Shown here in pieces: positions 1 to 64,000 of a stretch of DNA of 64,000 nucleotides. The DNA is taken from positions 1-64,000 of the forward strand of contig CALCCF010000019.1 of the NCBI GenBank assembly GCA_937899905.1. Reading direction: 5' to 3'. Position numbers and translations under genes: made by a program. How positions within the stretch are numbered: position 1 is the stretch's first letter; every line of letters begins with the position of its first letter. This stretch comes from an uncultured Phycisphaeraceae bacterium (GTDB taxonomy: Bacteria; Planctomycetota; Phycisphaerae; Phycisphaerales; UBA1924). The notes under the pieces are model-generated. The model saw nothing but the letters and a program-made list of their open reading frames with translations. It ran no database searches and was not told where the DNA came from.

Positions 1-49
1 GCTTGCGCGGCTTCGGTCGCTTGGGTACGGGCGGGGGCGGCTTGGTCAT
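1..49 (-). CDS. Possible 5' end of a truncated gene
   Basis: On the minus strand an ATG at 49 opens a frame that runs off the left edge as MTKPPPPVPKRPKPRK. A GAGAGG purine run about seven bases upstream could be its ribosome binding site. The Pro/Lys-rich start recalls the basic tails of some ribosomal or DNA-binding proteins, but 16 residues cannot identify a family. An overlapping ATG at 56 in another frame is an alternative. This is a weak call made only because a start signal is visible. Confidence 0.25.
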   Translation of the reverse strand, partial: MTKPPPPVPKRPKPRK

Positions 50-332
50 GGCTCATCCTCTCGGTGTTTCTGCACGCATTCGGGACGGACGGCTTTGATA
101 CGAGGATAGTCGCAGGTAGTGCAGTTGCCGTTGCTGGCGCGGACGAGGACACTCGGTGTGCGAAACGTGTTGTCGTGGGGTCAGGCTCCCTTGTTCCGGG
201 GATCGTGGGCAGAGTTGTAGAAACTCCATGAATTCGACTTGCGTACTCGCGGGGTGCTTCTCGCAATTCGAGTGGAAGCCGGCAAGTCTCTCTAGCCCGG
301 ATGTACTCGGTAATAGGCAAGGAGTTGATCTG

Positions 333-1127
333 ATGTCCCAAAGCAAAGTCGTTCTCCCATCCGGCCCGATTGCGACGTTGGCCCCTTACACGATCGATCT
401 CCTTCGTCTCGAATGCCGCATGTGTCGCGAGATGGAGGATCGCCTGCTCAACGCCTCATCGCTGTACTCGAAGATGAAGCAGACGATCGATACAGAGCTG
501 AAGAACAGCCCAGACAACAGTGGGTTTGGCAGCCATGAAGTACGCGAAGACCAGCAGGAACTGAGGCACCCTGGCTTCTACCTCATCAAGATTGGGGAGC
601 GCGCGCGCAGGAAGTCCGAGGACGACAAGTCTGATCTGCGTGCCGATCTCGGCGAAGCCAGACGATCTGTGAGGGACATCTTTGGTGGTCTCAATCGCAT
701 CGGGCTTGCGGTCCTTATGGGCGAGGCATGCCTTTACTCGATCAGCGTTTGCGAAGGCCGATACCTCGCGGCAGTCTGGTTGCGCTGGAGCGAGTACATC
801 AAGTTCAGACGAGAAGGAAAAGGCCGCGAGCGGGTGTACGCGGCCGCAGAGCACTTGGTCTGGCTCATCTCACAGGTGATGCTCCACGATCTCTTGGTGG
901 ATCACGACGAGGAGACCCAGTCCAACTACAACGCGTACTGGGATTTCGTGAGCCGGTCGACCAAGCCGCTGAGCGAGTACTACAGCTCGGCCGGGCTTCG
1001 GCAGTTTCCTGCCTCGTTCGTGGAATTGAAAGACGACGGTCCAGGCAACGCTGCCGAAGCGGGGCCTCGTTCGGCTGTCGATGCGGTTGAGGGGCAACAG
1101 GAACCGAACCCTGGCGAAGCGGACTAG
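333..1127 (+). CDS. Hypothetical protein, 264 aa
   Basis: I do not recognise a family. The start MSQSKVVLPSG at 333 is preferred to an in-frame start at 156 because CAAGGAG lies nine bases upstream and the extra N-terminal stretch has a low-quality composition. The protein is hydrophilic and probably cytosolic and mainly helical. A Cys-rich segment (LECRMCREME) lies near residue 35, and a central region rich in Arg/Glu is followed by a segment with many aromatic residues (SEYIKF, AYWDFVSRS). The last 30 residues are a low-complexity Ala/Gly/Glu tail. No signal peptide or membrane segment is seen. It converges on nuoF with a 28-base gap, so context does not help. Confidence 0.6.
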   Translation: MSQSKVVLPSGPIATLAPYTIDLLRLECRMCREMEDRLLNASSLYSKMKQTIDTELKNSPDNSGFGSHEVREDQQELRHPGFYLIKIGERARRKSEDDKSDLRADLGEARRSVRDIFGGLNRIGLAVLMGEACLYSISVCEGRYLAAVWLRWSEYIKFRREGKGRERVYAAAEHLVWLISQVMLHDLLVDHDEETQSNYNAYWDFVSRSTKPLSEYYSSAGLRQFPASFVELKDDGPGNAAEAGPRSAVDAVEGQQEPNPGEAD

Positions 1128-1155
1128 CTCGCGCGATCGGCTCTTGACGCGGGCC

Positions 1156-2565
<1,410 letters not shown>

Positions 2566-2744
2566 AGTCGGTGATGATAGTGCCCGGTGTGGTCGGGGCG
2601 TTGGGCGTGGCCGCGTGCTAGGCGGCTCCCCAGGCCCGGTGGGCTATCCTCCAATAAGTACAACCCTTGCCGGCTTTTGGCCGCGAGGGGGATTGTGGAC
2701 CGGTAATCGCCTCGGTCGTGTCGGTTCATGGAAGGTGGGGGCCC

Positions 2745-3512
2745 ATGATCGTCTTGCGAGAATTGTGCAAGAACCTGGCGACGTTTGCGCCAACCAACAC
2801 CATGGAGACGTGGTGCAACTACGGCGTCATCCGGCGGTCGTCAGTGCTGCGGCCGCCGCCCGAGGCGATGTCGGGCGTGGTCAAGACCAAGTACTTCGAC
2901 CGGATCGGCGACGTCGTGGGCCGCGATGCGAACCTGGCGTACATGGAGTTTGGCGTCTGGGAGGGCTCGAGCCTTCGGCACTGGGTGTCGGCGAACACGA
3001 ACCCGCAGTCGCGGTTCATCGGGTTCGACTCGTTCTTGGGGCTGCCGCAGCAGTGGCGGCGGCGGCCGGCGGGGTACTTCTCGGTCGAGGGGCAGACGCC
3101 GGACATCGATGACCCGCGCGTGGGCTACCAGATCGGCTGGTTTAACCAGACCTTGTGCCCCTGGCTGGCCGGCGAGGGCGGCGAGATCCTCAAGGGCCGC
3201 ACGCCGGTGGTGCACCTGGACGGTGATCTGTTCCACTCGGGGCTGTACGTGCTGACGCGGCTGCACACGGTCTTGGACCGTTACCACCTGCTGATCGACA
3301 ACTACTCGGGCGGGGAGGCCCGCTCGCTGCACGACTACCTGACGGCGTATGGAGCGAGCTTCGAGCCGCGGCTGGCACGGAAGCGCAAGGGCGTGTCGCG
3401 GGTGCTGGGGCAGGTGTACGGCGTGGTCGATACTGGGCGTGGGGCGGACCGCGGGGCTTCGGTCCAGGTCGAGGCCAAGGCCGAGGCTGAGCCGGTTGGC
3501 GGGCACGCTTAG
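2745..3512 (+). CDS. TylF-like class I SAM methyltransferase
   Basis: 255 aa. The SAM-binding signature appears as YMEFGVWEGSSLRHW, followed by FDSFLGLP and by HLDGDLFHSG and LLIDNYSGGEA, the order typical of the TylF/macrocin O-methyltransferase group. The substrate cannot be read from the sequence. The ATG at 2745 has GAAGGTGGGG just upstream and is preferred to an in-frame start at 2667. The C-terminal 30 residues are low-complexity Glu/Ala. The gene is transcribed away from nuoF and is followed after 62 bases by an outer-membrane protein gene, possibly in the same transcript. A second TylF-like enzyme is at 11.1-11.8 kb. Confidence 0.75.
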   Translation: MIVLRELCKNLATFAPTNTMETWCNYGVIRRSSVLRPPPEAMSGVVKTKYFDRIGDVVGRDANLAYMEFGVWEGSSLRHWVSANTNPQSRFIGFDSFLGLPQQWRRRPAGYFSVEGQTPDIDDPRVGYQIGWFNQTLCPWLAGEGGEILKGRTPVVHLDGDLFHSGLYVLTRLHTVLDRYHLLIDNYSGGEARSLHDYLTAYGASFEPRLARKRKGVSRVLGQVYGVVDTGRGADRGASVQVEAKAEAEPVGGHA

Positions 3513-3574
3513 CGTTGGCTCCGCGTTAGAATCGCCGCCGGAGTCGGACGGAGCGGTGACCGGAGGAGCACGAG

Positions 3575-4378
3575 ATGCAACGGATGGCAGCGATGGCCGG
3601 CCTGCTGGCGGCCGCAGCGAGCGCGGTAGCGGACAGCGGTCTGCGGTTCGTCCACGAGCCCTACGTGCCCGCTCCGGCGGTCGCGGGTGCGACGGCGGCG
3701 CCTGTTGCGGCGCTGCCCACAGCATCGCTGGCCGCGACGGCGTTCCAGGACGATGTGGAGTGGAGCCGCCGGCAGCGCGAGATCGCGCGGCAGGAGATGT
3801 GGCTGTACTACCGCATCGGCGTAGGCGGCTACCAGCGGCCGAGCGCACGTTTCGAGAACTTCGAGAGCACCGAGTTCGATGCCGACTTCGACGCCGGCCT
3901 CATCGCGTCGTTTGCCGTCGGCGGGCGATACCGGATCTGGGACGTCGGCCCGTGGTCGCGCGTGGGCATCCGCGTCGAGCTCGAGGGCATCTTTGGGTAC
4001 ACGCCGTACGACAGGCTTACGCGCGGTAGCGGGCCGATTGCCGGTGATGGCGACATGTTCGAGTACGGCTTCTCGGTCAACGTCATGCCGGACATCAAGC
4101 TCGGGCGGGTGAGCTTCTTTGCGGGCGGCGGTATCGGTGCGTCGCTGTTCACGCTGAGCGATAGCAGCTCGCGTGACTACGAAGACTCTCGCGGCGCGCT
4201 CGCGCTGCAGCTCATGGCCGGGGCGAGCTTCGAGCTGGCCGAGCCCGTTTCGCTGTACACGATGTTCCGCTACCGGACGTACAGCAACGTGCACTTCTAC
4301 GACGAGTTTGATGAGCGCATGCGCGTCATCGGGCTCGATGGTGTCGCGGTTGAGGTTGGGCTGGAGTTTCGGTTCTGA
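3575..4378 (+). CDS. Predicted outer-membrane beta-barrel protein
   Basis: 267 aa. The start MQRMAAMAGLLAAAASAVADS follows GGAGGAG and begins with a signal peptide. After a Pro/Ala-rich linker the chain becomes a series of amphipathic strands with alternating aromatic residues (MWLYYRIGVGGYQRP, GIRVELEGIFGYTPY, GRVSFFAGGGIG, VSLYTMFRYRTYSN). It ends in VEVGLEFRF; a terminal Phe is the usual BamA recognition signal for outer-membrane barrels. The size suits a small 8-10-stranded barrel of the OmpA/OmpW size class. The function is unknown. bamA itself lies at 37.1-39.6 kb. Confidence 0.65.
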   Translation: MQRMAAMAGLLAAAASAVADSGLRFVHEPYVPAPAVAGATAAPVAALPTASLAATAFQDDVEWSRRQREIARQEMWLYYRIGVGGYQRPSARFENFESTEFDADFDAGLIASFAVGGRYRIWDVGPWSRVGIRVELEGIFGYTPYDRLTRGSGPIAGDGDMFEYGFSVNVMPDIKLGRVSFFAGGGIGASLFTLSDSSSRDYEDSRGALALQLMAGASFELAEPVSLYTMFRYRTYSNVHFYDEFDERMRVIGLDGVAVEVGLEFRF

Positions 4379-4434
4379 TCTGAGCGCTCCGTAGCGCCCT
4401 CCGGCCGCACACTCGCTCCATCGGATACGAGGGC

Positions 4435-5628
4435 CTACAGGCCCACCCGCTCGGTGATGCTCAGACCGAACGCCTCAAGCTGCGGGTAGTCGGCATCGCT
4501 GTTGGTAAGCAGCTGCATTTGCGAGATACCTAGAGCGCGGACGATCTGGCTGCCGGTGCCGTATTCGAGCGCGCCGGCGGCCTGGGACTGGCGCGGGCTG
4601 TCGTCGTCGTTGCGATCGAACGGGCGCGTGAGGCGTGTGCTGAGTCCGGCGTCGCCGGGCTGGTCGAGGCCGCCGCTGGGGCGCAGGTAGATGATGGCGC
4701 CGCGGCCGGCGTCCTGGATCTGCCGCATCGAGCTGTCGAGGATGGAGCGGGTGTTTCGGCCGTCCTGGCTGGCGGCGAAGATGTCGCCGAGCAGGTCTCG
4801 ACGGTGGACGCGGACGAGCGTGGGCTCGGTTTGCTCGATGACGGCACCCTGGGCGTCGAGGTCTCCCACGCCGCCGAGGGTGAGCGCGAGGTGGGGCAGC
4901 GGGTCCGTGATGCTGCGGAAGCCGATGAGATTGAAAGGCCCGTGGGCCGTCTCGATGGTGGTGCCGCCCTCCGGTTCGAGGCGTTCGACGAAGCGTTCGC
5001 TGCTGAGGCGATACTCGATGAGCTGCTTGACCGAGCACATCTTGAGATTGTGCTTGGTGTTGAAGTCGATGAGGTCGGGCACGCGGGCCATGTTGCCGTC
5101 GTCGCGCAAGATCTCGATGATGACCGCCGAGGGGGTGAGGCCCGCGAGGCGGCACAGGTCGACCGAGCCCTCGGTCTGGCCGATGCGTACGAGCACGCCG
5201 CCGTCGCGGGCCCGCAGCGGGTTGATGTGGCCGGGGCGAACGAAGTCGCCGGGCGTGCTAGCCGGGTCGATCGCCAGGCGGATGGTCTTGGCGCGCTCGT
5301 CGGCGCTCACACCGGTGGTGAAGCCGTGGCGTGGGTGGCCGTCGATGGCAACGGTGAACGGCGTGCCGCGCACTGACGTGTTGACCTGGCTTTGGGGTGT
5401 GAGATCGAGGCGATTGCAGTCGGCCTCGGTGAGGCTGAGGCACAGGTAGCCGCGAGCTTCCTTGAGCATAAAGCCGATGGTGGCGGCGTCGGCGAACTGG
5501 GCGGGCAGGACGAGGTCGCCCTCGTTCTCGCGGTCCTCGTCGTCGGACAGCACGACCATGCGGCCGGCGCGGAGCTCGTCGAGGATCTCTGGGATTGGGC
5601 TGAAGCCGTCAGGAGCGGATGTAGGCAC
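4435..5628 (-). CDS. ribBA: RibBA-type protein: DHBP synthase with degenerate GTP cyclohydrolase II domain
   Basis: 397 aa, the normal length of the two-domain riboflavin enzyme. Residues 10-205 match 3,4-dihydroxy-2-butanone-4-phosphate synthase: DDEDRENEGD (29-38), HGFTTGVSADERA (101-113) and RPGHINPLRARDGGVL (131-146) are kept. In the usual GHTEA motif, whose His binds the catalytic metal, position 151 is Gln (GQTEG). Residues 210-397 align with GTP cyclohydrolase II, but the zinc-binding Cys of HSECLTGD and RCDCG are gone (VHRRDLLGD, ASQDG) and the RQEGRGIGL loop is absent. The second half is therefore unlikely to hydrolyse GTP. I infer that GTP cyclohydrolase II is supplied by another gene, and whether the first half is active needs testing. 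Confidence 0.85.
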   Translation of the reverse strand: MPTSAPDGFSPIPEILDELRAGRMVVLSDDEDRENEGDLVLPAQFADAATIGFMLKEARGYLCLSLTEADCNRLDLTPQSQVNTSVRGTPFTVAIDGHPRHGFTTGVSADERAKTIRLAIDPASTPGDFVRPGHINPLRARDGGVLVRIGQTEGSVDLCRLAGLTPSAVIIEILRDDGNMARVPDLIDFNTKHNLKMCSVKQLIEYRLSSERFVERLEPEGGTTIETAHGPFNLIGFRSITDPLPHLALTLGGVGDLDAQGAVIEQTEPTLVRVHRRDLLGDIFAASQDGRNTRSILDSSMRQIQDAGRGAIIYLRPSGGLDQPGDAGLSTRLTRPFDRNDDDSPRQSQAAGALEYGTGSQIVRALGISQMQLLTNSDADYPQLEAFGLSITERVGL

Positions 5629-5665
5629 GAGCGACGATAGCGCTCGGGCCGGCCGACCGGCTCGG

Positions 5666-7015
5666 CTAGCAGCCGACGTCGAAGGCGTTCTGGAAAGCCA
5701 GGAAATCGAAGATGGTCAATTCCCCGTCGCCGTCGAAGTCGGTCTCCAGGGAGCCGGCGTCGAAGCGGGTCTGGAAGGCCAGGAAGTCGAAGATCGTCAA
5801 CCGGCCGTCGCCGTCGAGGTCGATGGCGCAGGGCGGCTCGGAGATTTCGCCGGCCAGGAACATGCGGTCGATCTCGGCGGCGACGTTCACGCCCCAGGCG
5901 TTCTGGAACGTCTGGTCGCGGTGGTTGAACAGCACGGCGACGCGGAGCGACTGGCCGCGCTGCCAGACGACGGTATCGGTGCCGGGCAGCGAGCCGCTGT
6001 GGGCGCTGAAGAAGGACGGCGAGATGCCGCCGGACAGCGGGACGCCGGAAGACGAGCCAAAGAGGATGACGCTGTCGGCCAGGGCGAGCAGGGGCTCGGC
6101 GGGCGCGATCAGGCCGCCCATCGACGAGGCGCCCTCTTGGTGCCACCCGCCATAAGGCCAGCGGACGAATGGCCCGGTCGGGTCGAACACATTGGGGCCG
6201 AAGCCGAGGGCCTCCTGGTTGTACCAGGGCTCGAGGGGGTCCTGGTCGGCGGCGAACGTGCGGCCGATCTCGACGAGGCCCGGGTAGCCCAGGTCATCGA
6301 ACAGCCGCTCGACTTCTTCCTCGTAGCTGTTGCCGGTGACTTCCTCGATGATGAGGCCGAGGGTGGAGTAGCCCAGGTTGGCGTAGGCGTACTGAGTGCC
6401 GGGCGTGAATTGCAGCGGCTGGCCGAGCACCCAGCGCATCATGTTGGCGGGGCCGGGTGGGCTTGGCACGCCCATCTCGCTGGCGATCTGGATCTCGCGG
6501 AAGGCGTGGTTGCCCACAATGTCGCGGTTCCAGCCGGCGCGGTGCAAGAGCAGGTTCGAGATCGTGATGTCGGCGATGCGTGGATCGCCGAGCGCCGGGA
6601 ACGGATCGAGTTGGAGGACGCCGCCGCCGGGCTGGCCGACATCGAATGCCTTGTCGGCGAGCGACAGCCGGCCATCGGCGATGAGGCGGCGCACGATCGT
6701 GGCGGTGATGGGCTTGGACACGCTGGCCAGTCGCATCCTGGCGTTGACGGGTAACGGCGTGGTTTGCGCGCGATCGTCCCACCCGAAAGAACGCACGTAG
6801 GCCACGCGGTCGTCGAAGCCGACGGCCAGCACGCCGGCGGTGATGCCGTTGTCGGCCATGGTGTCCTGCATCAGCTGGTCGAGCGCCGACAGCTGCGGGA
6901 CGACGCGGCCGCGGGAGGGCAGGTCCTGGGCCACCGCGTCGGCCGTGGGCATCGCCGCGGCGAGGACGGCGGTGAGCATGGTTAGGAGTGCCTTCGTATG
7001 CGTGATTCGGTGCAT
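5666..7015 (-). CDS. Secreted beta-lactamase-family serine hydrolase with GC-type dockerin tail
   Basis: 449 aa. An N-terminal signal peptide runs to about AVAQ (residue 30). The middle is a class C beta-lactamase / DD-peptidase-like fold: SxxK is S98-V-S-K101, YxN is Y211-A-N213, and an HSG stands at the usual KTG position (SAHSGSLPG). Such proteins include esterases and D-amino-acid peptidases, so the substrate is open. The last ~55 residues form two calcium-binding-type loops, LDGDGRLTIFDFLAFQ and FDGDGELTIFDFLAFQ, bracketed by Cys in PPCAID and the terminal VGC. The same tail occurs on six other proteins in this window. The gene lies 37 bases downstream of ribBA's start, on the same strand. 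Confidence 0.85.
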   Translation of the reverse strand: MHRITHTKALLTMLTAVLAAAMPTADAVAQDLPSRGRVVPQLSALDQLMQDTMADNGITAGVLAVGFDDRVAYVRSFGWDDRAQTTPLPVNARMRLASVSKPITATIVRRLIADGRLSLADKAFDVGQPGGGVLQLDPFPALGDPRIADITISNLLLHRAGWNRDIVGNHAFREIQIASEMGVPSPPGPANMMRWVLGQPLQFTPGTQYAYANLGYSTLGLIIEEVTGNSYEEEVERLFDDLGYPGLVEIGRTFAADQDPLEPWYNQEALGFGPNVFDPTGPFVRWPYGGWHQEGASSMGGLIAPAEPLLALADSVILFGSSSGVPLSGGISPSFFSAHSGSLPGTDTVVWQRGQSLRVAVLFNHRDQTFQNAWGVNVAAEIDRMFLAGEISEPPCAIDLDGDGRLTIFDFLAFQTRFDAGSLETDFDGDGELTIFDFLAFQNAFDVGC

Positions 7016-7129
7016 GGATCGTCCCCCTCGTTGGCCGGGTTTCGACCGGCCGTGTGGTCCTAGGAGATTACGGCAGACGTACCTCGTGAGTTTCGGTCCA
7101 GCGGCGCTGGCCTGCGGCTATCTTGCCCC

Positions 7130-7798
7130 ATGGGCATCGAGATGACACCGGGCCGCTGGCGGCACACCTGCGACTACCTCGACACCGTTTTTGGGGATCA
7201 GGACGATCACCTTGCGGGGCTGATGGAGCGGGCCGTGGCAGCGGGCTTGCCGGACATCGCCATCTCGGCGTCGGTGGGCCGCATGCTGATGGGCTTGGCA
7301 CGGATGGTCGAGGCGAGGCTCATCGTCGAAGTCGGCACGCTGGCGGGGTACTCGGGCATCTGGCTTGCTCGCGGACTGGCCGAGGGCGGAAAGCTCATCA
7401 CCGTCGAGCCCAATGACCTGCATGCGGGGTTTGCAGAATCGGCGTTCGCCGAGGCGGGCGTGGGCGATCGCGTCGACGTCGTGCGCGGCTTTGGCACGCC
7501 GGTGCTCGAGCAATTGGCTTCGGAACGTGCGGGCGGGGTGGACCTTGTGTTCTTGGATGCGATCAAGAGCGAGTACCCGGACTACCTGCCGTTCGCCAAG
7601 GCGCTGTTGCGGCCGGGTGGGTTGCTGGTGGCCGACAACATGCTGGGCGGCGGAGACTGGTGGGTCGACACGCCCGAAGGGCAGAGCGAGAGCCGCGACG
7701 CGGCCGACCGCGTGAATCGGCTGGTGGCGGCGGATGCGGACTTTGAGGCGTTCTGTGTGCCGATTCGTGAGGGCGTGATGGTCGCGCGGCGAAAGTAG
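7130..7798 (+). CDS. Caffeoyl-CoA-type O-methyltransferase
   Basis: 222 aa, the standard size of the Methyltransf_3 family (SAM- and divalent-metal-dependent O-methyltransferases such as catechol and caffeoyl-CoA methyltransferases). The SAM motif is VEVGTLAGYSGIWLA. It is followed by VEPNDLHAGFAESAF, the metal-site segment DLVFLDAIKSEYPDYL and LLVADNMLGGGDW (Asp/Asp-Asn ligands), and the C-terminal REGVMVARRK. The substrate is unknown. The gene diverges from the serine hydrolase gene at 7015, and a 59-codon membrane-protein gene follows after 22 bases, probably co-transcribed. Confidence 0.85.
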   Translation: MGIEMTPGRWRHTCDYLDTVFGDQDDHLAGLMERAVAAGLPDIAISASVGRMLMGLARMVEARLIVEVGTLAGYSGIWLARGLAEGGKLITVEPNDLHAGFAESAFAEAGVGDRVDVVRGFGTPVLEQLASERAGGVDLVFLDAIKSEYPDYLPFAKALLRPGGLLVADNMLGGGDWWVDTPEGQSESRDAADRVNRLVAADADFEAFCVPIREGVMVARRK

Positions 7799-7820
7799 CG
7801 TTAGATACTGGAGCACTTGC

Positions 7821-8000
7821 ATGGGCTGGATCTCTTGGGCGTTGGTTGTCATCCTCGTTGTGTTCGGGCTGCGCAGCGCGTGGGCGGGCTTCGAGGCGCT
7901 GCGGCACGAGCCGAAGCGGCCGGGGCGGGCGATGCTGGAATTCGCGTTCGTGGGGATCGATGTGTTTTTGATCTTGCTGATTACGGGGGCGATTCCGTAG
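7821..8000 (+). CDS. Small two-helix membrane protein, 59 aa
   Basis: An ATG at 7821 with GGAG seven bases upstream opens a 59-codon frame ending at TAG. The product begins MGWISWALVVILVVFGL, has a short basic loop (HEPKRPGR) and a second hydrophobic segment (FVGIDVFLILLITG). Two transmembrane helices with a cytosolic basic loop are predicted by eye. It sits 22 bases after the O-methyltransferase gene and probably shares its transcript. I do not recognise a family. The good ribosome binding site, membrane-protein composition and operon position support it as a real gene. Confidence 0.6.
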   Translation: MGWISWALVVILVVFGLRSAWAGFEALRHEPKRPGRAMLEFAFVGIDVFLILLITGAIP

Positions 8001-8251
8001 CATCACTCTCGGTAGCTCGGAGATTGGATGGATTGGCGTGATGTCTGACGCGACCGGATGAAGTCATGACGGCTTGGAAGTCGAGGGCCGGAGGTGAATC
8101 AGGTTGAAATTCGCGCTGTAATTCTCTTCTCGACCACAGCAACCAGCGCGGTCGGGTGCCGGGATGTCTTTACCAGTGGCCGCCGTGGTCGCTCGCTCGT
8201 TCTTTCGTATTCTCATCGGGTTGCTACATCCATACCTGCAGGTGGTTCCGA
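8001..8251. other. Intergenic, 251 bases, AT-richer
   Basis: No gene, tRNA or convincing terminator is seen. The base composition is visibly less GC-rich than the neighbouring housekeeping genes. An open frame in phase with the following kinase extends back to 8156, but its residues (CLYQWPPWSLARSF) do not look like a domain, and a better start lies at 8252. Confidence 0.5.
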
Positions 8252-9154
8252 GTGAGTCATATCGACTCTGACATCAAGACGCCGGTGATTGATGCGCGGC
8301 TTGCTTCGCGACTCGTTGCCAAGCAGTTTCCTCGCTGGCGAGACTTGCCGGTTGAACCAGTCGTCCCGGGCGGCCGGAACAACCGGACCTTCCGCTTCGG
8401 AAACGAATTGATGATCCGCCTGCCGAACGGCGCCGGCTATGCGGACCAGGTTGACAAGGAGCAGCGATGGTTGCCCAGCATGAGAACAGCCGTACCGGTT
8501 TCGATTCCTGAACCGGTCGCCATGGGTCAGCCCGGTTGCGACTACCCATGGCGTTGGAGCGTGTACCGCTGGATCGAGGGCGAGACCGCTGATGTGGGTC
8601 CGGTTGATTCGGTTGAGTCGCTCGCGATCGAGCTCGCGAGCTTTCTTGCTGCGCTCCGGCGATTCGACCCCAACGGAGGTCCCCTGCCTGGGGCGCACAA
8701 CTTCCGTCGCGGAGGACGACTCGATTTCTACAGCGATCAAACCCGCCAAGCGATCAAGCGGCTCGATGGGGTGATCGATCCTGAGTGCGCAACCAACCTG
8801 TGGGACCGAGCGATCTCGAGCGCCTGGACAGCGGACCCCGTGTGGGTGCACGGGGATGTGAGCCCTTTCAACTTGCTCGTGCGAGACGGGAAGCTTGCTG
8901 CCGTGATCGACTTCGGGCTTTGCACCATTGGAGATCCAGCGTGCGACCTGGTGATCGCGTGGACGTTCTTTGACGGGACCGCGCGAGAGGCCTTCCGCAA
9001 GCACGTGGGCCTCGATGAGCTGACTTGGGACCGGGCACGCGGGTGGGCCTTCTGGAAAGCGGCGATAACCGCATCGGGGATGGTCGAGGACCGTGTCGGT
9101 CCCGAGGCGGCTCTGGAAGTGATCGCCGCGATTCTGAACGAGCAAAACCGATAG
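8252..9154 (+). CDS. Aminoglycoside-phosphotransferase-fold kinase
   Basis: 300 aa from a GTG preceded by AGGTGG. The APH/choline-kinase fold is shown by the catalytic loop HGDVSPFN (200-207), the metal-binding DFG (220-222) and the following IGDPACDLVIAW. An N-terminal lobe carries a Gly-rich turn (VVPGGRNNRTFRFG) and an MIRLPN strand. The family phosphorylates small hydroxylated substrates including aminoglycosides, macrolides, homoserine and sugars. Nothing here selects one, so drug resistance should not be assumed. It stands alone on the plus strand in an AT-richer stretch between the O-methyltransferase operon and tRNA-Ser. Confidence 0.8.
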   Translation: MSHIDSDIKTPVIDARLASRLVAKQFPRWRDLPVEPVVPGGRNNRTFRFGNELMIRLPNGAGYADQVDKEQRWLPSMRTAVPVSIPEPVAMGQPGCDYPWRWSVYRWIEGETADVGPVDSVESLAIELASFLAALRRFDPNGGPLPGAHNFRRGGRLDFYSDQTRQAIKRLDGVIDPECATNLWDRAISSAWTADPVWVHGDVSPFNLLVRDGKLAAVIDFGLCTIGDPACDLVIAWTFFDGTAREAFRKHVGLDELTWDRARGWAFWKAAITASGMVEDRVGPEAALEVIAAILNEQNR

Positions 9155-9314
9155 ACGCACAGTCAACTTGATCGTGTGAGTGCACGCTCGACTTGCCTCG
9201 GCCACCGACAGAAGCCGATGATTTCCGAGACCTGCCTACACGCGGCCGAGACGCGCGCGATGCTGGACATGCCTGGCTGGCATGCTGATATTCGGTGTTA
9301 GCATTGACTAGAAC

Positions 9315-10046
9315 TCAATCAGCCGAATGAAGAGGCGGTTTGGAGAACTGGAAGACGTAGCTGTGTAAATAGCTAGCTTCGATGTTGTCTGCTACAGAAG
9401 AGAACCAGTTCCTTCCAGGGTTCAATTCCACGAAAGTTTGTGGCACGACCCGCTTGATGCCGACCCTAAAACCGGCAGCATCGAACGTCGTCACGATTGA
9501 CTCAAGCGAGTGCGGCACGAGCGGTACAGCCGCGAACTTGTTGATGTCTTTTCTGATCTGCTCAAAGTTCGGATAGCTCAGAAAATCTGGGTGGCTTGCG
9601 TAGTACACACCCTCCGCCTTGAGGGCGCTGAAGATCTGCTTTGCATGCTCGTTCATATCGTCAACAAGAAAGAGGACAGCGCTACTCAGGGCAAGATCGA
9701 ACACGTCACAAAGATGGCTGAGTGAGCTCGTCGCCTCATAGCGAATCGGCCGGTCTCCCTTTCGGCTCTTAGCTACGTCGATCGATCTCCGCGCCAAGTC
9801 GACGCCAACAGCCGAAGCGAACGGCTTGGTGTCATAGAGCATCCTCAGCATGCCGCCCTGATTGCAACCGAAGTCGAGCACTGTGCTTGACGTGAGGTCT
9901 GGTTCTTCGATGTAGCGAAGAAACTCACGCCAGTGATCTCCGTGCTCATCTTCCATCGACTGATCACCGGAGCCAGGCTCGCACCACCACTCGTCGAAGA
10001 GCTTGTCGTCTGAGGCCGATCGTGCTACGGGCTCATTGGGGCTCAT
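9315..10046 (-). CDS. Class I SAM-dependent methyltransferase
   Basis: 243 aa. The SAM-binding motif I is VLDFGCNQGGMLRMLY, with a following acidic residue at the end of strand 2 (SAVGVDLARRSID) and motif IV in DVFDLALSSAVLFL. This is a generic Methyltransf_11/25-type domain; the substrate is unknown. The start MSPNEPVARSASDDK is a clear ATG. The gene is noticeably AT-richer than its neighbours (many AAA, TTG and AGA-type codons), which suggests relatively recent acquisition. It lies 262 bases from the 3' end of tRNA-Ser, but no integrase accompanies it. Confidence 0.75.
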   Translation of the reverse strand: MSPNEPVARSASDDKLFDEWWCEPGSGDQSMEDEHGDHWREFLRYIEEPDLTSSTVLDFGCNQGGMLRMLYDTKPFASAVGVDLARRSIDVAKSRKGDRPIRYEATSSLSHLCDVFDLALSSAVLFLVDDMNEHAKQIFSALKAEGVYYASHPDFLSYPNFEQIRKDINKFAAVPLVPHSLESIVTTFDAAGFRVGIKRVVPQTFVELNPGRNWFSSVADNIEASYLHSYVFQFSKPPLHSAD

Positions 10047-10267
10047 CGTTCAGACTCCTCTGTCTAACACCGAGGTCAGGAGTTCTGCACGGGCGGTCGT
10101 GCTAGCTACTCGAGCTGGTATGCCGTACCGGAACGACTCGCCATACTACCGGCCTGCCGCAACTGCCCCAGTGCCCTCTCAGCTCTAGGTATCCACCCGC
10201 TGTTCGACGCGGGTCCCCGATGAGGTCGTTGCTGCAAGTGTCTTGAGTGGACTGCCACCGCAAACGA

Positions 10268-10293
10268 AACGCCCCCGGCCAAGCGGGGGCGTT
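10268..10293 (-). terminator. Rho-independent terminator of tRNA-Ser
   Basis: Perfect 10-bp inverted repeat (AACGCCCCCG / CGGGGGCGTT) with a 6-base loop, followed on the minus strand by the T-rich tract TTTCGTTTG. It begins 16 bases after the tRNA 3' end. Confidence 0.8.
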
Positions 10294-10308
10294 CTGAAAA
10301 TCGGCAAG

Positions 10309-10398
10309 CGGAGCGGGAGGGATTCGAACCCTCGGTACCGGATATACCAGTACACCGGATTAGCAATCCGGCCCCTTCAGCCTCTCGGGCACCGCTCC
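10309..10398 (-). tRNA. tRNA-Ser (anticodon GCU)
   Basis: A 90-base class II tRNA. The acceptor stem pairs GGAGCGG (10398-10392) with CCGCTCC (10316-10310), with discriminator G. The anticodon arm is CCGGA-TTGCTAA-TCCGG with anticodon GCT at 10364-10362 (reads AGC/AGU). A long variable arm and the T-loop GGTTCGAATCC follow. The 3' CCA is not encoded. The long variable arm and the discriminator G fit serine identity. Confidence 0.95.
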
Positions 10399-10469
10399 TC
10401 GGCCGGGACGCTGCTCGTCCCGTGGGGGCCACGATGGTATCAGCCCCATCGGCTCGCGTCAGGCCCGAC

Positions 10470-11060
10470 TCAAGCTTGGGATGGGCTTGATTCCAGGGTG
10501 CTCGGGTGCTCGGTCTTGGCGAGCTGCTCGCGGTAGAGGGCCAGGGTCTCATTGTCGTAGGCGCACAGCAGGATCCTATCGAGCGTGGGCAGGGGGTCGG
10601 CAGCGGCCTCGGTGGGGCGGATGGCCCGCGAGAGCGTTCGGACGGCGATGATCGCGGCGTACTCGGCTGGGAAGCCGTAGGAGCCCGTGGAGATCGCTGG
10701 GAAGGCGATCGTGGGGATCTTGCCCTTGCGGCAGATCTCCAGGCAGGCTTCGTAGCAGGCGGCCAGCGTGTCGTCCTCGCCGCTGCGGCCGTTGACCCAG
10801 ACCGGGCCGACGGTGTGGATGACGCACTTGGCGGGAAGCTCGAAGGCGCGGGTGGCGACGGCTCGGCCCGGCTCGCAGCGGATGCCCGGTCGGGCCTCGG
10901 GCAGGTCGTAGCAGGCGTCCTCGAGCTTGGGCCCCGCGGCCCGGTGGATGGCCCCGCAGACGCCGCCGCCGGGTGCGAGGAGCTCGTTGGCCGCGTTGAC
11001 GATGGCATCGACGTGCAGCGTCGTGATGTCGGCCTTGATGGCTTCGATCGTGGGCGGCAT
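10470..11060 (-). CDS. Macrodomain protein (O-acetyl-ADP-ribose deacetylase type)
   Basis: 196 aa. The macrodomain is recognised by KADITTLHVDAIVNAANE, GGGVCGAIHRAAGP, CVIHTVGPVW and the ADP-ribose phosphate loop AFPAISTGSYGFP. The Asn of NAAN and the GGGV segment match the MacroD/YmdB class, which hydrolyses O-acetyl-ADP-ribose and mono-ADP-ribosylated protein. The length matches stand-alone bacterial members. It follows the tRNA-Ser gene tail-side and precedes a methyltransferase gene on the same strand (58-base gap). No ADP-ribosyltransferase or antitoxin gene lies beside it, so a general housekeeping role is more likely than a DarTG-like pair. Confidence 0.9.
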   Translation of the reverse strand: MPPTIEAIKADITTLHVDAIVNAANELLAPGGGVCGAIHRAAGPKLEDACYDLPEARPGIRCEPGRAVATRAFELPAKCVIHTVGPVWVNGRSGEDDTLAACYEACLEICRKGKIPTIAFPAISTGSYGFPAEYAAIIAVRTLSRAIRPTEAAADPLPTLDRILLCAYDNETLALYREQLAKTEHPSTLESSPSQA

Positions 11061-11118
11061 GGCCCGTCCCCCTGTGTGCGGATGCCAAAGGACCCGCTAA
11101 CGAAGCGTAGGTCGGGCG

Positions 11119-11814
11119 TTATCGCTTGAAGATCACAGCGTTTCCGGTGTCAAGTGCCGCGAGTCCAATCCCGTGCCGCATGACAAACTCGTCCGCCGCG
11201 ATTTTACAACCCGGGAACTCGCCGTTTGGCCAAGGCCCGTAGTCATCGATAACGATGACGCCCCCACGCACCATGCGCGGGAAGAAGTACTCCAAACTCG
11301 CACGCGTCGGATCATGGAGATCGACGTCGACATGCACGAATCGATACTGCTGATCGGGCAACTGATCGAGCGCTTCAGGAATCCAGCCTTTTATGAGTTC
11401 GACAGCTGGAAAGCCCTCGAGCGTACGACGCGCCATTTCAACCGAAGTATCGGCAAAACGACCGGCACAGGACGGATCATCATCGATCGTTGCTGGTGGG
11501 CTCAAGCCCTCGAAAGAGTCAACGCCAAAATGGCCCTCACCGTCAAAATCCGGATCCTCCCTGCGACGTTCCAAGCACAGAATCCGTGACCCGAGTCCAC
11601 GAAACACGCCCGCTTCGGCCGTCGCTCCGGGCACGCCCGCGGTAGAACGGAAAATCTGCAACAAATGGAAGAAGCGAGGCCGACGCCACGCGTTGTCCGT
11701 CATTTCGGAAAGAGAGAGACCAAGCTCGTAGTCGCGCCTGAAATCATCGCACGCATCAACGATTGTGGGTTGAATCGGCCTGTTGGTAGACGTGGTCGCA
11801 AGAGCCATACACAA
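11119..11814 (-). CDS. TylF family methyltransferase
   Basis: 231 aa. The TylF/macrocin O-methyltransferase pattern is complete: AEAGVFRGLGSRIL, FGVDSFEGLSPP, the FADTS...LEGFP segment, HVDVDLHDPTRASLEYF and MVRGGVIVIDDYGPW, ending GNAVIFKR. These enzymes methylate sugar hydroxyls and some glycans. The start may be MCMALATT at 11814 or the second ATG at 11808. Codon use is less GC-biased than in the flanking M1 peptidase and macrodomain genes. With the enzyme at 9.3-10.0 kb it forms a loose cluster of methyltransferases around tRNA-Ser. Confidence 0.85.
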   Translation of the reverse strand: MCMALATTSTNRPIQPTIVDACDDFRRDYELGLSLSEMTDNAWRRPRFFHLLQIFRSTAGVPGATAEAGVFRGLGSRILCLERRREDPDFDGEGHFGVDSFEGLSPPATIDDDPSCAGRFADTSVEMARRTLEGFPAVELIKGWIPEALDQLPDQQYRFVHVDVDLHDPTRASLEYFFPRMVRGGVIVIDDYGPWPNGEFPGCKIAADEFVMRHGIGLAALDTGNAVIFKR

Positions 11815-11881
11815 GCATCGGAGCGCTCGGCTCGTCGCCTTGAGGTTGGCCTGATACGCAACGCGAAACGACTGCCCGGCC

Positions 11882-13861
11882 CTATTGATCCGCCGACCAG
11901 CGGTTGTTCTCGGGGTTGATGTCGGGCAAGACGTCGTCGCGATCGACGACGACTCGGCGGAGCGATCGGCCGTCGAGCTCGACGGTGAAGCTGCGCTCGC
12001 GCGTGGTGGCCCAGGCTTCGACGGGGTAGTTGCGGATCTCGACCTCGCCGTCGTCGAACTGCACGATGACCTCGGCGGGCATGACCATCTCGCCGAGGCT
12101 CTTGAGGGTGATCGTTACCGTGGGCACACTCGGTGATTCACCTTCTTCAGCATCAGCGGGGACTTCCTCTGGCTCGTCGAACACGACCTCGATCGCGTGG
12201 TCGAGCACGGTGTCTTCGAGGTACCACTGGCGGAAGAACCAGGCGAGGTCGGCACCGGCGGCGTCTTCCATGGTGCGGAAGAAGTCGGCGGGCTGGGGGC
12301 TCTTGAAGGCCCAGCGGCGGACGTACTCGCGGAACGCGTAATCGAAACGCTCGGGCCCGAGCACGACCTCGCGGAGCAGGTGCAGGCCCATGGCGGTCTT
12401 GCGGTACTGCAGGCGGCCGAGCAGGCCGGGCAGGTTGCGATCGGGGAACACGGCGATGGGCTGGCTGCGGCCGCGCGCGAGTTCCATCGTTTGGCGGCGC
12501 GAGCGGCCGGGGTCGAGGTCGGTGCCGCGGAAGTTGGCCAGCGAGTGCATGCCGATGAACGTGTTGAAGCCCTCGTCCATCCAGGCGTGGCGGCGCTCGT
12601 CGGTGTTCACGACCATGGGGAACCAGGTGTGGCCGACCTCGTGGTCGGTGACGCCCAGGGGGCCGCGGCCGGTGCGCCCGCCGCAGAAGATGATCATCGG
12701 GTACTCCATGCCGCCCTCGGGCCCGTTGACGTTGGTCATGATCGGGTAGGGATACGGATAGAGGAAATCGCTGTAGAACTCGACGCTGTGGGCGACATAC
12801 TGCGTGCTGCCGCCCTGCTCGGCCGTCGGCTTCCACTCCTCGGCCTCGACCGGGTAGAGCGATTGGCACAGCACGGTGCGCGTGGAGCCGTCGAGATCTT
12901 CGATCTCCACGCCGCAGGCGTCCCAGATGAACGAGTCGCTGGCGGCCCAGGCGAACGTGCGGATGTTGTCGCCCTTGAAGCGCCAGGTGAGCGGACCATC
13001 GCCGGTGGGGCGGGTCGATGCATCTTCGACCTCGTCGGCCGAGCGGATCATCACGGTCTCGCGGCTTTGCTTCGCTTCTTCAAGGCGATCGCGCTGGGTT
13101 TGTGTGAGGACTTCTTCAGGATTCTGCAAGAGGCCCGAGCCGGCGACGAGGTACGTACGCGGCACGGTGATGTTGACCTCGTAATTGCCGAAGTTGGTGT
13201 AGAACTCGCCGCTGCCGGCGTAGGGCAGCGTGTTCCAGCCGTGGACGTCGTCGTAGTTGCACACGTGCGGGAACCACTGGGCATACTCGAAGATGCGTCC
13301 TTGCGAGACGTCCTCGGCGCCCATGCGACGCAGGTAAGGCGGCATGTCGAACGCGAAGGAGAGCTCGAGCTCGAACGTCTCGCCCGGCAGGATCGGCGCA
13401 GGCAGCTCGACGCGGCAGAGCGTGTCGTAGATCTGGAACTCGAGGTCTTGGTTGCCGGTGCGGATGTAGGGGATGTCGTACCCGCCGTTGAACTCTTCTT
13501 CCATGGCCCGCATCACGCCGCCGGTGCGGCTGCGGGTGCCGATGCTGTCGGTGCGGAAGAGGTTCTGCTCGAGCTGGATCCACAAGAAAGTCAGCGCGTG
13601 GGGCGAGTGGTTGTGGTACGTCGCCTCGAGGGTTGCGCTCAGACGCTTCGTCTCCGCGTCGAGCGTGGCGTTGATGATGTAGTCGACGCGCTGCTGCCAG
13701 TAGGCCGGGCCGGGAGCGCCCGAGCCCAGGCGGGCCTCGGTTGGGGCCGGGAGGTCGAGGGGCGCAAAGGCGTCGAAGGGGCGATCGGGATCGACCTGCG
13801 CCCGCGACGGCAGGGCAATGCAGAGCAAAACGGCGAGAACGGCGGCGAACTGGGCACGCAT
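11882..13861 (-). CDS. M1 family zinc metallopeptidase, secreted
   Basis: 659 aa from an ATG with GGAG six bases upstream (an in-frame GTG lies 12 bases earlier). A signal peptide ends near PSRAQ. The gluzincin site HEVGHTW followed 18 residues later by DEGF gives the HExxH-x18-E zinc motif. The aminopeptidase exopeptidase loop appears as GPEGGMEYP in place of GxMEN, so the usual Asn is replaced. The N-terminal beta-domain and the C-terminal region with a beta-sandwich-like segment fit M1. The altered GxMEN loop suggests preferences different from aminopeptidase N. It diverges from pdhB with 116 bases between. Confidence 0.9.
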   Translation of the reverse strand: MRAQFAAVLAVLLCIALPSRAQVDPDRPFDAFAPLDLPAPTEARLGSGAPGPAYWQQRVDYIINATLDAETKRLSATLEATYHNHSPHALTFLWIQLEQNLFRTDSIGTRSRTGGVMRAMEEEFNGGYDIPYIRTGNQDLEFQIYDTLCRVELPAPILPGETFELELSFAFDMPPYLRRMGAEDVSQGRIFEYAQWFPHVCNYDDVHGWNTLPYAGSGEFYTNFGNYEVNITVPRTYLVAGSGLLQNPEEVLTQTQRDRLEEAKQSRETVMIRSADEVEDASTRPTGDGPLTWRFKGDNIRTFAWAASDSFIWDACGVEIEDLDGSTRTVLCQSLYPVEAEEWKPTAEQGGSTQYVAHSVEFYSDFLYPYPYPIMTNVNGPEGGMEYPMIIFCGGRTGRGPLGVTDHEVGHTWFPMVVNTDERRHAWMDEGFNTFIGMHSLANFRGTDLDPGRSRRQTMELARGRSQPIAVFPDRNLPGLLGRLQYRKTAMGLHLLREVVLGPERFDYAFREYVRRWAFKSPQPADFFRTMEDAAGADLAWFFRQWYLEDTVLDHAIEVVFDEPEEVPADAEEGESPSVPTVTITLKSLGEMVMPAEVIVQFDDGEVEIRNYPVEAWATTRERSFTVELDGRSLRRVVVDRDDVLPDINPENNRWSADQ

Positions 13862-13977
13862 GGGAGTCTCCACAAGGAATCGGTCTTGACATGGTACCGC
13901 TGGGGCCGAACGCCGCCGGGGCGGCCCGGCGAGTACAATCCCCTTCGCCCCCAGAACCCCCTTGCGAGGAAGCCCTT

Positions 13978-15060
13978 ATGGCCGCCAGCATGTCTGCCAC
14001 GATCGACATCGAGCACCCCGCCCTGCCCGAGGCCCAGGCCTTCCCCGACTTCACGGGCTGGCAGGAGCCCGAGCGGGACGGCGATCGCGTGATCCCCTTC
14101 CGCCAGGCGTTGCGTGAAGCCATGCAGTTCGCGATGCGCGAGGACGAGCGGGTGTTCCTTCTGGGCGAGGAGGTCGCCGAGTACAACGGCGCGTACAAGA
14201 TCAGCGAGGGCATGCTCGACGAATTCGGGCCCAAGCGCATCATCGACACGCCCATCAGCGAGAATGGGTTCGCGGGCATGGCCATCGCCGCGGCGATGAG
14301 TGGTCTGCGGCCGATCGTTGAGTTCATGAGCTGGTCGTTCAGCCTCGTGGCGGCGGACCAGATCCTCAACAACGCGCCGAAGATGCTGTACATGTCCGGC
14401 GGGCAATGGGGCTGCCCGATCGTGTTCCGCGGCAACGACGGCGCGGGCGGCCAGCTGGGCAGCACGCACAGCTGGTGCGTCGAGGGGCTGTACAGCAACG
14501 TGCCGGGCGTGAAGATCGTGATCCCGAGCAACGGCCTCGACGCCAAGGGCCTGCTCCGCACGAGCATCGCCGACCCCGATCCGGTGTTCTTCCTCGAGAG
14601 CGAGCGCATGCTGGGCGACACCATGCACGTGCCCGAGGAGGACTACGCGATCCCGTTTGGCAAGGCGCGTGTCGCGCGTGAGGGTGGCGACTGCACGATC
14701 GTCAGCTTCGGCCGGCCGGTGAACTTCTGCCTGGAGGCCGCCGAAGCGCTTGCCCAAGATGGCATCGAGGCCGAGGTGCTGGACATGCGCACCATTCGCC
14801 CGTTGGACATCGACGCCATCGTTGAGAGCGTGAAGAAGACCAACCGCGTGGTGATCGTCGATCAGTGCTGGCCCTTCGCAAGCGTCGCGAGCGAGGTCGT
14901 GACGCAGATCGTCGAGCACGCTTTTGACTGGCTGGACCACCAGCCGGTTCGCGTGAACACGGCGGACGTGCCGACGCCTTACGCGAAGAACCTGGAGGCG
15001 GAGTATCTGCCGAACGCGGGGCGGATCGCCGAGGCTGTGCAGGGCGTGGTTCGATCCTGA
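13978..15060 (+). CDS. pdhB: Pyruvate dehydrogenase E1 component, beta subunit
   Basis: 360 aa from the ATG at 13978, with GAGG upstream. The family segments are FRQALREAMQFAMREDERVF, LLGEEVAEYNGAYKIS, FGPKRIIDTPISENGFAG, EFMSWSFSLVAADQI and the C-terminal half with SFGRPVNFCLEAAEAL and DMRTIRPLD. It forms the alpha2-beta2 thiamine-diphosphate E1 that decarboxylates pyruvate. A 40-residue N-terminal extension precedes the conserved core. pdhA is not adjacent; the next two genes are a thioredoxin-like gene and pdhC. Branched-chain 2-oxoacid E1 beta is the main alternative, but the partner E2 favours pyruvate. Confidence 0.9.
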   Translation: MAASMSATIDIEHPALPEAQAFPDFTGWQEPERDGDRVIPFRQALREAMQFAMREDERVFLLGEEVAEYNGAYKISEGMLDEFGPKRIIDTPISENGFAGMAIAAAMSGLRPIVEFMSWSFSLVAADQILNNAPKMLYMSGGQWGCPIVFRGNDGAGGQLGSTHSWCVEGLYSNVPGVKIVIPSNGLDAKGLLRTSIADPDPVFFLESERMLGDTMHVPEEDYAIPFGKARVAREGGDCTIVSFGRPVNFCLEAAEALAQDGIEAEVLDMRTIRPLDIDAIVESVKKTNRVVIVDQCWPFASVASEVVTQIVEHAFDWLDHQPVRVNTADVPTPYAKNLEAEYLPNAGRIAEAVQGVVRS

Positions 15061-15123
15061 CTGACGCACACCAATTCGCGGACTGTTGACGGAAATCCTC
15101 TTGAGGGTCATCCCAACAAGGTG

Positions 15124-16131
15124 ATGCCATACTCGAGGGGAGGCCATGTGCTCTCATTCATCTTGCCGTTTGTTGCGATCTTTTTTGGGACACCGAACGC
15201 CGATGCGGCGGAGACCGACAGGCGTGCGACCCGCACGCTGGCCATCGGCGAGCGTGTCGAGGCGATCGCGATCGAGCAATGGGTCCGCCTGAAGGACAAG
15301 CCGATCGGTGCGCTCGAGCGCGGAACCGTGTACGTCGTTGACTTTTGGGCGACGTGGTGCGTCCCATGCATCGCGGCCATGGACAAGATCAGCTCCTTGC
15401 AAGAGCGGTATGCCGAACAAGGCGTGCAGTTTGTGGGCATTACCGACGAGAAGCTCCCCACGGTTGTCCGGTTCCTGAGCTCGGTCGCGCCCGGCGAAGA
15501 GGGCCAGAAGCCTCGCACGCAGTACGACCGTGCCCGCTTTGTAATGGGCGTTGATACGGACGCGTCGACCGCGGCCATGCTTCTGCCCGAGGGCGTTCGG
15601 TCGATCCGGCCTCAGTATGCCATCATCGATCGGGACGGCACGCTCGCGTGGGTTGGCCTGCCAACCACGGGGGAGCTTGCCGAGATCTTGGACGCCGTGC
15701 TGGACGGGACGTGGGACACCGATGCGTATCGCGTCGAGTTCGAGCGTGAGCTCGCGCTCGTGGCCGAGCGGGATCGGATCATGGCCGAGGAGGATTGGGC
15801 CGCTGCGAAGGCCGGCTTTTGGGAAGACGAGGACCTTCTGGGCAGGATCGCGTTCGCCATCGCCTTCGGCTTCGGCAAGCCGCTGCAGAACCCCGACAAG
15901 GGGGTTGCCCTTGAGTTTGCGACGCGAGCCAACGAACTCAAGGACGGCCGCAACCCCTTCGCGCTGCACAGCCTGGCCAAGCTCGCCTCGGACCGGGGCG
16001 AGATCTCCGAGGCGATCGGCTTGCAGGAGCGAGCGGTCGAGATCTGTAAGACCGACCCCGCCGCCGCGGGCTTCCTCGATTACTACTCGAGCACGCTGGA
16101 GCAATACCGCCGGGCGGGCGAAGCCAAGTAG
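15124..16131 (+). CDS. TlpA-like thioredoxin-fold exported protein
   Basis: 335 aa from ATG 15124. A GTG at 15148 with a much better ribosome binding site (GGGGAGG) is a serious alternative and would shorten the signal peptide. A hydrophobic leader (LSFILPFVAIFF) precedes a thioredoxin domain with the redox site WCVPC (C79, C82) and GITDEK, VDTDASTAAM and QYAIIDRDGTLAW segments. The last third is helical and TPR-like (NPFALHSLAKLASDRGEISEAIGLQERAVEIC). It probably acts in the periplasm on protein disulfides. Its position between pdhB and pdhC is unexpected, because those partners are cytosolic. Confidence 0.8.
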   Translation: MPYSRGGHVLSFILPFVAIFFGTPNADAAETDRRATRTLAIGERVEAIAIEQWVRLKDKPIGALERGTVYVVDFWATWCVPCIAAMDKISSLQERYAEQGVQFVGITDEKLPTVVRFLSSVAPGEEGQKPRTQYDRARFVMGVDTDASTAAMLLPEGVRSIRPQYAIIDRDGTLAWVGLPTTGELAEILDAVLDGTWDTDAYRVEFERELALVAERDRIMAEEDWAAAKAGFWEDEDLLGRIAFAIAFGFGKPLQNPDKGVALEFATRANELKDGRNPFALHSLAKLASDRGEISEAIGLQERAVEICKTDPAAAGFLDYYSSTLEQYRRAGEAK

Positions 16132-16212
16132 CGGACTCGAAGTAGGGACCGGGCGATTGGGCTCCTACGATTGACTGGAAGGCCTAGTGGGCCGATCCAG
16201 GAGCCCCGAATC

Positions 16213-17541
16213 ATGCCGATCACCGTCACCATGCCCCGCTTGTCCGACACCATGGAGGTCGGCACCGTCGTCCAGTGGCACGTGAAGGAGGGGGACGCGG
16301 TTAACCCCGGCGACGTGCTGGCCGACATCGAGACCGACAAGGCGACCATGGAGCTGGAGGCCTTCGACGAGGGCACGGTGGCCAAGCTCGCCGCCCAGCA
16401 GGGCGACTCGGTGAACGTGGGCGACCCGATCGTGATCATCGCGGAAGAGGGCGAGGATGTTGCGGAGGCCGCTGCGTCAGGCGGTGCTTCGGCGAGCGCT
16501 CCGAAGGCGGCGAAGGCCGAGGCTTCGGAAGCGCCCGCGCCGGCTGCGGCGACCGCGACGGCCCCACCGCCTGCGGCCACGCCGACCTCGAATGGCAGCG
16601 CGAACGGGGCCCACTCGGGCAACGGCCGCATCTTCGCCAGCCCGCTGGCCAAGAAGATCGCCGGCGAGCACAACATGGACCTCTCGGGCATCGACGGCAC
16701 CGGCCCGAGCGGGCGCATCGTAAAGAAGGACGTCGAGCAGGCGCTGCAAAGTGGTGGTGGCAGTGCGCCGACCGCGAGCTCGACACCGGCACCAGCCGCG
16801 GTCGAGCTTCCGCCGATCGGCGCATCGCTCCAGGACAACACGGTCACGCTCAGCAACATGCGGGGCACCATCGCCCGACGGCTCGTCGAGAGCAAGCAGA
16901 GCATCCCCCACTACCAGGTCACCGTCGAGGTCGACATGGATGCGCTGCTCGACCTGCGTGAGCAGCTCAACGAGCAACTCTCGGCCCAGGGCGTGAAGCT
17001 GACGGTCAACGACTTCCTGGTTCGCGCGTGTGCGCTCGCGATGCACCAGCACCCGTTCGTGAACTCGTCGTGGGACGGCTCGACCAACCCACCGTCGATC
17101 CAGCAGCACGGCAGCGTCAACATCGGCGTGGCCGTCGCGTTGCCCGAGGAGCGTGGTGGCGGATTGGTCGTTCCGGTGCTCAAGGGCACCGACCGCATGG
17201 GCCTGCGGACGATCTCGGGCGAGACCCGCCGCCTGGCGAAGAAGGCCCGCGACAAGGGCCTGAGCATCGACGAGATGGACGGCGCGACGTTCACCATCAG
17301 CAACCTGGGCATGTTCGGCGTGTCGCACTTCACCGCGATCATCAACCCGCCCAATGCGTGCATTTTGGCTGTCGGGGCAGCACGCGAGATCCCGGTGGTT
17401 CGCGAAGGGCAGCTCATGATCGGCAGCGTGATGAGCATGACCATGTCCAGCGACCACCGCATCGTCGACGGCGCGATGGCGGCCCAGTACCTCAACACGG
17501 TCAAGGGCATGCTCGAGGCGCCGGCGACCCTGCTCGTTTGA
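16213..17541 (+). CDS. pdhC: Dihydrolipoamide acetyltransferase (E2) of pyruvate dehydrogenase
   Basis: 442 aa from ATG 16213 with AGGAG nine bases upstream. The domains in order are a single lipoyl domain (1-80; K43 in ETDKATME carries the lipoate), an Ala/Pro-rich flexible linker, a peripheral-subunit-binding domain ([35 protein letters not shown]), another linker, and the catalytic acyltransferase core ending in [11 protein letters not shown] (H415, D419). It transfers the acetyl group from E1 to CoA. One lipoyl domain is the short form typical of many non-enteric bacteria. An E3 gene is not in the window. Confidence 0.95.
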
Positions 17542-17629
17542 ACGAAATCGCTCAAAGTGAACCGATTCATTGTAAGCGGACGCTAGCTTTTCCGAACTAC
17601 GTCCCGGGCGATCGGCCCCGGGAGGCACC

Positions 17630-18526
17630 ATGAGCGAGTCCGAGAACAAGACGGAGTCCGTGAGCCGCAAGCCGAGGCGTTGGCGTCGGCGGATCCGCAG
17701 AGGTCTGGTCGGCGTGCTCGCCGGCGCGGGCGTGTTCTTGTCCGCCTCGTGCGTGCACCTCGACCATGCCAACCCGTCCTACCCGGCGACGAACGCCGAG
17801 GTGAAGACGGCTATCGAGACCATGAAGGCCACGCCCGTGGGCGTCGATCGCCCGGTGGTGGTGCTGAGCGGCTGGCGGGCACCGCAGATGTCGAGCAACC
17901 AGCTCGCCAAGCGGGTTCGCGAGCTGACCGGCGCCGACGAGGACCGCGTGCTGGCGCTGTCGTACATGTGGGGCAACGACATCCCGGACATCGCCGATGG
18001 CGTCGCGCAAGACGTCGCCGAGGCGTTCGGCAGCGAGATCGATGACGCGACCGGCATGCGTTGGACGACCGAGGTCGATGTGGTCGCGGTCTCGATGGGC
18101 GGGCTCGTCGCGCGGACGGCCTTTGCCGATCCGGGCGAGGTCGGGAGAGAGCTGGGCGTGCGCCTGAACATCAACACGCTGTACACGCTGGGCACGCCCC
18201 ACCGCGGCGCGAAGCTCGCGAACTGGATCCGCCTCGATGACGCGTCGGCGCAGATGAAGCCGGGCTCGGACTTTTTGGCCAACCTCGATGACGCCACGCT
18301 GGGCGAGGAGCACGACCTGACGATCGTGCCGTACGCCACGCTGCGAGACACGTGGGTGGGTGCGTCGAACTCGGCGCCGACGGGGCAGGACCCCATCTGG
18401 GTGCCGGGCCGCATCGTGCTGAGCCACCACCTGATCACGCTCGATAAGCGCATCCAGGCTGACCTCGGCCGGCGGTTGCGTGGCGAGGAACCGCTGGGCA
18501 CCCACTCTGCGCCGCCGCGGGACTAA
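17630..18526 (+). CDS. Predicted lipoprotein esterase/lipase, alpha/beta-hydrolase fold
   Basis: 298 aa. The N terminus is strongly basic (RKPRRWRRRIRRG), then hydrophobic, ending in a lipobox-like SASC. The nucleophile elbow is AVSMGGLVA (GxSxG variant with Val in place of the first Gly) and is followed by YTLGTPHRGAKLANW, typical of PGAP1/lipase-like enzymes that act on esters. A C-terminal SHHLITLDKRI supplies a likely catalytic His. It would be anchored to a membrane facing the periplasm. It follows pdhC by 88 bases and begins a run with the DUF5996 and cupin genes. Confidence 0.75.
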   Translation: MSESENKTESVSRKPRRWRRRIRRGLVGVLAGAGVFLSASCVHLDHANPSYPATNAEVKTAIETMKATPVGVDRPVVVLSGWRAPQMSSNQLAKRVRELTGADEDRVLALSYMWGNDIPDIADGVAQDVAEAFGSEIDDATGMRWTTEVDVVAVSMGGLVARTAFADPGEVGRELGVRLNINTLYTLGTPHRGAKLANWIRLDDASAQMKPGSDFLANLDDATLGEEHDLTIVPYATLRDTWVGASNSAPTGQDPIWVPGRIVLSHHLITLDKRIQADLGRRLRGEEPLGTHSAPPRD

Positions 18527-18612
18527 TCCGAAACTCAAGCCCTCTCTCACGCTCACCTCCGCCTTCGCGGGTACGGTTGCGCGGAACGCGCACCATCGAC
18601 CACGGAGCGGAC

Positions 18613-19557
18613 ATGAGCACCTCGAACGCGACAGCCGACCATCGCTGGCCCGACATCACGCACTCGAGCTGGGCTGAGACGGCCGCGGCTTTGCACCTGT
18701 ATAGCCAGGTGCTGGGCAAAATGAGGCTCACCGTCTCACCCTGGACGAACCACTCGTGGCACGTGCCGTTGTACGTCAACGCGCGCGGGCTCACGACGTC
18801 GTTAATGTCTCACAGCGGTGTTGACTTCGAACTGCGGCTGGACTTTGTGAATCACGATGTTGAGATCGAGACGACGACCGGCGAGCTGCGCCGCGTCGAC
18901 CTCGGGCCGGGCACGGTGGGGAACTTCTATGGATCGGTCATGGCGCAGTTGCGCCAGCTCGGCATCGACGTGGAGATCTACACAACGCCAAGCGAGATCG
19001 CCGACGCCACGCCCTTCGAGAAGGACGACGAACACCGGCCCTACGACCGCGAAGCTGTGACACGGTTCTGGCATGCGCTCGTGAGCATGCAGCGCGTGTT
19101 CAACCAGTTCCGCGCCGGCTTCCGCGGCAAGTGCAGCCCGGTGCACTTCTTCTGGGGCAGCTTCGATCTCGCGGCGACACGATTCTCTGGGCGAGACGCG
19201 CCGCCGCACCCGGGCGGTGTGCCAAACTTTCCGGATTGGGTCGCGCGTGAGGCGTACTCGCACGAGGTGAGCAGCGCAGGGTTCTGGCCCGGCGGCAACG
19301 GCCACGACGCGATCTTTTACTCGTACGCCTATCCCAAGCCCGACGGCTTCGAGCGCGCGAGCGTGCGGCCCGACGCGGCGGCGTGGTCGGATGAGCTGGG
19401 CGAGTTCGTGCTGCCGTACTCGGCGGTGCGCGAGGCGGACGATCCCGGTGCGGCGCTGATGGCGTTTTTGCAGAGCACGTACGACGCGGCCGCCGACGCG
19501 GCGAAGTGGGATCGCGCGGCGCTGGAGTGTTGTTTGCCCGAAGACGCGCGCGGCTGA
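18613..19557 (+). CDS. DUF5996 family protein
   Basis: 314 aa from ATG 18613 (GGAG five bases upstream). The pattern WPDITHSSWAETAAALHLYS, QVLGKMRLTVSPWTNHSWHV and YVNARGLTTSLM matches DUF5996, a cytosolic family of unknown function. A later conserved stretch PVHFFWGSFDLAATRFSGR and HDAIFYSYAYPKP also fits. Conserved His, Trp and Arg residues suggest an enzyme-like pocket, but no reaction is known. The next gene, a cupin, starts 26 bases after the stop, so the two are probably co-transcribed. Confidence 0.8.
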   Translation: MSTSNATADHRWPDITHSSWAETAAALHLYSQVLGKMRLTVSPWTNHSWHVPLYVNARGLTTSLMSHSGVDFELRLDFVNHDVEIETTTGELRRVDLGPGTVGNFYGSVMAQLRQLGIDVEIYTTPSEIADATPFEKDDEHRPYDREAVTRFWHALVSMQRVFNQFRAGFRGKCSPVHFFWGSFDLAATRFSGRDAPPHPGGVPNFPDWVAREAYSHEVSSAGFWPGGNGHDAIFYSYAYPKPDGFERASVRPDAAAWSDELGEFVLPYSAVREADDPGAALMAFLQSTYDAAADAAKWDRAALECCLPEDARG

Positions 19558-19583
19558 ATGAACACGAGGGAGAGGGGATCGCG

Positions 19584-20081
19584 ATGGACCAACCACGTTC
19601 GGTGAGCATCGTTCGTGCGGGCGACGGCCTTGGTGAGGCGCACGCCGGCGGTACGCGTGCGGCCATCACGCTTGGCAACGATCAATCCGGCGGTTCGCAC
19701 GGCGTCATCGTCGGCGATACACCAGTCGGTGGCGGACCGCCTTTCCACGTACACCACACGTTCGACGAGACGTTCTTCATTCTCGAGGGGCGGTTCACGT
19801 ACTTCACCGAGGATGCGGCGATCGAGGCGGGGCCGGGCGACATGCTGTTCGTGCCGGGAGAGGTGCCGCATGGGTTCCGCTGCACGCAGGGCGGCGAGCG
19901 TGGTGTCGGGCGCACGGCGATGGTCGTCACGCCCGGCCGCTTCTTGGGTTTCTTCGAGGCGATGGAACGGCTGGCCGAAGCGGGCGAGTTGAACCCTCAG
20001 AAGCTTGGTGATCTCGGCGAGGCGTGGGGTGTGAAGTTCCTCGAAGCGCCCGAGGCGATGTCGCCCACGCGTTCGAGCTAG
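19584..20081 (+). CDS. Cupin-domain protein
   Basis: 165 aa from ATG 19584, with GAGAGGGG upstream. Cupin motif 1 is FHVHHTFDETFFILEG, with metal ligands His, His and Glu, and motif 2 is PGDMLFVPGEVPHGF with the final His. The single cupin barrel is followed by a 50-residue helical tail. Such proteins bind a divalent metal and may be dioxygenases, isomerases or sensors; the substrate is unknown. It converges on gpsA with only six bases between the two stop codons. Confidence 0.85.
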   Translation: MDQPRSVSIVRAGDGLGEAHAGGTRAAITLGNDQSGGSHGVIVGDTPVGGGPPFHVHHTFDETFFILEGRFTYFTEDAAIEAGPGDMLFVPGEVPHGFRCTQGGERGVGRTAMVVTPGRFLGFFEAMERLAEAGELNPQKLGDLGEAWGVKFLEAPEAMSPTRSS

Positions 20082-20087
20082 ACCGGG

Positions 20088-21146
20088 TTATGCCAATCGC
20101 TCTTCCTTCTGCGGTCGGCTCATCAGCAAGCCGATGGCGTCGACGGGGTCGAGCCCGTCGAACAGCACGGCGTGGACGGCCTGGCAGATCGGCATCTCGA
20201 CGCCGTGGGTTTGGGCGAGTTCCATCACGGCCTTGGTCGTCGCCACCCCTTCGACCACGTGCATGCTCTCGCCCATGTGCTGCGCGAGCGTGCGGCCCTT
20301 GCCGAGCGCTTCGCCGCAGGCGCGGTTGCGGCCTTCGGGGCTGAAGCAGGTGGTCGCGAGGTCTCCCACGCCGGCGACGCCGAAGAAGGTCTCGGGCTGG
20401 GCACCCATGGCCGCGCCCAGGCGGACGATCTCGGCGAGCCCGCGGGCGAGCAGGGCGCTCTTGGCGTTGTACCCGGCTTGGAGCCCATCGAGGATGCCTG
20501 CGGCGATGGCGATGACGTTCTTGATCGCGCCGGCCAGCTCGGTGCCAACGAGGTCTGGCGAGGTGTAGATCCGAAGGTAACTCGCCGCGAACCAGTGCTG
20601 GACGGCCGAGGCAAACTGGGCGTTCTCGCTGGCGGCGATCATCGTGGCGGGCAGGCCTCGGGCGAGCTCGGCGGCGATGGTCGGCCCGCTCAGGGCGGCT
20701 AGCGGGCGGCCGCCAGGCCCATCGTCGAGCACCTGGGCGATGACTTCGGTGGGCCGCAGCAGTGAGCCTTGCTCGAGGCCCTTGGCCGTGCTGACAACCG
20801 GGACGCCGGGCTGGATATGGGGCTTTAGGCGGGTGAACGCCTCGCGAATGTGCTGGGCGGGGATAGCGCAGACGATCAGGCCGGCGTCCTGGACGGCTTG
20901 CTCATCGGTGAGGGCGACCGCGACGCGATCGGGCAGGCTGAAGCCCTCCAGGAGCGGGCTGTGGCGGACTTGGGCGAGGCGGTGCTGGGCGTCTAACTCG
21001 TGTCCCCATATGGCGATACGGCCGATCTCGGGAGGCTCGGCGGCGGATGCCGGCTCGGCCGAGCCCGAGTTTGGGGTCGCCGAGGCGAGCATCGCCGTGC
21101 ACACCAGGCCCATTTGTCCGCTACCCAAGACCGCAACGTGGCGCAT
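20088..21146 (-). CDS. gpsA: Glycerol-3-phosphate dehydrogenase [NAD(P)+]
   Basis: 352 aa from ATG 21146 (MRHVAVLGSGQMG). It reduces dihydroxyacetone phosphate to sn-glycerol-3-phosphate for phospholipid synthesis. Family segments are ALSGPTIAAELARGLP, GTELAGAIKNVIAIAAG (catalytic Lys) and GRNRACGEALGKG. Two things are unusual: the nucleotide loop is GSGQMG where GxGxWG is usual, and about 15-20 extra residues rich in Ser/Ala/Glu (NSGSAEPASAAEPPE) sit between strands 1 and 2. The open frame continues far upstream without a family match; the start chosen is where homology begins. Confidence 0.9.
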   Translation of the reverse strand: MRHVAVLGSGQMGLVCTAMLASATPNSGSAEPASAAEPPEIGRIAIWGHELDAQHRLAQVRHSPLLEGFSLPDRVAVALTDEQAVQDAGLIVCAIPAQHIREAFTRLKPHIQPGVPVVSTAKGLEQGSLLRPTEVIAQVLDDGPGGRPLAALSGPTIAAELARGLPATMIAASENAQFASAVQHWFAASYLRIYTSPDLVGTELAGAIKNVIAIAAGILDGLQAGYNAKSALLARGLAEIVRLGAAMGAQPETFFGVAGVGDLATTCFSPEGRNRACGEALGKGRTLAQHMGESMHVVEGVATTKAVMELAQTHGVEMPICQAVHAVLFDGLDPVDAIGLLMSRPQKEERLA

Positions 21147-21369
21147 GGGGCACGGTACGCCCCGAACCCGGCCCCCAGGCGCGTCGTAGCACGCGGCCTT
21201 CCCGCCCCCGCGGGCGCTCTCTCGTGCGCCCCAACCGGGCGTGCGACAAGCCCTTCTGGTGGGTTTCGGAGGGGATTGAGAGTCCTCACGGGAGCCTAAA
21301 CTGGCACCCGATTCTGATCGAGCCCCAGACGCGGGCGACCGCCCGCACCATCGCAGGAGACGCGCATCC

Positions 21370-23406
21370 ATGGCCACGATCACGACGACCCAGGGCGATG
21401 AACTCGAGCCGACCGCCCCGATGGAGGCCCCGGACCTCTCCGGGGGCAGCGAGACCGAGGCCAAGATCGAGTGGAAGATCGTCGTTTTCCTGATCGGAGC
21501 TATCGCGCTGGCATGCTCGGTAACGGCCGAGTGGACCGGCATGGTGAGCGAATCGGTTACGGCCGTCCCCGCCGGGCTGGCGGCGTTGCTTCTGGGCGCG
21601 TTCTTGCTGCCCCCCGCTTGGAAAGAGATCCGCCGCGGCGAGTTTGGCTCGCGGTGCCTGGTGGTCATCGCGGTCGGCGGGGCCCTTGCGCTCGAGCGCT
21701 ATCCCGAGGCCGGCCTGCTCGCGTTCATCCTGAACATCTCCAATGAGGTGGTGGAACGCACCGCCAGCGGTGCCCGCCGAGCGATCGAAGCGCTCGTGGG
21801 CCTGACGCCCGACACCGCCCGCGTCGTCGACGAGAACGGCGAGGAGCGCGAGATGCAGATCACCGACGTGACGCTGGGCCAGATCGTCCGCGTCCGCCCC
21901 GGCGAGAACCTGCCGGTCGATGGCCGCATCGTGAAGGGCCAGACCGAGATCAATCAGGCGTCACTGACGGGCGAAGCGATCCCCGTGTCGGTGCAGAGCG
22001 GCAGCGATGTCTATGCCGGCACGACCAACCTCTCGGGCGTCATCGAGCTCGAGGTCACGCAGGTGGGCGAGGATACCACGATCGGCAAGGTAACCCAGCT
22101 CATCCGCGAGGCCGAGAGCACCAAGACGCAGCGCCAGCAGATCATCGAGCAGGTCGCGCGTTTCTTCGTACCGATCGCGATCGGTGTGGCGTTCATCGTG
22201 TTCATGCTGAGCGCGAACAACCCGCAGACGCAGGAAGACGCGTTCGCCGCAGCGCTCGCCGTGCTTGTGGTCGCCGTTCCCGCCGCGTTGCTGCTGGCCA
22301 GCCCGACGGCCATGGTCGCCGCATTTGGTGCGGCCGCACGGCTTGGCATCCTCGTCAAGAGCACGGCGTTCCTCGAGGCAGCCGCCAGCGTCAACACGAT
22401 CATCATGGATAAGACCGGCACCATCACCACGGGCACCTTCGAGGTAACCAAGCTGGTGCCGGCCGACGGTGTGCAGGGCGCGGATCTCCTGAAGGCGGCC
22501 GCGACCGCGGAACGGAACAGCAACCACCCGCTGGCGCAGTCGATCGTGCGCACCGCCGACAAAGCGCGCGTGCCCGTCGAGACTCCCGGCGAGTTCCAGG
22601 AACTGCACGGCAAGGGTGTCCGCGCGACCACGCAGGACGGCGAGCTGCACGTCGGGCGTTCGAGCTGGCTCAAGGAGCTCAAGCCCGCCCAGGCCGAGGC
22701 CATCGAGACGATCGAGAACAAGATCGAGGGCATCAGTGGCGTGCACGTCATGCGCGACGGCCGGTACATGGGTGTCGTTGGCCTTGAGGATCGGGTGCGC
22801 ACCAACACCAAAGGCGTGCTGCAGCGTTTGCGCGACCTCGGCGCACGGCACATCGCGATCTTTACCGGTGATCGGCTGAGCGTTGCCAAGCGTGTTGGCG
22901 TGTCGGTGGGCGTCGATGCGATCGAGGCGGAGTGCCTGCCCGAGGAGAAGTACGAGCTGGTGCGAGACCTGGTCGACCGGGGCTACCGCGTCATGATGGT
23001 CGGCGACGGCATCAACGACGGCCCGTCGCTCGCCGAGGCCGACGTTGGCGTGGCCATGGGCTTGTCCGGCTCGGACATCGCCGCCAACTCGGCGGGCGTC
23101 GCGCTCATGAACGATGATTTGTCACGCATCCCCTTCTTCATCGAGCTTGCGCGGAAGACCAAGTCGATCATCTTGCAGAACATCATCGCCTCCATCCTGT
23201 TCGTGATCGCGGGCCTGATTATCGCCTCGACGGGGTTCCTGAACCTGACCGTCGCGGGGTTGTACCAGATCCTCCCGGTGCTGTTCGTGATGTTCAACAG
23301 CTTCCGCCTGTTCCGCTTCGGCGAGAGCTTCGCGGCCATCGAGGGCGAGACCGAGGGCGGACCGAAGCGCCGGGCGGCTTCGATGCGTGGGCTGGCGACG
23401 ACCTGA
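21370..23406 (+). CDS. P1B-like cation-transporting P-type ATPase without the CPC motif
   Basis: 678 aa. Its P-type core is complete: TGEA in the actuator domain (ASLTGEAIPV), phosphorylation site DKTGTIT (D347), the P1B-specific HP dipeptide (SNHPLAQS) and GDGINDGPSLAEADVGVAMG. There is no N-terminal metal-binding domain, and about eight membrane helices are visible. The membrane motif normally reading CPC, 43 residues before the phosphorylated Asp, is VPA here (303-305), and the last helices lack the usual Met/Ser/Asn set (LYQILPVLFVMFNSF). The pump is probably real, but copper or zinc cannot be assumed. The start follows GGAG, and a terminator follows the stop. Confidence 0.85.
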   Translation: MATITTTQGDELEPTAPMEAPDLSGGSETEAKIEWKIVVFLIGAIALACSVTAEWTGMVSESVTAVPAGLAALLLGAFLLPPAWKEIRRGEFGSRCLVVIAVGGALALERYPEAGLLAFILNISNEVVERTASGARRAIEALVGLTPDTARVVDENGEEREMQITDVTLGQIVRVRPGENLPVDGRIVKGQTEINQASLTGEAIPVSVQSGSDVYAGTTNLSGVIELEVTQVGEDTTIGKVTQLIREAESTKTQRQQIIEQVARFFVPIAIGVAFIVFMLSANNPQTQEDAFAAALAVLVVAVPAALLLASPTAMVAAFGAAARLGILVKSTAFLEAAASVNTIIMDKTGTITTGTFEVTKLVPADGVQGADLLKAAATAERNSNHPLAQSIVRTADKARVPVETPGEFQELHGKGVRATTQDGELHVGRSSWLKELKPAQAEAIETIENKIEGISGVHVMRDGRYMGVVGLEDRVRTNTKGVLQRLRDLGARHIAIFTGDRLSVAKRVGVSVGVDAIEAECLPEEKYELVRDLVDRGYRVMMVGDGINDGPSLAEADVGVAMGLSGSDIAANSAGVALMNDDLSRIPFFIELARKTKSIILQNIIASILFVIAGLIIASTGFLNLTVAGLYQILPVLFVMFNSFRLFRFGESFAAIEGETEGGPKRRAASMRGLATT

Positions 23407-23433
23407 GCTAGGGTCGATAGTCGGGTAGAAGCG

Positions 23434-23458
23434 AACCCGCGCGAAAGCGCGGGTTTTT
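23434..23458 (+). terminator. Rho-independent terminator after the P-type ATPase
   Basis: Perfect 9-bp stem (AACCCGCGC / GCGCGGGTT) closed by a GAAA tetraloop and followed by TTTTT running out of the right arm. It stands between convergent genes. Confidence 0.9.
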
Positions 23459-23473
23459 ATTGGCGAAGCAAAG

Positions 23474-25321
23474 TCACGAGCAGCCGGCGTCAAACTCGTT
23501 GAGGAAAGTCGTAAAGTCGAAGATCGTCAATACACCATCGCCGTCGAAGTCGGCTCGAGGGTCTGAGAGGCCAAAGAGGTTCTGGAATTCGAGGAAGTCG
23601 AAGATCGTCAGGAATCCATCGCCGTCGATATCGACACGACAGTCTCCAAGCGCGCGGCCATAGATCACGTACGTGATTCCGGTGCGGAGCGTTGGAGGCG
23701 CGTTTCTCGCGCCGACAAGGAGATCATCGACACCGTCGCCGTTCACATCGCCCGCACCGGCGACGGATGAACCGCTGATATCGATGTCGACGGCACCGTC
23801 GATCCGAAAGCCGTTGGTTCCATCGAGTTGGTCGAGCTCGAACACCGGCGGGAAGCTGCCGACATCGTCGTCAAGCCCGAAGAGGACGAAGGACGAACCG
23901 GCACGGAATCGGCCTTCCGGGCTCGCGAACTCTGCGCCGATTACGAGGTCATCGACGTTGTCTCCGTTGATGTCGCCCGCCGAGGCCACCGAGCTGCCGC
24001 TGTTCTCGAGCTCGATCACCGAGTCAATACGGAACCCGGTGGAGCCGTCGAGGTCGGCGAGCTCGATCTCGGCTGGGAACGGCGTGGGCGAGGTGTCGCG
24101 ACCGTAGATGATGTACGTCGAACCGGCGGCGTAAAGAAGATCGGGGCTGGCGTACCGCGAGCCGATCGCCAGGTCGTCGATGCCATCGCCGTTGAGATCT
24201 CCCGCAGCCGCGACCGCATCCCCAGTCGAATCGAACTCGTTGATGCCGTTCAGCCGGAAGCCGTTCGAGCCGTCGATGTCGAACAGTTGCAACGCTGTCG
24301 GGAACGGGTTCGCCGAGCCGTCTCGGCCGTAGACGACGAACACCGAACCGGCAAGGCCACGGCCGCCGGGCTCGGCCCCTGGGGCACCAATGACGAGATC
24401 GCCAATGCCGTCGGCGTTGAGATCTCCAGCCGCGGCTACCGATCTGCCGCTGAGGTCACCGGCATTGGCACCGTCGATGCGGAAGCCGTTCGTCCCGTCG
24501 AGATCCCCCACCTGGAGTGTCGATGGGAAGGCCCCGGCCGACGCATCCCGACCGAAAACGATGTAGCTCGCTCCGGCATCTTCGCGGCTCGGCGTTTCCG
24601 CGCCTGGAGCGCCGATGACCACGTCGTCGATACCGTCGCCATTGACATCACCCGCCGCGGCGACCGCGGCGCCGCTGAAGTCCGATGCGGCCCCACCATC
24701 GATGCGGAAGCCGTTGTTGCCATCGAGGTCGGCGAGTTGAAACGTGGCGGGGAAGGGATCGCCCGGGCCGCGCCCGAAGACCACGTAGCTCGATCCAGCC
24801 GTGTCATTACCGCCCGGGTCTGCTCGCTCCGCGCCGATGATCAGGTCGACGAAGCCATCGCCGTTGATGTCCCCCGCGACGGCGACTGCGTTGCCACTGT
24901 TATCTTCTTCCGCGACTCCCTCGATACGAAACCCGTTCGTGCCATCGAGGTCGGACAACTGGAAGTCTGCGGGGAAGGGATCGCTAACCGGTCGCCCATA
25001 CACGACGTACGTCACGCCGGCTCGGGTGCGACCACTTGGCGAGCCGTTCTGCGCACCGATGATGATGTCATTGATGCCGTCGCCGTTGATGTCGCCCGCC
25101 GAGCCGACGACCTCGCCGCTGAGTTCGAACTGATCGATGCCGCGGAATCCTGTACCGATGTCGCCGTAGATCTCCGACAGTCGGAATACGGGTGTAAATG
25201 GCACGCCGAGCGGATCGCTCTGGGCGAGCGCTGCCGGCGAGCAGGCGAGCGGCAGTCCGGCCGAGATTAGGATAGGAGCGCACGATTGCTTGCAGCCTGA
25301 CGCATCTTGAGACCTCCTCAT
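23474..25321 (-). CDS. Secreted FG-GAP (integrin-alpha-like) repeat protein with GC-type dockerin tail
   Basis: 615 aa from ATG 25321, giving a signal peptide that ends near PAALAQ. Seven FG-GAP repeats of about 65 residues follow, each with a D-x-N-x-D-G calcium loop, an IGAP/IGAE-type turn and a VVYGR or IVFGR strand (for example DINGDGINDIIIGAQNG, DVNGDGIDDVVIGAPG). They should form a seven-bladed beta-propeller. The C terminus is the double dockerin-like module (DIDGDGFLTIFDFLEFQN and FDGDGVLTIFDFTTF) bracketed by Cys in GDCRVD and the terminal GCS. It is probably a cell-surface or extracellular adhesion or binding protein. The repeats make the gene internally repetitive at DNA level. Confidence 0.85.
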   Translation of the reverse strand: MRRSQDASGCKQSCAPILISAGLPLACSPAALAQSDPLGVPFTPVFRLSEIYGDIGTGFRGIDQFELSGEVVGSAGDINGDGINDIIIGAQNGSPSGRTRAGVTYVVYGRPVSDPFPADFQLSDLDGTNGFRIEGVAEEDNSGNAVAVAGDINGDGFVDLIIGAERADPGGNDTAGSSYVVFGRGPGDPFPATFQLADLDGNNGFRIDGGAASDFSGAAVAAAGDVNGDGIDDVVIGAPGAETPSREDAGASYIVFGRDASAGAFPSTLQVGDLDGTNGFRIDGANAGDLSGRSVAAAGDLNADGIGDLVIGAPGAEPGGRGLAGSVFVVYGRDGSANPFPTALQLFDIDGSNGFRLNGINEFDSTGDAVAAAGDLNGDGIDDLAIGSRYASPDLLYAAGSTYIIYGRDTSPTPFPAEIELADLDGSTGFRIDSVIELENSGSSVASAGDINGDNVDDLVIGAEFASPEGRFRAGSSFVLFGLDDDVGSFPPVFELDQLDGTNGFRIDGAVDIDISGSSVAGAGDVNGDGVDDLLVGARNAPPTLRTGITYVIYGRALGDCRVDIDGDGFLTIFDFLEFQNLFGLSDPRADFDGDGVLTIFDFTTFLNEFDAGCS

Positions 25322-25528
25322 CGCACCGTTGGTCGGCGGATGCACACAAGCTACCGGATCGCGTGAAGGCTGCCAAGAGCAAGAAGTGGCTCGCAACGGA
25401 CGGGGATCGGTCTTATCGGAGGTGTACCGGCCAAGAAGAGATGTGTGCGCAAAAGAAGAGACGCACGCCAATGGCGTACGCCCTTCCTGTGTGCAGACTG
25501 CTCAAGCCGCGGACGGCTTGGAAGTTTC
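25322..25528. other. Intergenic, 207 bases
   Basis: Contains the likely promoter of the FG-GAP gene; no RNA gene or strong terminator is seen. The stretch around 25400-25500 is AT-richer than the flanks. Confidence 0.4.
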
Positions 25529-26182
25529 TTATCGACGGCGACGGGCCGCGAACGCACCGCCGAGGCCGAGGATGGCCAGCGAGGCGGGCGCGGGGATGAT
25601 CACGTCCTCGACGTACTCGATGGCGCGATCGTGCTCGCCGGGGGCGGCTTCCCAGTCGAAGACCAGGTAGGTGGTGTCGGCGCCAGCGATGGTGCTGTCG
25701 TCGCTCCACAGATCGATCGCCAGCAGGTACACGCCCGGCTCGGGATCGTTCAGGAAGAAGTCGTAGTGCTCATCGAAGCCGGCGGGGCCGACGCTGATGC
25801 CGAAGCCGGGAGCCGAGCCAGCGGCGGGGCTGGTGGCGCTCAGCGGGCCGAACTCGAGCGTGTAGGTCTGGGTGGCGCTGACGAAGGTCGAGCCGTCCCA
25901 ACGCTGCACGGGGCTGGCGAAGTCGAAGCCGAGCTGGCTATCGGGGAACGTGCCGGCCTCGGCAAACAGGCCGGGCTCGTCGGCGTAGATGTCGCCGGCG
26001 AAGTCGAACATCTCGGCGGCGAAGACACGCTCGCCGGGGATAACGAACTCGCCGCCCGGGCCGTCCTCGACGATGCCGGTGACGATACGGCCGTCGATGA
26101 TGACGAGGCCAACGTCGCCCTCGTGGGCCATGCCGGTGCCGGCGACGGCGAGCATGGTGAACGCGGTGATGGTGGTACGCAT
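25529..26182 (-). CDS. Secreted protein with PEP-CTERM-like sorting tail
   Basis: 217 aa from ATG 26182 with GAGGA upstream. A signal peptide (MRTTITAFTMLAVAGTGMA) precedes a domain that is clearly related to the next gene upstream: both have a GDxx-IxDG-IVTGIVE opening, then VFAAEMFDFAGD, LGFDFASPVQRWDG, the Gly-rich turn FGISVG, and GVYLLAIDLWSDDSTI. The C terminus is PAPASLAILGLGGAFAARRRR-like, that is, a PEP-type motif, a short hydrophobic helix and an Arg cluster, as in proteins sorted by exosortase systems. It is the last gene of a three-gene operon with a pseudopilin. The function is unknown. Confidence 0.8.
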   Translation of the reverse strand: MRTTITAFTMLAVAGTGMAHEGDVGLVIIDGRIVTGIVEDGPGGEFVIPGERVFAAEMFDFAGDIYADEPGLFAEAGTFPDSQLGFDFASPVQRWDGSTFVSATQTYTLEFGPLSATSPAAGSAPGFGISVGPAGFDEHYDFFLNDPEPGVYLLAIDLWSDDSTIAGADTTYLVFDWEAAPGEHDRAIEYVEDVIIPAPASLAILGLGGAFAARRRR

Positions 26183-26225
26183 GGTGAAGGGTCCTCTTTT
26201 CTTCTCTCTGGATCTCTCCGGGCGG

Positions 26226-26990
26226 TCAGCAGCCCGCATCGAACTCGTTCTGGAATGACAGGAAGTCAAAAATGGTCAGCGATCCGTCGCCATCGAAATC
26301 GGCGCTGGCATCGCCAGCGTCGAAGCTGTTCTGGAACTCAAGGAAATCAAAAATCGTCAGCGAGCCATCGCCGTCCATGTCGGCACGGCACGGCTCACCG
26401 ATCAGGTTCGTCTCGACCCAGGCCACGGCATCGGCCAGCTGGTCGTCGGTCGCGTTCTGGCCGAACACGATGAAGAAGGGCTGGCTGTCGTCGACGACAG
26501 CGGCGTCGTCCCACAGCACCAGCTCGAGCAGATAGACGCCGTCGCTCGCGGGCGCGAGCAGCTCGAAGCCCACGTGATGGTGGAACCTACCGGTGCTGCT
26601 CGCCGTGCCGAAGATGAACCCGGGCTGCATGCCAGAGTCGGGCGTCTCGACCTCGACGCGGCCCTTGCTGATCAGGATCTTCGACTCGGCGACACCATCG
26701 AACGCGGCGCCGTCCCACTCGAGGACGGGGCCCATGATGTCGAAGCCGAGCTCGGTCCTCGCCGGGAACGCATCGTTCGGCGAGTCGAAGCCGGGGTCGT
26801 TGGTCCAGTTGGGCAGCTCGCCGAACGCGGTGTCGAAAACGCGCTGCCCGAAGATGGGCGAGCCGGCTTCAACGATGCCCGTCTCGACAAGGCCCGAAAC
26901 GCCGGTGATCGCGATGTCGCCGGTGTGGAGTTGGGCCAATGCCGCGGCGGGGCACGCCGCCACACTGCACAGAATCGCTGTCTTTCGCAT
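26226..26990 (-). CDS. Secreted paralogue of the PEP-CTERM-like protein, with GC-type dockerin tail
   Basis: 254 aa from ATG 26990 (AAGGAG upstream). The signal peptide ends at ALAQ. The central domain matches the 25.5-26.2 kb gene: GDIAITGVSGLVETGIVE, GQRVFDTAFGEL, LGFDIMGPVLEWDGAAF, FHHHVGFELLAP, GVYLLELVLWDDAAVV. Instead of a PEP-type tail it ends in two calcium-type loops (MDGDGSLTIFDFLEFQNS, FDGDGSLTIFDFLSFQNE) between the Cys of EPCRAD and the terminal GC. It lies 25 bases after the pseudopilin gene and 43 bases before its paralogue. The histidine cluster FHHHV is seen only in this copy; the other has DEHYD. Confidence 0.8.
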   Translation of the reverse strand: MRKTAILCSVAACPAAALAQLHTGDIAITGVSGLVETGIVEAGSPIFGQRVFDTAFGELPNWTNDPGFDSPNDAFPARTELGFDIMGPVLEWDGAAFDGVAESKILISKGRVEVETPDSGMQPGFIFGTASSTGRFHHHVGFELLAPASDGVYLLELVLWDDAAVVDDSQPFFIVFGQNATDDQLADAVAWVETNLIGEPCRADMDGDGSLTIFDFLEFQNSFDAGDASADFDGDGSLTIFDFLSFQNEFDAGC

Positions 26991-27015
26991 GTTCCGAAGC
27001 TCCTTGGATTTGCCT

Positions 27016-27816
27016 TTAGTCGGCGATGCGCGGATCGAAGCGGTTCTTCTCGAAACTCTCGTACACATCCTCGAACTTCTCGATGGCCGCGTGGCCGTCG
27101 AGGTAGCCGTACGTCGCTTTGGCCGACCAATCGCCGGGCTTGCCGCCGTGGGCGTTCACCTGCGCCTCCAATGACGCTCGCAACGGGATCATTCCGCCGG
27201 GCGCGGCGCCCCAATCCTCGGCGTGCACGTGGTCGGTGCGCGCGAAGTCTTGCGTCGCCGCGGTCTCGCCGAAGGTCATCATCAGCCAGTGCACCGTCGC
27301 GTACGGACGCTCGATGCGCTTCTGCGCGTCGTAGGTCTCGTCGGGCGAGGGCGACACGCTGCGGGTGGTGTAGTTATTCAGGCCGTAGCTGGTCCAGCGA
27401 GCGATCTCACCGAGGCCGCTGGTCTCGCCATCGCGAACCCGCCGTAGGGCGTCTTCAAAACGCAAGCCGTCGAACTCGCCGCCGTCCTCGACCGACCAGA
27501 ACGGGCTGCGGTCAACGGGCGAGCGGATGGCCACGCCGTCTTCGGTGTAGTCGGCCAGGAGCACGGGCCACGAGTTTGGGATATCTGCGATGCCGCCGTG
27601 TGCAAGGCCGGCGTCGACGAAGTTGCCATCGTTCGCGTCGGCGTACAGCGTGTGCGCGATGCCGAGCGAGCGAACCTGCGTCATACAGATGGCCGCCTGC
27701 GCCGTCGCTCGCGCCTTCCCGAGCGACGGCAGGATGATGCCAATCAACAGCGCAATGATGGCAATGACCACCAAGAGCTCAATGAGGGTGAATCCTTTTT
27801 GAGATTGAGACGGCAT
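27016..27816 (-). CDS. Type II secretion/pseudopilin-like protein (H-X9-DG group)
   Basis: 266 aa from ATG 27816. The prepilin leader is MPSQSQKG, cleaved before FTLIELLVVIAIIALLIGII; the Glu at +5 is kept. After the helix (GKARATAQAAICMTQVRSLG) comes a globular domain with the C-terminal ATYGYLDGHAAIEKF, the hallmark of the H-X9-DG pseudopilin-like proteins that are amplified in planctomycetes. It is processed by a prepilin peptidase and sits in the inner membrane or a pilus-like fibre. It heads an operon with the two paralogous secreted proteins, which suggests a shared cell-surface role. Confidence 0.9.
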   Translation of the reverse strand: MPSQSQKGFTLIELLVVIAIIALLIGIILPSLGKARATAQAAICMTQVRSLGIAHTLYADANDGNFVDAGLAHGGIADIPNSWPVLLADYTEDGVAIRSPVDRSPFWSVEDGGEFDGLRFEDALRRVRDGETSGLGEIARWTSYGLNNYTTRSVSPSPDETYDAQKRIERPYATVHWLMMTFGETAATQDFARTDHVHAEDWGAAPGGMIPLRASLEAQVNAHGGKPGDWSAKATYGYLDGHAAIEKFEDVYESFEKNRFDPRIAD

Positions 27817-27879
27817 GCTCAATTATTCCTGCTGAGAACCGATTGAGAAGGCTTTATTATGATAGGCCTTGGAATCTAC

Positions 27880-27911
27880 ACGCGTTACTGCTGTTTCGCC
27901 AAAAAACGCGT
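27880..27911 (+). other. Inverted repeat in the leader of the Dus gene
   Basis: ACGCGTT at 27880-27886 is repeated as AACGCGT at 27905-27911 with 18 bases between. It ends 12 bases before the GTG start, next to the ribosome binding site AGGA. It could be a leader stem or a protein-binding site; nothing more can be said. Confidence 0.3.
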
Positions 27912-27923
27912 TTAGGATGATCC

Positions 27924-29009
27924 GTGTCTTCCCCTGTTTGTATTCCGCCGCCCCTTATCGGGACCTCGACCACGTCGGCGATCGGCCAGCCGTTAGTCAT
28001 TGGTGGTGTTGGGCTTACGACCAACCTCTTGCTGGCACCTATAGCCAACTACTGCGACCTCGCGTTTCGGCTGACCTGCCGAGATTGGGGCGGCGTCGGC
28101 CTCGCGTGCACCGATCTGCTGAGCCCACAGGGGCTGCTCCGCGGCTCGGCCGCCAGCCTCGACCTTGCGCGCACCAACGCCGAGGACAAGCCGGTGGGCA
28201 TGCAGCTGTATGGGGCCGATCCGGGCATCATGGCCGAGGGTGCGCGGTGGGCGGCCGACCACGGCGCGACCATCGTGGACATCAACATGGGCTGCCCGGT
28301 CGACAAGGTGTGCAAGAAGGATGGCGGCAGCAAGCTGATGTGCGACGTGCCGAACGCGATCCGCATTGCCGAGGCGGTACGCGCCGCGCTGCCCGACACC
28401 GTGCCCCTAACCGCCAAGATGCGCCTGGGCTGGAGCGAGCAGGACTGCCAGGACGGCGTCGCCGGCCGGCTCGCGCTGGGGCTGGTTGGCGTCGGTGTGT
28501 CGGCCATCACCGTGCATGGGCGCACCACCGAGATGAAGTTCCGCGGCGACTGCCGGCGCGAGGACATCGCCCGCGTCGTGCGCACGGTGAAGGACCGCCA
28601 CCCGCGCGTGCCGGTCATCGGCAATGGTGACGTGAAGACCGCGCAAGACGCCGTCGACATGATGGCCGACACCGGCTGCGACGGCGTGATGATCGGCCGC
28701 GGGGCGCTGAGCACGCCGTGGATCTTCCGAGACGCGTGGGCGCTGCAGACCCTCGGCGTCGTGCCGCCCGAGCCGAGCGAAGAAGACAAGCTCGACATCG
28801 TGCGCACGTTCTTCGACCGGATGCTCGAGTATCGCGGCGAGCACTACGCGATGAACCACATCCGTCGACGCATCTCGTGGTTCGCCAAGCGGATCAACGG
28901 CGGGCACTGTCGGCCGCTCAAGGAGGCCATTCGCACGGCGGAGGAGCCGGAGGCGGTGTACGCGGCGCTGGATGACTGGTCCTTCGGGCTACTCGACTCC
29001 AGCTCCTGA
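27924..29009 (+). CDS. tRNA-dihydrouridine synthase
   Basis: 361 aa from a GTG with AGGA seven bases upstream. The flavin (FMN) TIM barrel is shown by LAPIANYCDLAFRL, VDINMGCPVDKVCKKDGGS (catalytic Cys region), ITVHGRTTEMKFRGD and VIGNGDVKTAQDAVDM. GCDGVMIGRGALSTPWIF holds the phosphate-binding loop. The enzyme reduces uridines in tRNA with NADPH. The overall pattern is closest to DusB, but the family members differ in the tRNA position they modify and I do not assign one. In place of the common APMAGVTD opening this protein has APIANYCD. Confidence 0.9.
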   Translation: MSSPVCIPPPLIGTSTTSAIGQPLVIGGVGLTTNLLLAPIANYCDLAFRLTCRDWGGVGLACTDLLSPQGLLRGSAASLDLARTNAEDKPVGMQLYGADPGIMAEGARWAADHGATIVDINMGCPVDKVCKKDGGSKLMCDVPNAIRIAEAVRAALPDTVPLTAKMRLGWSEQDCQDGVAGRLALGLVGVGVSAITVHGRTTEMKFRGDCRREDIARVVRTVKDRHPRVPVIGNGDVKTAQDAVDMMADTGCDGVMIGRGALSTPWIFRDAWALQTLGVVPPEPSEEDKLDIVRTFFDRMLEYRGEHYAMNHIRRRISWFAKRINGGHCRPLKEAIRTAEEPEAVYAALDDWSFGLLDSSS

Positions 29010-29128
29010 ACGCGAAGGGCGGCTCTGCAGCCTCCAAGCCAACTGAAACGCCACGATCTACTGACACGCAAATTCGCGGTAAGAACATGACCGGTTCATG
29101 GTATTCTACCTGCGGGAGGAGTGTCGCG

Positions 29129-30388
29129 ATGATCAGGTTCCATGTACGAGCGCGTCGGCTCGCATATTGGGCCGCCGGGGGTACGGCATTCACGTGCGTG
29201 ACGGGCGGTACCGCTCTCGGCCAGGCAACGATTGCCGAGCTTGAGGGTTCCGCGGGCGTCATCGCACCGCGTGCGTACGGCATCAGCGGCGATGGACGGA
29301 CGATCGTGGGCAGCGGGTCGCTTGGCTTCGACGGACGTGGCCTCACGTGGGACAGCGATCTTGTCGCGACCGTTCTTCCCGTGTTGCCCGGCGACACCTG
29401 TGCGACGGCCATCGGTGTGAGCGCGGGGGGTTCGTGGATCGCCGGGACGAGTACGCTCGACACGTTCACCGACGTGACCACGAACGCGGTGCTCTGGAAC
29501 GCAGACGGCACGATCCGGAACCTGGGCCGATTGCCGGGCGACCAACGCGCATCTGCAACCTCGATCAGCGCCGATGGATCGATCGTCGTAGGTGTGAGCG
29601 GGGACTTTCCTCAGCAAAACGCGTTCGTGTGGATGGCCGACGACGGCATGGTCGCGCTCGAAGCACCGCCAGCAAGCACAAACGAGCAGGCCTTCAGAGT
29701 CAGCGCCGATGGATCGTGGATCTACGGCACAGTCTTGATCGACGGAACGAGGCAAATCGCTCGATGGGCACGCGGCGGTGCGGTGCAGGTGATCGGCGGG
29801 CTGCCTGGGAACGATCTCAGCCTCGCTCGAGCATCTAGCGAAGACGGTTCGATCGCCTTCGGATACACCAGCCCCGACTCGGTTTTGCTGAGGTGGAGTG
29901 AGCAGGGCGGAATCGAGGATCTTGGCCCGCTGCCGGGTTCGACCGGCCGCGATACGTTGTGGGACACCAACGCCGATGGAACAATCGCCGTCGGGTACAG
30001 CCGCGTTCGTGCTGAGATCTTCCACGCAACCATTTGGACACGGACGACTGGGGTGGCAGACCTCAACGACTACCTCCCAGCGCTCGGTGTTGACCTTCGC
30101 GGTTGGACGCTGCGCACGGCCGAAGCGATTTCAGACGATGCGACAGTTATGTTGGGACTGGGCGTGCTCGACGGCGAGGTTCGCCCGTATGTGATCCGCA
30201 ATTTGCCGCCGCTACTACCCTGCACGGCCGACCTTGATGGTGACGGGGAGGCGACCGTCTTCGACTTCCTTGAGTTTCAGAACTTCTTTGCCGCTCGCGA
30301 CCCGCGCGCGAACTTTGACGGCGACGGCGACTTTACGTTCTTTGACTTCCTCGCGTTCCAGACCGCGTTCGACGCGGGATGCCCGTAA
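29129..30388 (+). CDS. Secreted HAF-repeat protein with GC-type dockerin tail
   Basis: 419 aa from ATG 29129 with GGGAGGAG upstream. A signal peptide ends near TALGQ. About six beta-propeller-like repeats of the HAF type follow, each with a 'G-I-S-x-D-G-x-x-I-V-G' core (YGISGDGRTIVGSG, TSISADGSIVVGVSG, DTNADGTIAVGYSR) and a nearby LG(x)LPG (NLGRLPGD, DLGPLPGS). The end has DLDGDGEATVFDFLEFQN and FDGDGDFTFFDFLAFQ between the Cys of LPCTAD and the terminal GCP. It is probably extracellular; the function is unknown. The stop is three bases from the convergent RluA-type gene. Confidence 0.8.
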   Translation: MIRFHVRARRLAYWAAGGTAFTCVTGGTALGQATIAELEGSAGVIAPRAYGISGDGRTIVGSGSLGFDGRGLTWDSDLVATVLPVLPGDTCATAIGVSAGGSWIAGTSTLDTFTDVTTNAVLWNADGTIRNLGRLPGDQRASATSISADGSIVVGVSGDFPQQNAFVWMADDGMVALEAPPASTNEQAFRVSADGSWIYGTVLIDGTRQIARWARGGAVQVIGGLPGNDLSLARASSEDGSIAFGYTSPDSVLLRWSEQGGIEDLGPLPGSTGRDTLWDTNADGTIAVGYSRVRAEIFHATIWTRTTGVADLNDYLPALGVDLRGWTLRTAEAISDDATVMLGLGVLDGEVRPYVIRNLPPLLPCTADLDGDGEATVFDFLEFQNFFAARDPRANFDGDGDFTFFDFLAFQTAFDAGCP

Positions 30389-30391
30389 CCG

Positions 30392-31048
30392 TTAGAACCC
30401 CGGCTCGCTCACCACGTGCCGAAGCTCGCCCGTGAATGGGTCGGCGTACTCCAGGCTCCACGCGTGCAGCAGCAGGCGCGGGGCCTTGCTCGTGTCGCCG
30501 TAGAGCGGGTCGCCGAGGATTGGTGCGTTGAGGCCGCGCGGGTCCGCTGCGTGCACGCGCAGCTGGTGGCCGCGACCGGTGAGGGGCGTGAACTCGACGC
30601 GGGTGTTGCCACTCTCGGTACCAAGCACGCGGTAGCGCGTCTGGCTCGCGCGGCCGTCTTCGGCGACGACGTGCTTGGGGCGGTTGGGCCAATCGATGCG
30701 CAGCGGCAGGTCGATTAGCCCGGCGTGCTCGGCAAGCTCGCCCTCGACGACGGCGATGTACCGCTTGGTGACCTTGCGATGCTCGAACACCTGGCTCATG
30801 GCCCGCTGGGCGTCGGCGTCGAGCCCAACGACGATTAGGCCGCTGGTGTCCTGGTCGAGACGGTGGACCGTCATCGGCCCGCTAGCCTTGGGGTACATCG
30901 CTGCCACGCGGGCTCGCACGCAGTCGGCCTTCTCGGGCCCCTTGCCCGGCACGCTGAGCAGGCCGCTGGGCTTATCGACCACGACGTACCGCCCGGTATC
31001 GAGGACGATCCTGAGGGATTGTGCTGGCGCGGGATCACCCATGAACAC
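30392..31048 (-). CDS. RluA-family pseudouridine synthase
   Basis: 218 aa. The catalytic motif MTVHRLDQDTSGLIVVGLD contains the active Asp of HRLDxxTSG. It is preceded by VVDKPSGLLSVPGKG and followed by KRYIAVVEG, with the C-terminal GRGHQLRVHAAD motif. There is no S4 domain, which resembles the RluA/TruC type acting on rRNA or tRNA uridines. The start may be the GTG at 31048 or the ATG at 31042; neither has a clear ribosome binding site. The gene diverges from a TolB-like gene across a region that holds a 15-base palindrome. Confidence 0.9.
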   Translation of the reverse strand: MFMGDPAPAQSLRIVLDTGRYVVVDKPSGLLSVPGKGPEKADCVRARVAAMYPKASGPMTVHRLDQDTSGLIVVGLDADAQRAMSQVFEHRKVTKRYIAVVEGELAEHAGLIDLPLRIDWPNRPKHVVAEDGRASQTRYRVLGTESGNTRVEFTPLTGRGHQLRVHAADPRGLNAPILGDPLYGDTSKAPRLLLHAWSLEYADPFTGELRHVVSEPGF

Positions 31049-31069
31049 GGACGATATACTTCACTCCGT

Positions 31070-31084
31070 TGAGACAGAGTCTCA
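31070..31084. promoter_or_regulatory. Palindrome between divergent genes
   Basis: TGAGAC-AGA-GTCTCA is a perfect 6-bp inverted repeat with a 3-base centre, extended by a matching CG/CG pair one base further out. It lies between the starts of the RluA-type gene (31048/31042, minus) and the TolB-like gene (31138, plus), where a dimeric repressor would bind. No regulator gene is adjacent. Confidence 0.35.
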
Positions 31085-31137
31085 GCGTTAAGCACAGATT
31101 CTCATGCTGCCAGGCCATCGCCCGGGAAGGACGAACG

Positions 31138-32415
31138 ATGATCGGGATTCGTGTTGGTGTGCTCGCGTGTGTCGGCCTGGCCTGCTCCCTCGCAACGGCC
31201 CAGGATCGGTACGGCAGCTCCGCGCAGCCGAGCCAGCCAACAGCCGACGATTGGCGGACCGCTGAGGCCCCGATCCTTACGGGCCACACGAAGCTGACCA
31301 CGCGCGACATGTTCACCCGTGCGGGTGAGGCGTACTTCAACCCCGACAGCAGCATGGTCATCTTCCAGGCCACGCCAGTGCCCGAGGGCGACGATCTGCC
31401 CAGCCCGCACTATGAGATGTTTGTCGGGCTGTTCACGCGTTCGGACGGTGCCATCAGCGGCATCCGTACGCCGATTCGCGTGTCAACCGGCGGAAGCGCG
31501 AATACCTGCGGTTGGTTCCATCCCACGCAGGCCAACATGATCCTGTTCGGCAGCACCATCGAGCCACCTTCGGTCGACAAGGTTCCTGGGTACCAGCGCG
31601 GCACCGGCCGCTACGCGTGGAGCTTCCCCACCGAGATGGAGATCGTCGCGGGCAGCATCAGCTCGACGATCATCCCCGCCGAGCACGAACACGACTTCCA
31701 CGGCTTGCGCCCCGCGATCACCGACGTGCTCTTCAGCCTGCCGGGATATACCGCCGAGGCGTCGTGGAGCCCGGACGGGCGCACCATCCTGTATGCGCAG
31801 GTCGATGAAGCCAAGAGCGACGCCGCGGGCAAGACAGACGCGGACCTGTGGATCTTCGATACCGAGACGGGCGAGCACCACCTCATCGTTGAGGCAGAAG
31901 GCTACGACGGCGGCCCATTCTTCAGCCACGATGGCAAGCGCATTTGCTACCGATCCGATCGCCAGGGCAACAACCTGCTCCAGCTCTTCGTTGCCGACCT
32001 CGATATCAACGAGCATGGCGTGCCCGTTGGCATCACCCGCGAGATCCAGCTCACCAACAACCGCCATGTGAACTGGGCGCCGTACTGGCACCCCGACGGC
32101 GACCTGCTCGTCTATGCCAGCAGCCAGATCGGCCACCGCAACTACGAGATCTTCGCGATCTGGACCGATCCCGATATGGGCTCGACGCCGGTGCGCATCA
32201 CCAACGCCACGGGCGCAGACGTACTCCCGGTGTTCAGCCCCGACGGCAAATACCTGATGTGGACCGCCCAGCGCGGGCCGCTAGCCGAGGGCGAGCAACG
32301 ACCCAGCAGCCAGACCTGGATCGCCCAAGTCAACAGCGACGCCATCCGCGCCAAGCTCCGCGAGGCGAACTCGGGCGGGGCCGAAGAGGTTGCCATCGAA
32401 GCCAACAGCGAGTAA
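31138..32415 (+). CDS. TolB-like PD40 beta-propeller protein, exported
   Basis: 425 aa from ATG 31138 after GGAAGGA. The signal peptide MIGIRVGVLACVGLACSLATAQ is clear. WD40-like PD40 repeats are visible as ASWSPDGRTILYAQVDEA, FSHDGKRICYRSDRQGNN, PYWHPDGDLLVYASSQ and VFSPDGKYLMWTAQRG. The fold is that of TolB and related periplasmic propellers. No Tol-Pal genes are near and no dockerin tail is present. An exact role is not assignable: periplasmic or extracellular binding is inferred. Confidence 0.8.
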   Translation: MIGIRVGVLACVGLACSLATAQDRYGSSAQPSQPTADDWRTAEAPILTGHTKLTTRDMFTRAGEAYFNPDSSMVIFQATPVPEGDDLPSPHYEMFVGLFTRSDGAISGIRTPIRVSTGGSANTCGWFHPTQANMILFGSTIEPPSVDKVPGYQRGTGRYAWSFPTEMEIVAGSISSTIIPAEHEHDFHGLRPAITDVLFSLPGYTAEASWSPDGRTILYAQVDEAKSDAAGKTDADLWIFDTETGEHHLIVEAEGYDGGPFFSHDGKRICYRSDRQGNNLLQLFVADLDINEHGVPVGITREIQLTNNRHVNWAPYWHPDGDLLVYASSQIGHRNYEIFAIWTDPDMGSTPVRITNATGADVLPVFSPDGKYLMWTAQRGPLAEGEQRPSSQTWIAQVNSDAIRAKLREANSGGAEEVAIEANSE

Positions 32416-32436
32416 GCCCGGGCCTCGACGCTCGGT

Positions 32437-33108
32437 CTACACGCTCGCGGGCTGCTCGGCCATCTCCAGCACCTTGTCCACCATCTTGCCGATGCCGGTG
32501 AAGATCTCCGTCACGCGCTGCGGCCGCATGTAGGCCGGCGTGCTGACGATGCGGTTGGCCTCGTCGACAACGATGTCGTCAACGGCGCAGTCCTGGTGCT
32601 TCGCGCCCATGGCCTCAAGGCCCTGCGCGGTGCCGGCGTCGTCGCCGATGGTCAGCGTTGGGTGCAGGGTCTGGCCGAACACGCGAGCGGCGAGCGCGGG
32701 CGAGATGCACGCGAAGCCCAGCGGCTTGCCGGCCTCGTGCGCTTCGGTCAGCACGCGGGCGGTCTGCTCATCGGCCGTGCAGTCAGCGCCCTTCATCGCA
32801 AAGTCGCACAGGTTCTTGGCCGCACCGAACCCGCCGGGCAGCACGATGGCGTCGAACTGGCTCCCCAGCACAGTCGAGAGATCAACGATGTCGCCGCGCG
32901 CGATGCGGGCGGCTTCGCGCAGCACATTGCGCGTGTTGCCGGTGGGCTCTTGGGTCTGGTGGTCGATCTCCTGGAGTTCGATGTTGGGCGCCAAGCACAC
33001 GATGTTGGCGCCGTGGCGATCGAGCGCGTGCAGCACCGCGACCGATTCGTGGATCTCCGCGCCGTCGAACACGCCGCAGCCGCTAAGGATGACTCCGACC
33101 TTTGGCAT
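32437..33108 (-). CDS. elbB: ElbB-type glyoxalase, DJ-1/PfpI superfamily
   Basis: 223 aa from ATG 33108 with AAGGAGG five bases upstream. The family features are VGVILSGCGVFDGAEIHES, LPGGFGAAKNLCDFA, and the nucleophile elbow GFACISPALAARVFG with the active Cys. The length matches E. coli ElbB, a glyoxalase-like protein once linked to isoprenoid synthesis. It follows map by 20 bases on the same strand and is convergent with the TolB-like gene. Confidence 0.9.
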   Translation of the reverse strand: MPKVGVILSGCGVFDGAEIHESVAVLHALDRHGANIVCLAPNIELQEIDHQTQEPTGNTRNVLREAARIARGDIVDLSTVLGSQFDAIVLPGGFGAAKNLCDFAMKGADCTADEQTARVLTEAHEAGKPLGFACISPALAARVFGQTLHPTLTIGDDAGTAQGLEAMGAKHQDCAVDDIVVDEANRIVSTPAYMRPQRVTEIFTGIGKMVDKVLEMAEQPASV

Positions 33109-33128
33109 TGCGTCCTCCTTGGATTTGC

Positions 33129-33977
33129 CTACTTCGAGACGACGTCGGGCAGATCGAGCAGCCCTTCGGTAAGGTCGCGCGGACCGTCCTCGGTGATGAG
33201 GATGTCCGCCTCGTAGTGCACGCTCTGGCTTCCGTCGGCGATCTTCAGCGGCCACGCATTGCCGTCCTGCTTGATGCGGCCCGTGCCCACCGCAATCATG
33301 GGCTCGACGGCCAGCAGCATGCCCGGCACGAACACGTCGTTCGCCTCGCGCCACTCGAGCGCGGCGACCGTTGGCACCGTGTTGGCGATGAACGGCGGCG
33401 TGTGCAGGCTGCGACCGATGCCGTGCCCGCCCAGGCCGCGCACCATGTGGAAGCCGCAGTCCTTCTCGACGTACGGCTGGATGGCCTTGGCCCACGCGAC
33501 CAGCGGCGCACCCGGCTGCATGGCCTCGATGCCCCGGCGGAGCGCCTCCTTGCCGCAGTCCATGAGCCGCCGCGTGTTGGTGTCGGGCTCGCCAAAGCTG
33601 TACGTGTACGCCGCGTCGCCGATCCAGCCCTGCCGTGTCACGCCGATGTCGATCTTGAGCACGTCGCCAGCGTGCATGGGCTCCTGATAGCTGCCCGGGT
33701 GCCCGTGCACGACCGTCTCGTTCACGCTGAGGCACGCGTGGGCCGGGAAGGGCGGGTGGCGTCCCGCGCGATACCCCTTGAAGCAGCTCTTGCAGCCCAT
33801 GCCGGCGAGCGTTTCGCCGACGAAGCGGTCGATCTCGGCCAGGGTCTGGCCGTGCTTCAGGAAGCCGACGAGCGCGCTGTGCGTGTCGACGACACAGCGG
33901 GCCGCCTGGGCGGCCAGTTCGATCTGCGAGCCGGAGATTGGTGGCTGGGCGCTCCTGCGCCGGGTCGTTGGAGACAT
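33129..33977 (-). CDS. map: Methionine aminopeptidase, type I
   Basis: 282 aa from ATG 33977 with GAGGAA upstream. It removes initiator Met from nascent proteins. The metal ligands are present: Asp in KIDIGVTRQGWIGDAAYT (two), His in GLGGHGIGRSLH, Glu in LAVEPMIAVG and Glu in VHYEADILI. Substrate-site segments NETVVHGHPG also fit. An N-terminal extension of about 20 residues rich in Arg/Ser/Pro (MSPTTRRRSAQPP) precedes the core. It is upstream of elbB in a two-gene operon and diverges from the dihydroorotase gene with 69 bases between. Confidence 0.95.
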   Translation of the reverse strand: MSPTTRRRSAQPPISGSQIELAAQAARCVVDTHSALVGFLKHGQTLAEIDRFVGETLAGMGCKSCFKGYRAGRHPPFPAHACLSVNETVVHGHPGSYQEPMHAGDVLKIDIGVTRQGWIGDAAYTYSFGEPDTNTRRLMDCGKEALRRGIEAMQPGAPLVAWAKAIQPYVEKDCGFHMVRGLGGHGIGRSLHTPPFIANTVPTVAALEWREANDVFVPGMLLAVEPMIAVGTGRIKQDGNAWPLKIADGSQSVHYEADILITEDGPRDLTEGLLDLPDVVSK

Positions 33978-34046
33978 GGATGCGTTCCTCGCGTCTAGGG
34001 TAGGAACAGCTGCCGCGCCGACCAACCATGCCAACGGGGAGCCGTG

Positions 34047-35369
34047 ATGCCCAGAGCCGCCCGAGTCCGCATCGATAACGCCACCTGCGTGCTGCCCGAC
34101 GGCACGCGAACCGCGTCCGTGCTCTTCGAGCGTGGCACGATCCTGGACATCGACCCCGCCCCCACCGCCGAGGCCGATGAGGTCATCGATGCCACCGGCC
34201 TGCACCTGCTGCCCGGCGTGATCGACCACCACGTCCACTTCCGCGACCCGGGCCTGACCCACAAAGAAGACCTGCACACCGCGAGCCTCGCGTGCGCCAA
34301 GGGCGGCGTCACCAGCTTCGTCGAGATGCCAAACACCGTGCCGCCGGCGATCACCCAGGCCGAGATCGACCACAAGCTGGAACTCGCGTCCCAGAAGAGC
34401 GTGGTGAACTACGGCTTCTACATCGCCGCGAGCACCGACAACCTCGACGCACTCATCAACGCCAAGCGCGTGGCGGGCATCAAGATCTTCATCGGCTCGA
34501 GCACGGGCAACTTGTACGTCGACGATCAAGAAACACTCGAGGCGATCTTCGCCAAGACCGCCCTTCCCATCTGCGCGCACTGCGAGGACGAACCCACCGT
34601 GCAGGCGAACGCCGCCAGGCTCGACGGCGGGCGCACCGTGCACGACCACTCACGCATCCGCGATCACGAAGCGGCGATCCGATGCACCACGCGCGCCTGC
34701 GACCTTGCGACGCACCACAACCACCGCTTCCACGTGTTGCACGTCTCGACGGCGCAAGAGCTCGACATCATCAAGGCGCACGCGGGCGTCGTCACGGGCG
34801 AGGCCTGCCCCCACCACCTCTGGTTTAGTATCGATGACTACGACCGCCTGGGCACACGTATCCAGATGAACCCGGCGGTCAAGAACCGCGAAGATGTTGT
34901 CGCGCTGTGGGAAGGCCTGCGTAGTGGCATCCTGTGCGCCGTCGTCACCGACCACGCGCCACACACGCTCGAGGAGAAGGCCCAACCCTACCCCAAGAGC
35001 CCCAGCGGCCTCCCCGCGATCGAGAACAGCCTCGCCCTCATGCTCACGGCGATGCACGATGGCAAGTGCACGCTCGAGCAGATCGTCCACTGGATGTGCG
35101 AGTCGCCCGCGACCATCTGGGACATGGTCGGCAAGGGCCGGCTCGTGCCCGGCAACGACGCCGACGTGATCCTCGTCGACCTCGACCGCCGACACACCGT
35201 GCGCGATGCCGAGCAGGTCACCAAGTGCAAGTGGAGCGCCTGGGACGGCGAAGAACTCCGCGGCCAGGTCGTGCGCACCATTGTCGGTGGGGTAACCGTG
35301 TTCGAGGAGGGGCGCTTCAACGACAGCCACCGCGGCTCGCCAATCCGCTACGGCTACGAACAGGCCTAG
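34047..35369 (+). CDS. pyrC: Dihydroorotase, class I
   Basis: 440 aa from ATG 34047 (an in-frame GTG is three bases earlier; GGGGA lies upstream). The amidohydrolase metal site is complete: HVH at 62-64 ([10 protein letters not shown]), a Lys in GIKIFIGSS at the carbamylated-lysine position, His in CAHCED, His in HVLHVST and Asp in VTDHAPHT. Family segments NTVPPAITQ and NPAVKNRED are kept. The enzyme closes the dihydroorotate ring in pyrimidine synthesis. The neighbouring genes are not pyrimidine genes. Its TAG stop overlaps the TAG of the convergent GNAT gene (shared CTAG). Confidence 0.9.
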
Positions 35370-35947
35370 GCGCCAGGGGCCTTCCAGTCCGGGTTGGTGC
35401 GCGCCGTGAGCACGTGGTCACGCCAACGGCCGTGGAAGAACAAGAAGTCTCGTGCGTAGCCCTCGGGTACGAAGCCCAGCTTGCGCAACACGGCAGCACT
35501 GGCAAGATTCTCAGGGAGATGGCCCGCCTGTACGCGGTGGATGTTCAACTCATTGAACGCAAATCGGACTACGGCCTCGCATGCCTCGGTCGCGAAACCC
35601 CGGCCCTGGTGCGCTTCAGCGACGCCATACCCCAGCGTCGCGCACTGGAAAGACTCGCGCGCGATGTGAAAGAGGTTGGCCTGACCGATTATCTCGCCAG
35701 GCGCATCGAGCAGATAGACGAAGAACCTTGCGGCCGCGCCCTGCTCGTGCTGTTCAACCATGTCTGGCAGCCGCTGCGCCCAGTGTGTCTCGGTGTAGAA
35801 ATCGTCTGGCCGCGCCGGCCCCATCGACTCGAGATGGGCCCGATTCGTCACGAGGTACCGGCAGATCGTCGACTCATCGCCCGGCTGAGGCATCGTCAGC
35901 CGAAGCCGTTCGGTCTCCAGGACGTGGTCACTCCTACCAACGCTCAT
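35366..35947 (-). CDS. GNAT N-acetyltransferase, RimJ/RimL type
   Basis: 193 aa from ATG 35947 (a TTG 18 bases upstream is possible). The GNAT fold is shown by [15 protein letters not shown], the acetyl-CoA loop [42 protein letters not shown] and [14 protein letters not shown]. The RimJ/RimL subgroup acetylates ribosomal protein N termini and small amines; the exact target is unknown. Its start lies inside the last codons of the aldo/keto reductase gene (14-base overlap), which indicates translational coupling. Confidence 0.9.
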
Positions 35948-37025
35948 CGTCGTTCGCCGGCGCAAGACGGAACGGCTCGCTCGGCACGCCGTTCACGGTG
36001 CTGCCACCCTGGATCGCCGGTGCGAGTTGGTCGAGAAACGCGTGCGGGAAGATGCCGTCGGGCGCACTCAACTCGTCGAGCTTGGCCGTCTGCTCGGCGG
36101 TCAGCGCGACATCGATCGCGGCCAGGTTGTCCTGCAACTGCGACATCTTCCGCGCACCGATGATGCTCGACGCCACACCGGCTTTATCCTGGACCCACTT
36201 GAGCGCCACCTGCGCAGCGCTCGCGTTGTGCGCGGCGCCGATTTCCTTCAGTGCATCGACGATGGCAAAGGTCTTCTCGGTCAGGTACCGGCTGTTCTCG
36301 TCGTACCGCCGCTCGCCCTCCGGGGGGATGCTCTCTCGCGTGTACTTGCCGGTCAGGATGCCACCCTTCAGCGGGCTCCAGGGCGTCACGCCAAGCCCCA
36401 TCTCGCGGGCCATCGGCATCAGGTCGTGCTCGACGGTGCGCTCGAGCAGCGAGTACTCGATCTGCAGCGCGATCAGCGGCGACCAACCACGGAAGTGCGC
36501 CATCGTCTGCGCCTGGCTCACCTTCCACGCCGGGGTATCGCTGAAGCCGATGTATCGCACCTTGCCGGCGCTCACGAGATCGTCGAGCGCCCGCATCGTT
36601 TCATCGATGGGCGTGTGCTTGTCCCAGAAGTGCATCCAATACAGGTCGATGTAGTCGGTCTTGAGCCGACGCAGGCTCTGCTCGCAGCTCTCGTAGATCG
36701 TCTTGCGAGACGCGCCGCCACCATTCGGGTCGCCCTGGTAGAGGTTGCCCAGGAACTTCGTAGCGATGACCGCGCGGTCCCGCTGGCCCGCACCCGGCCC
36801 GCTGTCGAAGTAGTCGCCGATGACCACCTCGCTGTGGCCCTTGGTGTACATGTTCGCGGTATCGAGAAAGTTGCCGCCGGCCTCGCGGAACGCGGTGATG
36901 ATCGCGTTTGAGTCCTCGACCGTCGAGCCCCAGCCCCACTCCATGCCGAAGGTCATGGTGCCCAGGCAGAACGGGCTGACGCGAAGGCCGCTGCGGCCGA
37001 GGGTGACGTAGTGATTCAAGGGCAT
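35934..37025 (-). CDS. Aldo/keto reductase
   Basis: 363 aa. The catalytic tetrad of the family is visible: Asp and Tyr in FLDTANMYTKGHSE, Lys in VIATKFLG and His in LYWMHFWD. SFSPLKGG-type segments (TPWSPLKGGILTGKY) and the C-terminal NADPH-binding SSIIGARKMSQLQDN are kept. The length and the PVDETM-like helix suit the Tas/YajO-like group. It probably reduces aldehydes or ketones in the cytosol with NADPH. It lies 29 bases after bamA and overlaps the GNAT gene, so it is in the middle of a minus-strand run. Confidence 0.9.
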   Translation of the reverse strand: MPLNHYVTLGRSGLRVSPFCLGTMTFGMEWGWGSTVEDSNAIITAFREAGGNFLDTANMYTKGHSEVVIGDYFDSGPGAGQRDRAVIATKFLGNLYQGDPNGGGASRKTIYESCEQSLRRLKTDYIDLYWMHFWDKHTPIDETMRALDDLVSAGKVRYIGFSDTPAWKVSQAQTMAHFRGWSPLIALQIEYSLLERTVEHDLMPMAREMGLGVTPWSPLKGGILTGKYTRESIPPEGERRYDENSRYLTEKTFAIVDALKEIGAAHNASAAQVALKWVQDKAGVASSIIGARKMSQLQDNLAAIDVALTAEQTAKLDELSAPDGIFPHAFLDQLAPAIQGGSTVNGVPSEPFRLAPANDDERW

Positions 37026-37054
37026 GGCTCTCTCCTCGGTTCGTGACGGGGTGG

Positions 37055-39598
37055 CTAGAACGGGACCTCAACCGTAAACGTAAACAGCCGCGTGTCGTCC
37101 GTGGGCTCCTTCTCGATGGGAAACCCGAAGTCGAACGCCAGCGGCACCGGCGTCAGCGCCGGCACGGTGATGCGCAGGCCAAAGCCCGCCGTGACGCGCC
37201 AGTTGTCGAATCCCGGGCTGTTCGTGATCGTGCCCATATCGGTGAACACAACGAACCGGAAGTTGTCGTTGATGATCGGCTGCTGGATCTCTGCGCCAAA
37301 GAACAGCTCCCACGTGCCGCCAACCTGATCGTCGCCCGGCAGGCCTGTGTCGTTGCGAATGCCAACGGGACCAATGCCGCGCAAGCCAAACCCCCGGAAG
37401 CGAGCGCCACCGGTATTGAATCGCTCGAAGATTGGCACATCGCTCACCGGATCGGGGATGTAACCCACACGCGTCGCGAAGTTGGCCACGGTCGCCCGGC
37501 CCAAGAAGTCGTCGCGGATCGGAACGTACACGATGCCGTTGCCACGCAAACGCGTGAACACCCAATCGTCGGTTAGCACGCCGGCCTGCTCGGCACTGAC
37601 CTGGATGCGTGAACCACGCGTTGGCAGGATCGGTCGATCGAAGCTCGTGCGGGTAAGCGTGAGGCCCTGGACGTCAAGCAGGCTGCTGCCCTGGGAATCG
37701 AAGAGATCGGTGGGGCGATCCGGCGCAATATCGGTGATGCGAACGTTCTCGAAGCGCGTCGAGAGCGAGGCCTGCCACCGGCTGCCAAAGACACGGCCGA
37801 GCGACACGTTGCCGCCCGCCCGAGCCTCATCAAAATCGTCGAACGCGAACGAACTGTAATACCCGTTCACGCCGAGGCTGTAGTTGGTCTCGTTCAAGAA
37901 CGGCTCGGAGAACGAGACGCTGTATCGCTCGCTGATGTTGCCGGGCGAGAGGCTGATCGCGGCGCGCTGCCCACCCCCACGAAAAGCGCGGCGCCCGATA
38001 AACTCCTCCCAGCTCTCAGGAAAATCGGTGATGTCGAAGTTGTTCTCGCTCACGCTCAGCTGGCCAACAAGACCCGAGTCGCTGCTGACCGCGGCGCCGA
38101 TCGAGAAGTTCGCCGTGCGTGCTTCCTGAAGGCTGACCAAGACATCCCGGTGGTTGCTGTCACCCACCGGATCTTGCAGCACGATCTGCACATCCGGGAA
38201 GCCCAGCGGCCCGAAGAACTGGCTGCGCACGAGCTGCTCGCGTGTCCGCTCTCCGGCGGATTCCGGGACCCGTCGCTGCTCGTGGATGTCCGCCGGCGTG
38301 TCGGGCTCCAAGTCGAAATAGCGCAGTATCACGCTCAGCTTCGTGATCTCGTTGCCCACGATTTGCAAGAGCCCGACCTTGCTCTGCTGGCCCTGGCTGA
38401 TGCGCACGCGCAGGTCCACCAGGTTTTCCTCGGCGTCGGTCAGATCCTCAACGCGCACGCGGCACTCGGTATAACCCAGCCGGGTGAGGGCGGCGTAGAT
38501 GTCCTCGATGCCGCGGTTGATGAGCTTGGCGTTGTAGACGTCGCCGGGCTTGATCGACATGAGCCCGCGCACCTGCTCGGCGCTGAGCCTGGGCACGAAG
38601 TCCTCTTGCAATTCAGCGTCGGCGTAGTCCACGAGCACGTCGCGCACGGTGTACCGCTCGCCCTCGGCCACGTGGTAGACGACGATCACCTCACGGCTGT
38701 TGGGCGAGTCGATGCGTTGCCAGCCCGCGCGCACGTCGACGTAGCCGCGATCGCGGTAGAAGTTGATCAGCGTCTGGACATCTTCCTCGATCTGCCGCTC
38801 GTCGAACAGCCCCTTGCCGACAATCGGCGCGTAGCTCTCCAGCGAGACCTGCGAGCGCAGCTGGCGATCGCTGAAGACGTCGTTGCCCTCGAAGCGAATG
38901 CCCGTCACGCGCAGCCGGCTGCCCTCGCGCACACGCAGGAACAGCTGGCCGGTCTCCTCGACCTCCGAGAGGTCGGGCGTGACCTGCGCCTCGGTGTACC
39001 CCTCGATGGCGTACGCGCGCTCGATGTCGCGCGCCACGTTCTGGATCAGCACCGGGTCCACCGGATTGAGCACCAGCACCTCGGTCAGCTGCGCGATGTC
39101 CTGGTCGCTCAGCGCGCGGTTGCCCACCGGCTGTGCCACGAAGATAAGTGGCTGGGGATCGAGGGTGAACACCACCACCACCGAACCATCGTCCTGTGGG
39201 ATCGCCTCGACAACGATGCGCGCGAATCGCCCAAGCCGGTCGAGCGTGCGGCGATCCTGGAGCAGCGTCTGCGGGTCGAGCGCCGAGCCCGCCTTCGTGC
39301 GGATCTGGTTGCGGGCCATCGTCTCGAGCGTGGGCTCCAGTGGCGTGTACGCGCCCCCGTCGGTCGGCTGGCGGAGCACGACGGCGCGCACCAGCCGATC
39401 GGCAAACCCCGCGAGCGGGCCGGCGACCTCATCGAGCGGGTCCGGCCGGTCGAGGGGGGCCTGGGCGTGTGCGCCGCCGCAGGCCGCCAGCAGCGCAGCG
39501 GCCGCCACCGACGGCGTCCACCGCCACCGACCCCGCCGCCCGATACCAGCACGCAGGCAACCCAAAGCCTCGGACAGTACCGGGGTTGGCGGCCGCAA
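37055..39598 (-). CDS. bamA: Outer-membrane assembly factor BamA (Omp85)
   Basis: 847 aa. The signal segment VAAAALLAACGGAHA leads to an N-terminal half made of POTRA domains, for example LRVTGIRFEGNDVFSDRQL, YTVRDVLVDYADAEL and SKVGLLQIVGNEITKL. The C-terminal beta-barrel has GPLGFPDVQIVLQDP, FSIGAAVSSDSGLVGQLSV and the lid-loop motif GGARFRGFGLRGIGP (RGF/VRGF-like). It ends FTFTVEVPF with a terminal Phe. It inserts beta-barrel proteins into the outer membrane. The start is uncertain: the TTG at 39598 has no good ribosome binding site. The preceding gene is a CPBP protease 50 bases away. Confidence 0.9.
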   Translation of the reverse strand: MRPPTPVLSEALGCLRAGIGRRGRWRWTPSVAAAALLAACGGAHAQAPLDRPDPLDEVAGPLAGFADRLVRAVVLRQPTDGGAYTPLEPTLETMARNQIRTKAGSALDPQTLLQDRRTLDRLGRFARIVVEAIPQDDGSVVVVFTLDPQPLIFVAQPVGNRALSDQDIAQLTEVLVLNPVDPVLIQNVARDIERAYAIEGYTEAQVTPDLSEVEETGQLFLRVREGSRLRVTGIRFEGNDVFSDRQLRSQVSLESYAPIVGKGLFDERQIEEDVQTLINFYRDRGYVDVRAGWQRIDSPNSREVIVVYHVAEGERYTVRDVLVDYADAELQEDFVPRLSAEQVRGLMSIKPGDVYNAKLINRGIEDIYAALTRLGYTECRVRVEDLTDAEENLVDLRVRISQGQQSKVGLLQIVGNEITKLSVILRYFDLEPDTPADIHEQRRVPESAGERTREQLVRSQFFGPLGFPDVQIVLQDPVGDSNHRDVLVSLQEARTANFSIGAAVSSDSGLVGQLSVSENNFDITDFPESWEEFIGRRAFRGGGQRAAISLSPGNISERYSVSFSEPFLNETNYSLGVNGYYSSFAFDDFDEARAGGNVSLGRVFGSRWQASLSTRFENVRITDIAPDRPTDLFDSQGSSLLDVQGLTLTRTSFDRPILPTRGSRIQVSAEQAGVLTDDWVFTRLRGNGIVYVPIRDDFLGRATVANFATRVGYIPDPVSDVPIFERFNTGGARFRGFGLRGIGPVGIRNDTGLPGDDQVGGTWELFFGAEIQQPIINDNFRFVVFTDMGTITNSPGFDNWRVTAGFGLRITVPALTPVPLAFDFGFPIEKEPTDDTRLFTFTVEVPF

Positions 39599-39648
39599 AC
39601 AAATGAGGTGGCGAGCCGGGGCCCAGACCGGCCAGCAGGACCGACCGC

Positions 39649-40884
39649 CTAGCGGCGCCAGCCGAGGGGCGCGGGTGCCGACTCGGGCTCGGCAGCCGGC
39701 GGGTTCGCCGGGTCGGATTCGAGCTGGAATCCATCAGGCGCGTTCTGCGGGTCGAACGGCTCGGCCTGCTGTGGCGCGGGATCGACCACCCACAGCACGA
39801 GGGCGATGTTAATCGCGTTGAAGCCCGCGTGCATCGCGATCGGCACGCCCAGGCCCTTGAACCGCTCGTATGCCACGCCGATAGCCAGACCGAGCACGAA
39901 CAGCGTTGCGATCGCGTGCCAGGGCACGGCATCGCCCGCCCGGTGCACCAGGGCGAACACGGCGGCCGTGATGATGATGGCAAGCCAGGCCGAGCCCGTC
40001 ATCCGCAGCAGCGACGTCTGCACGAAAGCCCGGAAGATGAGCTCTTCGATGATCGCAACGCCGATGATCGCCGTGGCGATGATGACCCACGTCCAAGGGT
40101 CGCTCGAGTTCTGCCGGATCATCTCCAGCGTCGCGTGGGCGATGGTGTTCTGCTCCTCGCCGCTAGCAAACTCGAAGGCCATCCGGCTTGCCTCGCCGGC
40201 CGCGGCAATCACGGGGAAGGCCACCACGATCGCCAAGAGGCCAAGCGGGATGTCGCCCGCACCAAAGCGCATGCCCTCGTCGTGCTCGCGCTTGTTGAGC
40301 AGGTAGACCATCACGCCGCCGGCGAACGCGCCGAACAGCACCGAGCCGAGTTGCGTCAGAGCCGCGTCGCGGGTCTCGCTCTCGGCTAGCTCCTGCACCG
40401 GACCGCCCTGGCCGGCGAGCCAGTCCCACAGCGTCGTGATCTGGCCGAAGGCTTGGGCACCGAAGATCTGGGCCGAGACGACCACGAACGCCCCAAAGAG
40501 CCACACCGGCCACTGGTACGCGACGACATCGCGCTTGCCGGCCCGCCGGAAGGAGCCCGGCCGGATGAAGTCAGCCAGGAACAGGATGATCAGCACCATC
40601 GGGGCCGCGATGCGGATGGTGATCGCCAACCAGTCGGTGGGCGTCAGCGCCTTGGTATTCTCACCCAGCGGCGGAGCCGCCTGGACCTGGGCCAGGCTCG
40701 TCTGGCCCAGCACGCCCTGGCCAGATGCCACCTCGGCAAGCAACAGGCACGCCAACGCTCCGGCCGCAATTCCGGCCCGGGGCGTCACCGCCCATCTCTT
40801 GCGATTGTTCAGAGCCACGACTCGCAACGCCTTCGGCCCTCCGCACGCACGCCACCATTGCGCACGGCCCTTGGCATCGGCCAT
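39649..40884 (-). CDS. CPBP-family (CAAX/Abi) intramembrane metalloprotease
   Basis: 411 aa from ATG 40884. A GTG at 40818, giving a compact signal segment, is an alternative, so the start is not settled. About eight hydrophobic helices are seen. The glutamate motif EELIFRAFVQTSLLR (EExxxR), a His in FALVHRAGDAV and His-Asn in MHAGFNAINIALVLW form the three CPBP active-site motifs. Roles range from prenyl-protein processing to bacteriocin immunity. The C terminus is a Pro/Glu-rich cytosolic or periplasmic tail. It is upstream of bamA on the same strand and may be co-transcribed with it. Confidence 0.85.
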   Translation of the reverse strand: MADAKGRAQWWRACGGPKALRVVALNNRKRWAVTPRAGIAAGALACLLLAEVASGQGVLGQTSLAQVQAAPPLGENTKALTPTDWLAITIRIAAPMVLIILFLADFIRPGSFRRAGKRDVVAYQWPVWLFGAFVVVSAQIFGAQAFGQITTLWDWLAGQGGPVQELAESETRDAALTQLGSVLFGAFAGGVMVYLLNKREHDEGMRFGAGDIPLGLLAIVVAFPVIAAAGEASRMAFEFASGEEQNTIAHATLEMIRQNSSDPWTWVIIATAIIGVAIIEELIFRAFVQTSLLRMTGSAWLAIIITAAVFALVHRAGDAVPWHAIATLFVLGLAIGVAYERFKGLGVPIAMHAGFNAINIALVLWVVDPAPQQAEPFDPQNAPDGFQLESDPANPPAAEPESAPAPLGWRR

Positions 40885-40961
40885 CACGCGTCGAGCGAGA
40901 AAAAGATTGTTAGCCGGCCCAAAAACCGGCAAGCCGTGCCGGTTCCGGTGGCGGGTTTACG

Positions 40962-41297
40962 TCAGGCCGCCACCGCCGCCATCGCGCCCTCGCGAGCGAA
41001 GGACAAGCCCACCCGCTGGCCGCCGCCCTCGGCTGGCCGCACATGGGCGATCCGAGCCTCGACGACGTCATCGCCGCCAACGACGGCGCTCTGCCCATCA
41101 CCGATGATCACGTCGATCGCCTCACCGATGTGCAGCGGCCGATCGGTCTTGATCTCCAGGAGCAGGCCACCAAGAGACACGTCCACGGCCCGCACGGGCA
41201 GGTACCGAAGGGCATGGCGGATGTAGACCTTGCCCGCACGATCAACGCTCGTGCGGCGGAACCGACGCCGTTCGCTGCCCTGGCTTCGCTCGTCCAT
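40962..41297 (-). CDS. PilZ-domain protein
   Basis: 111 aa from ATG 41297. The cyclic-di-GMP signature is complete: ERRRFRRTSVDRAG supplies the RxxxR and VDVSLGGLLLEI the D-x-S-x-x-G. The rest of the small barrel (GEAIDVIIGD, ARIAHVRPAEGG, RVGLSFA) fits a stand-alone PilZ protein. It should bind c-di-GMP in the cytosol and pass the signal to a partner. It lies 78 bases before the CPBP protease gene and 137 bases after a glycosyltransferase gene on the same strand; a role in controlling glycan export is possible but is inference. Confidence 0.85.
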   Translation of the reverse strand: MDERSQGSERRRFRRTSVDRAGKVYIRHALRYLPVRAVDVSLGGLLLEIKTDRPLHIGEAIDVIIGDGQSAVVGGDDVVEARIAHVRPAEGGGQRVGLSFAREGAMAAVAA

Positions 41298-41434
41298 GCG
41301 ATCGATCCCCTGTCTCTTTGCCTGAGAGGTCTCCGATTCGTCCCTGTTATCGTCACAACCGACGTTATCCGACAGCAAACTGGCCCCATGAGGAGCCAGG
41401 GGCGCAGGATCGGCCTGCAAAGGTCCAATAACGC

Positions 41435-42814
41435 TCAGGCGGCGGAAGTCTGCGGCTGCGTGTCCGGCAGGGCGCCGATGGCCTCGGCGATGGCGGCCAG
41501 ATGGGCCGCGCGATCGTCGCCAACGCGCGACAGGTGCTCGGCGATGGCCCGAGACCAGGCGGTGGCGGCCTCTTGTGGTCCAAGGTCGCTCAGGCCCCCG
41601 CTGGCCAGGATCAGCCCGGGGTCGATCGGCAAGTTCTGGCGGCCAGCGATCTCCAGGGCCGCTTCTTGCGCCGTGGCCATCGCCTCGGCGACCGCCTCGC
41701 ACGAGTGATCCCGGAACGCACGCTCTCGCCCTGCGTTGCCCAGGGCATCGCGCCACGGGGCGTCCATCAGCAGGCCGCCGATGCCGCGCGCCAACGCCTC
41801 GGCTTCAGGGGGCATTCGCAGGCCGCTCACACCATGCACGATCGACATCGCGCAGAGCGGATCGACCGCCAGCACCAACGGCGTGCCCACGGCGAGCGCC
41901 TCGAACACCGCGGGCGGGTTGGTCTCGCTCGTGGCGGTGTACACCATCAGCGTGCAGTGCTCGAGCGCTTCGTTCGCTTCCTCGGCCGTCGGGTGGGGCA
42001 CCAACTCGAGCGGCACCTCCAGTTCCTCGGCCTGTGCCCGCAGGGCGTCCGACTCGGGGCCATCGAGCAGGACGCGCAGCCGAGCCGTCGGGCAGTCGGT
42101 CTTGCGGAGCTGCGCGACGGCTTCCACCGCCAGGTTCAGGCGAGACCGCTTGGTCACCGGGCCGAACGCCAGGATCAGGTCCTTCTCACGCTTCTCGGCG
42201 GGCACGCACCGCATGTCCGGCAGCACCGGCATGGGCACGACGCGCACCCGCTCGGCGGGCAGGTTGAACCGCCAGACCAGGTCGTCGGCCACGGGCCCAC
42301 AACCCGCGAGCACGACGTGGGCAGCGGTGCACGCCAATTGCTCGCGATACGCCGCCTCAAGGGCCGCACGCGAAGTCGGCCCGAACTCACAGATCGACTG
42401 GCGGCTCCACAGGTCCGCACCCTCCGCGAGCAGGGCCGCTTTCGTGCCCGCGTGCTGGAGCGCCGAACTCACCGCCAGCGCCGTCGGCGCCGCCATCAGC
42501 CCCACGGCCTGCACCACCGCGGTTTCGCAGCCCTTCAAGAGCTCGACTACAGCGCTGGCAGCGCGGTCCTGGTGCTCGTGGGCAAAGGTACCAAGATCAT
42601 CGCACACGCACTCGGCATCGAGCGAGCGAGCGAGTTCGGCGGCGGTCTCGGCCTCTTCACCACGATCGTGTGAAACGAGGATCAGGCGTCCATGACGCTC
42701 GGCCATCGCGCGCCACAAGTCGCGGTGGCGGGCAAGGGCTCCGCTGCGCTCGAGTTGGACAAGGGTCGAGCCCTCGTCGAGAACGAGCACCAACGCGTCG
42801 GAGATTCGATCCAT
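41435..42814 (-). CDS. GT4-type glycosyltransferase-like protein
   Basis: 459 aa. The second Rossmann half is the clearer one: DLILAFGPVTKRSRLNLAVEAVAQL, LRVLLDGPESDAL and the donor-site motif YTATSETNPPAVFEALAVGTPLVLA, which matches the E-x7-E segment of GT4 (SETNPPAVFEAL). The N-terminal half is a looser Rossmann fold (DRISDALVLVLDEG). Target sugar and acceptor are unknown. It diverges from the nucleotidyltransferase-kinase fusion gene, so the two flank a shared 142-base promoter region and likely belong to the same glycan pathway. Confidence 0.75.
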   Translation of the reverse strand: MDRISDALVLVLDEGSTLVQLERSGALARHRDLWRAMAERHGRLILVSHDRGEEAETAAELARSLDAECVCDDLGTFAHEHQDRAASAVVELLKGCETAVVQAVGLMAAPTALAVSSALQHAGTKAALLAEGADLWSRQSICEFGPTSRAALEAAYREQLACTAAHVVLAGCGPVADDLVWRFNLPAERVRVVPMPVLPDMRCVPAEKREKDLILAFGPVTKRSRLNLAVEAVAQLRKTDCPTARLRVLLDGPESDALRAQAEELEVPLELVPHPTAEEANEALEHCTLMVYTATSETNPPAVFEALAVGTPLVLAVDPLCAMSIVHGVSGLRMPPEAEALARGIGGLLMDAPWRDALGNAGRERAFRDHSCEAVAEAMATAQEAALEIAGRQNLPIDPGLILASGGLSDLGPQEAATAWSRAIAEHLSRVGDDRAAHLAAIAEAIGALPDTQPQTSAA

Positions 42815-42956
42815 GCTGGCAGACCCCTTCTACACAATTGCCGATTGGAGCCCCGATCCGCACGCCAACGTGGTCAGAGCATCCTCCCCACTTTTCGGCC
42901 CTTCCTACGCGGACCTTCAGTTGATCCGAGGCCGATGAACAGCCGATAAGCCGAGC

Positions 42957-44603
42957 GTGAGCCCCGAATCCCGACATCCGGCCATCCTCGCCGATCGCGC
43001 GGACCTGCTGACATGGCGGGCATCGATGCGAGCCGCCGGCCGGAAGCTGGTCCAATGCCACGGATGCTTCGACATCGTGCACCCGGGCCACGTCCGGCAC
43101 CTGCGCTGGGCAAGGGCCCAGGGCGATGCCCTGCTGGTCACCATCACCAGCGACGGCGGGATCGACAAGGGGCCTGGGCGGCCGCTGATCCCCCACGACC
43201 TGCGGGCCGAAAACCTCGCCTCGCTCGACATGGTCGACACCGTACACATCGTGCACGAGCCGACCGCCGAAGGCATCCTCAGGGCCGTCGAACCGGACAT
43301 CTACGTCAAGGGCCGCGAGTACGAGACGAACAACGATCCGCGCTTCGCCGCCGAGCGCCACGCCGTGCAATCGGCCGGTGGCCGCGTGGTCTTCTCTTCC
43401 GGCGACATCGTGTTCAGCTCGTCGGCGCTCATCGCCGCGCTCGAGGGCGGGCGTGACACCGGCGTCGACCAACCAACCGGCGCTCTCGCCCAGCTGATGC
43501 AATCACCGGGGATGGCAGCGGACGAACTCGGTGCCGTCCTCGATCGCGCGCGGGGCCGACGCGTCCTCGTCATTGGCGAGGCGGTCGAAGAGGTGTATCG
43601 CGTGTGCCAGGCTCCACATCTGGGCGCACGCGAACCCGTAATGACGCTCCGCCCCGCCGGCGAGCGCCGATTCGACGCTGGTGCCGCAGCCGTCGCGGCA
43701 AACCTTGCCGCCATGGGCGCACAACCGACGCTGCTCACCTGTCCACCGTCCGGCCCCGCCGGCGAGTCCTTCATGACGCGCATGCGTGCTGCTGGGGTCC
43801 GTGTCGAGACACTGTCGGCCACACAAGAAACGCAGCTCGTTGAGCACTACCTCGCGGGCGCGCAAAAGCTGATGACCATCGACCACGCGAAGCCGTTCGC
43901 GTCGGACGCCGCGCTCGGCGGCGAGGTCGTCGCCCGCGTACACGAACTCCTTCCCAGCCTGGACACGATCTGCATCGCCGACCAAGGCCTTGGCCTTCTC
44001 GGCCGCGCAACGGCGCAGGCGCTGAATAGCGCGCTCTGCGATCGCTCTTGCGTGCTGACCGCCAGCGCACAAGCACGTAATGCGAGCCCGCTGGCGATCC
44101 GCGGTACCGATCTGCTCTATGTCTGCGAGGCCGACTTACGGCGCGCCGTCGCCAACCCGTCGGGCAGCCTGACATCGGCGGCGTGGTCGGCGATGGATGC
44201 CTCTCGCGCCACGGCCGCGATCGTCGGCCTCGGGCCCGAGGGGCTGCTCGCCTACAACCGATTGCCCGAAGTCCTGGACACCGGCGACGGCTGGCCGTCC
44301 CGCGTCAGCGCACAGCCGGTGCCGAGCTTGTCGCCCATCCCGCTCGACACCGCTGGCGCCGACTCTGCCATCCTCGCTGCGAGCACGATCGCGATGCTCG
44401 GCACCAGTTTGGGCGCGATCGACTCGAACTCGGCGCCTTCGATCGCCGCGGTGTTCGGCGTGCTGGCCGAGGCCAAGGCCGTCTCGCATCCCGGCTTCAC
44501 CACGGTGGATTCGAACGATCTTCGAGCCGGCCTCGCGCGCCTCGACAGCGCCCACCTGGTATACCGAGACCCCAAGCCCGCCGATGCAAGGGTTGCCTCA
44601 TGA
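42957..44603 (+). CDS. Nucleotidyltransferase-PfkB fusion, HldE domains in reverse order
   Basis: 548 aa from a GTG with only a weak ribosome binding site. Residues 28-165 are a cytidylyltransferase-like domain of the RfaE/HldE type (QCHGCFDIVHPGH, H42-P-G-H45; TITSDGGIDKG; DIYVKGREYETNND; VVFSSGDIVFSSS). Residues ~190-540 resemble a PfkB sugar kinase (FDAGAAAVAANLAAMGA, GESFMTRMRAAGVRV, TICIADQGLGLL). In HldE the kinase comes first. The kinase signature DTxGAGD reads DTAGADSA, one residue short, and the loop DYxKG reads IADQGLG. I infer an active nucleotidyltransferase and a probably degenerate kinase. It overlaps GT2 by ATGA. Confidence 0.8.
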   Translation: MSPESRHPAILADRADLLTWRASMRAAGRKLVQCHGCFDIVHPGHVRHLRWARAQGDALLVTITSDGGIDKGPGRPLIPHDLRAENLASLDMVDTVHIVHEPTAEGILRAVEPDIYVKGREYETNNDPRFAAERHAVQSAGGRVVFSSGDIVFSSSALIAALEGGRDTGVDQPTGALAQLMQSPGMAADELGAVLDRARGRRVLVIGEAVEEVYRVCQAPHLGAREPVMTLRPAGERRFDAGAAAVAANLAAMGAQPTLLTCPPSGPAGESFMTRMRAAGVRVETLSATQETQLVEHYLAGAQKLMTIDHAKPFASDAALGGEVVARVHELLPSLDTICIADQGLGLLGRATAQALNSALCDRSCVLTASAQARNASPLAIRGTDLLYVCEADLRRAVANPSGSLTSAAWSAMDASRATAAIVGLGPEGLLAYNRLPEVLDTGDGWPSRVSAQPVPSLSPIPLDTAGADSAILAASTIAMLGTSLGAIDSNSAPSIAAVFGVLAEAKAVSHPGFTTVDSNDLRAGLARLDSAHLVYRDPKPADARVAS

Positions 44604-45787
44604 CCCGCGTGTCGTACATCACCTGCACGCGGAACAGGCGTGAGGAACTCACGCGCACCATCCTCACGCTCGATGCGTTGCACAAGGATGCGCCCAATGA
44701 CGCCGAGTTTGTGATCGCCGACAACGCGTCGGATAAGCCCATCACAGACTGGCTGCCCGACACGGGCATGACCGTCCGGGTCGTCCGGCTCGATACGAAC
44801 AAGGCAGCCGCCGCGCGCAACGACGCCGCCGAGACCGCGAAGCACGATTGGCTCGTGATGCTCGACGACGACAGCGCCCCCAAAGGCCTCGGCCACCTCC
44901 AGGCCATCGCGCGTGCCGGCGAGCGCACCGCCGCGATCATGGCCGACATCACGCTGCCCGACGGCTCACGCGAGCGCGGAGGTCTGCCCGAGGTGCTCGT
45001 GGGCTGCGGTGCCGCCGTGCGCCGGTCGGCGTACCTCGACGTGGGCGGCTACGACCCGAGCTTCCACTTTGCCGCCGAAGAGCCGGACCTGTGCGCCAAG
45101 CTGATCTCTGCGGGCTGGCACCTTGAGTTCGACCCGTGGTTCCGCGTGCTGCACCACAAAACGCCAGCGAATCGTGACCTCAACCGCATGCTGCGCCTGT
45201 TAACGCGCAACCAGGGCGTCATCATCGAACGCACGACGCCCGATGCCGACCGCCGATTCCTGCGCAACGACCACATTCGTCGCTGCCACTGGATCGCGGC
45301 CAAGGAGAGCGCCCTCGAGGGATTTGCGCAGGGCCTGGCCGAATTCCGCGCCATGAGATCGGGCATCGACCGCCGACCGATGACCCAGGCCCACTTTGAT
45401 CGCTTCGTCGGCTTGCATCACGCACGGGAGGCCATGCGATATGCGATGGAGACGCACCCGTTCGATACCGCGTGCCTCTCGCACGAGGGCAAGCACGCGT
45501 GGGCCGTCCGCCGTGCCATCGAAGAGACCGGCGCGACAATCATCGACAGCCCGCTCCACGCCGATCGGCTCGTCGTCGCGACGCTGTCGCCGGGCCCGAT
45601 GCTCGATGCGCTGGCTGAGCTGCACAGCGTCGGCATGGGCTATCGCACGATCGCCCCGTGGACGAAGGCGCCGAGTATCTTGGGTTTCGAGGCCGACGCC
45701 TTCCCGCTGATGCCGAGCCTGCTCAGTAGGCCGAACGCCCCGGCAACGAAAGACGCAGCGCCCGCTCCAACTCGGATCCGCGCATAG
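44600..45787 (+). CDS. Glycosyltransferase family 2 protein
   Basis: 395 aa from ATG 44600, which overlaps the upstream stop (ATGA), so the two are translationally coupled. The GT-A fold is shown by VSYITCTRNRREELTRTI, VIADNASDK and the metal-binding DDD at 89-91 (WLVMLDDDSAPK). GGYDPSFHFAAEEPDL is the usual acceptor-site region. The C-terminal 150 residues have no family I recognise. The enzyme probably adds a sugar made available by the preceding nucleotidyltransferase domain, e.g. to a cell-surface glycan. Its last 65 bases overlap the convergent Nudix gene. Confidence 0.85.
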   Translation: MTRVSYITCTRNRREELTRTILTLDALHKDAPNDAEFVIADNASDKPITDWLPDTGMTVRVVRLDTNKAAAARNDAAETAKHDWLVMLDDDSAPKGLGHLQAIARAGERTAAIMADITLPDGSRERGGLPEVLVGCGAAVRRSAYLDVGGYDPSFHFAAEEPDLCAKLISAGWHLEFDPWFRVLHHKTPANRDLNRMLRLLTRNQGVIIERTTPDADRRFLRNDHIRRCHWIAAKESALEGFAQGLAEFRAMRSGIDRRPMTQAHFDRFVGLHHAREAMRYAMETHPFDTACLSHEGKHAWAVRRAIEETGATIIDSPLHADRLVVATLSPGPMLDALAELHSVGMGYRTIAPWTKAPSILGFEADAFPLMPSLLSRPNAPATKDAAPAPTRIRA

Positions 45788-46226
45788 CCAGCAGGCCGAT
45801 CGCTTCCTCGCACGCGCGTACCTGCCCGGGCCACATAAACCGCTTGGCGAGTTCGTTCGCATTTACCCAGCGGTGTGCATCATGCGCTTCCTCGCCAGCC
45901 AAGTTGGGCGACCACGCGGCATCGACCTCGGCCAGGAAACGCGGCGAGAGCATCACCGCGTCCAGGCGTGCGATGAAGTAGGGGTGGACATCTTCGAGCT
46001 GCCAGAACGCAAGCCACGCGGCATCCCCAGCACGAAGGCCGACCTCTTCGCCGAGTTCGCGCACGGCGGTGGATATTGCCGTCTCGCCGGATTCCACATG
46101 TCCCATCACAGGCTGCCACGTGCCCGACAGAGGCTCGGCGGTGCGCCGCAGCTGCAGGAACTCCGGTCCATGCTCGCCGGCGCGCACGATGTACACATCA
46201 ACGATGTCGGAGCGCAACTCCGGCAT
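45723..46226 (-). CDS. Nudix hydrolase, candidate dihydroneopterin-triphosphate pyrophosphatase
   Basis: 167 aa. The Nudix box GHVESGETAISTAVRELGEEVGL spans 42-64 (too long to give in one piece: G42, E48, R56-E57, E60-E61, G63). WQPVMG before it and EEAHDAHRWVNANEL with RACEEAI after it resemble NudB-type proteins. Its ATG overlaps the stop of pabB as TGATG, so translation is coupled. NudB hydrolyses dihydroneopterin triphosphate in folate synthesis, and pabB makes the p-aminobenzoate half. The folate role is inferred from this linkage. Its 3' end overlaps the convergent GT2 gene by 65 bases. Confidence 0.85.
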   Translation of the reverse strand: MPELRSDIVDVYIVRAGEHGPEFLQLRRTAEPLSGTWQPVMGHVESGETAISTAVRELGEEVGLRAGDAAWLAFWQLEDVHPYFIARLDAVMLSPRFLAEVDAAWSPNLAGEEAHDAHRWVNANELAKRFMWPGQVRACEEAIGLLAMRGSELERALRLSLPGRSAY

Positions 46227-47461
46227 CAGCGATCATCCCAGATCGTCGCCCCAATCGCGCGCAGGGGGCCGGCCTTTGAGAGCGTCTCCGCCCACTCGGC
46301 CTGCGGGTCGCTGTCGGCCACGATGCCCGCGCCCACCGAGTAGCGGAACTCATCGCCAACAACGACGGCCGTGCGGATGCCAACAGCGAGTTCGGCGTTG
46401 CCGGCGGCATCGATTACACCGAGCGCGCCGCAGTACGGCCCTCGCGGCTCCGGCTCCAATTCGTGGATGACCTGCATCGCGCGCACCTTGGGTGCGCCCG
46501 TGATCGACCCGGCCGGCAGCAAGGCGCGCAATGCATCATTGAGCGAGAGCCCATCTCGCAAGGTGCCCCCGACGCGCGCGCTGGCCTGCCACACGCCGCC
46601 AACACCAGGCCCGTGCCGCTCGATCATGCGCGGGTCTTCGACCTCGATGCTGCCGATCTCGCTCACACGGCCGAGATCGTGGCGCATGAGATCGACGATC
46701 ATCGCGAGCTCGGCCTTGTCCTTCTCGGCTACTCGCAGATCATGCAGGCCCGAATCCGTCGCCGGGCGCGTGCCTTTCATGGGCTCGGTGGTCAGTCGGC
46801 GCGTCGTCGCGTCGTAGCGAACGAGCAACTCGGGGCTCAGGCCGAGCACCGCACGACGTCGACCATCGGCAAGCGGTGGTAGTTCGAGGTAGCACCCCAT
46901 TGCCGGTGACGCCGCCTCAGCCAGGTCGGCGAAGAGCGCACGCGTGCTTCCACTTACGCGACTGGTGAGCGCGTGTGTCAGGTTGGCCTGGTACACATCG
47001 CCGGCGTGTACGAGATCCACGACTCTCGCAACGGCCTTCGTGTACGCCTCGCGCCCCCACGCGCTGCGCAGCTCGCCGAGCGAATACGACGACTCGTGCT
47101 TGTCGCCGTCCGGCAAGGGTCTCAGCGCCATCCACCCGCCCATACCCCACGCGGCGTGGGGGTGAGCACCCGTGCCCGCGTGACCAGGCCCGGTGGCAGT
47201 GCTCGTGGGCTCGAGCGCGTGGCCGATCTCGTACGACACGAACCCGGCCCACGGCCCCGGCCCATCGGGCACCAGCCGATCCGCCGACGCGGGGGCCCAG
47301 GCCTCGCCCACGTGCAGGCTCACGTGATCGCCGCGGACGATTGCGGCTATCGGACCTTCGTGGCCGCACCGTCGCAGCCTGTCCCATGCCTGGCGCGGCA
47401 CGCTTCGCTCGGCAAATACCGATGCATCTGGCCCCACGGATTCGGTGCGGAAGGTCGTCAA
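46226..47461 (-). CDS. pabB: Aminodeoxychorismate synthase component I (PabB)
   Basis: 411 aa. The chorismate-binding domain is recognised by LSPELLVRYDATTRRLTTEPMKGTRP, in which the Lys of the P-x-K-G-T motif is the PabB hallmark; anthranilate synthase has Ala there. PAGSITGAPKVRAM, GPYCGALGVID and FRYSVGAGIVADSDPQAEW complete the domain. It makes 4-amino-4-deoxychorismate for folate synthesis with a glutamine amidotransferase (PabA), which is not nearby. The ATG/GTG start near 47461 fits a normal length. The Nudix gene follows with a TGATG overlap. In this list the motif was split to keep below the length limit: EPMKGTRP is its core. Confidence 0.9.
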   Translation of the reverse strand: MTTFRTESVGPDASVFAERSVPRQAWDRLRRCGHEGPIAAIVRGDHVSLHVGEAWAPASADRLVPDGPGPWAGFVSYEIGHALEPTSTATGPGHAGTGAHPHAAWGMGGWMALRPLPDGDKHESSYSLGELRSAWGREAYTKAVARVVDLVHAGDVYQANLTHALTSRVSGSTRALFADLAEAASPAMGCYLELPPLADGRRRAVLGLSPELLVRYDATTRRLTTEPMKGTRPATDSGLHDLRVAEKDKAELAMIVDLMRHDLGRVSEIGSIEVEDPRMIERHGPGVGGVWQASARVGGTLRDGLSLNDALRALLPAGSITGAPKVRAMQVIHELEPEPRGPYCGALGVIDAAGNAELAVGIRTAVVVGDEFRYSVGAGIVADSDPQAEWAETLSKAGPLRAIGATIWDDR

Positions 47462-47609
47462 CGGCGAAAAGGTCCTCTAAGATCCTGCTCCGAGCGATCG
47501 AAAACCTGCCGCTCTGACGTGCCGCGGCAAACCTTCACGCTAGGCAGGCTCCGTCGCGCGACAGGGCCTGGCAAGTATACCAACCAATATCCGAAAATAG
47601 GACGCGCCG

Positions 47610-50348
47610 ATGGCCCCACCCGCAAAGACCTCCAAGCGTCACGCCGCCAAGACCACCAAGAAGGCCCCAACGGTCAAGAAGACCAGGCCCAACGTTGGCG
47701 GCAGGCCCCGAGACGCCAAGATGGTGTACTACTTCGGCAAGACCAAGGCCGAGGCCACCAGCGACATGAAGCAGCTGGTCGGCGGCAAGGGCGCCAACCT
47801 CTCGGAGATGACCTCCATCGGCCTGCCCGTGCCACCCGGCTTCACCATCACGACCGAGACCTGCGCCAAGTACTACGAGGGCGGCAAGCGCCTGCCCCAC
47901 GGCCTCATGAACGAGGTCCACCAGAACATGTCGCTCGTCGCCAAGGAGATGGGCCGCGAATTTGGCAGCAAGGACAACCCGCTGCTGGTGTCCGTCCGCT
48001 CGGGCGCCGCAGTCAGCATGCCGGGCATGATGGACACGATCCTGAACCTGGGCCTGAACGACGAGGCGGTCGAGGGCCTGGCCAATGTCACCGGCAACCG
48101 TCGCTTCGCCTACGACGCCTATCGCCGCCTGATCAACATGTTTGGCGACGTCGTCATGGGCGTGGGCCACGAGGTCTTCGAGAAGGCCTTCGACAAGATC
48201 AAGATCAAGTACGAGGCCAAGACCGACAACGACGTGCCCGAGCACGGCATCGTCGAGCTGGCCGAGGCGTACAAGACGGTGTACCGCAAGGCCGTGGGCG
48301 ACGAGTTCCCCCAAAACCCGAGCAAGCAGCTCGAGCTGGCCATCGAGGCCGTCTTTAAGAGCTGGAACGCCGACCGCGCCATCAGCTACCGCCGCCTGAG
48401 TGGCATCACCGGGCTGACCGGTACCGCCGTCAACATCCAGGCGATGGTCTACGGCAATATGGGCGACGACTCGGGCACGGGCGTGGCGTTCACGCGCAAC
48501 CCCAGCACGGGCGAGAACAAGTTCTACGGCGAGTTCCTCATTAACGCTCAGGGCGAGGACGTCGTCGCCGGCATCCGCACGCCGCAACCTGTGGAAGAGA
48601 TGCCCAAGTGGAACGCGAAGGTCCACGATCAGCTGCTGAAGATCAAGGGCACGCTCGAAGCGCACTACACCGAGATGCAGGACATCGAGTTCACCATCGA
48701 GCGCAACAAGCTCTTCATGCTGCAGACGCGTACCGGCAAGCGCACTGGCGCGGCGGCCGTCCGCATCGCGTGCGACATGGTTCGCGAGAAGCTCATCTCC
48801 GAGGAGGACGCGCTGCTGCGCATCCCCGCGGCCGACCTCATCCAGCTTCTGCTTCCGAGCTTCGACGAGAAGTCCAAGCCCAAGAACAGCGTGCTGACGC
48901 GCGGCCTTCCGGCGTCGCCGGGTGCCGCCGTTGGTAAGCCGGCCTTCACGGCTGAGGAAGCGGTGGAGCGGTCGCACAACGAGGCCGTGATCCTCGTGCG
49001 TAAGGAGACGAGCCCCGAGGACGTCGACGGCATGCACTCGGCCGTGGGCATCCTGACCAGCACCGGCGGCATGACGAGTCACGCGGCCGTCGTGGCCCGC
49101 GGCTGGGGCAAGTGCTGCGTCGCCGGTGCGGGCGAAGTCCACATCGACGCGAAGAAGGGCACGTTCACGGTCGGCGGCAAGACGTTCAAGCGCACCGACA
49201 CCATCTCTATCGACGGCTCGACCGGCGAGGTCATGAGCGGCGCGATCCCGACCGTCGAGCCCAAGCTCAGCGGCGACTTCGCCAAGATCATGCGCTGGGC
49301 CGACAAGTATCGCACCCTGCTCGTGCGCACCAACGCCGACACGCCCGAGGACAGCCGCCGCGCCCGCGAGTTCGGCGCGCAGGGCATCGGACTCTGCCGC
49401 ACGGAGCACATGTTCTTCGAGGGTGAGCGCATCCTGGCGATGCGTGAGATGATCCTCGCCGAGACGAAGGAAGCCCGCGAGGCCGCGCTCGACAAGTTGC
49501 TGCCGTTCCAGCGTGACGACTTCATCGGCATCTTCACGGCCATGAAGGGCCTGCCGGTGACCATCCGCCTGCTGGACCCGCCGCTGCACGAGTTCCTGCC
49601 GCACGAGCCGGCCACCATCAAGGAGGTCGCCAAGGTTCTTGGCGTGCCAGCCAAGAAGGTCGAGCAGCGCGTCGCGCAGCTGCACGAGCTCAACCCAATG
49701 CTCGGCCACCGCGGCTGCCGACTGGCGGTCACCTATCCCGAGATCCTGGTCATGCAGGTCCGCGCGATCGTCGAGGCGATGATCAACTGCCAGCACAACA
49801 AGATCAAGGCGATGCCCGAGATCATGATCCCGCTGGTGGGCGTTGCCAAGGAGCTGGGCATGCTCCGCAAGCTCGTGGAGCAGACCATCCACGATGTCCG
49901 CGCCGAGAACGACATCAAGAGCGCGCTCAACATCAAGATCGGCACGATGATCGAGGTGCCCCGTGCCGCGATCACGGCCGACCAGGTGGCCGAGCACGCG
50001 GACTTCTTCTCCTTTGGCACCAACGACCTCACGCAGATGACCTTCGGGTACTCGCGTGACGATTCGGCGACCTTCCTGCCCGAGTACGTCGGCCAGGAGA
50101 TCCTGCCGGCCGACCCGTTCCAGCAGCTCGACGAGGGCGGCGTGGGCGAGCTGGTCAAGATGGCCATCGAGAAGGGCCGCGACGCCAACGATCTGTTGAA
50201 GATCGGCGTCTGCGGCGAGCACGGCGGCGATCCGTCGAGCGTGCACTTCTGCCACGCCGCGGGGCTGGACTACGTGAGCTGCTCGCCCTTCCGCGTGCCG
50301 ATCGCGCGTCTGGCCGCAGCCCAAGCCGCACTGATGCACGACCGCTAA
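47610..50348 (+). CDS. ppdK: Pyruvate, phosphate dikinase
   Basis: 912 aa. It interconverts pyruvate + ATP + Pi and phosphoenolpyruvate + AMP + PPi. The order of domains is an ATP-grasp part (GGKGANLSEMTSIGLPVPPG), the swivelling phosphohistidine domain (GGMTSHAAVVARGWG; H491), and a PEP/pyruvate TIM barrel (GTNDLTQMTFGYSRDD, GVCGEHGGDPSSV; C868). An N-terminal extension of about 36 residues is rich in Lys, Pro and Thr (KTSKRHAAKTTKKAPTVKK) and is not part of the family. The start ATG at 47610 gives this extension; MVYYFGKTK at residue 38 is where homology begins. A strong terminator follows the stop. Confidence 0.95.
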   Translation: MAPPAKTSKRHAAKTTKKAPTVKKTRPNVGGRPRDAKMVYYFGKTKAEATSDMKQLVGGKGANLSEMTSIGLPVPPGFTITTETCAKYYEGGKRLPHGLMNEVHQNMSLVAKEMGREFGSKDNPLLVSVRSGAAVSMPGMMDTILNLGLNDEAVEGLANVTGNRRFAYDAYRRLINMFGDVVMGVGHEVFEKAFDKIKIKYEAKTDNDVPEHGIVELAEAYKTVYRKAVGDEFPQNPSKQLELAIEAVFKSWNADRAISYRRLSGITGLTGTAVNIQAMVYGNMGDDSGTGVAFTRNPSTGENKFYGEFLINAQGEDVVAGIRTPQPVEEMPKWNAKVHDQLLKIKGTLEAHYTEMQDIEFTIERNKLFMLQTRTGKRTGAAAVRIACDMVREKLISEEDALLRIPAADLIQLLLPSFDEKSKPKNSVLTRGLPASPGAAVGKPAFTAEEAVERSHNEAVILVRKETSPEDVDGMHSAVGILTSTGGMTSHAAVVARGWGKCCVAGAGEVHIDAKKGTFTVGGKTFKRTDTISIDGSTGEVMSGAIPTVEPKLSGDFAKIMRWADKYRTLLVRTNADTPEDSRRAREFGAQGIGLCRTEHMFFEGERILAMREMILAETKEAREAALDKLLPFQRDDFIGIFTAMKGLPVTIRLLDPPLHEFLPHEPATIKEVAKVLGVPAKKVEQRVAQLHELNPMLGHRGCRLAVTYPEILVMQVRAIVEAMINCQHNKIKAMPEIMIPLVGVAKELGMLRKLVEQTIHDVRAENDIKSALNIKIGTMIEVPRAAITADQVAEHADFFSFGTNDLTQMTFGYSRDDSATFLPEYVGQEILPADPFQQLDEGGVGELVKMAIEKGRDANDLLKIGVCGEHGGDPSSVHFCHAAGLDYVSCSPFRVPIARLAAAQAALMHDR

Positions 50349-50377
50349 CGCACCACCACATCGTCGATCCAATAAAG

Positions 50378-50409
50378 AACGCCCGCGACCCCAACGGTCG
50401 CGGGCGTTT
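50378..50409. terminator. Bidirectional Rho-independent terminator
   Basis: A perfect 13-bp stem (AACGCCCGCGACC / GGTCGCGGGCGTT) with a CCAAC loop. It is followed by TTTCAATT on the plus strand and by TTCTTTATT on the minus strand, so it can serve both ppdK and the convergent thioredoxin-fold gene. Confidence 0.9.
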
Positions 50410-50442
50410 CAATTCATGTCGCGTACTTACGAGGCGGCGGGG

Positions 50443-51855
50443 TTAGCGGGGCTGGTTTCCACCCTGGTTTCCGCCTTGGTTGCCACCGACCTGATTGCCA
50501 CCTTGGTTGCCGCCGGCCTGGTTGCCACCCTCTTCGGTCGCCTGGTTGCCGGGCATGTTGCCACGCATGGTCTGCGTTGCCGTGGCATCGAATTCACCGT
50601 CGAGCGCCTTCTGCACGGCCTCGGCGATGCTCTCGCGGAAGGTCTCGGCGTTGTACTCGTTCATGGTGAACACCTGGCGGCCGTCCTTGGTGATGACGAA
50701 CACCGTCGGGAAGCTGCTCACCGCATAGTCGAGGGCCACCGTGTCGGCACCCGTCGCCAGGGAGTACGTGCCGCCGCTGTCCTTCCAGGCGTCGATACCC
50801 GCCTGCACGCGGCCACGCTCGCGCCAGGTCATGCTCAGCACACGCACGGGCTCGTCGGCGAACTGCTCGGCGATCGCCTGGATGTCACCGCGAGAGTCCT
50901 TGGACGTGCCCGACCAGCCGGTCCAGAAGTCCAGGACAACGACGTTGCCCTCGAGGCTGCTCAGGCTCACGTTCTCGCCCTTGTCCGGGCCCTCGGCGAT
51001 GGTCACCTCGAACGGCCGGGCCCGCGGGTAGACCTGGGCCTGCTGGGCGCGCGTCGCATCACGCGGCGTGCGCCGCACTGTGGTGTTGAACGCGTAGCCC
51101 TCGGGACGCTCGAGCTCCCAGATGTTCTCGGGCAGTTCCTGATCGATCGCGATGTTCGTGATCGTGTACGTCTGCGTGTTGTCGGTGCCCAGGCGCGTCT
51201 CCTTGCGGCGGGGCAGGTCACTCTCCTGGCTGATCGACCAGCGGATGACCTGGCGCTGCTCGCCCATGTCGACCTCAACGACGTCGCACAACTCACCGTT
51301 CACGGTGTCTCCGCCGATCTCCATGGTCATGCGCACCTCGGGGAGCGATAGCTCGCGCTCGAAGGGCACGTCTTGGACGAACTCGGAGATCCAGCCGGTC
51401 TGCGCAACGGTGATGCTGCGGTGCCTCGCGGCCCGGTGGAAGCGCTCGTACACGGTGCGCAGGTCGTGGGCGATATAGGTCACGTTGGGCCCGACGCGGA
51501 CCACGTCGAACTCGACCGACTCGGTGTCGCCCGAGCGCGGGTCGTTCACGACGACCGAGCCCTGGCGGCGGTGGTTCCACGAAGCCGACTCGCCCTCGCC
51601 CTCGCGGCCGAGCCAGACGATGCTGCTCAGCTCCTGGATCGTGCCGAACAGGCCGCCAGCGCTGGTCACCTCGCCGGTGTACTGCAGGGTGGTCAGGTCG
51701 CCGATGGCCGCGCGAGCCTCCTCGAGCCGCTGGCGGGCGGCCTCATCGTCCTGGGCCAAGGCCGGCGACACCATGCACACCGCGGCGGTGGCGAGGCCAA
51801 GGCCGGTCATCCACATGCCCCCCGTCGGAGCCCCCTGATTCGTACGAGAACGCAT
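50443..51855 (-). CDS. Exported thioredoxin-fold protein lacking the active-site cysteines
   Basis: 470 aa from ATG 51855, with AAGGAGG seven bases upstream (an ATG at 51861 is too close to it). A signal peptide ends at PALAQ. Residues ~35-270 look like a lipoprotein-carrier/LolA-type or DUF2092-type beta fold (ELCDVVEVDMGEQRQVIRW). A TlpA-like thioredoxin domain follows (VVVLDFWTGWSGTSKDS, VRVLSMTWRERG, SSFPTVFVITKDGRQVF), but the CxxC is replaced by S-G-T-S. The last 30 residues are GGNQ repeats. The domain can no longer catalyse disulfide exchange by the usual route, so a binding or structural role is inferred. Confidence 0.8.
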   Translation of the reverse strand: MRSRTNQGAPTGGMWMTGLGLATAAVCMVSPALAQDDEAARQRLEEARAAIGDLTTLQYTGEVTSAGGLFGTIQELSSIVWLGREGEGESASWNHRRQGSVVVNDPRSGDTESVEFDVVRVGPNVTYIAHDLRTVYERFHRAARHRSITVAQTGWISEFVQDVPFERELSLPEVRMTMEIGGDTVNGELCDVVEVDMGEQRQVIRWSISQESDLPRRKETRLGTDNTQTYTITNIAIDQELPENIWELERPEGYAFNTTVRRTPRDATRAQQAQVYPRARPFEVTIAEGPDKGENVSLSSLEGNVVVLDFWTGWSGTSKDSRGDIQAIAEQFADEPVRVLSMTWRERGRVQAGIDAWKDSGGTYSLATGADTVALDYAVSSFPTVFVITKDGRQVFTMNEYNAETFRESIAEAVQKALDGEFDATATQTMRGNMPGNQATEEGGNQAGGNQGGNQVGGNQGGNQGGNQPR

Positions 51856-52175
51856 CCTCATGCCTCCTTGGAGATCACTTCCCACGCCTCGGCAAACACG
51901 CCCGGGCCCTCCCCTTCGAGGCCCGCGGCCGGCCGACACGCCCACCACTTCCCAACGATGCGCTGGGACCTTTGAGCCGACACCAATCCCCCGACGCCAC
52001 GGCGGCGCCTTCGGGACCGTGATCGGCAGGCCCGCATGATATCGCCATCTTCACGCCGTCGGCCGCCAGAGCCGCCCCGGTTGGGAAGGCGATTATAGTT
52101 ATAGGACTATATAACCAGCGCCGGTCATCCCTATATCATGTCTGGTAGACCAGGGGCAAAGCCGGAGGGATCAGC
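51856..52175. promoter_or_regulatory. 320-base intergenic region with a putative operator, upstream of the hydroxylase gene
   Basis: Between divergent genes. Most is GC-rich and featureless, but 52091-52140 is strikingly AT-rich for this genome. It holds the inverted repeat GTTATA-GGACTA-TATAAC at 52098-52115, about 60 bases before the phenylalanine hydroxylase start. A TATAGT at 52094-52099 could be a -10 element overlapping it; no good -35 box is seen. The arrangement suits repression or activation of the hydroxylase gene, but no regulator is adjacent. Confidence 0.4.
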
Positions 52176-53024
52176 ATGCGCGGCGATATCGAGTACAGCA
52201 AGGTCATCGACAGCGACGAGGCCCGTTTGGCCCAGGCCGCCGCAGACAAGGCCCCATTCCAGGCCTCGGCCGACATCGACACCGACAAGTTCTACATCAC
52301 CCAGAAGATGGACCTCTACACCGATGAGAACCACGAGGTCTGGCGCACGCTGTACACCGAGCGTATGAAGACGCTCGACCACCAGGCCTCGAAGGTATTC
52401 CTCGACGGCATGCGCGCGATCGGTCTGCCCAGCGACAGCGTGCCGAGTGTGGCCTCGATTAACAAGAACCTCGCCGCGCTCACCGGTTGGGCCAGCCGCC
52501 CCGTGCCGGGGTACCTGCCGGCCAAGGCGTTCTTCGCCTGCCTGGCCAACCGCCAGTTCCCCACCACCATCACCATCCGCCCCAAGCGGCTGATGCACTA
52601 CCTGCCCGAGCCGGACATCTTCCACGACATCTTCGGCCATGTGCCCCTGCACGCCGACGACGTGTTCGCCGAGTTCCTGCAGACCTACGGCAAGGCCGCC
52701 CTGCACTGCGAGGACCCGTACCACATCGAGCGGCTGGGCCGGCTGTTCTGGTTCACCGTCGAGTTCGGCCTCATCCGCGAGGACGGCCGCACCAAGCTCT
52801 ACGGCAGCGGCCTGATCAGCAGCCTGGGTGAGAGCGAGCACGCGCTGCACAGCAAGAACGTGGACCGCCGCGACTTCGACCTCGACCTGGTGTGCGACAC
52901 GCCCTTCGAGATCGACCACTACCAGCCGATCCTCTACGTGCTGGACAGCTTCGAGCAACTGCGCGATGCGATGAACAAGTATGCCGAGCGGGTGATGAAT
53001 GCGCGCAAGGCCAGCGCTGCGTAG
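52176..53024 (+). CDS. phhA: Phenylalanine 4-monooxygenase (pterin-dependent)
   Basis: 282 aa from ATG 52176, with GGAGGG six bases upstream. It hydroxylates phenylalanine to tyrosine with tetrahydrobiopterin/pterin, O2 and Fe(II). The iron ligands are H150 and H155 in PDIFHDIFGHVPL and E196 in FWFTVEFGL; the spacings (5 and 41) equal those of the Chromobacterium enzyme (H138, H143, E184). The segment RKYIPGYLPA-like GYLPAKAFFACLANRQFP also fits. The length is that of the single-domain bacterial form, without the animal regulatory ACT domain. A pterin-recycling gene (phhB) is not adjacent. The AT-rich palindrome upstream may be its operator. Confidence 0.95.
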   Translation: MRGDIEYSKVIDSDEARLAQAAADKAPFQASADIDTDKFYITQKMDLYTDENHEVWRTLYTERMKTLDHQASKVFLDGMRAIGLPSDSVPSVASINKNLAALTGWASRPVPGYLPAKAFFACLANRQFPTTITIRPKRLMHYLPEPDIFHDIFGHVPLHADDVFAEFLQTYGKAALHCEDPYHIERLGRLFWFTVEFGLIREDGRTKLYGSGLISSLGESEHALHSKNVDRRDFDLDLVCDTPFEIDHYQPILYVLDSFEQLRDAMNKYAERVMNARKASAA

Positions 53025-53051
53025 GACCGAACCCTCTGTCTGATCTTACGT

Positions 53052-53081
53052 ACCCTCGTTTGGCACACGCCGAACGGGGGT
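53052..53081 (+). promoter_or_regulatory. Leader hairpin covering the ribosome binding site of the 53.1-kb gene
   Basis: ACCCTCGTTTGGC (53052-53064) pairs with GCCGAACGGGGGT (53069-53081) over 13 base pairs (two G-U pairs, none mismatched) around an ACAC loop. The right arm contains the GGGGG that serves as ribosome binding site for the ATG at 53086, so the hairpin would hide it. A weaker version stands in the same place before the paralogue at 54239. Confidence 0.5.
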
Positions 53082-53085
53082 TCGT

Positions 53086-53565
53086 ATGCAACCGAAACTT
53101 GGCGAGAGCCCAGGCGATCTCGGCGCCGGCTACGAGATCTTCATTGTCGAAGACTGGATCGCCATCAACACGCCCACCCGTCAGACCAGATTCGGCCCGA
53201 TTTCAGACCAGTTGCAGATTCCCTATAGCGAAGTCTTGGTGTGCACCAAGGATGAAAACTTCTTTTTCATCGCGCACACACGACCGTCAGCCGCGAACGC
53301 AACCTTCTACCGGATAGATCTGAACGCTGGAACACACGCGAAGCTCACGCTGCCCAACAATCATGGCCAGATCCTGGGCCACATCTACAGCGTCTCTCCA
53401 AGCGCCCGCGAACACGACCCGTTCATGCTCACCGGTGGCGGCCAATTCATGATCGGCGCGGCCCACGTCGTCGGCTACACCTGCGCCGGCTTCTCCGCAC
53501 TCTTCGTCGTAGCGATTGTGGTCACCGCCGTCGTATTGCGCAAACGCCGCAAGCAAGTACAATAG
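53086..53565 (+). CDS. Membrane-anchored protein, paralogue A, 159 aa
   Basis: No family recognised. The start is ATG 53086. The N-terminal part (MQPKLGESPGDLGAGYEIFIV) is hydrophilic and rich in beta-type residues; a single C-terminal transmembrane helix (VVGYTCAGFSALFVVAIVVTA) precedes the basic end LRKRRKQVQ, so the bulk is probably outside the cytosol only if the helix inserts N-out. The paralogue at 54239-54688 has the same opening (MQPKLGESPGDLG), the same SPxxRxxDPxxL-G-GQF pattern (SAREHDPFMLTGGGQF against GVRNIDPYRLSGDGQF) and a similar helix. The two genes flank a DinB-type gene. Confidence 0.7.
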   Translation: MQPKLGESPGDLGAGYEIFIVEDWIAINTPTRQTRFGPISDQLQIPYSEVLVCTKDENFFFIAHTRPSAANATFYRIDLNAGTHAKLTLPNNHGQILGHIYSVSPSAREHDPFMLTGGGQFMIGAAHVVGYTCAGFSALFVVAIVVTAVVLRKRRKQVQ

Positions 53566-53573
53566 CCAGCGGT

Positions 53574-54095
53574 TTACCCAATCCGCCGCACCATCTCCGC
53601 CAACGCCAGATGGTGGTCGTCGTGATCCGCAAAGAACACGCACGTATCCACCACGCGCTTCTGCACGCCTAACCGCTCGTGCCAGGCGCTGCGGCCGAAG
53701 AAGTCGCGCGGGTAAGCCTCCAGCCGCTGGACCGTTGCCTCGCGCACGCGCCGCAGGTCGGCGAGCACCTCTGCGAGTGACCTCGCGTCATGATCTGTAT
53801 CCACCGTCCGCGTGTTCTGCATGTCGGCGGCGGGCAGCAGCGGCGACCCGGCTTCGTACGCATCAAGCCTCTCGGCAAGCAATCGCTCAAGATCGGCAAG
53901 GTGCCCGAGGTGGCGTTGGATCGACCATCCATCTTCGGGCACCTTCGTCGCCTGCCCCGGTCCCAGCCGTGCGGCGAATGCTTCGGCCCGAGCCGGGAGC
54001 CCTCGAAGGCGTTCGATGACCGCCGGGTAGAGCTCGGCCGGGAAGTCGAACCGCCAGCGGCGGTACATCCAAGGCGTAAGGACTTGTCCGTGCAT
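53574..54095 (-). CDS. DinB-superfamily protein
   Basis: 173 aa from ATG 54095; an in-frame start further upstream (to 54263) would run into the neighbouring gene and lacks family residues. The fold is a four-helix bundle with the three metal-binding His visible: H in SIQRHLGHLADLE and two in FFADHDDHHLALAEM. DinB-like (DinB_2) proteins include thiol transferases and stress proteins of unknown action. The gene lies between two paralogous membrane-protein genes and overlaps their intergenic space, on the opposite strand. Confidence 0.75.
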   Translation of the reverse strand: MHGQVLTPWMYRRWRFDFPAELYPAVIERLRGLPARAEAFAARLGPGQATKVPEDGWSIQRHLGHLADLERLLAERLDAYEAGSPLLPAADMQNTRTVDTDHDARSLAEVLADLRRVREATVQRLEAYPRDFFGRSAWHERLGVQKRVVDTCVFFADHDDHHLALAEMVRRIG

Positions 54096-54203
54096 GTTGA
54101 TTGGTATGCAGCCAGAACGGCTGCCGTCGGGTTCGTTATCGACCCAGACACACACCACCGACTGCCGCCGCGCACAAGACGAACCGTCGACTTCTAACCA
54201 CGT

Positions 54204-54234
54204 ACCCCTCGATAGCGACATGAAACACGGGGGT
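54204..54234 (+). promoter_or_regulatory. Leader hairpin-like pairing before the 54.2-kb gene
   Basis: ACCCCT (54204-54209) can pair with GGGGGT (54229-54234), 6 base pairs (one G-U) around a 19-base loop. The GGGGG is the ribosome binding site for the TTG at 54239. The leader matches that of the 53.1-kb paralogue: ACGTACCC(C)TCG, later ACGGGGG or CACGGGGG, then the start and TGCAACC. Confidence 0.4.
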
Positions 54235-54238
54235 GTCC

Positions 54239-54688
54239 TTGCAACCCAAACTCGGCGAATCACCGGGCGATCTTGGCGGTGGGTACAGCCTCATGATCGT
54301 CAATAGCCAGGTCGGCATCTCGGTGCCGAACGCGGGCGACGTCGTGATACCCGAATACTCGGTGATCGTCTGCACGCTCGATGACGACTACTTCTTCATC
54401 GCGTCGGCCTTCGGGCCACAGTCACCCAACGCAAAGATCTGGCGCTTCGATCTGCAGGCCCAGGAGCACACGCAGTACGTCATCGCGAACGACGAGTCCC
54501 AGATCATGTCGCACATCCATCAGTACTCGCCCGGCGTGCGGAACATCGATCCATACCGCCTGTCGGGCGATGGACAGTTCATCACCAACGCGTTCCTCAC
54601 CGTCGGCGTCGTTCTCCTTGCCATCTTCGTGTTTATCTGCCTCGTCGAGGGTGCGATCACCTTGCTCGAGCGGAAGGGCCTGCTGTAA
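54239..54688 (+). CDS. Membrane-anchored protein, paralogue B, 149 aa
   Basis: The start is taken as TTG 54239 because the sequence around it (CGGGGGTGTCC-TTG-CAACCC) aligns base for base with CGGGGGTTCGT-ATG-CAACCG of the paralogue at 53086; a GTG six bases earlier (54233) lies inside the ribosome binding site. The protein opens MQPKLGESPGDLGGGYSLMIV, has IVCTLDDDYFFIASAFG in parallel with the paralogue's VLVCTKDENFFFIAHTRPS, and ends in one long hydrophobic helix (FLTVGVVLLAIFVFICLVEGA). The family is unknown to me. The next gene converges with nine bases between. Confidence 0.7.
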   Translation: MQPKLGESPGDLGGGYSLMIVNSQVGISVPNAGDVVIPEYSVIVCTLDDDYFFIASAFGPQSPNAKIWRFDLQAQEHTQYVIANDESQIMSHIHQYSPGVRNIDPYRLSGDGQFITNAFLTVGVVLLAIFVFICLVEGAITLLERKGLL

Positions 54689-54696
54689 CAGGTCGC

Positions 54697-55587
54697 TCAG
54701 TCGCAGCCCTGATCGAACAGGTTCTGGAACTCGAGGAAGTCGAACAGGTTAAACAGTCCATCGCCGTTGATGTCGGCGCGCGGATCGCTATCGGCGAAGA
54801 GGTTCTGGAACTCGATGAAATCGAAGATGCTCAGCGTGCCATCGCCGTCGAGGTCCGCCTGACAGATCTCCACGGTCTGGATGATCGCCAGCCCCTGGAC
54901 CGCACGGGCCGGCGAGATCCCGCCGAGGTTGACAAGCCGGAGCGGGAAGAGGTCGATGCGATAGAAGTTGCCGCTCACCGAGACGCTCGCGTACAGGGCG
55001 TTCTCGTTCACGTCATAGGCGAGGCCGCGCCAGTTGACAGCGGGGAGCGCGAGCGAGAGCGGCGACGCCTGCGCTGTGTCGGGATCGATCGTGACGATGC
55101 GATCGGTCAGATCGGACAAGCCATAGAGGATCCCGTTGATCGGGTCATACGCCAAGCCTTCGACACCATTCGCGCCCGAGATCACACCGATCGTGGACGA
55201 TGCGCCCGTCGACGGATCGACGCTATACAGACGGTTGTTGTTGTTGTCGCTGACGTAGATGATGTCGTTGACTGGGTCGTACGCGAGGCCGTTGGCGTTG
55301 CTGGCACCAGTCACCGCGGCGAGCAACGTGGTCGCTCCCGTGTCCGGATTGATCGAGAACACCGAGTTGTCGCCGGCATCGACCGCGTAGACCTCGCCCG
55401 TGTTGCTGTTGTACGCGAGGCCCTGGGGCGACTCGCCGACCGCCACGCGCGATGTCGTCGCGCCGCTGGTCCGGCTCATCTCGACGAGCTCGTTGGGGAT
55501 CAGGTTCCCGCCCAGGATCGTGCCTTCCTGGCCAAACGCGCAGGCGGCGGTGATGGCAATGACGACGCTCCCCACGGACTTCAGCAT
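54697..55587 (-). CDS. Secreted YVTN/NHL-like propeller protein with GC-type dockerin tail
   Basis: 296 aa from ATG 55587 (GAGGAGAG upstream). A signal peptide ends at CAFGQ. Five or so repeats of about 45 residues have the pattern GLAYDPxNxxxYVSD (GLAYNSNTGEVYAVDAGDN, GLAYDPVNDIIYVSDNNNN, GLAYDPINGILYGLSD), typical of beta-propeller surface proteins. The C-terminal module has LDGDGTLSIFDFIEFQN and INGDGLFNLFDFLEFQN between the Cys of EICQAD and the terminal GCD. It is likely to be extracellular; its binding partner is unknown. Confidence 0.85.
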   Translation of the reverse strand: MLKSVGSVVIAITAACAFGQEGTILGGNLIPNELVEMSRTSGATTSRVAVGESPQGLAYNSNTGEVYAVDAGDNSVFSINPDTGATTLLAAVTGASNANGLAYDPVNDIIYVSDNNNNRLYSVDPSTGASSTIGVISGANGVEGLAYDPINGILYGLSDLTDRIVTIDPDTAQASPLSLALPAVNWRGLAYDVNENALYASVSVSGNFYRIDLFPLRLVNLGGISPARAVQGLAIIQTVEICQADLDGDGTLSIFDFIEFQNLFADSDPRADINGDGLFNLFDFLEFQNLFDQGCD

Positions 55588-55698
55588 GGTGCTCTCCTCT
55601 CGCGCTCCGTCTCGTTCTTGATGGCCGCGTGGCCCCGCAATCAGCGTAACGCAAAGGCAACCAATCGCAATGGCCAACTGACGTCCAATAAAAAACAC

Positions 55699-55718
55699 CC
55701 CGCCCTCCCCAGCGCGGG
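55699..55718 (-). terminator. Probable Rho-independent terminator
   Basis: CCCGC and GCGGG (five pairs, two more with a G-U) flank a 10-base loop; on the minus strand this is followed by GTGTTTTTTATTG. It would end the transcript of the 55.8-56.2 kb gene. Confidence 0.5.
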
Positions 55719-55777
55719 ATGCTCGTCTCGGGGTAGGGGCCCGAGCGACGGGTCAGGTTGTGCGAGGTGCCGGCGAC

Positions 55778-56248
55778 TCAGCCGATGGCGTCGGCGACAG
55801 CCTGGCGGATGGCGCCGCTACCGCGCTGGGCGGCGTTGCCGATGTCCTCACGGAGGCTGCTGGCCGCACCGCGGAAGCGCTGGATCAGCTCACGCTCGGC
55901 CTCGAGGCGGATGAGCACGCGGACGCAGGACCGCTCGATTCGGCTGATGCGACTGATGCCGGCCCGGCCGGTGCGCTGCACGCGATCGATGCCGGCCTGG
56001 CCGGCACGGACGATCTGTCGGTCCTCGGCACCGGCGGCGTCGAGGCGCGCAATGCGATCGATCGCGCTCCCGGTGGTGTCGCCGATGGCGCCCACGGTGC
56101 GGTCACGAGTCTGCTCCATCTGGGCCACGCAGCGGGCGGCGACGTCGGCCGGATCGGGGGCGTTCTGGGCGAACACGGTGGTGGCCGAGACCAGGCAGGC
56201 CACCAGCCAGGACACAATCGTCAGGTTCCTCGTCGTCGTTCCGGTCAT
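55778..56248 (-). CDS. Small exported helical protein, 156 aa
   Basis: Family not recognised. The start ATG 56248 has AGAGGAG nine bases upstream. A signal peptide (LTIVSWLVACLVSATTVFAQ) is followed by a nearly all-helical, charged chain in which heptad-like Ile/Arg positions recur (RIARLDAAG, GIDRVQRTGRAGISRISRIER, LIRLEAERELIQRFRG). One conserved-looking Cys (ARCVAQMEQTRD) and another (ERSCVRVL) may form a disulfide. An apolipoprotein-like or coiled-coil periplasmic role is possible. The gene diverges from truA and is followed by a likely terminator. Confidence 0.6.
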   Translation of the reverse strand: MTGTTTRNLTIVSWLVACLVSATTVFAQNAPDPADVAARCVAQMEQTRDRTVGAIGDTTGSAIDRIARLDAAGAEDRQIVRAGQAGIDRVQRTGRAGISRISRIERSCVRVLIRLEAERELIQRFRGAASSLREDIGNAAQRGSGAIRQAVADAIG

Positions 56249-56367
56249 CGCTTCGACTCCTCTTTTAGAGCGTTCGGGATGCCACGCGTAGCGCGGCGGG
56301 CAGGTCGGAGGGCCGTTGAGACCGCCCTCCTCCAACCAAACGGGTCTTACGCGCACGTATTGCCATC

Positions 56368-57279
56368 GTGACACAAAATGGGCCAATACCCTCCGCCGTG
56401 CCGACCTACCGCCTCACCATCGCCTACAACGGCACCGACTTCTGCGGCTGGCAAAAGCAGGAGCCCCCGGCGCCTTCACCCGATCAACCCCCAGCCACCG
56501 GTGCGGCCATCCACCACGCCGACCCCTCGCTGCAGGCCCCGCCCGGCCGGGTGGCTCTGCGGACGGTCCAGGCCGTCGTCGAGCAGGCTGTGCGGCAGGT
56601 GGTCCGCGAGCCCGTGGTCCTCACCGGGGCCAGCCGGACGGACGCCGGTGTCCACGCCCGCGGCCAGACCGCCGCGTTCACGTGTTCCGATGGCACCGAC
56701 CCCGCCCGCCACGGCGGGGGCTGGCCCATCGAGCGCGGCGTCGAGTCACTCGTCCGCGCCGTCAACGGCCGCCTGCCTCCGGACGTGCTGGTCACCGCCG
56801 CCCAGCCCACGCACGCCGAGTTCAACCCCATCGGCGACGCCGAGCGCAAGGCGTACACGTACACCTTTCACGACAACCACCAACGCCCGCTGTTCGATCG
56901 CGCGTTGGTCACGCACACGCACCACACACTGAACGCCGAGGCCATGCACGCCGCCGCGCAGCACCTCGTCGGCGAGCACGACTTCGCCGCCTTTACCCAG
57001 ATCAACCACGACCGCCAGACCACGGTGCGGACCATCTATAGCTTGGACGTCGAGCGGACCGCCGAGCACCGCGTCCGGATCACGGTCTCGGGCAACGGCT
57101 TCCTGTACAACATGGTCCGCATCATCGCGGGCACGCTGCACGAGGTCGGGCGGGGACGCATTGAGCCGAAGGAGCTTGCAAGCACCCTCAACAGCTGCGA
57201 TCGACGACAGGCCGGCCCCACGGCCGCCCCGATGGGGCTCTGCCTCGAGTGGATCCGATATCCCGGCGATTCATGCTAA
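56368..57279 (+). CDS. truA: tRNA pseudouridine(38-40) synthase TruA
   Basis: 303 aa. The catalytic Asp is in TGASRTDAGVHARGQ. YRLTIAYNGTDFCGWQKQ and the C-terminal FLYNMVRIIAGTLHEVGRG are the other hallmarks. About 40 extra residues rich in Pro and Ala (PPAPSPDQPPATG, ADPSLQAPPGR) stand between the GWQ motif and RTVQAVVEQA; TruA proteins normally have only a few residues there. The enzyme modifies the anticodon stem-loop of many tRNAs. The GTG at 56368 is the longest start; a GTG at 56398, nearer to the conserved core, is the alternative. Neither has an obvious ribosome binding site. Confidence 0.9.
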   Translation: MTQNGPIPSAVPTYRLTIAYNGTDFCGWQKQEPPAPSPDQPPATGAAIHHADPSLQAPPGRVALRTVQAVVEQAVRQVVREPVVLTGASRTDAGVHARGQTAAFTCSDGTDPARHGGGWPIERGVESLVRAVNGRLPPDVLVTAAQPTHAEFNPIGDAERKAYTYTFHDNHQRPLFDRALVTHTHHTLNAEAMHAAAQHLVGEHDFAAFTQINHDRQTTVRTIYSLDVERTAEHRVRITVSGNGFLYNMVRIIAGTLHEVGRGRIEPKELASTLNSCDRRQAGPTAAPMGLCLEWIRYPGDSC

Positions 57280-57383
57280 ATCCGAGACGGATTGTGTGAC
57301 GCTGCACTGCGAATCTCAGTACAGAGGGTTGTCGCCACAGATCGGCACGGCCTGAGCACCGGCCGACTCATGAGGAACGCTGC

Positions 57384-58286
57384 ATGAACGGCAAGTTCAC
57401 GAACACAAGCATCATCGCGGGCATCGCCGCGCTGGCGTCCGGAGTTTCCTCTGCTGCTGCCGACGAGATGTGGGCCGTGAGTGCGAGCTCCGACAGCCTG
57501 TTTGTCTTCGATTCCGATACGGGTGCGACCGTGCGTGTTGTCGGGCCGCTGGGTACCGATCCGGTTGGCTACCAGACCGCGGGCAGCATGGCCGTGGATG
57601 ACGCGGGCCGCATCTTCATCATCAACAACAGCCCGGCGCCGGTGAGCAACCTCAGCCGCGTCGATCCGGAGACCGGCCGCGCCACCCATATCGGCGGCGA
57701 CGTGTTCTTTTCACTCAGCTTCGGGCCCGACGGGCAGCTCTTCGGGTTAAATCTTGCCGGCCGGCTCTGCACAGTTGATACGACCACAGGCCTGACAACG
57801 TCGCTGGGCGGTCCGATCCTGCCAACCGTACTGGGCTTGGACTACAACCGGCGTGATGGCTTCCTCTACGGCGTCACGAGCGAGAGATTCGGCGCAATCG
57901 TCGCGCTGCTACGCATCGACCCAGCAACCGGTGACTTCACATCGATCCCAATGAGCACCTCCGTCCGTGGCAGCGCTCCGGGCAGCATCGCCTTCCAGCG
58001 CGACGGCGATCTCATCATGACAGAGAACGGGTTCGTCCTCTGGGAGGTCGACATCGTCTCAGGTGAAATGACACAGATCACCACCACTGCCGATATCGCC
58101 CAAGGCCTGGGCCTGATGCCCTGCCTCCCCGATTTCGACGCCAGCGGCGACTTGGACCTCTTCGACTTCCTTGCGTTCCAGAACGCGTTCGACGCCGGTG
58201 ATCCCGCGGCCGACCTCGATGGCGACGGCGTGCTGACCATCTTCGACTTCGCCGCGTTCCGGGACACCTTCGACGCGGGCTGCTGA
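57384..58286 (+). CDS. Secreted protein with GC-type dockerin tail, tandem paralogue 1
   Basis: 300 aa from ATG 57384 (AGGAA upstream). A signal peptide ends at SAAADE. The body is a propeller-like sequence: SASSDSLFVFDSDTGATV, GSMAVDDAGRIFIINNS, RDGFLYGVTSERFGAIVALL, GSAPGSIAFQRDGDLIMTENG. The C-terminal module is DFDASGDLDLFDFLAFQN then LDGDGVLTIFDFAAFRD, bracketed by Cys in LMPCLPD and the terminal GC. The first loop reads DxDxS in place of DxDGD. The next gene, 58405-59295, is a close paralogue, so this is a recent tandem duplication. Confidence 0.8.
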   Translation: MNGKFTNTSIIAGIAALASGVSSAAADEMWAVSASSDSLFVFDSDTGATVRVVGPLGTDPVGYQTAGSMAVDDAGRIFIINNSPAPVSNLSRVDPETGRATHIGGDVFFSLSFGPDGQLFGLNLAGRLCTVDTTTGLTTSLGGPILPTVLGLDYNRRDGFLYGVTSERFGAIVALLRIDPATGDFTSIPMSTSVRGSAPGSIAFQRDGDLIMTENGFVLWEVDIVSGEMTQITTTADIAQGLGLMPCLPDFDASGDLDLFDFLAFQNAFDAGDPAADLDGDGVLTIFDFAAFRDTFDAGC

Positions 58287-58404
58287 TCCGAAAAAAGTGC
58301 CCGAATCTCCGTGACTCCACGGCTTGGCCCACGCTCTCCACAGTGCGACGGCGTCGGTGCTCCTGTTCCCCGAGCACGTCCCGCCGCACAAAGGAGAACC
58401 AATC

Positions 58405-59295
58405 GTGACCAAGCAGATCGTCGCCGCCACCACCATCGCCGCCCTGTCGGGCCTCGCCCACGCCGACCGCATGTACGCCGTGGACGCCAGTTCTGACAGC
58501 CTGTACATCTTCGACAGCGACACGGGCGAAACCGTCGAGTTCATCGGCCCACTGAATCCCGATCCCGATCGCTATCGCACGCCGGTCAGCATGGCGGTGA
58601 CCGACTCATTCACGATCTTCGTCATCAACAACTCCCCAGACGGCGACGAGGGTCTCAGCCGCGTCGACCGCTTGACCGGCCTGGCGACGCATATCGGCGG
58701 CGACGTCCGCAACTCGATCGCGATCGGCCCCGGTGGCGTGCTCTACGGTGCCGATGCGGCGGGCCGACTCGGCACGGTGAGCTCGTCGACCGGTAACGTC
58801 CGCCTCCTCGGTGGCGAGCGTCTCCCCCGCCTGTTCGGCCTCGACTTCAACACGCGCGACGGTTTCTTCTACGGCATCACGAGCGCGAGCCCGGGCTCCA
58901 TTCCCGAGCTGCTCAAGATCAATTCCCGGACCGGCGCCCTGGTCGACACCATCCCGCTGAGCATGGGCATCGCCGGCAGCGCTCCCGGATCCATCGCCTT
59001 CCAACGCGATGGCGATCTGGTCATGACCGACAACGGCCGCCAGCTGTATGAGATCAACATCGCGACGGGGTTTACCAGGGTCCGCGCTAGCACGTCGAAC
59101 ATCCCCCAGGGCCTGGGGCTCGCACCCTGCCCGGCCGATATCGACGCCAGCGGCGACGTCGACATCTTCGACTTCCTCGAGTTCCAGAACCTGTTCGACG
59201 CGGGTGATCCGGCCGCCGATTTCGATGGTGACGGCGTACTGACGCTGTTCGACTTCCTGGCGTTCCAGAACGAGTTCGACTCCGGCTGCGAGTGA
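58405..59295 (+). CDS. Secreted protein with GC-type dockerin tail, tandem paralogue 2
   Basis: 296 aa from a GTG with AAGGAG eight bases upstream; an in-frame start 81 bases earlier lacks a signal-peptide pattern. A signal peptide (MTKQIVAATTIAALSGLAHA) leads to a propeller-like body nearly identical in plan to the preceding gene (DASSDSLYIFDSDTGETV, GSAPGSIAFQRDGDLVMTDNG). The module is DIDASGDVDIFDFLEFQN, FDGDGVLTLFDFLAFQN, between the Cys of LAPCPAD and the terminal GCE. A 12-bp terminator lies about 200 bases after the stop. Confidence 0.8.
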   Translation: MTKQIVAATTIAALSGLAHADRMYAVDASSDSLYIFDSDTGETVEFIGPLNPDPDRYRTPVSMAVTDSFTIFVINNSPDGDEGLSRVDRLTGLATHIGGDVRNSIAIGPGGVLYGADAAGRLGTVSSSTGNVRLLGGERLPRLFGLDFNTRDGFFYGITSASPGSIPELLKINSRTGALVDTIPLSMGIAGSAPGSIAFQRDGDLVMTDNGRQLYEINIATGFTRVRASTSNIPQGLGLAPCPADIDASGDVDIFDFLEFQNLFDAGDPAADFDGDGVLTLFDFLAFQNEFDSGCE

Positions 59296-59630
59296 TCGAG
59301 GAGAAATCCTTGAGAATCGCTGCGCTCGGCTCCCACGCTTCTCGCACTCCCTGATGAAGGAGATTCGAGAATACGGGAACCAGCCTCGGGGTTCGCCGAA
59401 TAGTCGGTCGCGGGATCTTGGGAAGCTCAGGTCCGAGTCAGGCCACCCCGGAACAGCCCGCCCGAGAATCAGGCTCACGCGAGCCGCCGACCACACCACA
59501 CCAGGCGTGGCCAGCGTCCGGACTCATCCCCCGGACCCTGGCCACGCCTTCTTTTGTCTATCCAACGCGTCTAACAACTCGGTATCATGGGCCGGGATAG
59601 GCCGGAGCGGTATCGAAGGGAGACGACGCC
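59296..59630 (+). other. 335-base gap, ending in a strong terminator
   Basis: No gene is supported. The last part holds the terminator at 59503-59557. The unexplained 200 bases between the stop and the terminator could be a long 3' untranslated region or a small RNA; nothing in it matches an RNA family I know. Confidence 0.4.
59503..59557 (+). terminator. Strong Rho-independent terminator
   Basis: AGGCGTGGCCAG (59503-59514) pairs perfectly with CTGGCCACGCCT (59538-59549), and the loop holds a second stem (GTCCGG / CCGGAC). The tail is TCTTTTGTC. Confidence 0.9.
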
Positions 59631-60323
59631 TTGTTGGGGAAGATCAAGCAAATGCTCGGCCTGGGTGGCAAAGGTGGCGACGGGCCGGCGTGGTACGACG
59701 ACCAGCTGTACGCGGCCAAGCTCTCCGCCTTCGAGGATCGACTCGGCAAGAGCGCCGACGAGGTCATGGCCGCCATCATCGGCTGGGGCATGGGTGGGCC
59801 CGTGGATCTTTGGTTGTTCCCAAACCACGACCAAGGTACGTACTTCACCACCATGCAACTCGCGGTGCCCGGCGACTCCAACGGCCAACTGCGAAACTCA
59901 ATGGGCCGCTTCGAGCTCGCGGCCGCAACCCGTCGCGCGATCGAACGCAGTCCCGAACCGGAGGAGGACGAGGAGCCAGAAGATCGGGAGCACACGCCGT
60001 TCGAACAGCAGATGTTCGACATTCGTGCGATGTTGTCGACGATCGCGTACTACAGCTTCGATGCGGTGCTCGAGCCGAACGAGACCGCGGAGTTGCCGGC
60101 CGAAGACGACGCGGACACCGTGTATCTTGTCATGGCATCGCTCGCCGGCCCGGACAACCCTGTTCGCGTACAGGACGAGGACATCGGAATCATGATGTGC
60201 ATCCGCGTGCACAAGTCCGAGTTGGACTTCGCCCGCGAAAACGGCACTACCAAACTCATCGAGCGGCTCAAGGCCGCTGGGCACTACCCGTACAGCGACC
60301 TCGACCGAGAGCCCGTCGCCTAA
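59631..60323 (+). CDS. Hypothetical cytosolic protein, 230 aa
   Basis: No family recognised with confidence. The start is a TTG at 59631, with GGGAGA eight bases upstream. The N terminus is Gly/Lys-rich (KQMLGLGGKGGDG). The body is alpha/beta with WLFPNHDQGTYFTTMQLAVPG, which faintly resembles suppressor-of-fused-type domains, and a highly acidic linker (EPEEDEEPEDREH) in the middle. The end has IMMCIRVHKSELDFA. No signal peptide or membrane segment. Its stop is two bases from that of der, with which it converges. Confidence 0.6.
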   Translation: MLGKIKQMLGLGGKGGDGPAWYDDQLYAAKLSAFEDRLGKSADEVMAAIIGWGMGGPVDLWLFPNHDQGTYFTTMQLAVPGDSNGQLRNSMGRFELAAATRRAIERSPEPEEDEEPEDREHTPFEQQMFDIRAMLSTIAYYSFDAVLEPNETAELPAEDDADTVYLVMASLAGPDNPVRVQDEDIGIMMCIRVHKSELDFARENGTTKLIERLKAAGHYPYSDLDREPVA

Positions 60324-60325
60324 CG

Positions 60326-62008
60326 CTACGACCGCTTCTCGGCGCCCTCGTCATCACCGAAGACGAACACCTCGTCGTCGCCGGCTTCGATCGCGTCCTC
60401 GGCTTGCTCGATGAAGTGCTCGCCGTCGCCCTCGCCGGGGATGCGGAACAGGCTCTCGATCTCCTCGGGCGTGAGCTCGAGATCCTCGCCGCGATCGAAC
60501 GCGCTGGTGTCGATGAGCCCGCGCTTGTCGCGCTTCTCGGCCTGCTCGCGCCGGCGATCGAATTGCTTGCGGCTGCGCACGAACACGCGGAAGGGCACCT
60601 CATCGAACGGTGCCTGCTCGCGGATCCGGTTCATGAGGTACCGCATGTAGTTGGGCGTGAAGAGCTTTGGTTCGTTGACCACCATCGCGATCGTCGGCGG
60701 TGCCGTCCCAACCTGCGCGACGTAGAAGACGCGGGCGAGCGTGCCCAGCTTGTTGCTCGGCCCGCGCTTCTCCAGGATGCCGCGTACGAGGCGGTTGAGT
60801 GCGCCCGTCGACACACGCTCGTGCGCCTGGCCCTTGAGCTCGAAGGCCAATTCGAGCACGCCGTCGATGTTCACGCCCTCCTTCGCGCTCAGCAGCGCGA
60901 TGGGCGCAAATGGCAGGCCCTTGAACGCCTCGCGCATGTACTTCTCGTAGCGCTCGCCGGTCACGGGACGGCCCTTGTCGTCGGTCTGCCCCTCGGCAAG
61001 ATCCCACTTGTTCACGCCGATCATCGTGGGCTTAAAGGCGTTCTGGCACAGCATCGCGAGCTGCTGGTCGACCTGGCTCGTGGGCTGGGTCGCGTCGACC
61101 ATCAGCACCACGACGTCCGCACGATCGACGGCGCGTTGCACGCGATCGAAGGCGAACCACTCGACGCGGCCCTGGAAGCTCTTCTTGCGGCGCATGCCGG
61201 CGGTATCGATGACGATGATCCGCTTGCCGTCCTTCTCGACCAGGACGTCGACCGCGTCGCGCGTGGTGCCGGCGATCTCTGAGACGATCACGCGCTCGGC
61301 ACCGGCCAGCGCGTTGACCAGCGTGCTCTTGCCCGCGTTGCGCTTGCCGATGACCGCAACCGAGAGATCGGCGGGCGGCGGTGAGGCCGTGTCGGCATCG
61401 TCGGGCAGCAGGTTGTACAGCTGGTCGCTCAGCTCGCGACGCATGTAGTTGTTCTTGGCGCTGCACATCAGCGGCTCGCCGAAGCCCAGGGCGCTCAGCT
61501 CGTATGCGTGCGTCTCCCACTTTGGTCCATCGACCTTAGTGGCCACGACCTGCACCGGGGCCCGCTCACCCAGGCTGGCATCGAGCTTGGCGACTTCTTT
61601 GCGCTGCTTGCGACCCAGCCGCTGCTCGCGAAGCAATCGCGCGATCTCTTCGTCGCGAGGCGTCATGCCGGCCTGCACATCGATGCAGAAGAGGATCAGG
61701 TCGGCGTCGGCCACGGCGGCCTCGATCTGCCCCTCGACGTCGTCGGTCAGCGTCGAGAGGTCGGCCCCCACCTCGTCGTAGCGCTGCCCCTCGGCCACGT
61801 ACACGCCGTAGCCGCCGGTGTCGGTCAGCTCCAGCGGCCGGCTGGGCCGCCCATCGCTGTGGGCCAGGTCGATGATCCGCGTCACGCGATCGCGCGTCAC
61901 GCCGGGCAGGTCGTCGACGATCGAGGCCTTCCCCCCCGCCAGCATGTTCATAAGCGAGCTCTTGCCCACATTGGGCCGGCCCACGATCGCGATCCGTGGA
62001 ATAGGCAT
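60326..62008 (-). CDS. der: GTPase Der (EngA), with insertions
   Basis: 560 aa against the usual 440-490. Der is a double-GTPase factor of 50S ribosome assembly. The first G domain has GRPNVGKSSLMNML, DTGGYG and, at the G4 position, VATKVD where NKxD is usual. The second has GKRNAGKSTLVNAL, DTAG and VNKWD. The KH-like end is EVPFRVFVRSRKQ. Extra residues occur in the first domain after LGRKQRKEVAKLDASLGER and as an acidic C-terminal extension of about 60 residues (GEDLELTPEEIESLFRI, FGDDEGAEKRS). No good ribosome binding site precedes ATG 62008. Confidence 0.9.
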   Translation of the reverse strand: MPIPRIAIVGRPNVGKSSLMNMLAGGKASIVDDLPGVTRDRVTRIIDLAHSDGRPSRPLELTDTGGYGVYVAEGQRYDEVGADLSTLTDDVEGQIEAAVADADLILFCIDVQAGMTPRDEEIARLLREQRLGRKQRKEVAKLDASLGERAPVQVVATKVDGPKWETHAYELSALGFGEPLMCSAKNNYMRRELSDQLYNLLPDDADTASPPPADLSVAVIGKRNAGKSTLVNALAGAERVIVSEIAGTTRDAVDVLVEKDGKRIIVIDTAGMRRKKSFQGRVEWFAFDRVQRAVDRADVVVLMVDATQPTSQVDQQLAMLCQNAFKPTMIGVNKWDLAEGQTDDKGRPVTGERYEKYMREAFKGLPFAPIALLSAKEGVNIDGVLELAFELKGQAHERVSTGALNRLVRGILEKRGPSNKLGTLARVFYVAQVGTAPPTIAMVVNEPKLFTPNYMRYLMNRIREQAPFDEVPFRVFVRSRKQFDRRREQAEKRDKRGLIDTSAFDRGEDLELTPEEIESLFRIPGEGDGEHFIEQAEDAIEAGDDEVFVFGDDEGAEKRS

Positions 62009-62070
62009 AGGGGGGATGGTACGCGAGGCTGCGGGGGGGCTGGGTTGGGAGGAGGCGAAGAGAAGAAGCG

Positions 62071-62118
62071 ACGGAGCGACGGAGCGACGGAGCGACGGAG
62101 CGACGGAGCGACGGAGCG
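62071..62118. repeat. Six tandem copies of an 8-base unit
   Basis: GACGGAGC is repeated six times without error, with partial copies on both sides (AGC before, GAC after). It lies in the 221-base region between the divergent der and 88-aa genes. A pyrimidine-rich stretch about 40 bases further (62160-62215: GTCTCC/TCTCTC/GTCTCTCCGTC) is an imperfect complement of it. Confidence 0.85.
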
Positions 62119-62229
62119 ACCAAGGGGCGTAGCGACGAAGGGGCCGAGGCAATCGAAGCCCTCCGTCTCCTTGTCTCTCTCGCTGTCTCCGTCTCTCCGT
62201 CCCTTCCCCCCTCCCTATCATCGCCGGCT

Positions 62230-62496
62230 ATGGAGAACCCCACCCCCGGCTCGACCGTCCGCGTCACCCAGCAGTTCCCCCGCCAGAGCGGGACGATGGT
62301 CACCACCATCGAGGGGGTGGTCGTCCGCGTCGGCCAGGAGAAGTCCGGCTCGTGGTTCGCCCACACGCGGGACAACAAGGTCTGGATCGACCGCGTCGAG
62401 CTCCGCAAGAAGGACGGCGAGCTGGTCGTCGTCAACCTCGACCGCTACTCGGCGATCGAGGTGCTGCAGCAGCCCGAGGCCGAAGCGACGGGCTAA
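62230..62496 (+). CDS. Small basic/acidic protein, 88 aa
   Basis: Family not recognised. MENPTPGSTVRVTQQFPRQ begins at ATG 62230; its ribosome binding site is poor (the leader is pyrimidine-rich). The sequence has the alternating polar/hydrophobic pattern of a small beta-barrel (TTIEGVVVRVGQEKSG, VWIDRVELRKKDGEL, VVVNLDRYSAIEVL). No cysteines, signal or membrane segment. It diverges from der, with the tandem repeat in the shared upstream region. Confidence 0.6.
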   Translation: MENPTPGSTVRVTQQFPRQSGTMVTTIEGVVVRVGQEKSGSWFAHTRDNKVWIDRVELRKKDGELVVVNLDRYSAIEVLQQPEAEATG

Positions 62497-62798
62497 GCCC
62501 CTCGGAGCAGCTTCCTCTTTTCCTTCCTTCCGAGTCGCGTGCGTGAGCACGCGGACCAGCCCGCCCATGCTCGCATCTTGACGTCCCGCTGCAATGCCCG
62601 CTCTGGTGCGCACGCCGCGCCGACCGGCGGACGCCCCATCCAACAAATCTCACACTCGATCTAACCCTGCATTCCTCGCAGTTTGCCGCCTGCTGCGCTG
62701 ATTCCAACAGCCACCGCCGCGCGCGCCGCCGCGTCCGATCGCCCGTTGGGTGAGCGGTCCCGCATGTCCACGGGGCCAACACCCAAAGGAGGCCCGAC
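62497..62798. other. 302-base gap before the portal gene
   Basis: No gene is seen. Open frames here have low-quality composition. The last 20 bases hold AAAGGAGG, the ribosome binding site of the portal gene. No terminase, capsid or integrase gene precedes it. Confidence 0.5.
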
Positions 62799-64000
62799 GT
62801 GGCGTTCAACCTCGCACCCTTCACCGACACCACGCTGTCATCCGAGGCGCTCGAGCTCATCCTTGCCGAGCACGAGCGCGACATCGCCCCGCGCCTCCGC
62901 TGGCTCTGGGGGTACTTCCGCAACGAGCCGTCGCGCCCCGGCGGCGAGCTGCCCCAGGCGACCGGCCTGCCACCGCGCCTCCGCGGGGCGTGGGACCCGT
63001 GGTCAGACGATCGCATGGTCGACGCAGCCGCCAGCGAGGTCGTCATCGAGAACGACATCGCGTGGCGCCTGTACACGATGATCGACTTCATGCTTCCCGA
63101 GCCAGTCGTGCTGCTGAGCACTGCGGGCGAGGCGAGCCAACGCCGGCAGATCGAGGCCGCCCTCGACGCAGTGTGGGAAGCCTCGGGCGGCATGTCGCTC
63201 TTGCACGACGCGCTGCTGCTCGGGCACGTCTATGGCCATGTTGATCTGCTGCTGCGGTGCGACGTTGAGCGTCTGACCGCTCTCGCGCCCGATCTCGACG
63301 CGCTGCTTGAGCTGCCCGGCGAGGTCTTGGCTGAGGCGATCCGCGTGGAGGCGATCGACCCCACCCGCGGCGTGCCCGTCGTCGACGCGGCCGACTACCG
63401 CCGACTCGAGGCGTACGCCATCGACTTCACGCGACGCACGTCCGACACCGATGAGCGAGATCGCCACGGCAACTCGTTGGCATCCGAGCGCGTCACCGAG
63501 ATCCTCAGCGGCGCATGGCGTCAGGTCTACGTCGACGGCGAGCTCGTGGACGAAGGGCCCAATCGAGCCTCCCCCGGCCGCGTTCCGGTCGTGCACATCC
63601 AGAATATCCCACAGCCCCTGTGTTATGCCGGCATCGGCGAGGTCGAGCCGCTCGTCCCGCTGCAGGACCAGCTGAATACACGGCTGAGCGATCGTGCCGC
63701 CCGCGTGACCATGCAGTCCTTCAAGATGTACCTGGCCAAGGGCATCGAGGGCTTCGACCAGGTGCGCGTGGGGCCGGGGCGAATCCTCTCGACCGACAAC
63801 CCCGACGCCGAGGTGCAGGCGTTCGGCGGCGATGCCGACTCGCCCAGCGAGACCCTGCACGTCGAGGACATCCGCGAGGCGATGGACAAGACCTCGGGCG
63901 TGCCGCCGGTCGCCGCAGGCGTCGTCCGTGCGAAGATCGGCAATCTCTCGAGCGGCAACGCGCTCCGCGTGACGCTGCTGGGGCTCTTGAGCAAGACACG
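62799..64000 (+). CDS. Phage-type portal protein (SPP1 gp6-like), 3' end outside the window
   Basis: The frame opens with a GTG at 62799 after AAAGGAGG and has no stop to the right edge (about 400 residues seen). Portal-like features are an N-terminal helical part (DIAPRLRWLWGYFRNEP), the wing segment VIENDIAWRLYTMIDFML, PVVHIQNIPQPLCYAGIGE, VEPLVPLQDQLNTRLSDRA, and the late SGVPPVAAG and NLSSGNALRVTLLGLLSK. SPP1-type portals form the dodecameric ring through which DNA is packaged into heads. Identification is by family resemblance and I rate it likely. There is no terminase upstream, so this is either the edge of a prophage or gene-transfer-agent cluster, or a lone gene. Confidence 0.65.
   Translation, partial: MAFNLAPFTDTTLSSEALELILAEHERDIAPRLRWLWGYFRNEPSRPGGELPQATGLPPRLRGAWDPWSDDRMVDAAASEVVIENDIAWRLYTMIDFMLPEPVVLLSTAGEASQRRQIEAALDAVWEASGGMSLLHDALLLGHVYGHVDLLLRCDVERLTALAPDLDALLELPGEVLAEAIRVEAIDPTRGVPVVDAADYRRLEAYAIDFTRRTSDTDERDRHGNSLASERVTEILSGAWRQVYVDGELVDEGPNRASPGRVPVVHIQNIPQPLCYAGIGEVEPLVPLQDQLNTRLSDRAARVTMQSFKMYLAKGIEGFDQVRVGPGRILSTDNPDAEVQAFGGDADSPSETLHVEDIREAMDKTSGVPPVAAGVVRAKIGNLSSGNALRVTLLGLLSKT

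Follow-up and report, generated by a model that had tools for sequence, protein, structure and literature searches.

Shared leader blocks of two paralogous membrane-protein genes in a Phycisphaeraceae bacterium are most likely conserved expression signals, with a local hairpin at one gene

Two paralogous genes, A and B, carry a common set of short sequence blocks around their starts. The most likely account is that these are ordinary promoter and ribosome-site signals that have been conserved, and that the hairpin at gene A is a local feature. Both genes lie in a stretch of 64,000 nucleotides from an uncultured Phycisphaeraceae bacterium, which was analysed as a whole and is hereafter called the window. 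We interpret the shared blocks as core signals of the usual kind, namely a putative ECF-type promoter, a GGGGG ribosome site and the start codon, and the stem found at A only as one that would mask the ribosome site in read-through RNA. Our probability for this reading is roughly 45%, and it is therefore proposed tentatively. According to this reading, A and B would be duplicated, fast-evolving genes that have kept their core expression signals.

The order of the genes in the window is hydroxylase, A, dinB, B and NHL-repeat gene:

52176..53024, + strand: biopterin-dependent aromatic amino acid hydroxylase gene of the phenylalanine 4-hydroxylase type (Pfam PF00351 Biopterin_H, E 2.8e-56)
53086..53565, + strand: gene A, 159 aa, with a modelled beta-rich domain and, at the C-terminus, one hydrophobic segment that carries a basic tail
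53574..54095, - strand: DinB_2 gene between A and B (Pfam DinB_2, E 1e-12; start codon predicted)
54239..54688, + strand: gene B, 149 aa from TTG, a paralogue of A with 41% amino acid identity
54697..55698, - strand: NHL-repeat gene with a dockerin-like end (Dockerin_1 below cut-off; start codon putative)

Gene A starts 61 nt 3′ of the hydroxylase stop codon, and these two genes are co-directional; B and the NHL-repeat gene are convergent and separated by 8 nt. The hydroxylase gene is present in all six other members of the genus that were searched. In the genome G005, the hydroxylase gene, dinB and the NHL-repeat gene follow each other in this order without A or B, and the order in G002 is similar, with an NHL match that covers only the last ~60 residues. 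In G001, G003, G004 and G006, the sequence 3′ of the hydroxylase gene instead holds stop-to-stop frames of 196-346 codons, which are not shown to be genes. The site behind the hydroxylase gene therefore looks variable within the genus. A search for insertion footprints at A and B found no convincing flanking repeats.

The initial annotation described the same leader order in both genes, and this description is confirmed. The sequence ACGTACCC occurs at 53048 and 54200 and has no third copy in the window (0.73 copies expected; at least two in 18 of 100 shuffles). The fuller pattern ACGTACCC(N)TCG-N10..25-CGGGGG is confined to these two places in the 3.63-Mb assembly of the organism itself, with 0 occurrences in the reversed control. 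The blocks of the two leaders are identical at 34 of 35 positions (27 of 28 without TGCAACC), versus 7 of 31 positions in the spacers. Block by block, the identity is 8/9 in CGAACC.TC, 5/5 in ACGTA, 6/6 in CCCTCG (preceded by one extra C in B), 8/8 in ACGGGGGT and 7/7 in TGCAACC, and the spacers match, from upstream to downstream, at 1/11, 6/15 and 0/5 positions. Taken as a whole, the upstream region of A resembles that of B significantly (0 of 1000 shuffles). Beyond codon 17, the genes share 51% of their nucleotides and 55 of 131 third codon positions (42%). Since TGCAACC includes coding sequence, and since the first 17 codons are better conserved than the rest (14 of 17 residues, 71% of nucleotides), this block may reflect the protein. 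The blocks have been conserved while the spacers and third codon positions have diverged far; therefore, we consider the blocks to be constrained. These same figures rule out plain duplication without constraint, as had been argued earlier from the sequence.

The pairing within the leaders is considerably stronger at A than at B:

53047..53086, + strand: gene A hairpin, a 13-bp stem (53052-53064/53069-53081) with the loop ACAC, plus an outer 4 bp (53047-53050/53083-53086)
53076..53080, + strand: GGGGG, Shine-Dalgarno-like, of gene A, at the same distance from the start codon as in B
54204..54234, + strand: leader of gene B, weakly paired (54204-54209/54229-54234, -7.4 kcal/mol)
54229..54233, + strand: GGGGG, Shine-Dalgarno-like, of gene B, at the same distance from the start codon as in A

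At gene A, the proposal of 13 continuous base pairs that place the ribosome binding site within a stem proved correct, with a loop of 4. The stem comprises 17 bp when the outer pairs are included, and the G run is covered. The minimum free energy of the 44-nt A leader is -28.2 kcal/mol (z -6.73), and none of 200 dinucleotide shuffles was equally stable; when the upstream leader of A was shuffled, 3 of 500 sequences hid the G run as fully as observed. The start region of A ranks second in stability among 50 mechanically chosen ORF start regions (mean -11.8, sd 5.3), and the top-ranked region is that of a frame which lies antisense to a long gene and is probably not a gene itself. At gene B, a shorter pairing over the same G run does exist, either as 6 bp (-7.4) or as 7 bp with a bulge (-5.4), but it is no better than that of shuffled sequence. 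The 44-nt B leader has a minimum free energy of -9.2 (z +0.46; 128 of 200 shuffles equally stable), and its start region is average beside the 50 ORF start regions. Shuffling of the upstream stretch of B gave 73 of 500 sequences that hide the G run at least as well, and the hiding is thus also explained by GC-rich sequence alone. The B pairing is at chance level.

The blocks upstream of the ribosome sites are those that we propose to be a promoter, with the following elements, whose functions are predicted:

53029..53033, + strand: proposed -35 element of gene A (GAACC), spaced as in B, within CGAACC.TC (8/9)
53049..53052, + strand: proposed -10 element of gene A (CGTA), a conserved block that is also in the 5′ arm of the hairpin
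54181..54185, + strand: proposed -35 element of gene B (GAACC), spaced as in A
54201..54204, + strand: proposed -10 element of gene B (CGTA), a conserved block

The putative ECF-type promoter would consist of a -35 GAACC and a -10 CGTA with 16 nt between GAAC and CGTA, a combination that we take to resemble the SigW promoters of B. subtilis. The motif GAAC-N16-CGTACC stands at identical spacing ahead of A and B, and the spacing from GGGGG to the start codon is identical as well. A sigma-70 scan returned nothing for the leader. Transcripts would start at approximately 53058-53060 for A and 54210-54212 for B, 6-8 nt after CGTA, inside or after the 5′ arm. RNA from the gene's own promoter would lose most of this arm, and its ribosome-binding site would therefore be more open. 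The computed accessibility is consistent with this expectation. The G run of A is unpaired at 0.00 for 5′ ends upstream of or at the arm start and at 0.35-0.40 for 5′ ends at 53058-53063, and the corresponding values for B are 0.03-0.06 for upstream or arm-start ends and 0.55-0.64 for 54208-54215. The gain at A depends on the exact start and needs 53058 or later, since a 5′ end at 53056 still leaves the G run only 0.09 unpaired. The long A stem would be confined to RNA that has read through from the hydroxylase gene; there it would hide the ribosome site of A, and it may also mark the 3′ end of the hydroxylase mRNA.

Several observations count against the promoter reading. The motif GAAC-N16-CGTACC is not enriched genome-wide (14 sites versus 18 in the reversed control), which speaks against a promoter or regulon, and the idea of an ECF regulon was dropped for this lack of enrichment. 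Besides the sites of A and B, 3 of the 14 sites are followed at most 124 nt downstream by a ribosome-site-plus-start pattern, each within a stop-to-stop frame of 238-457 codons; the sites of A and B themselves lie in such frames of 173 and 238 codons. The start codon of B is less open with late 5′ ends (0.32-0.49) than with ends at 54150-54198 (0.54-0.73). Furthermore, the CCCTCG block exceeds the length required of a -10 element, and its complementarity to CGGGGG is what a model with an RNA switch would want.

The A hairpin might instead be only a 3′-end hairpin of the hydroxylase mRNA, either a terminator or a stabiliser, whose overlap with the A leader is incidental. We regard this as unlikely, although the position of the hairpin is suggestive. 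The outer part begins 22 nt, and the 13-bp part 27 nt, past the end of the hydroxylase gene. G005 and G006, at which gene A does not occur, have strong hairpins close behind the same gene (-23.2 and -25.4, each beyond 15 of 15 mononucleotide shuffles), and B, which is preceded by an opposite-strand gene, is without a strong stem. The folds behind the hydroxylase gene range from -11.3 to -15.9 in the other four members of the genus, and at none of 14 loci outside the genus did the fold there beat all of its own shuffles. The flanks behind the hydroxylase gene in G005, G006 and G002 are significantly alike among themselves, but the A leader has no significant similarity to those of G005, G002 and G006 (406, 77 and 299 of 1000 shuffles), and the candidate explanation that it is an old hydroxylase-dinB spacer hairpin was rejected. 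The match of A with G005 and G006 is therefore one of position. A kinship of the B leader with the G002 flank was likewise rejected, for although both contain the 12-mer GACGAACCGTCG, 375 of 1000 shuffles score as high. In the window, folds below -18 are found at 9 of 49 gene 3′ ends, at 9 of 49 gene 5′ ends and in 18% of 200 random stretches. Strong hairpins are thus no commoner at 3′ ends than elsewhere, so it is by its position that the A stem suggests a 3′-end role. Moreover, the arms are common to B, where nothing ends. With respect to intrinsic terminators, the A stem has no T tract, is followed by TTCGTATG and was not listed by the terminator scan. A hairpin near 23430 does have a T tract, unlike the A stem.

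The initial annotation proposed a structured translational control element. In such a model, an RNA hairpin in both leaders hides the ribosome site until a signal opens it, and expression of A and B is controlled at the level of translation. This model now appears improbable. In its favour, both leaders carry the arms ACCCTCG/CGGGGGT, with an extra C in B, and differ in the spacer on the loop side; the highly stable stem of A encloses the whole G run; and the G run of B is also mostly hidden if the RNA starts upstream. However, the earlier statement that the spacers differ while the pairing arms remain holds only in part. The spacers have indeed diverged, and 7 of the 17 pairs of A are unchanged on the alignment of the two leaders, but 9 are broken in B, one shows a one-sided change from G-C to G-U, and the inner pairs of the A stem have no equivalent in B. 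Covariation was absent from this alignment, as 0 of 17 pairs carry compensatory two-sided changes; this is a weak test with only two comparable leaders, since among five homologues the leader is common to A and B only. Most homologous leaders lack the pairing, as far as the comparison extends, because none of the three further homologues (L028, L076 and L094, described below) has such a leader; this is an outcome that the initial annotation had named as refuting its proposal. Their 78-nt start regions have z values of -0.57, -1.29 and +0.70, and the blocks of A and B are absent from them by eye. Structural stability is therefore not above chance in every member, given the values for A and B reported above. 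L028 and L094, which start at most 25 nt from the upstream stop codon, may be co-transcribed with the RHS gene before them and need no leader. In an Rfam scan of the window, only a tRNA reached the gathering score, with no match for the leaders of A and B. Finally, the -35-like block CGAACC.TC, conserved at a fixed distance, is situated 5′ of the hairpin and contributes no bases to the pairing; the hairpin thus leaves it unexplained, and a promoter would account for it.

Two further explanations are in our opinion very unlikely. The ACGTACC(C)CTCG block could serve a DNA-binding regulator as its operator, in which case the G run would be an ordinary ribosome site; leaving aside a single inserted C, the block is identical at 11 of 11 positions, it exceeds a -10 element in length and it has by eye a palindromic ACGT core, but the fuller leader pattern has only two copies in the genome and no regulator is linked to it. 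The strong A stem could also be a chance product of a GC-rich leader atop shared expression signals, as might be thought from the 34 stems of at least 12 bp (loop 3-24) listed for both strands of the window, a few of them counted on both, and from the one other start region of 50 that is equally stable, but the shuffled leaders that fold as well (0 of 200) or hide the G run as completely (3 of 500) argue otherwise.

A and B belong to a gene family that has its own interest. A and B are the only members found in their own genome, and three further homologues, all of the same genus, were identified with iterated profiles: one in G006 (L028, 1433-1891) and two in G004 (L076, 1396-1842, and L094, 1471-1935). 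A search with a single protein had a match in 1 of 101 genomes, its own. At E <= 0.1, a two-row profile had matches in 20 of the 397 class genomes, and besides the own genome G006 was taken up (E 0.026, 158-aa frame); the other matches (E 0.0015-0.1) were partial, mostly in long or broken frames, and were left out. With three rows, 16 of 397 genomes matched at E <= 0.1; G004 (E 2.4e-4) was added from these, and 13 were left out. The four-row profile matched 6 of 163 family genomes, three of which (E 0.08-0.1, in frames of 398-674 codons) were dropped, and the five-row profile matched 3 of 392 phylum genomes at E <= 0.02, none of them new. The genome samples of these searches overlap. A scan of genome contigs with A and B found no relative among 54 stretches. 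Over the first 105 residues, similarity runs as a chain from A to G006 (z 10.3), from G006 to L094 (z 10.9) and from L094 to L076 (z 16.8). Because the direct similarity of A is nil to L094 (z 0.1) and weak to L076 (z 2.2), the membership of these two rests on the chain and the profiles. A hydrophobic C-terminal segment is present in all five proteins, with a basic tail immediately after it in four. The structural model of A has a beta-rich domain and a long C-terminal helix (mean pLDDT 69); Foldseek returned nothing for this model at E <= 0.001, and a PDB sequence search nothing below E 0.4. In Pfam, NCBIfam and PADLOC, 0 of the 5 proteins exceeded a cut-off, and no known toxin or immunity family was matched.

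In G006 and at L094, an ORF with an RHS-associated core (TIGR03696, E 1.7e-15 and 1.6e-8, respectively) ends 24 and 13 nt before the family gene starts, and these two ORFs share 40% identity over their C-terminal 240 and 241 residues. Neither A nor B nor the second G004 copy (L076) is directly downstream of an RHS gene. This G004 copy lies between two genes of the sigma-70 family, of which Pfam assigns one to the ECF type, away from the sole place in G004 that matches the RHS C-terminal domain. At E <= 0.01, this domain was detected in 4 of the 163 family genomes. It was not found in the genome that carries A and B, an assembly of 95% completeness with two other RHS cores. G034 has a weaker match to the domain, and the next gene there encodes by eye another kind of membrane protein; a scan of genome contigs for the domain matched 1 of 34 stretches, seemingly the G006 contig itself. 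The A and B proteins are related to probable partner proteins of RHS toxin-type genes. The order seen in G006 and at L094 is the one expected where an immunity gene follows an RHS effector gene. Since RHS-core genes that share a C-terminal domain immediately precede two of the three homologues, A and B, together with one G004 copy, look like orphans of an RHS effector/immunity arrangement, a role in immunity being suggested by position.

If all of these elements are combined, A and B would be orphan immunity-type genes of a new RHS-linked family so far seen in one genus, with the -10 element in one arm of an inverted repeat and the ribosome site in the other, such that only their own, probably ECF-driven RNA would be translated and inserted defence genes would be insulated from neighbouring operons. 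We offer this combined picture as a speculation with a low probability of being right. If such gating by origin were true, it would represent a simple means by which newly acquired defence genes remain silent when transcribed from foreign promoters. If the leader blocks are ordinary signals, as is probable, the case also cautions against taking shared complementary blocks in two GC-rich leaders for an RNA switch. We believe that the more durable product is the gene family itself, a small membrane protein that is RHS-linked in one planctomycete genus and has some copies away from RHS genes. To our knowledge, few toxin-immunity pairs have been tested in this phylum, and the family provides an entry to toxin-immunity biology there.

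In the accessible part of the published account of ECF promoters (PMC4336711), a GAAC-type -35 element and, in a different promoter class, a CGTA-type -10 element are described. A and B resemble such promoters in having GAACC and CGTA at one fixed spacing before both genes; they differ in that their motif lacks genome-wide enrichment, and the promoter here is predicted from sequence. Our search of the literature on ECF promoters of planctomycetes found nothing. Read-through RNA is silenced by a stem that hides the ribosome site in IS10-type transposase genes and in T4 lysozyme. The likeness is that the site of A and B is computed to be closed in entering RNA and more accessible in the shorter RNA from the gene's own promoter, and the difference is that the effect at B is only at chance level and that no link to a transposon or phage was seen at A or B. 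The available portions of PMC8450116 and PMC4265352 contain no relevant passage on this kind of silencing. In comparison with polymorphic toxin systems that carry RHS and the immunity families of these systems (PMC3482391), the likeness lies in the two homologues of A and B directly behind RHS-core genes with similar C-terminal domains, whereas the A/B family differs in matching no known toxin or immunity family. Orphan immunity genes have been documented elsewhere, to judge from the available parts of two sources (PMC12247911; PMC10539506). In comparison with these, A and B are two single genes rather than an array; they resemble them in that the matching C-terminal domain was not found in the genome that carries them and in that both are divergent copies of an RHS-linked gene.

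The interval between the hydroxylase, dinB and NHL genes appears to be variable within the genus, and its content in the window and in six other genomes of the genus (G001-G006) is listed here.

Content of the hydroxylase-dinB-NHL interval
Window, 53025-54700: the paralogous small membrane-protein genes A and B
G001, G003, G004, G006: other open frames
G005, G002: dinB only

A remnant dinB match of 20 residues was found in G004. In the window, exactly 8 nt separate the end of A from that of its convergent gene (53566-53573), and the same distance separates B from its own convergent neighbour (54689-54696). G005 and G006 carry a hairpin with a GTGA loop and no T tract just after their hydroxylase gene, as does G002 in a weaker form (stretches L067, L068 and L070). 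The 12-mer GACGAACCGTCG upstream of B (window 54178-54189) is identical in the G002 post-hydroxylase flank, and the likeness between B and this flank was not significant in a shuffle test (375/1000). Farther along the window, two neighbouring genes (57384-59295) carry NHL-like and dockerin-like parts; compared by eye, their sequences look like those of paralogues, to which the gene at 54697-55698 also looks related.

Homologues of A and B were also considered in their own surroundings. The G004 member on stretch L076 lies between two sigma-70-family genes (337-2640), one of which is ECF according to Pfam, and sits apart from the RHS C-terminal domain. In the regions L094 1-1935 (G004) and L028 1-1891 (G006), the homologues directly follow RHS-core genes, and in G004 this RHS/partner pair is adjoined by a tyrosine recombinase gene (L094 2099-3175, minus strand; Phage_integrase, E 1.9e-24). 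Both RHS-core genes share a 240-aa C-terminal domain with cysteines (DCDC, CGI.AGCT), for which Pfam returned zero matches and the PDB nothing below E 0.8. We consider this domain and the adjacent A/B homologue to be a candidate new effector/immunity pair.
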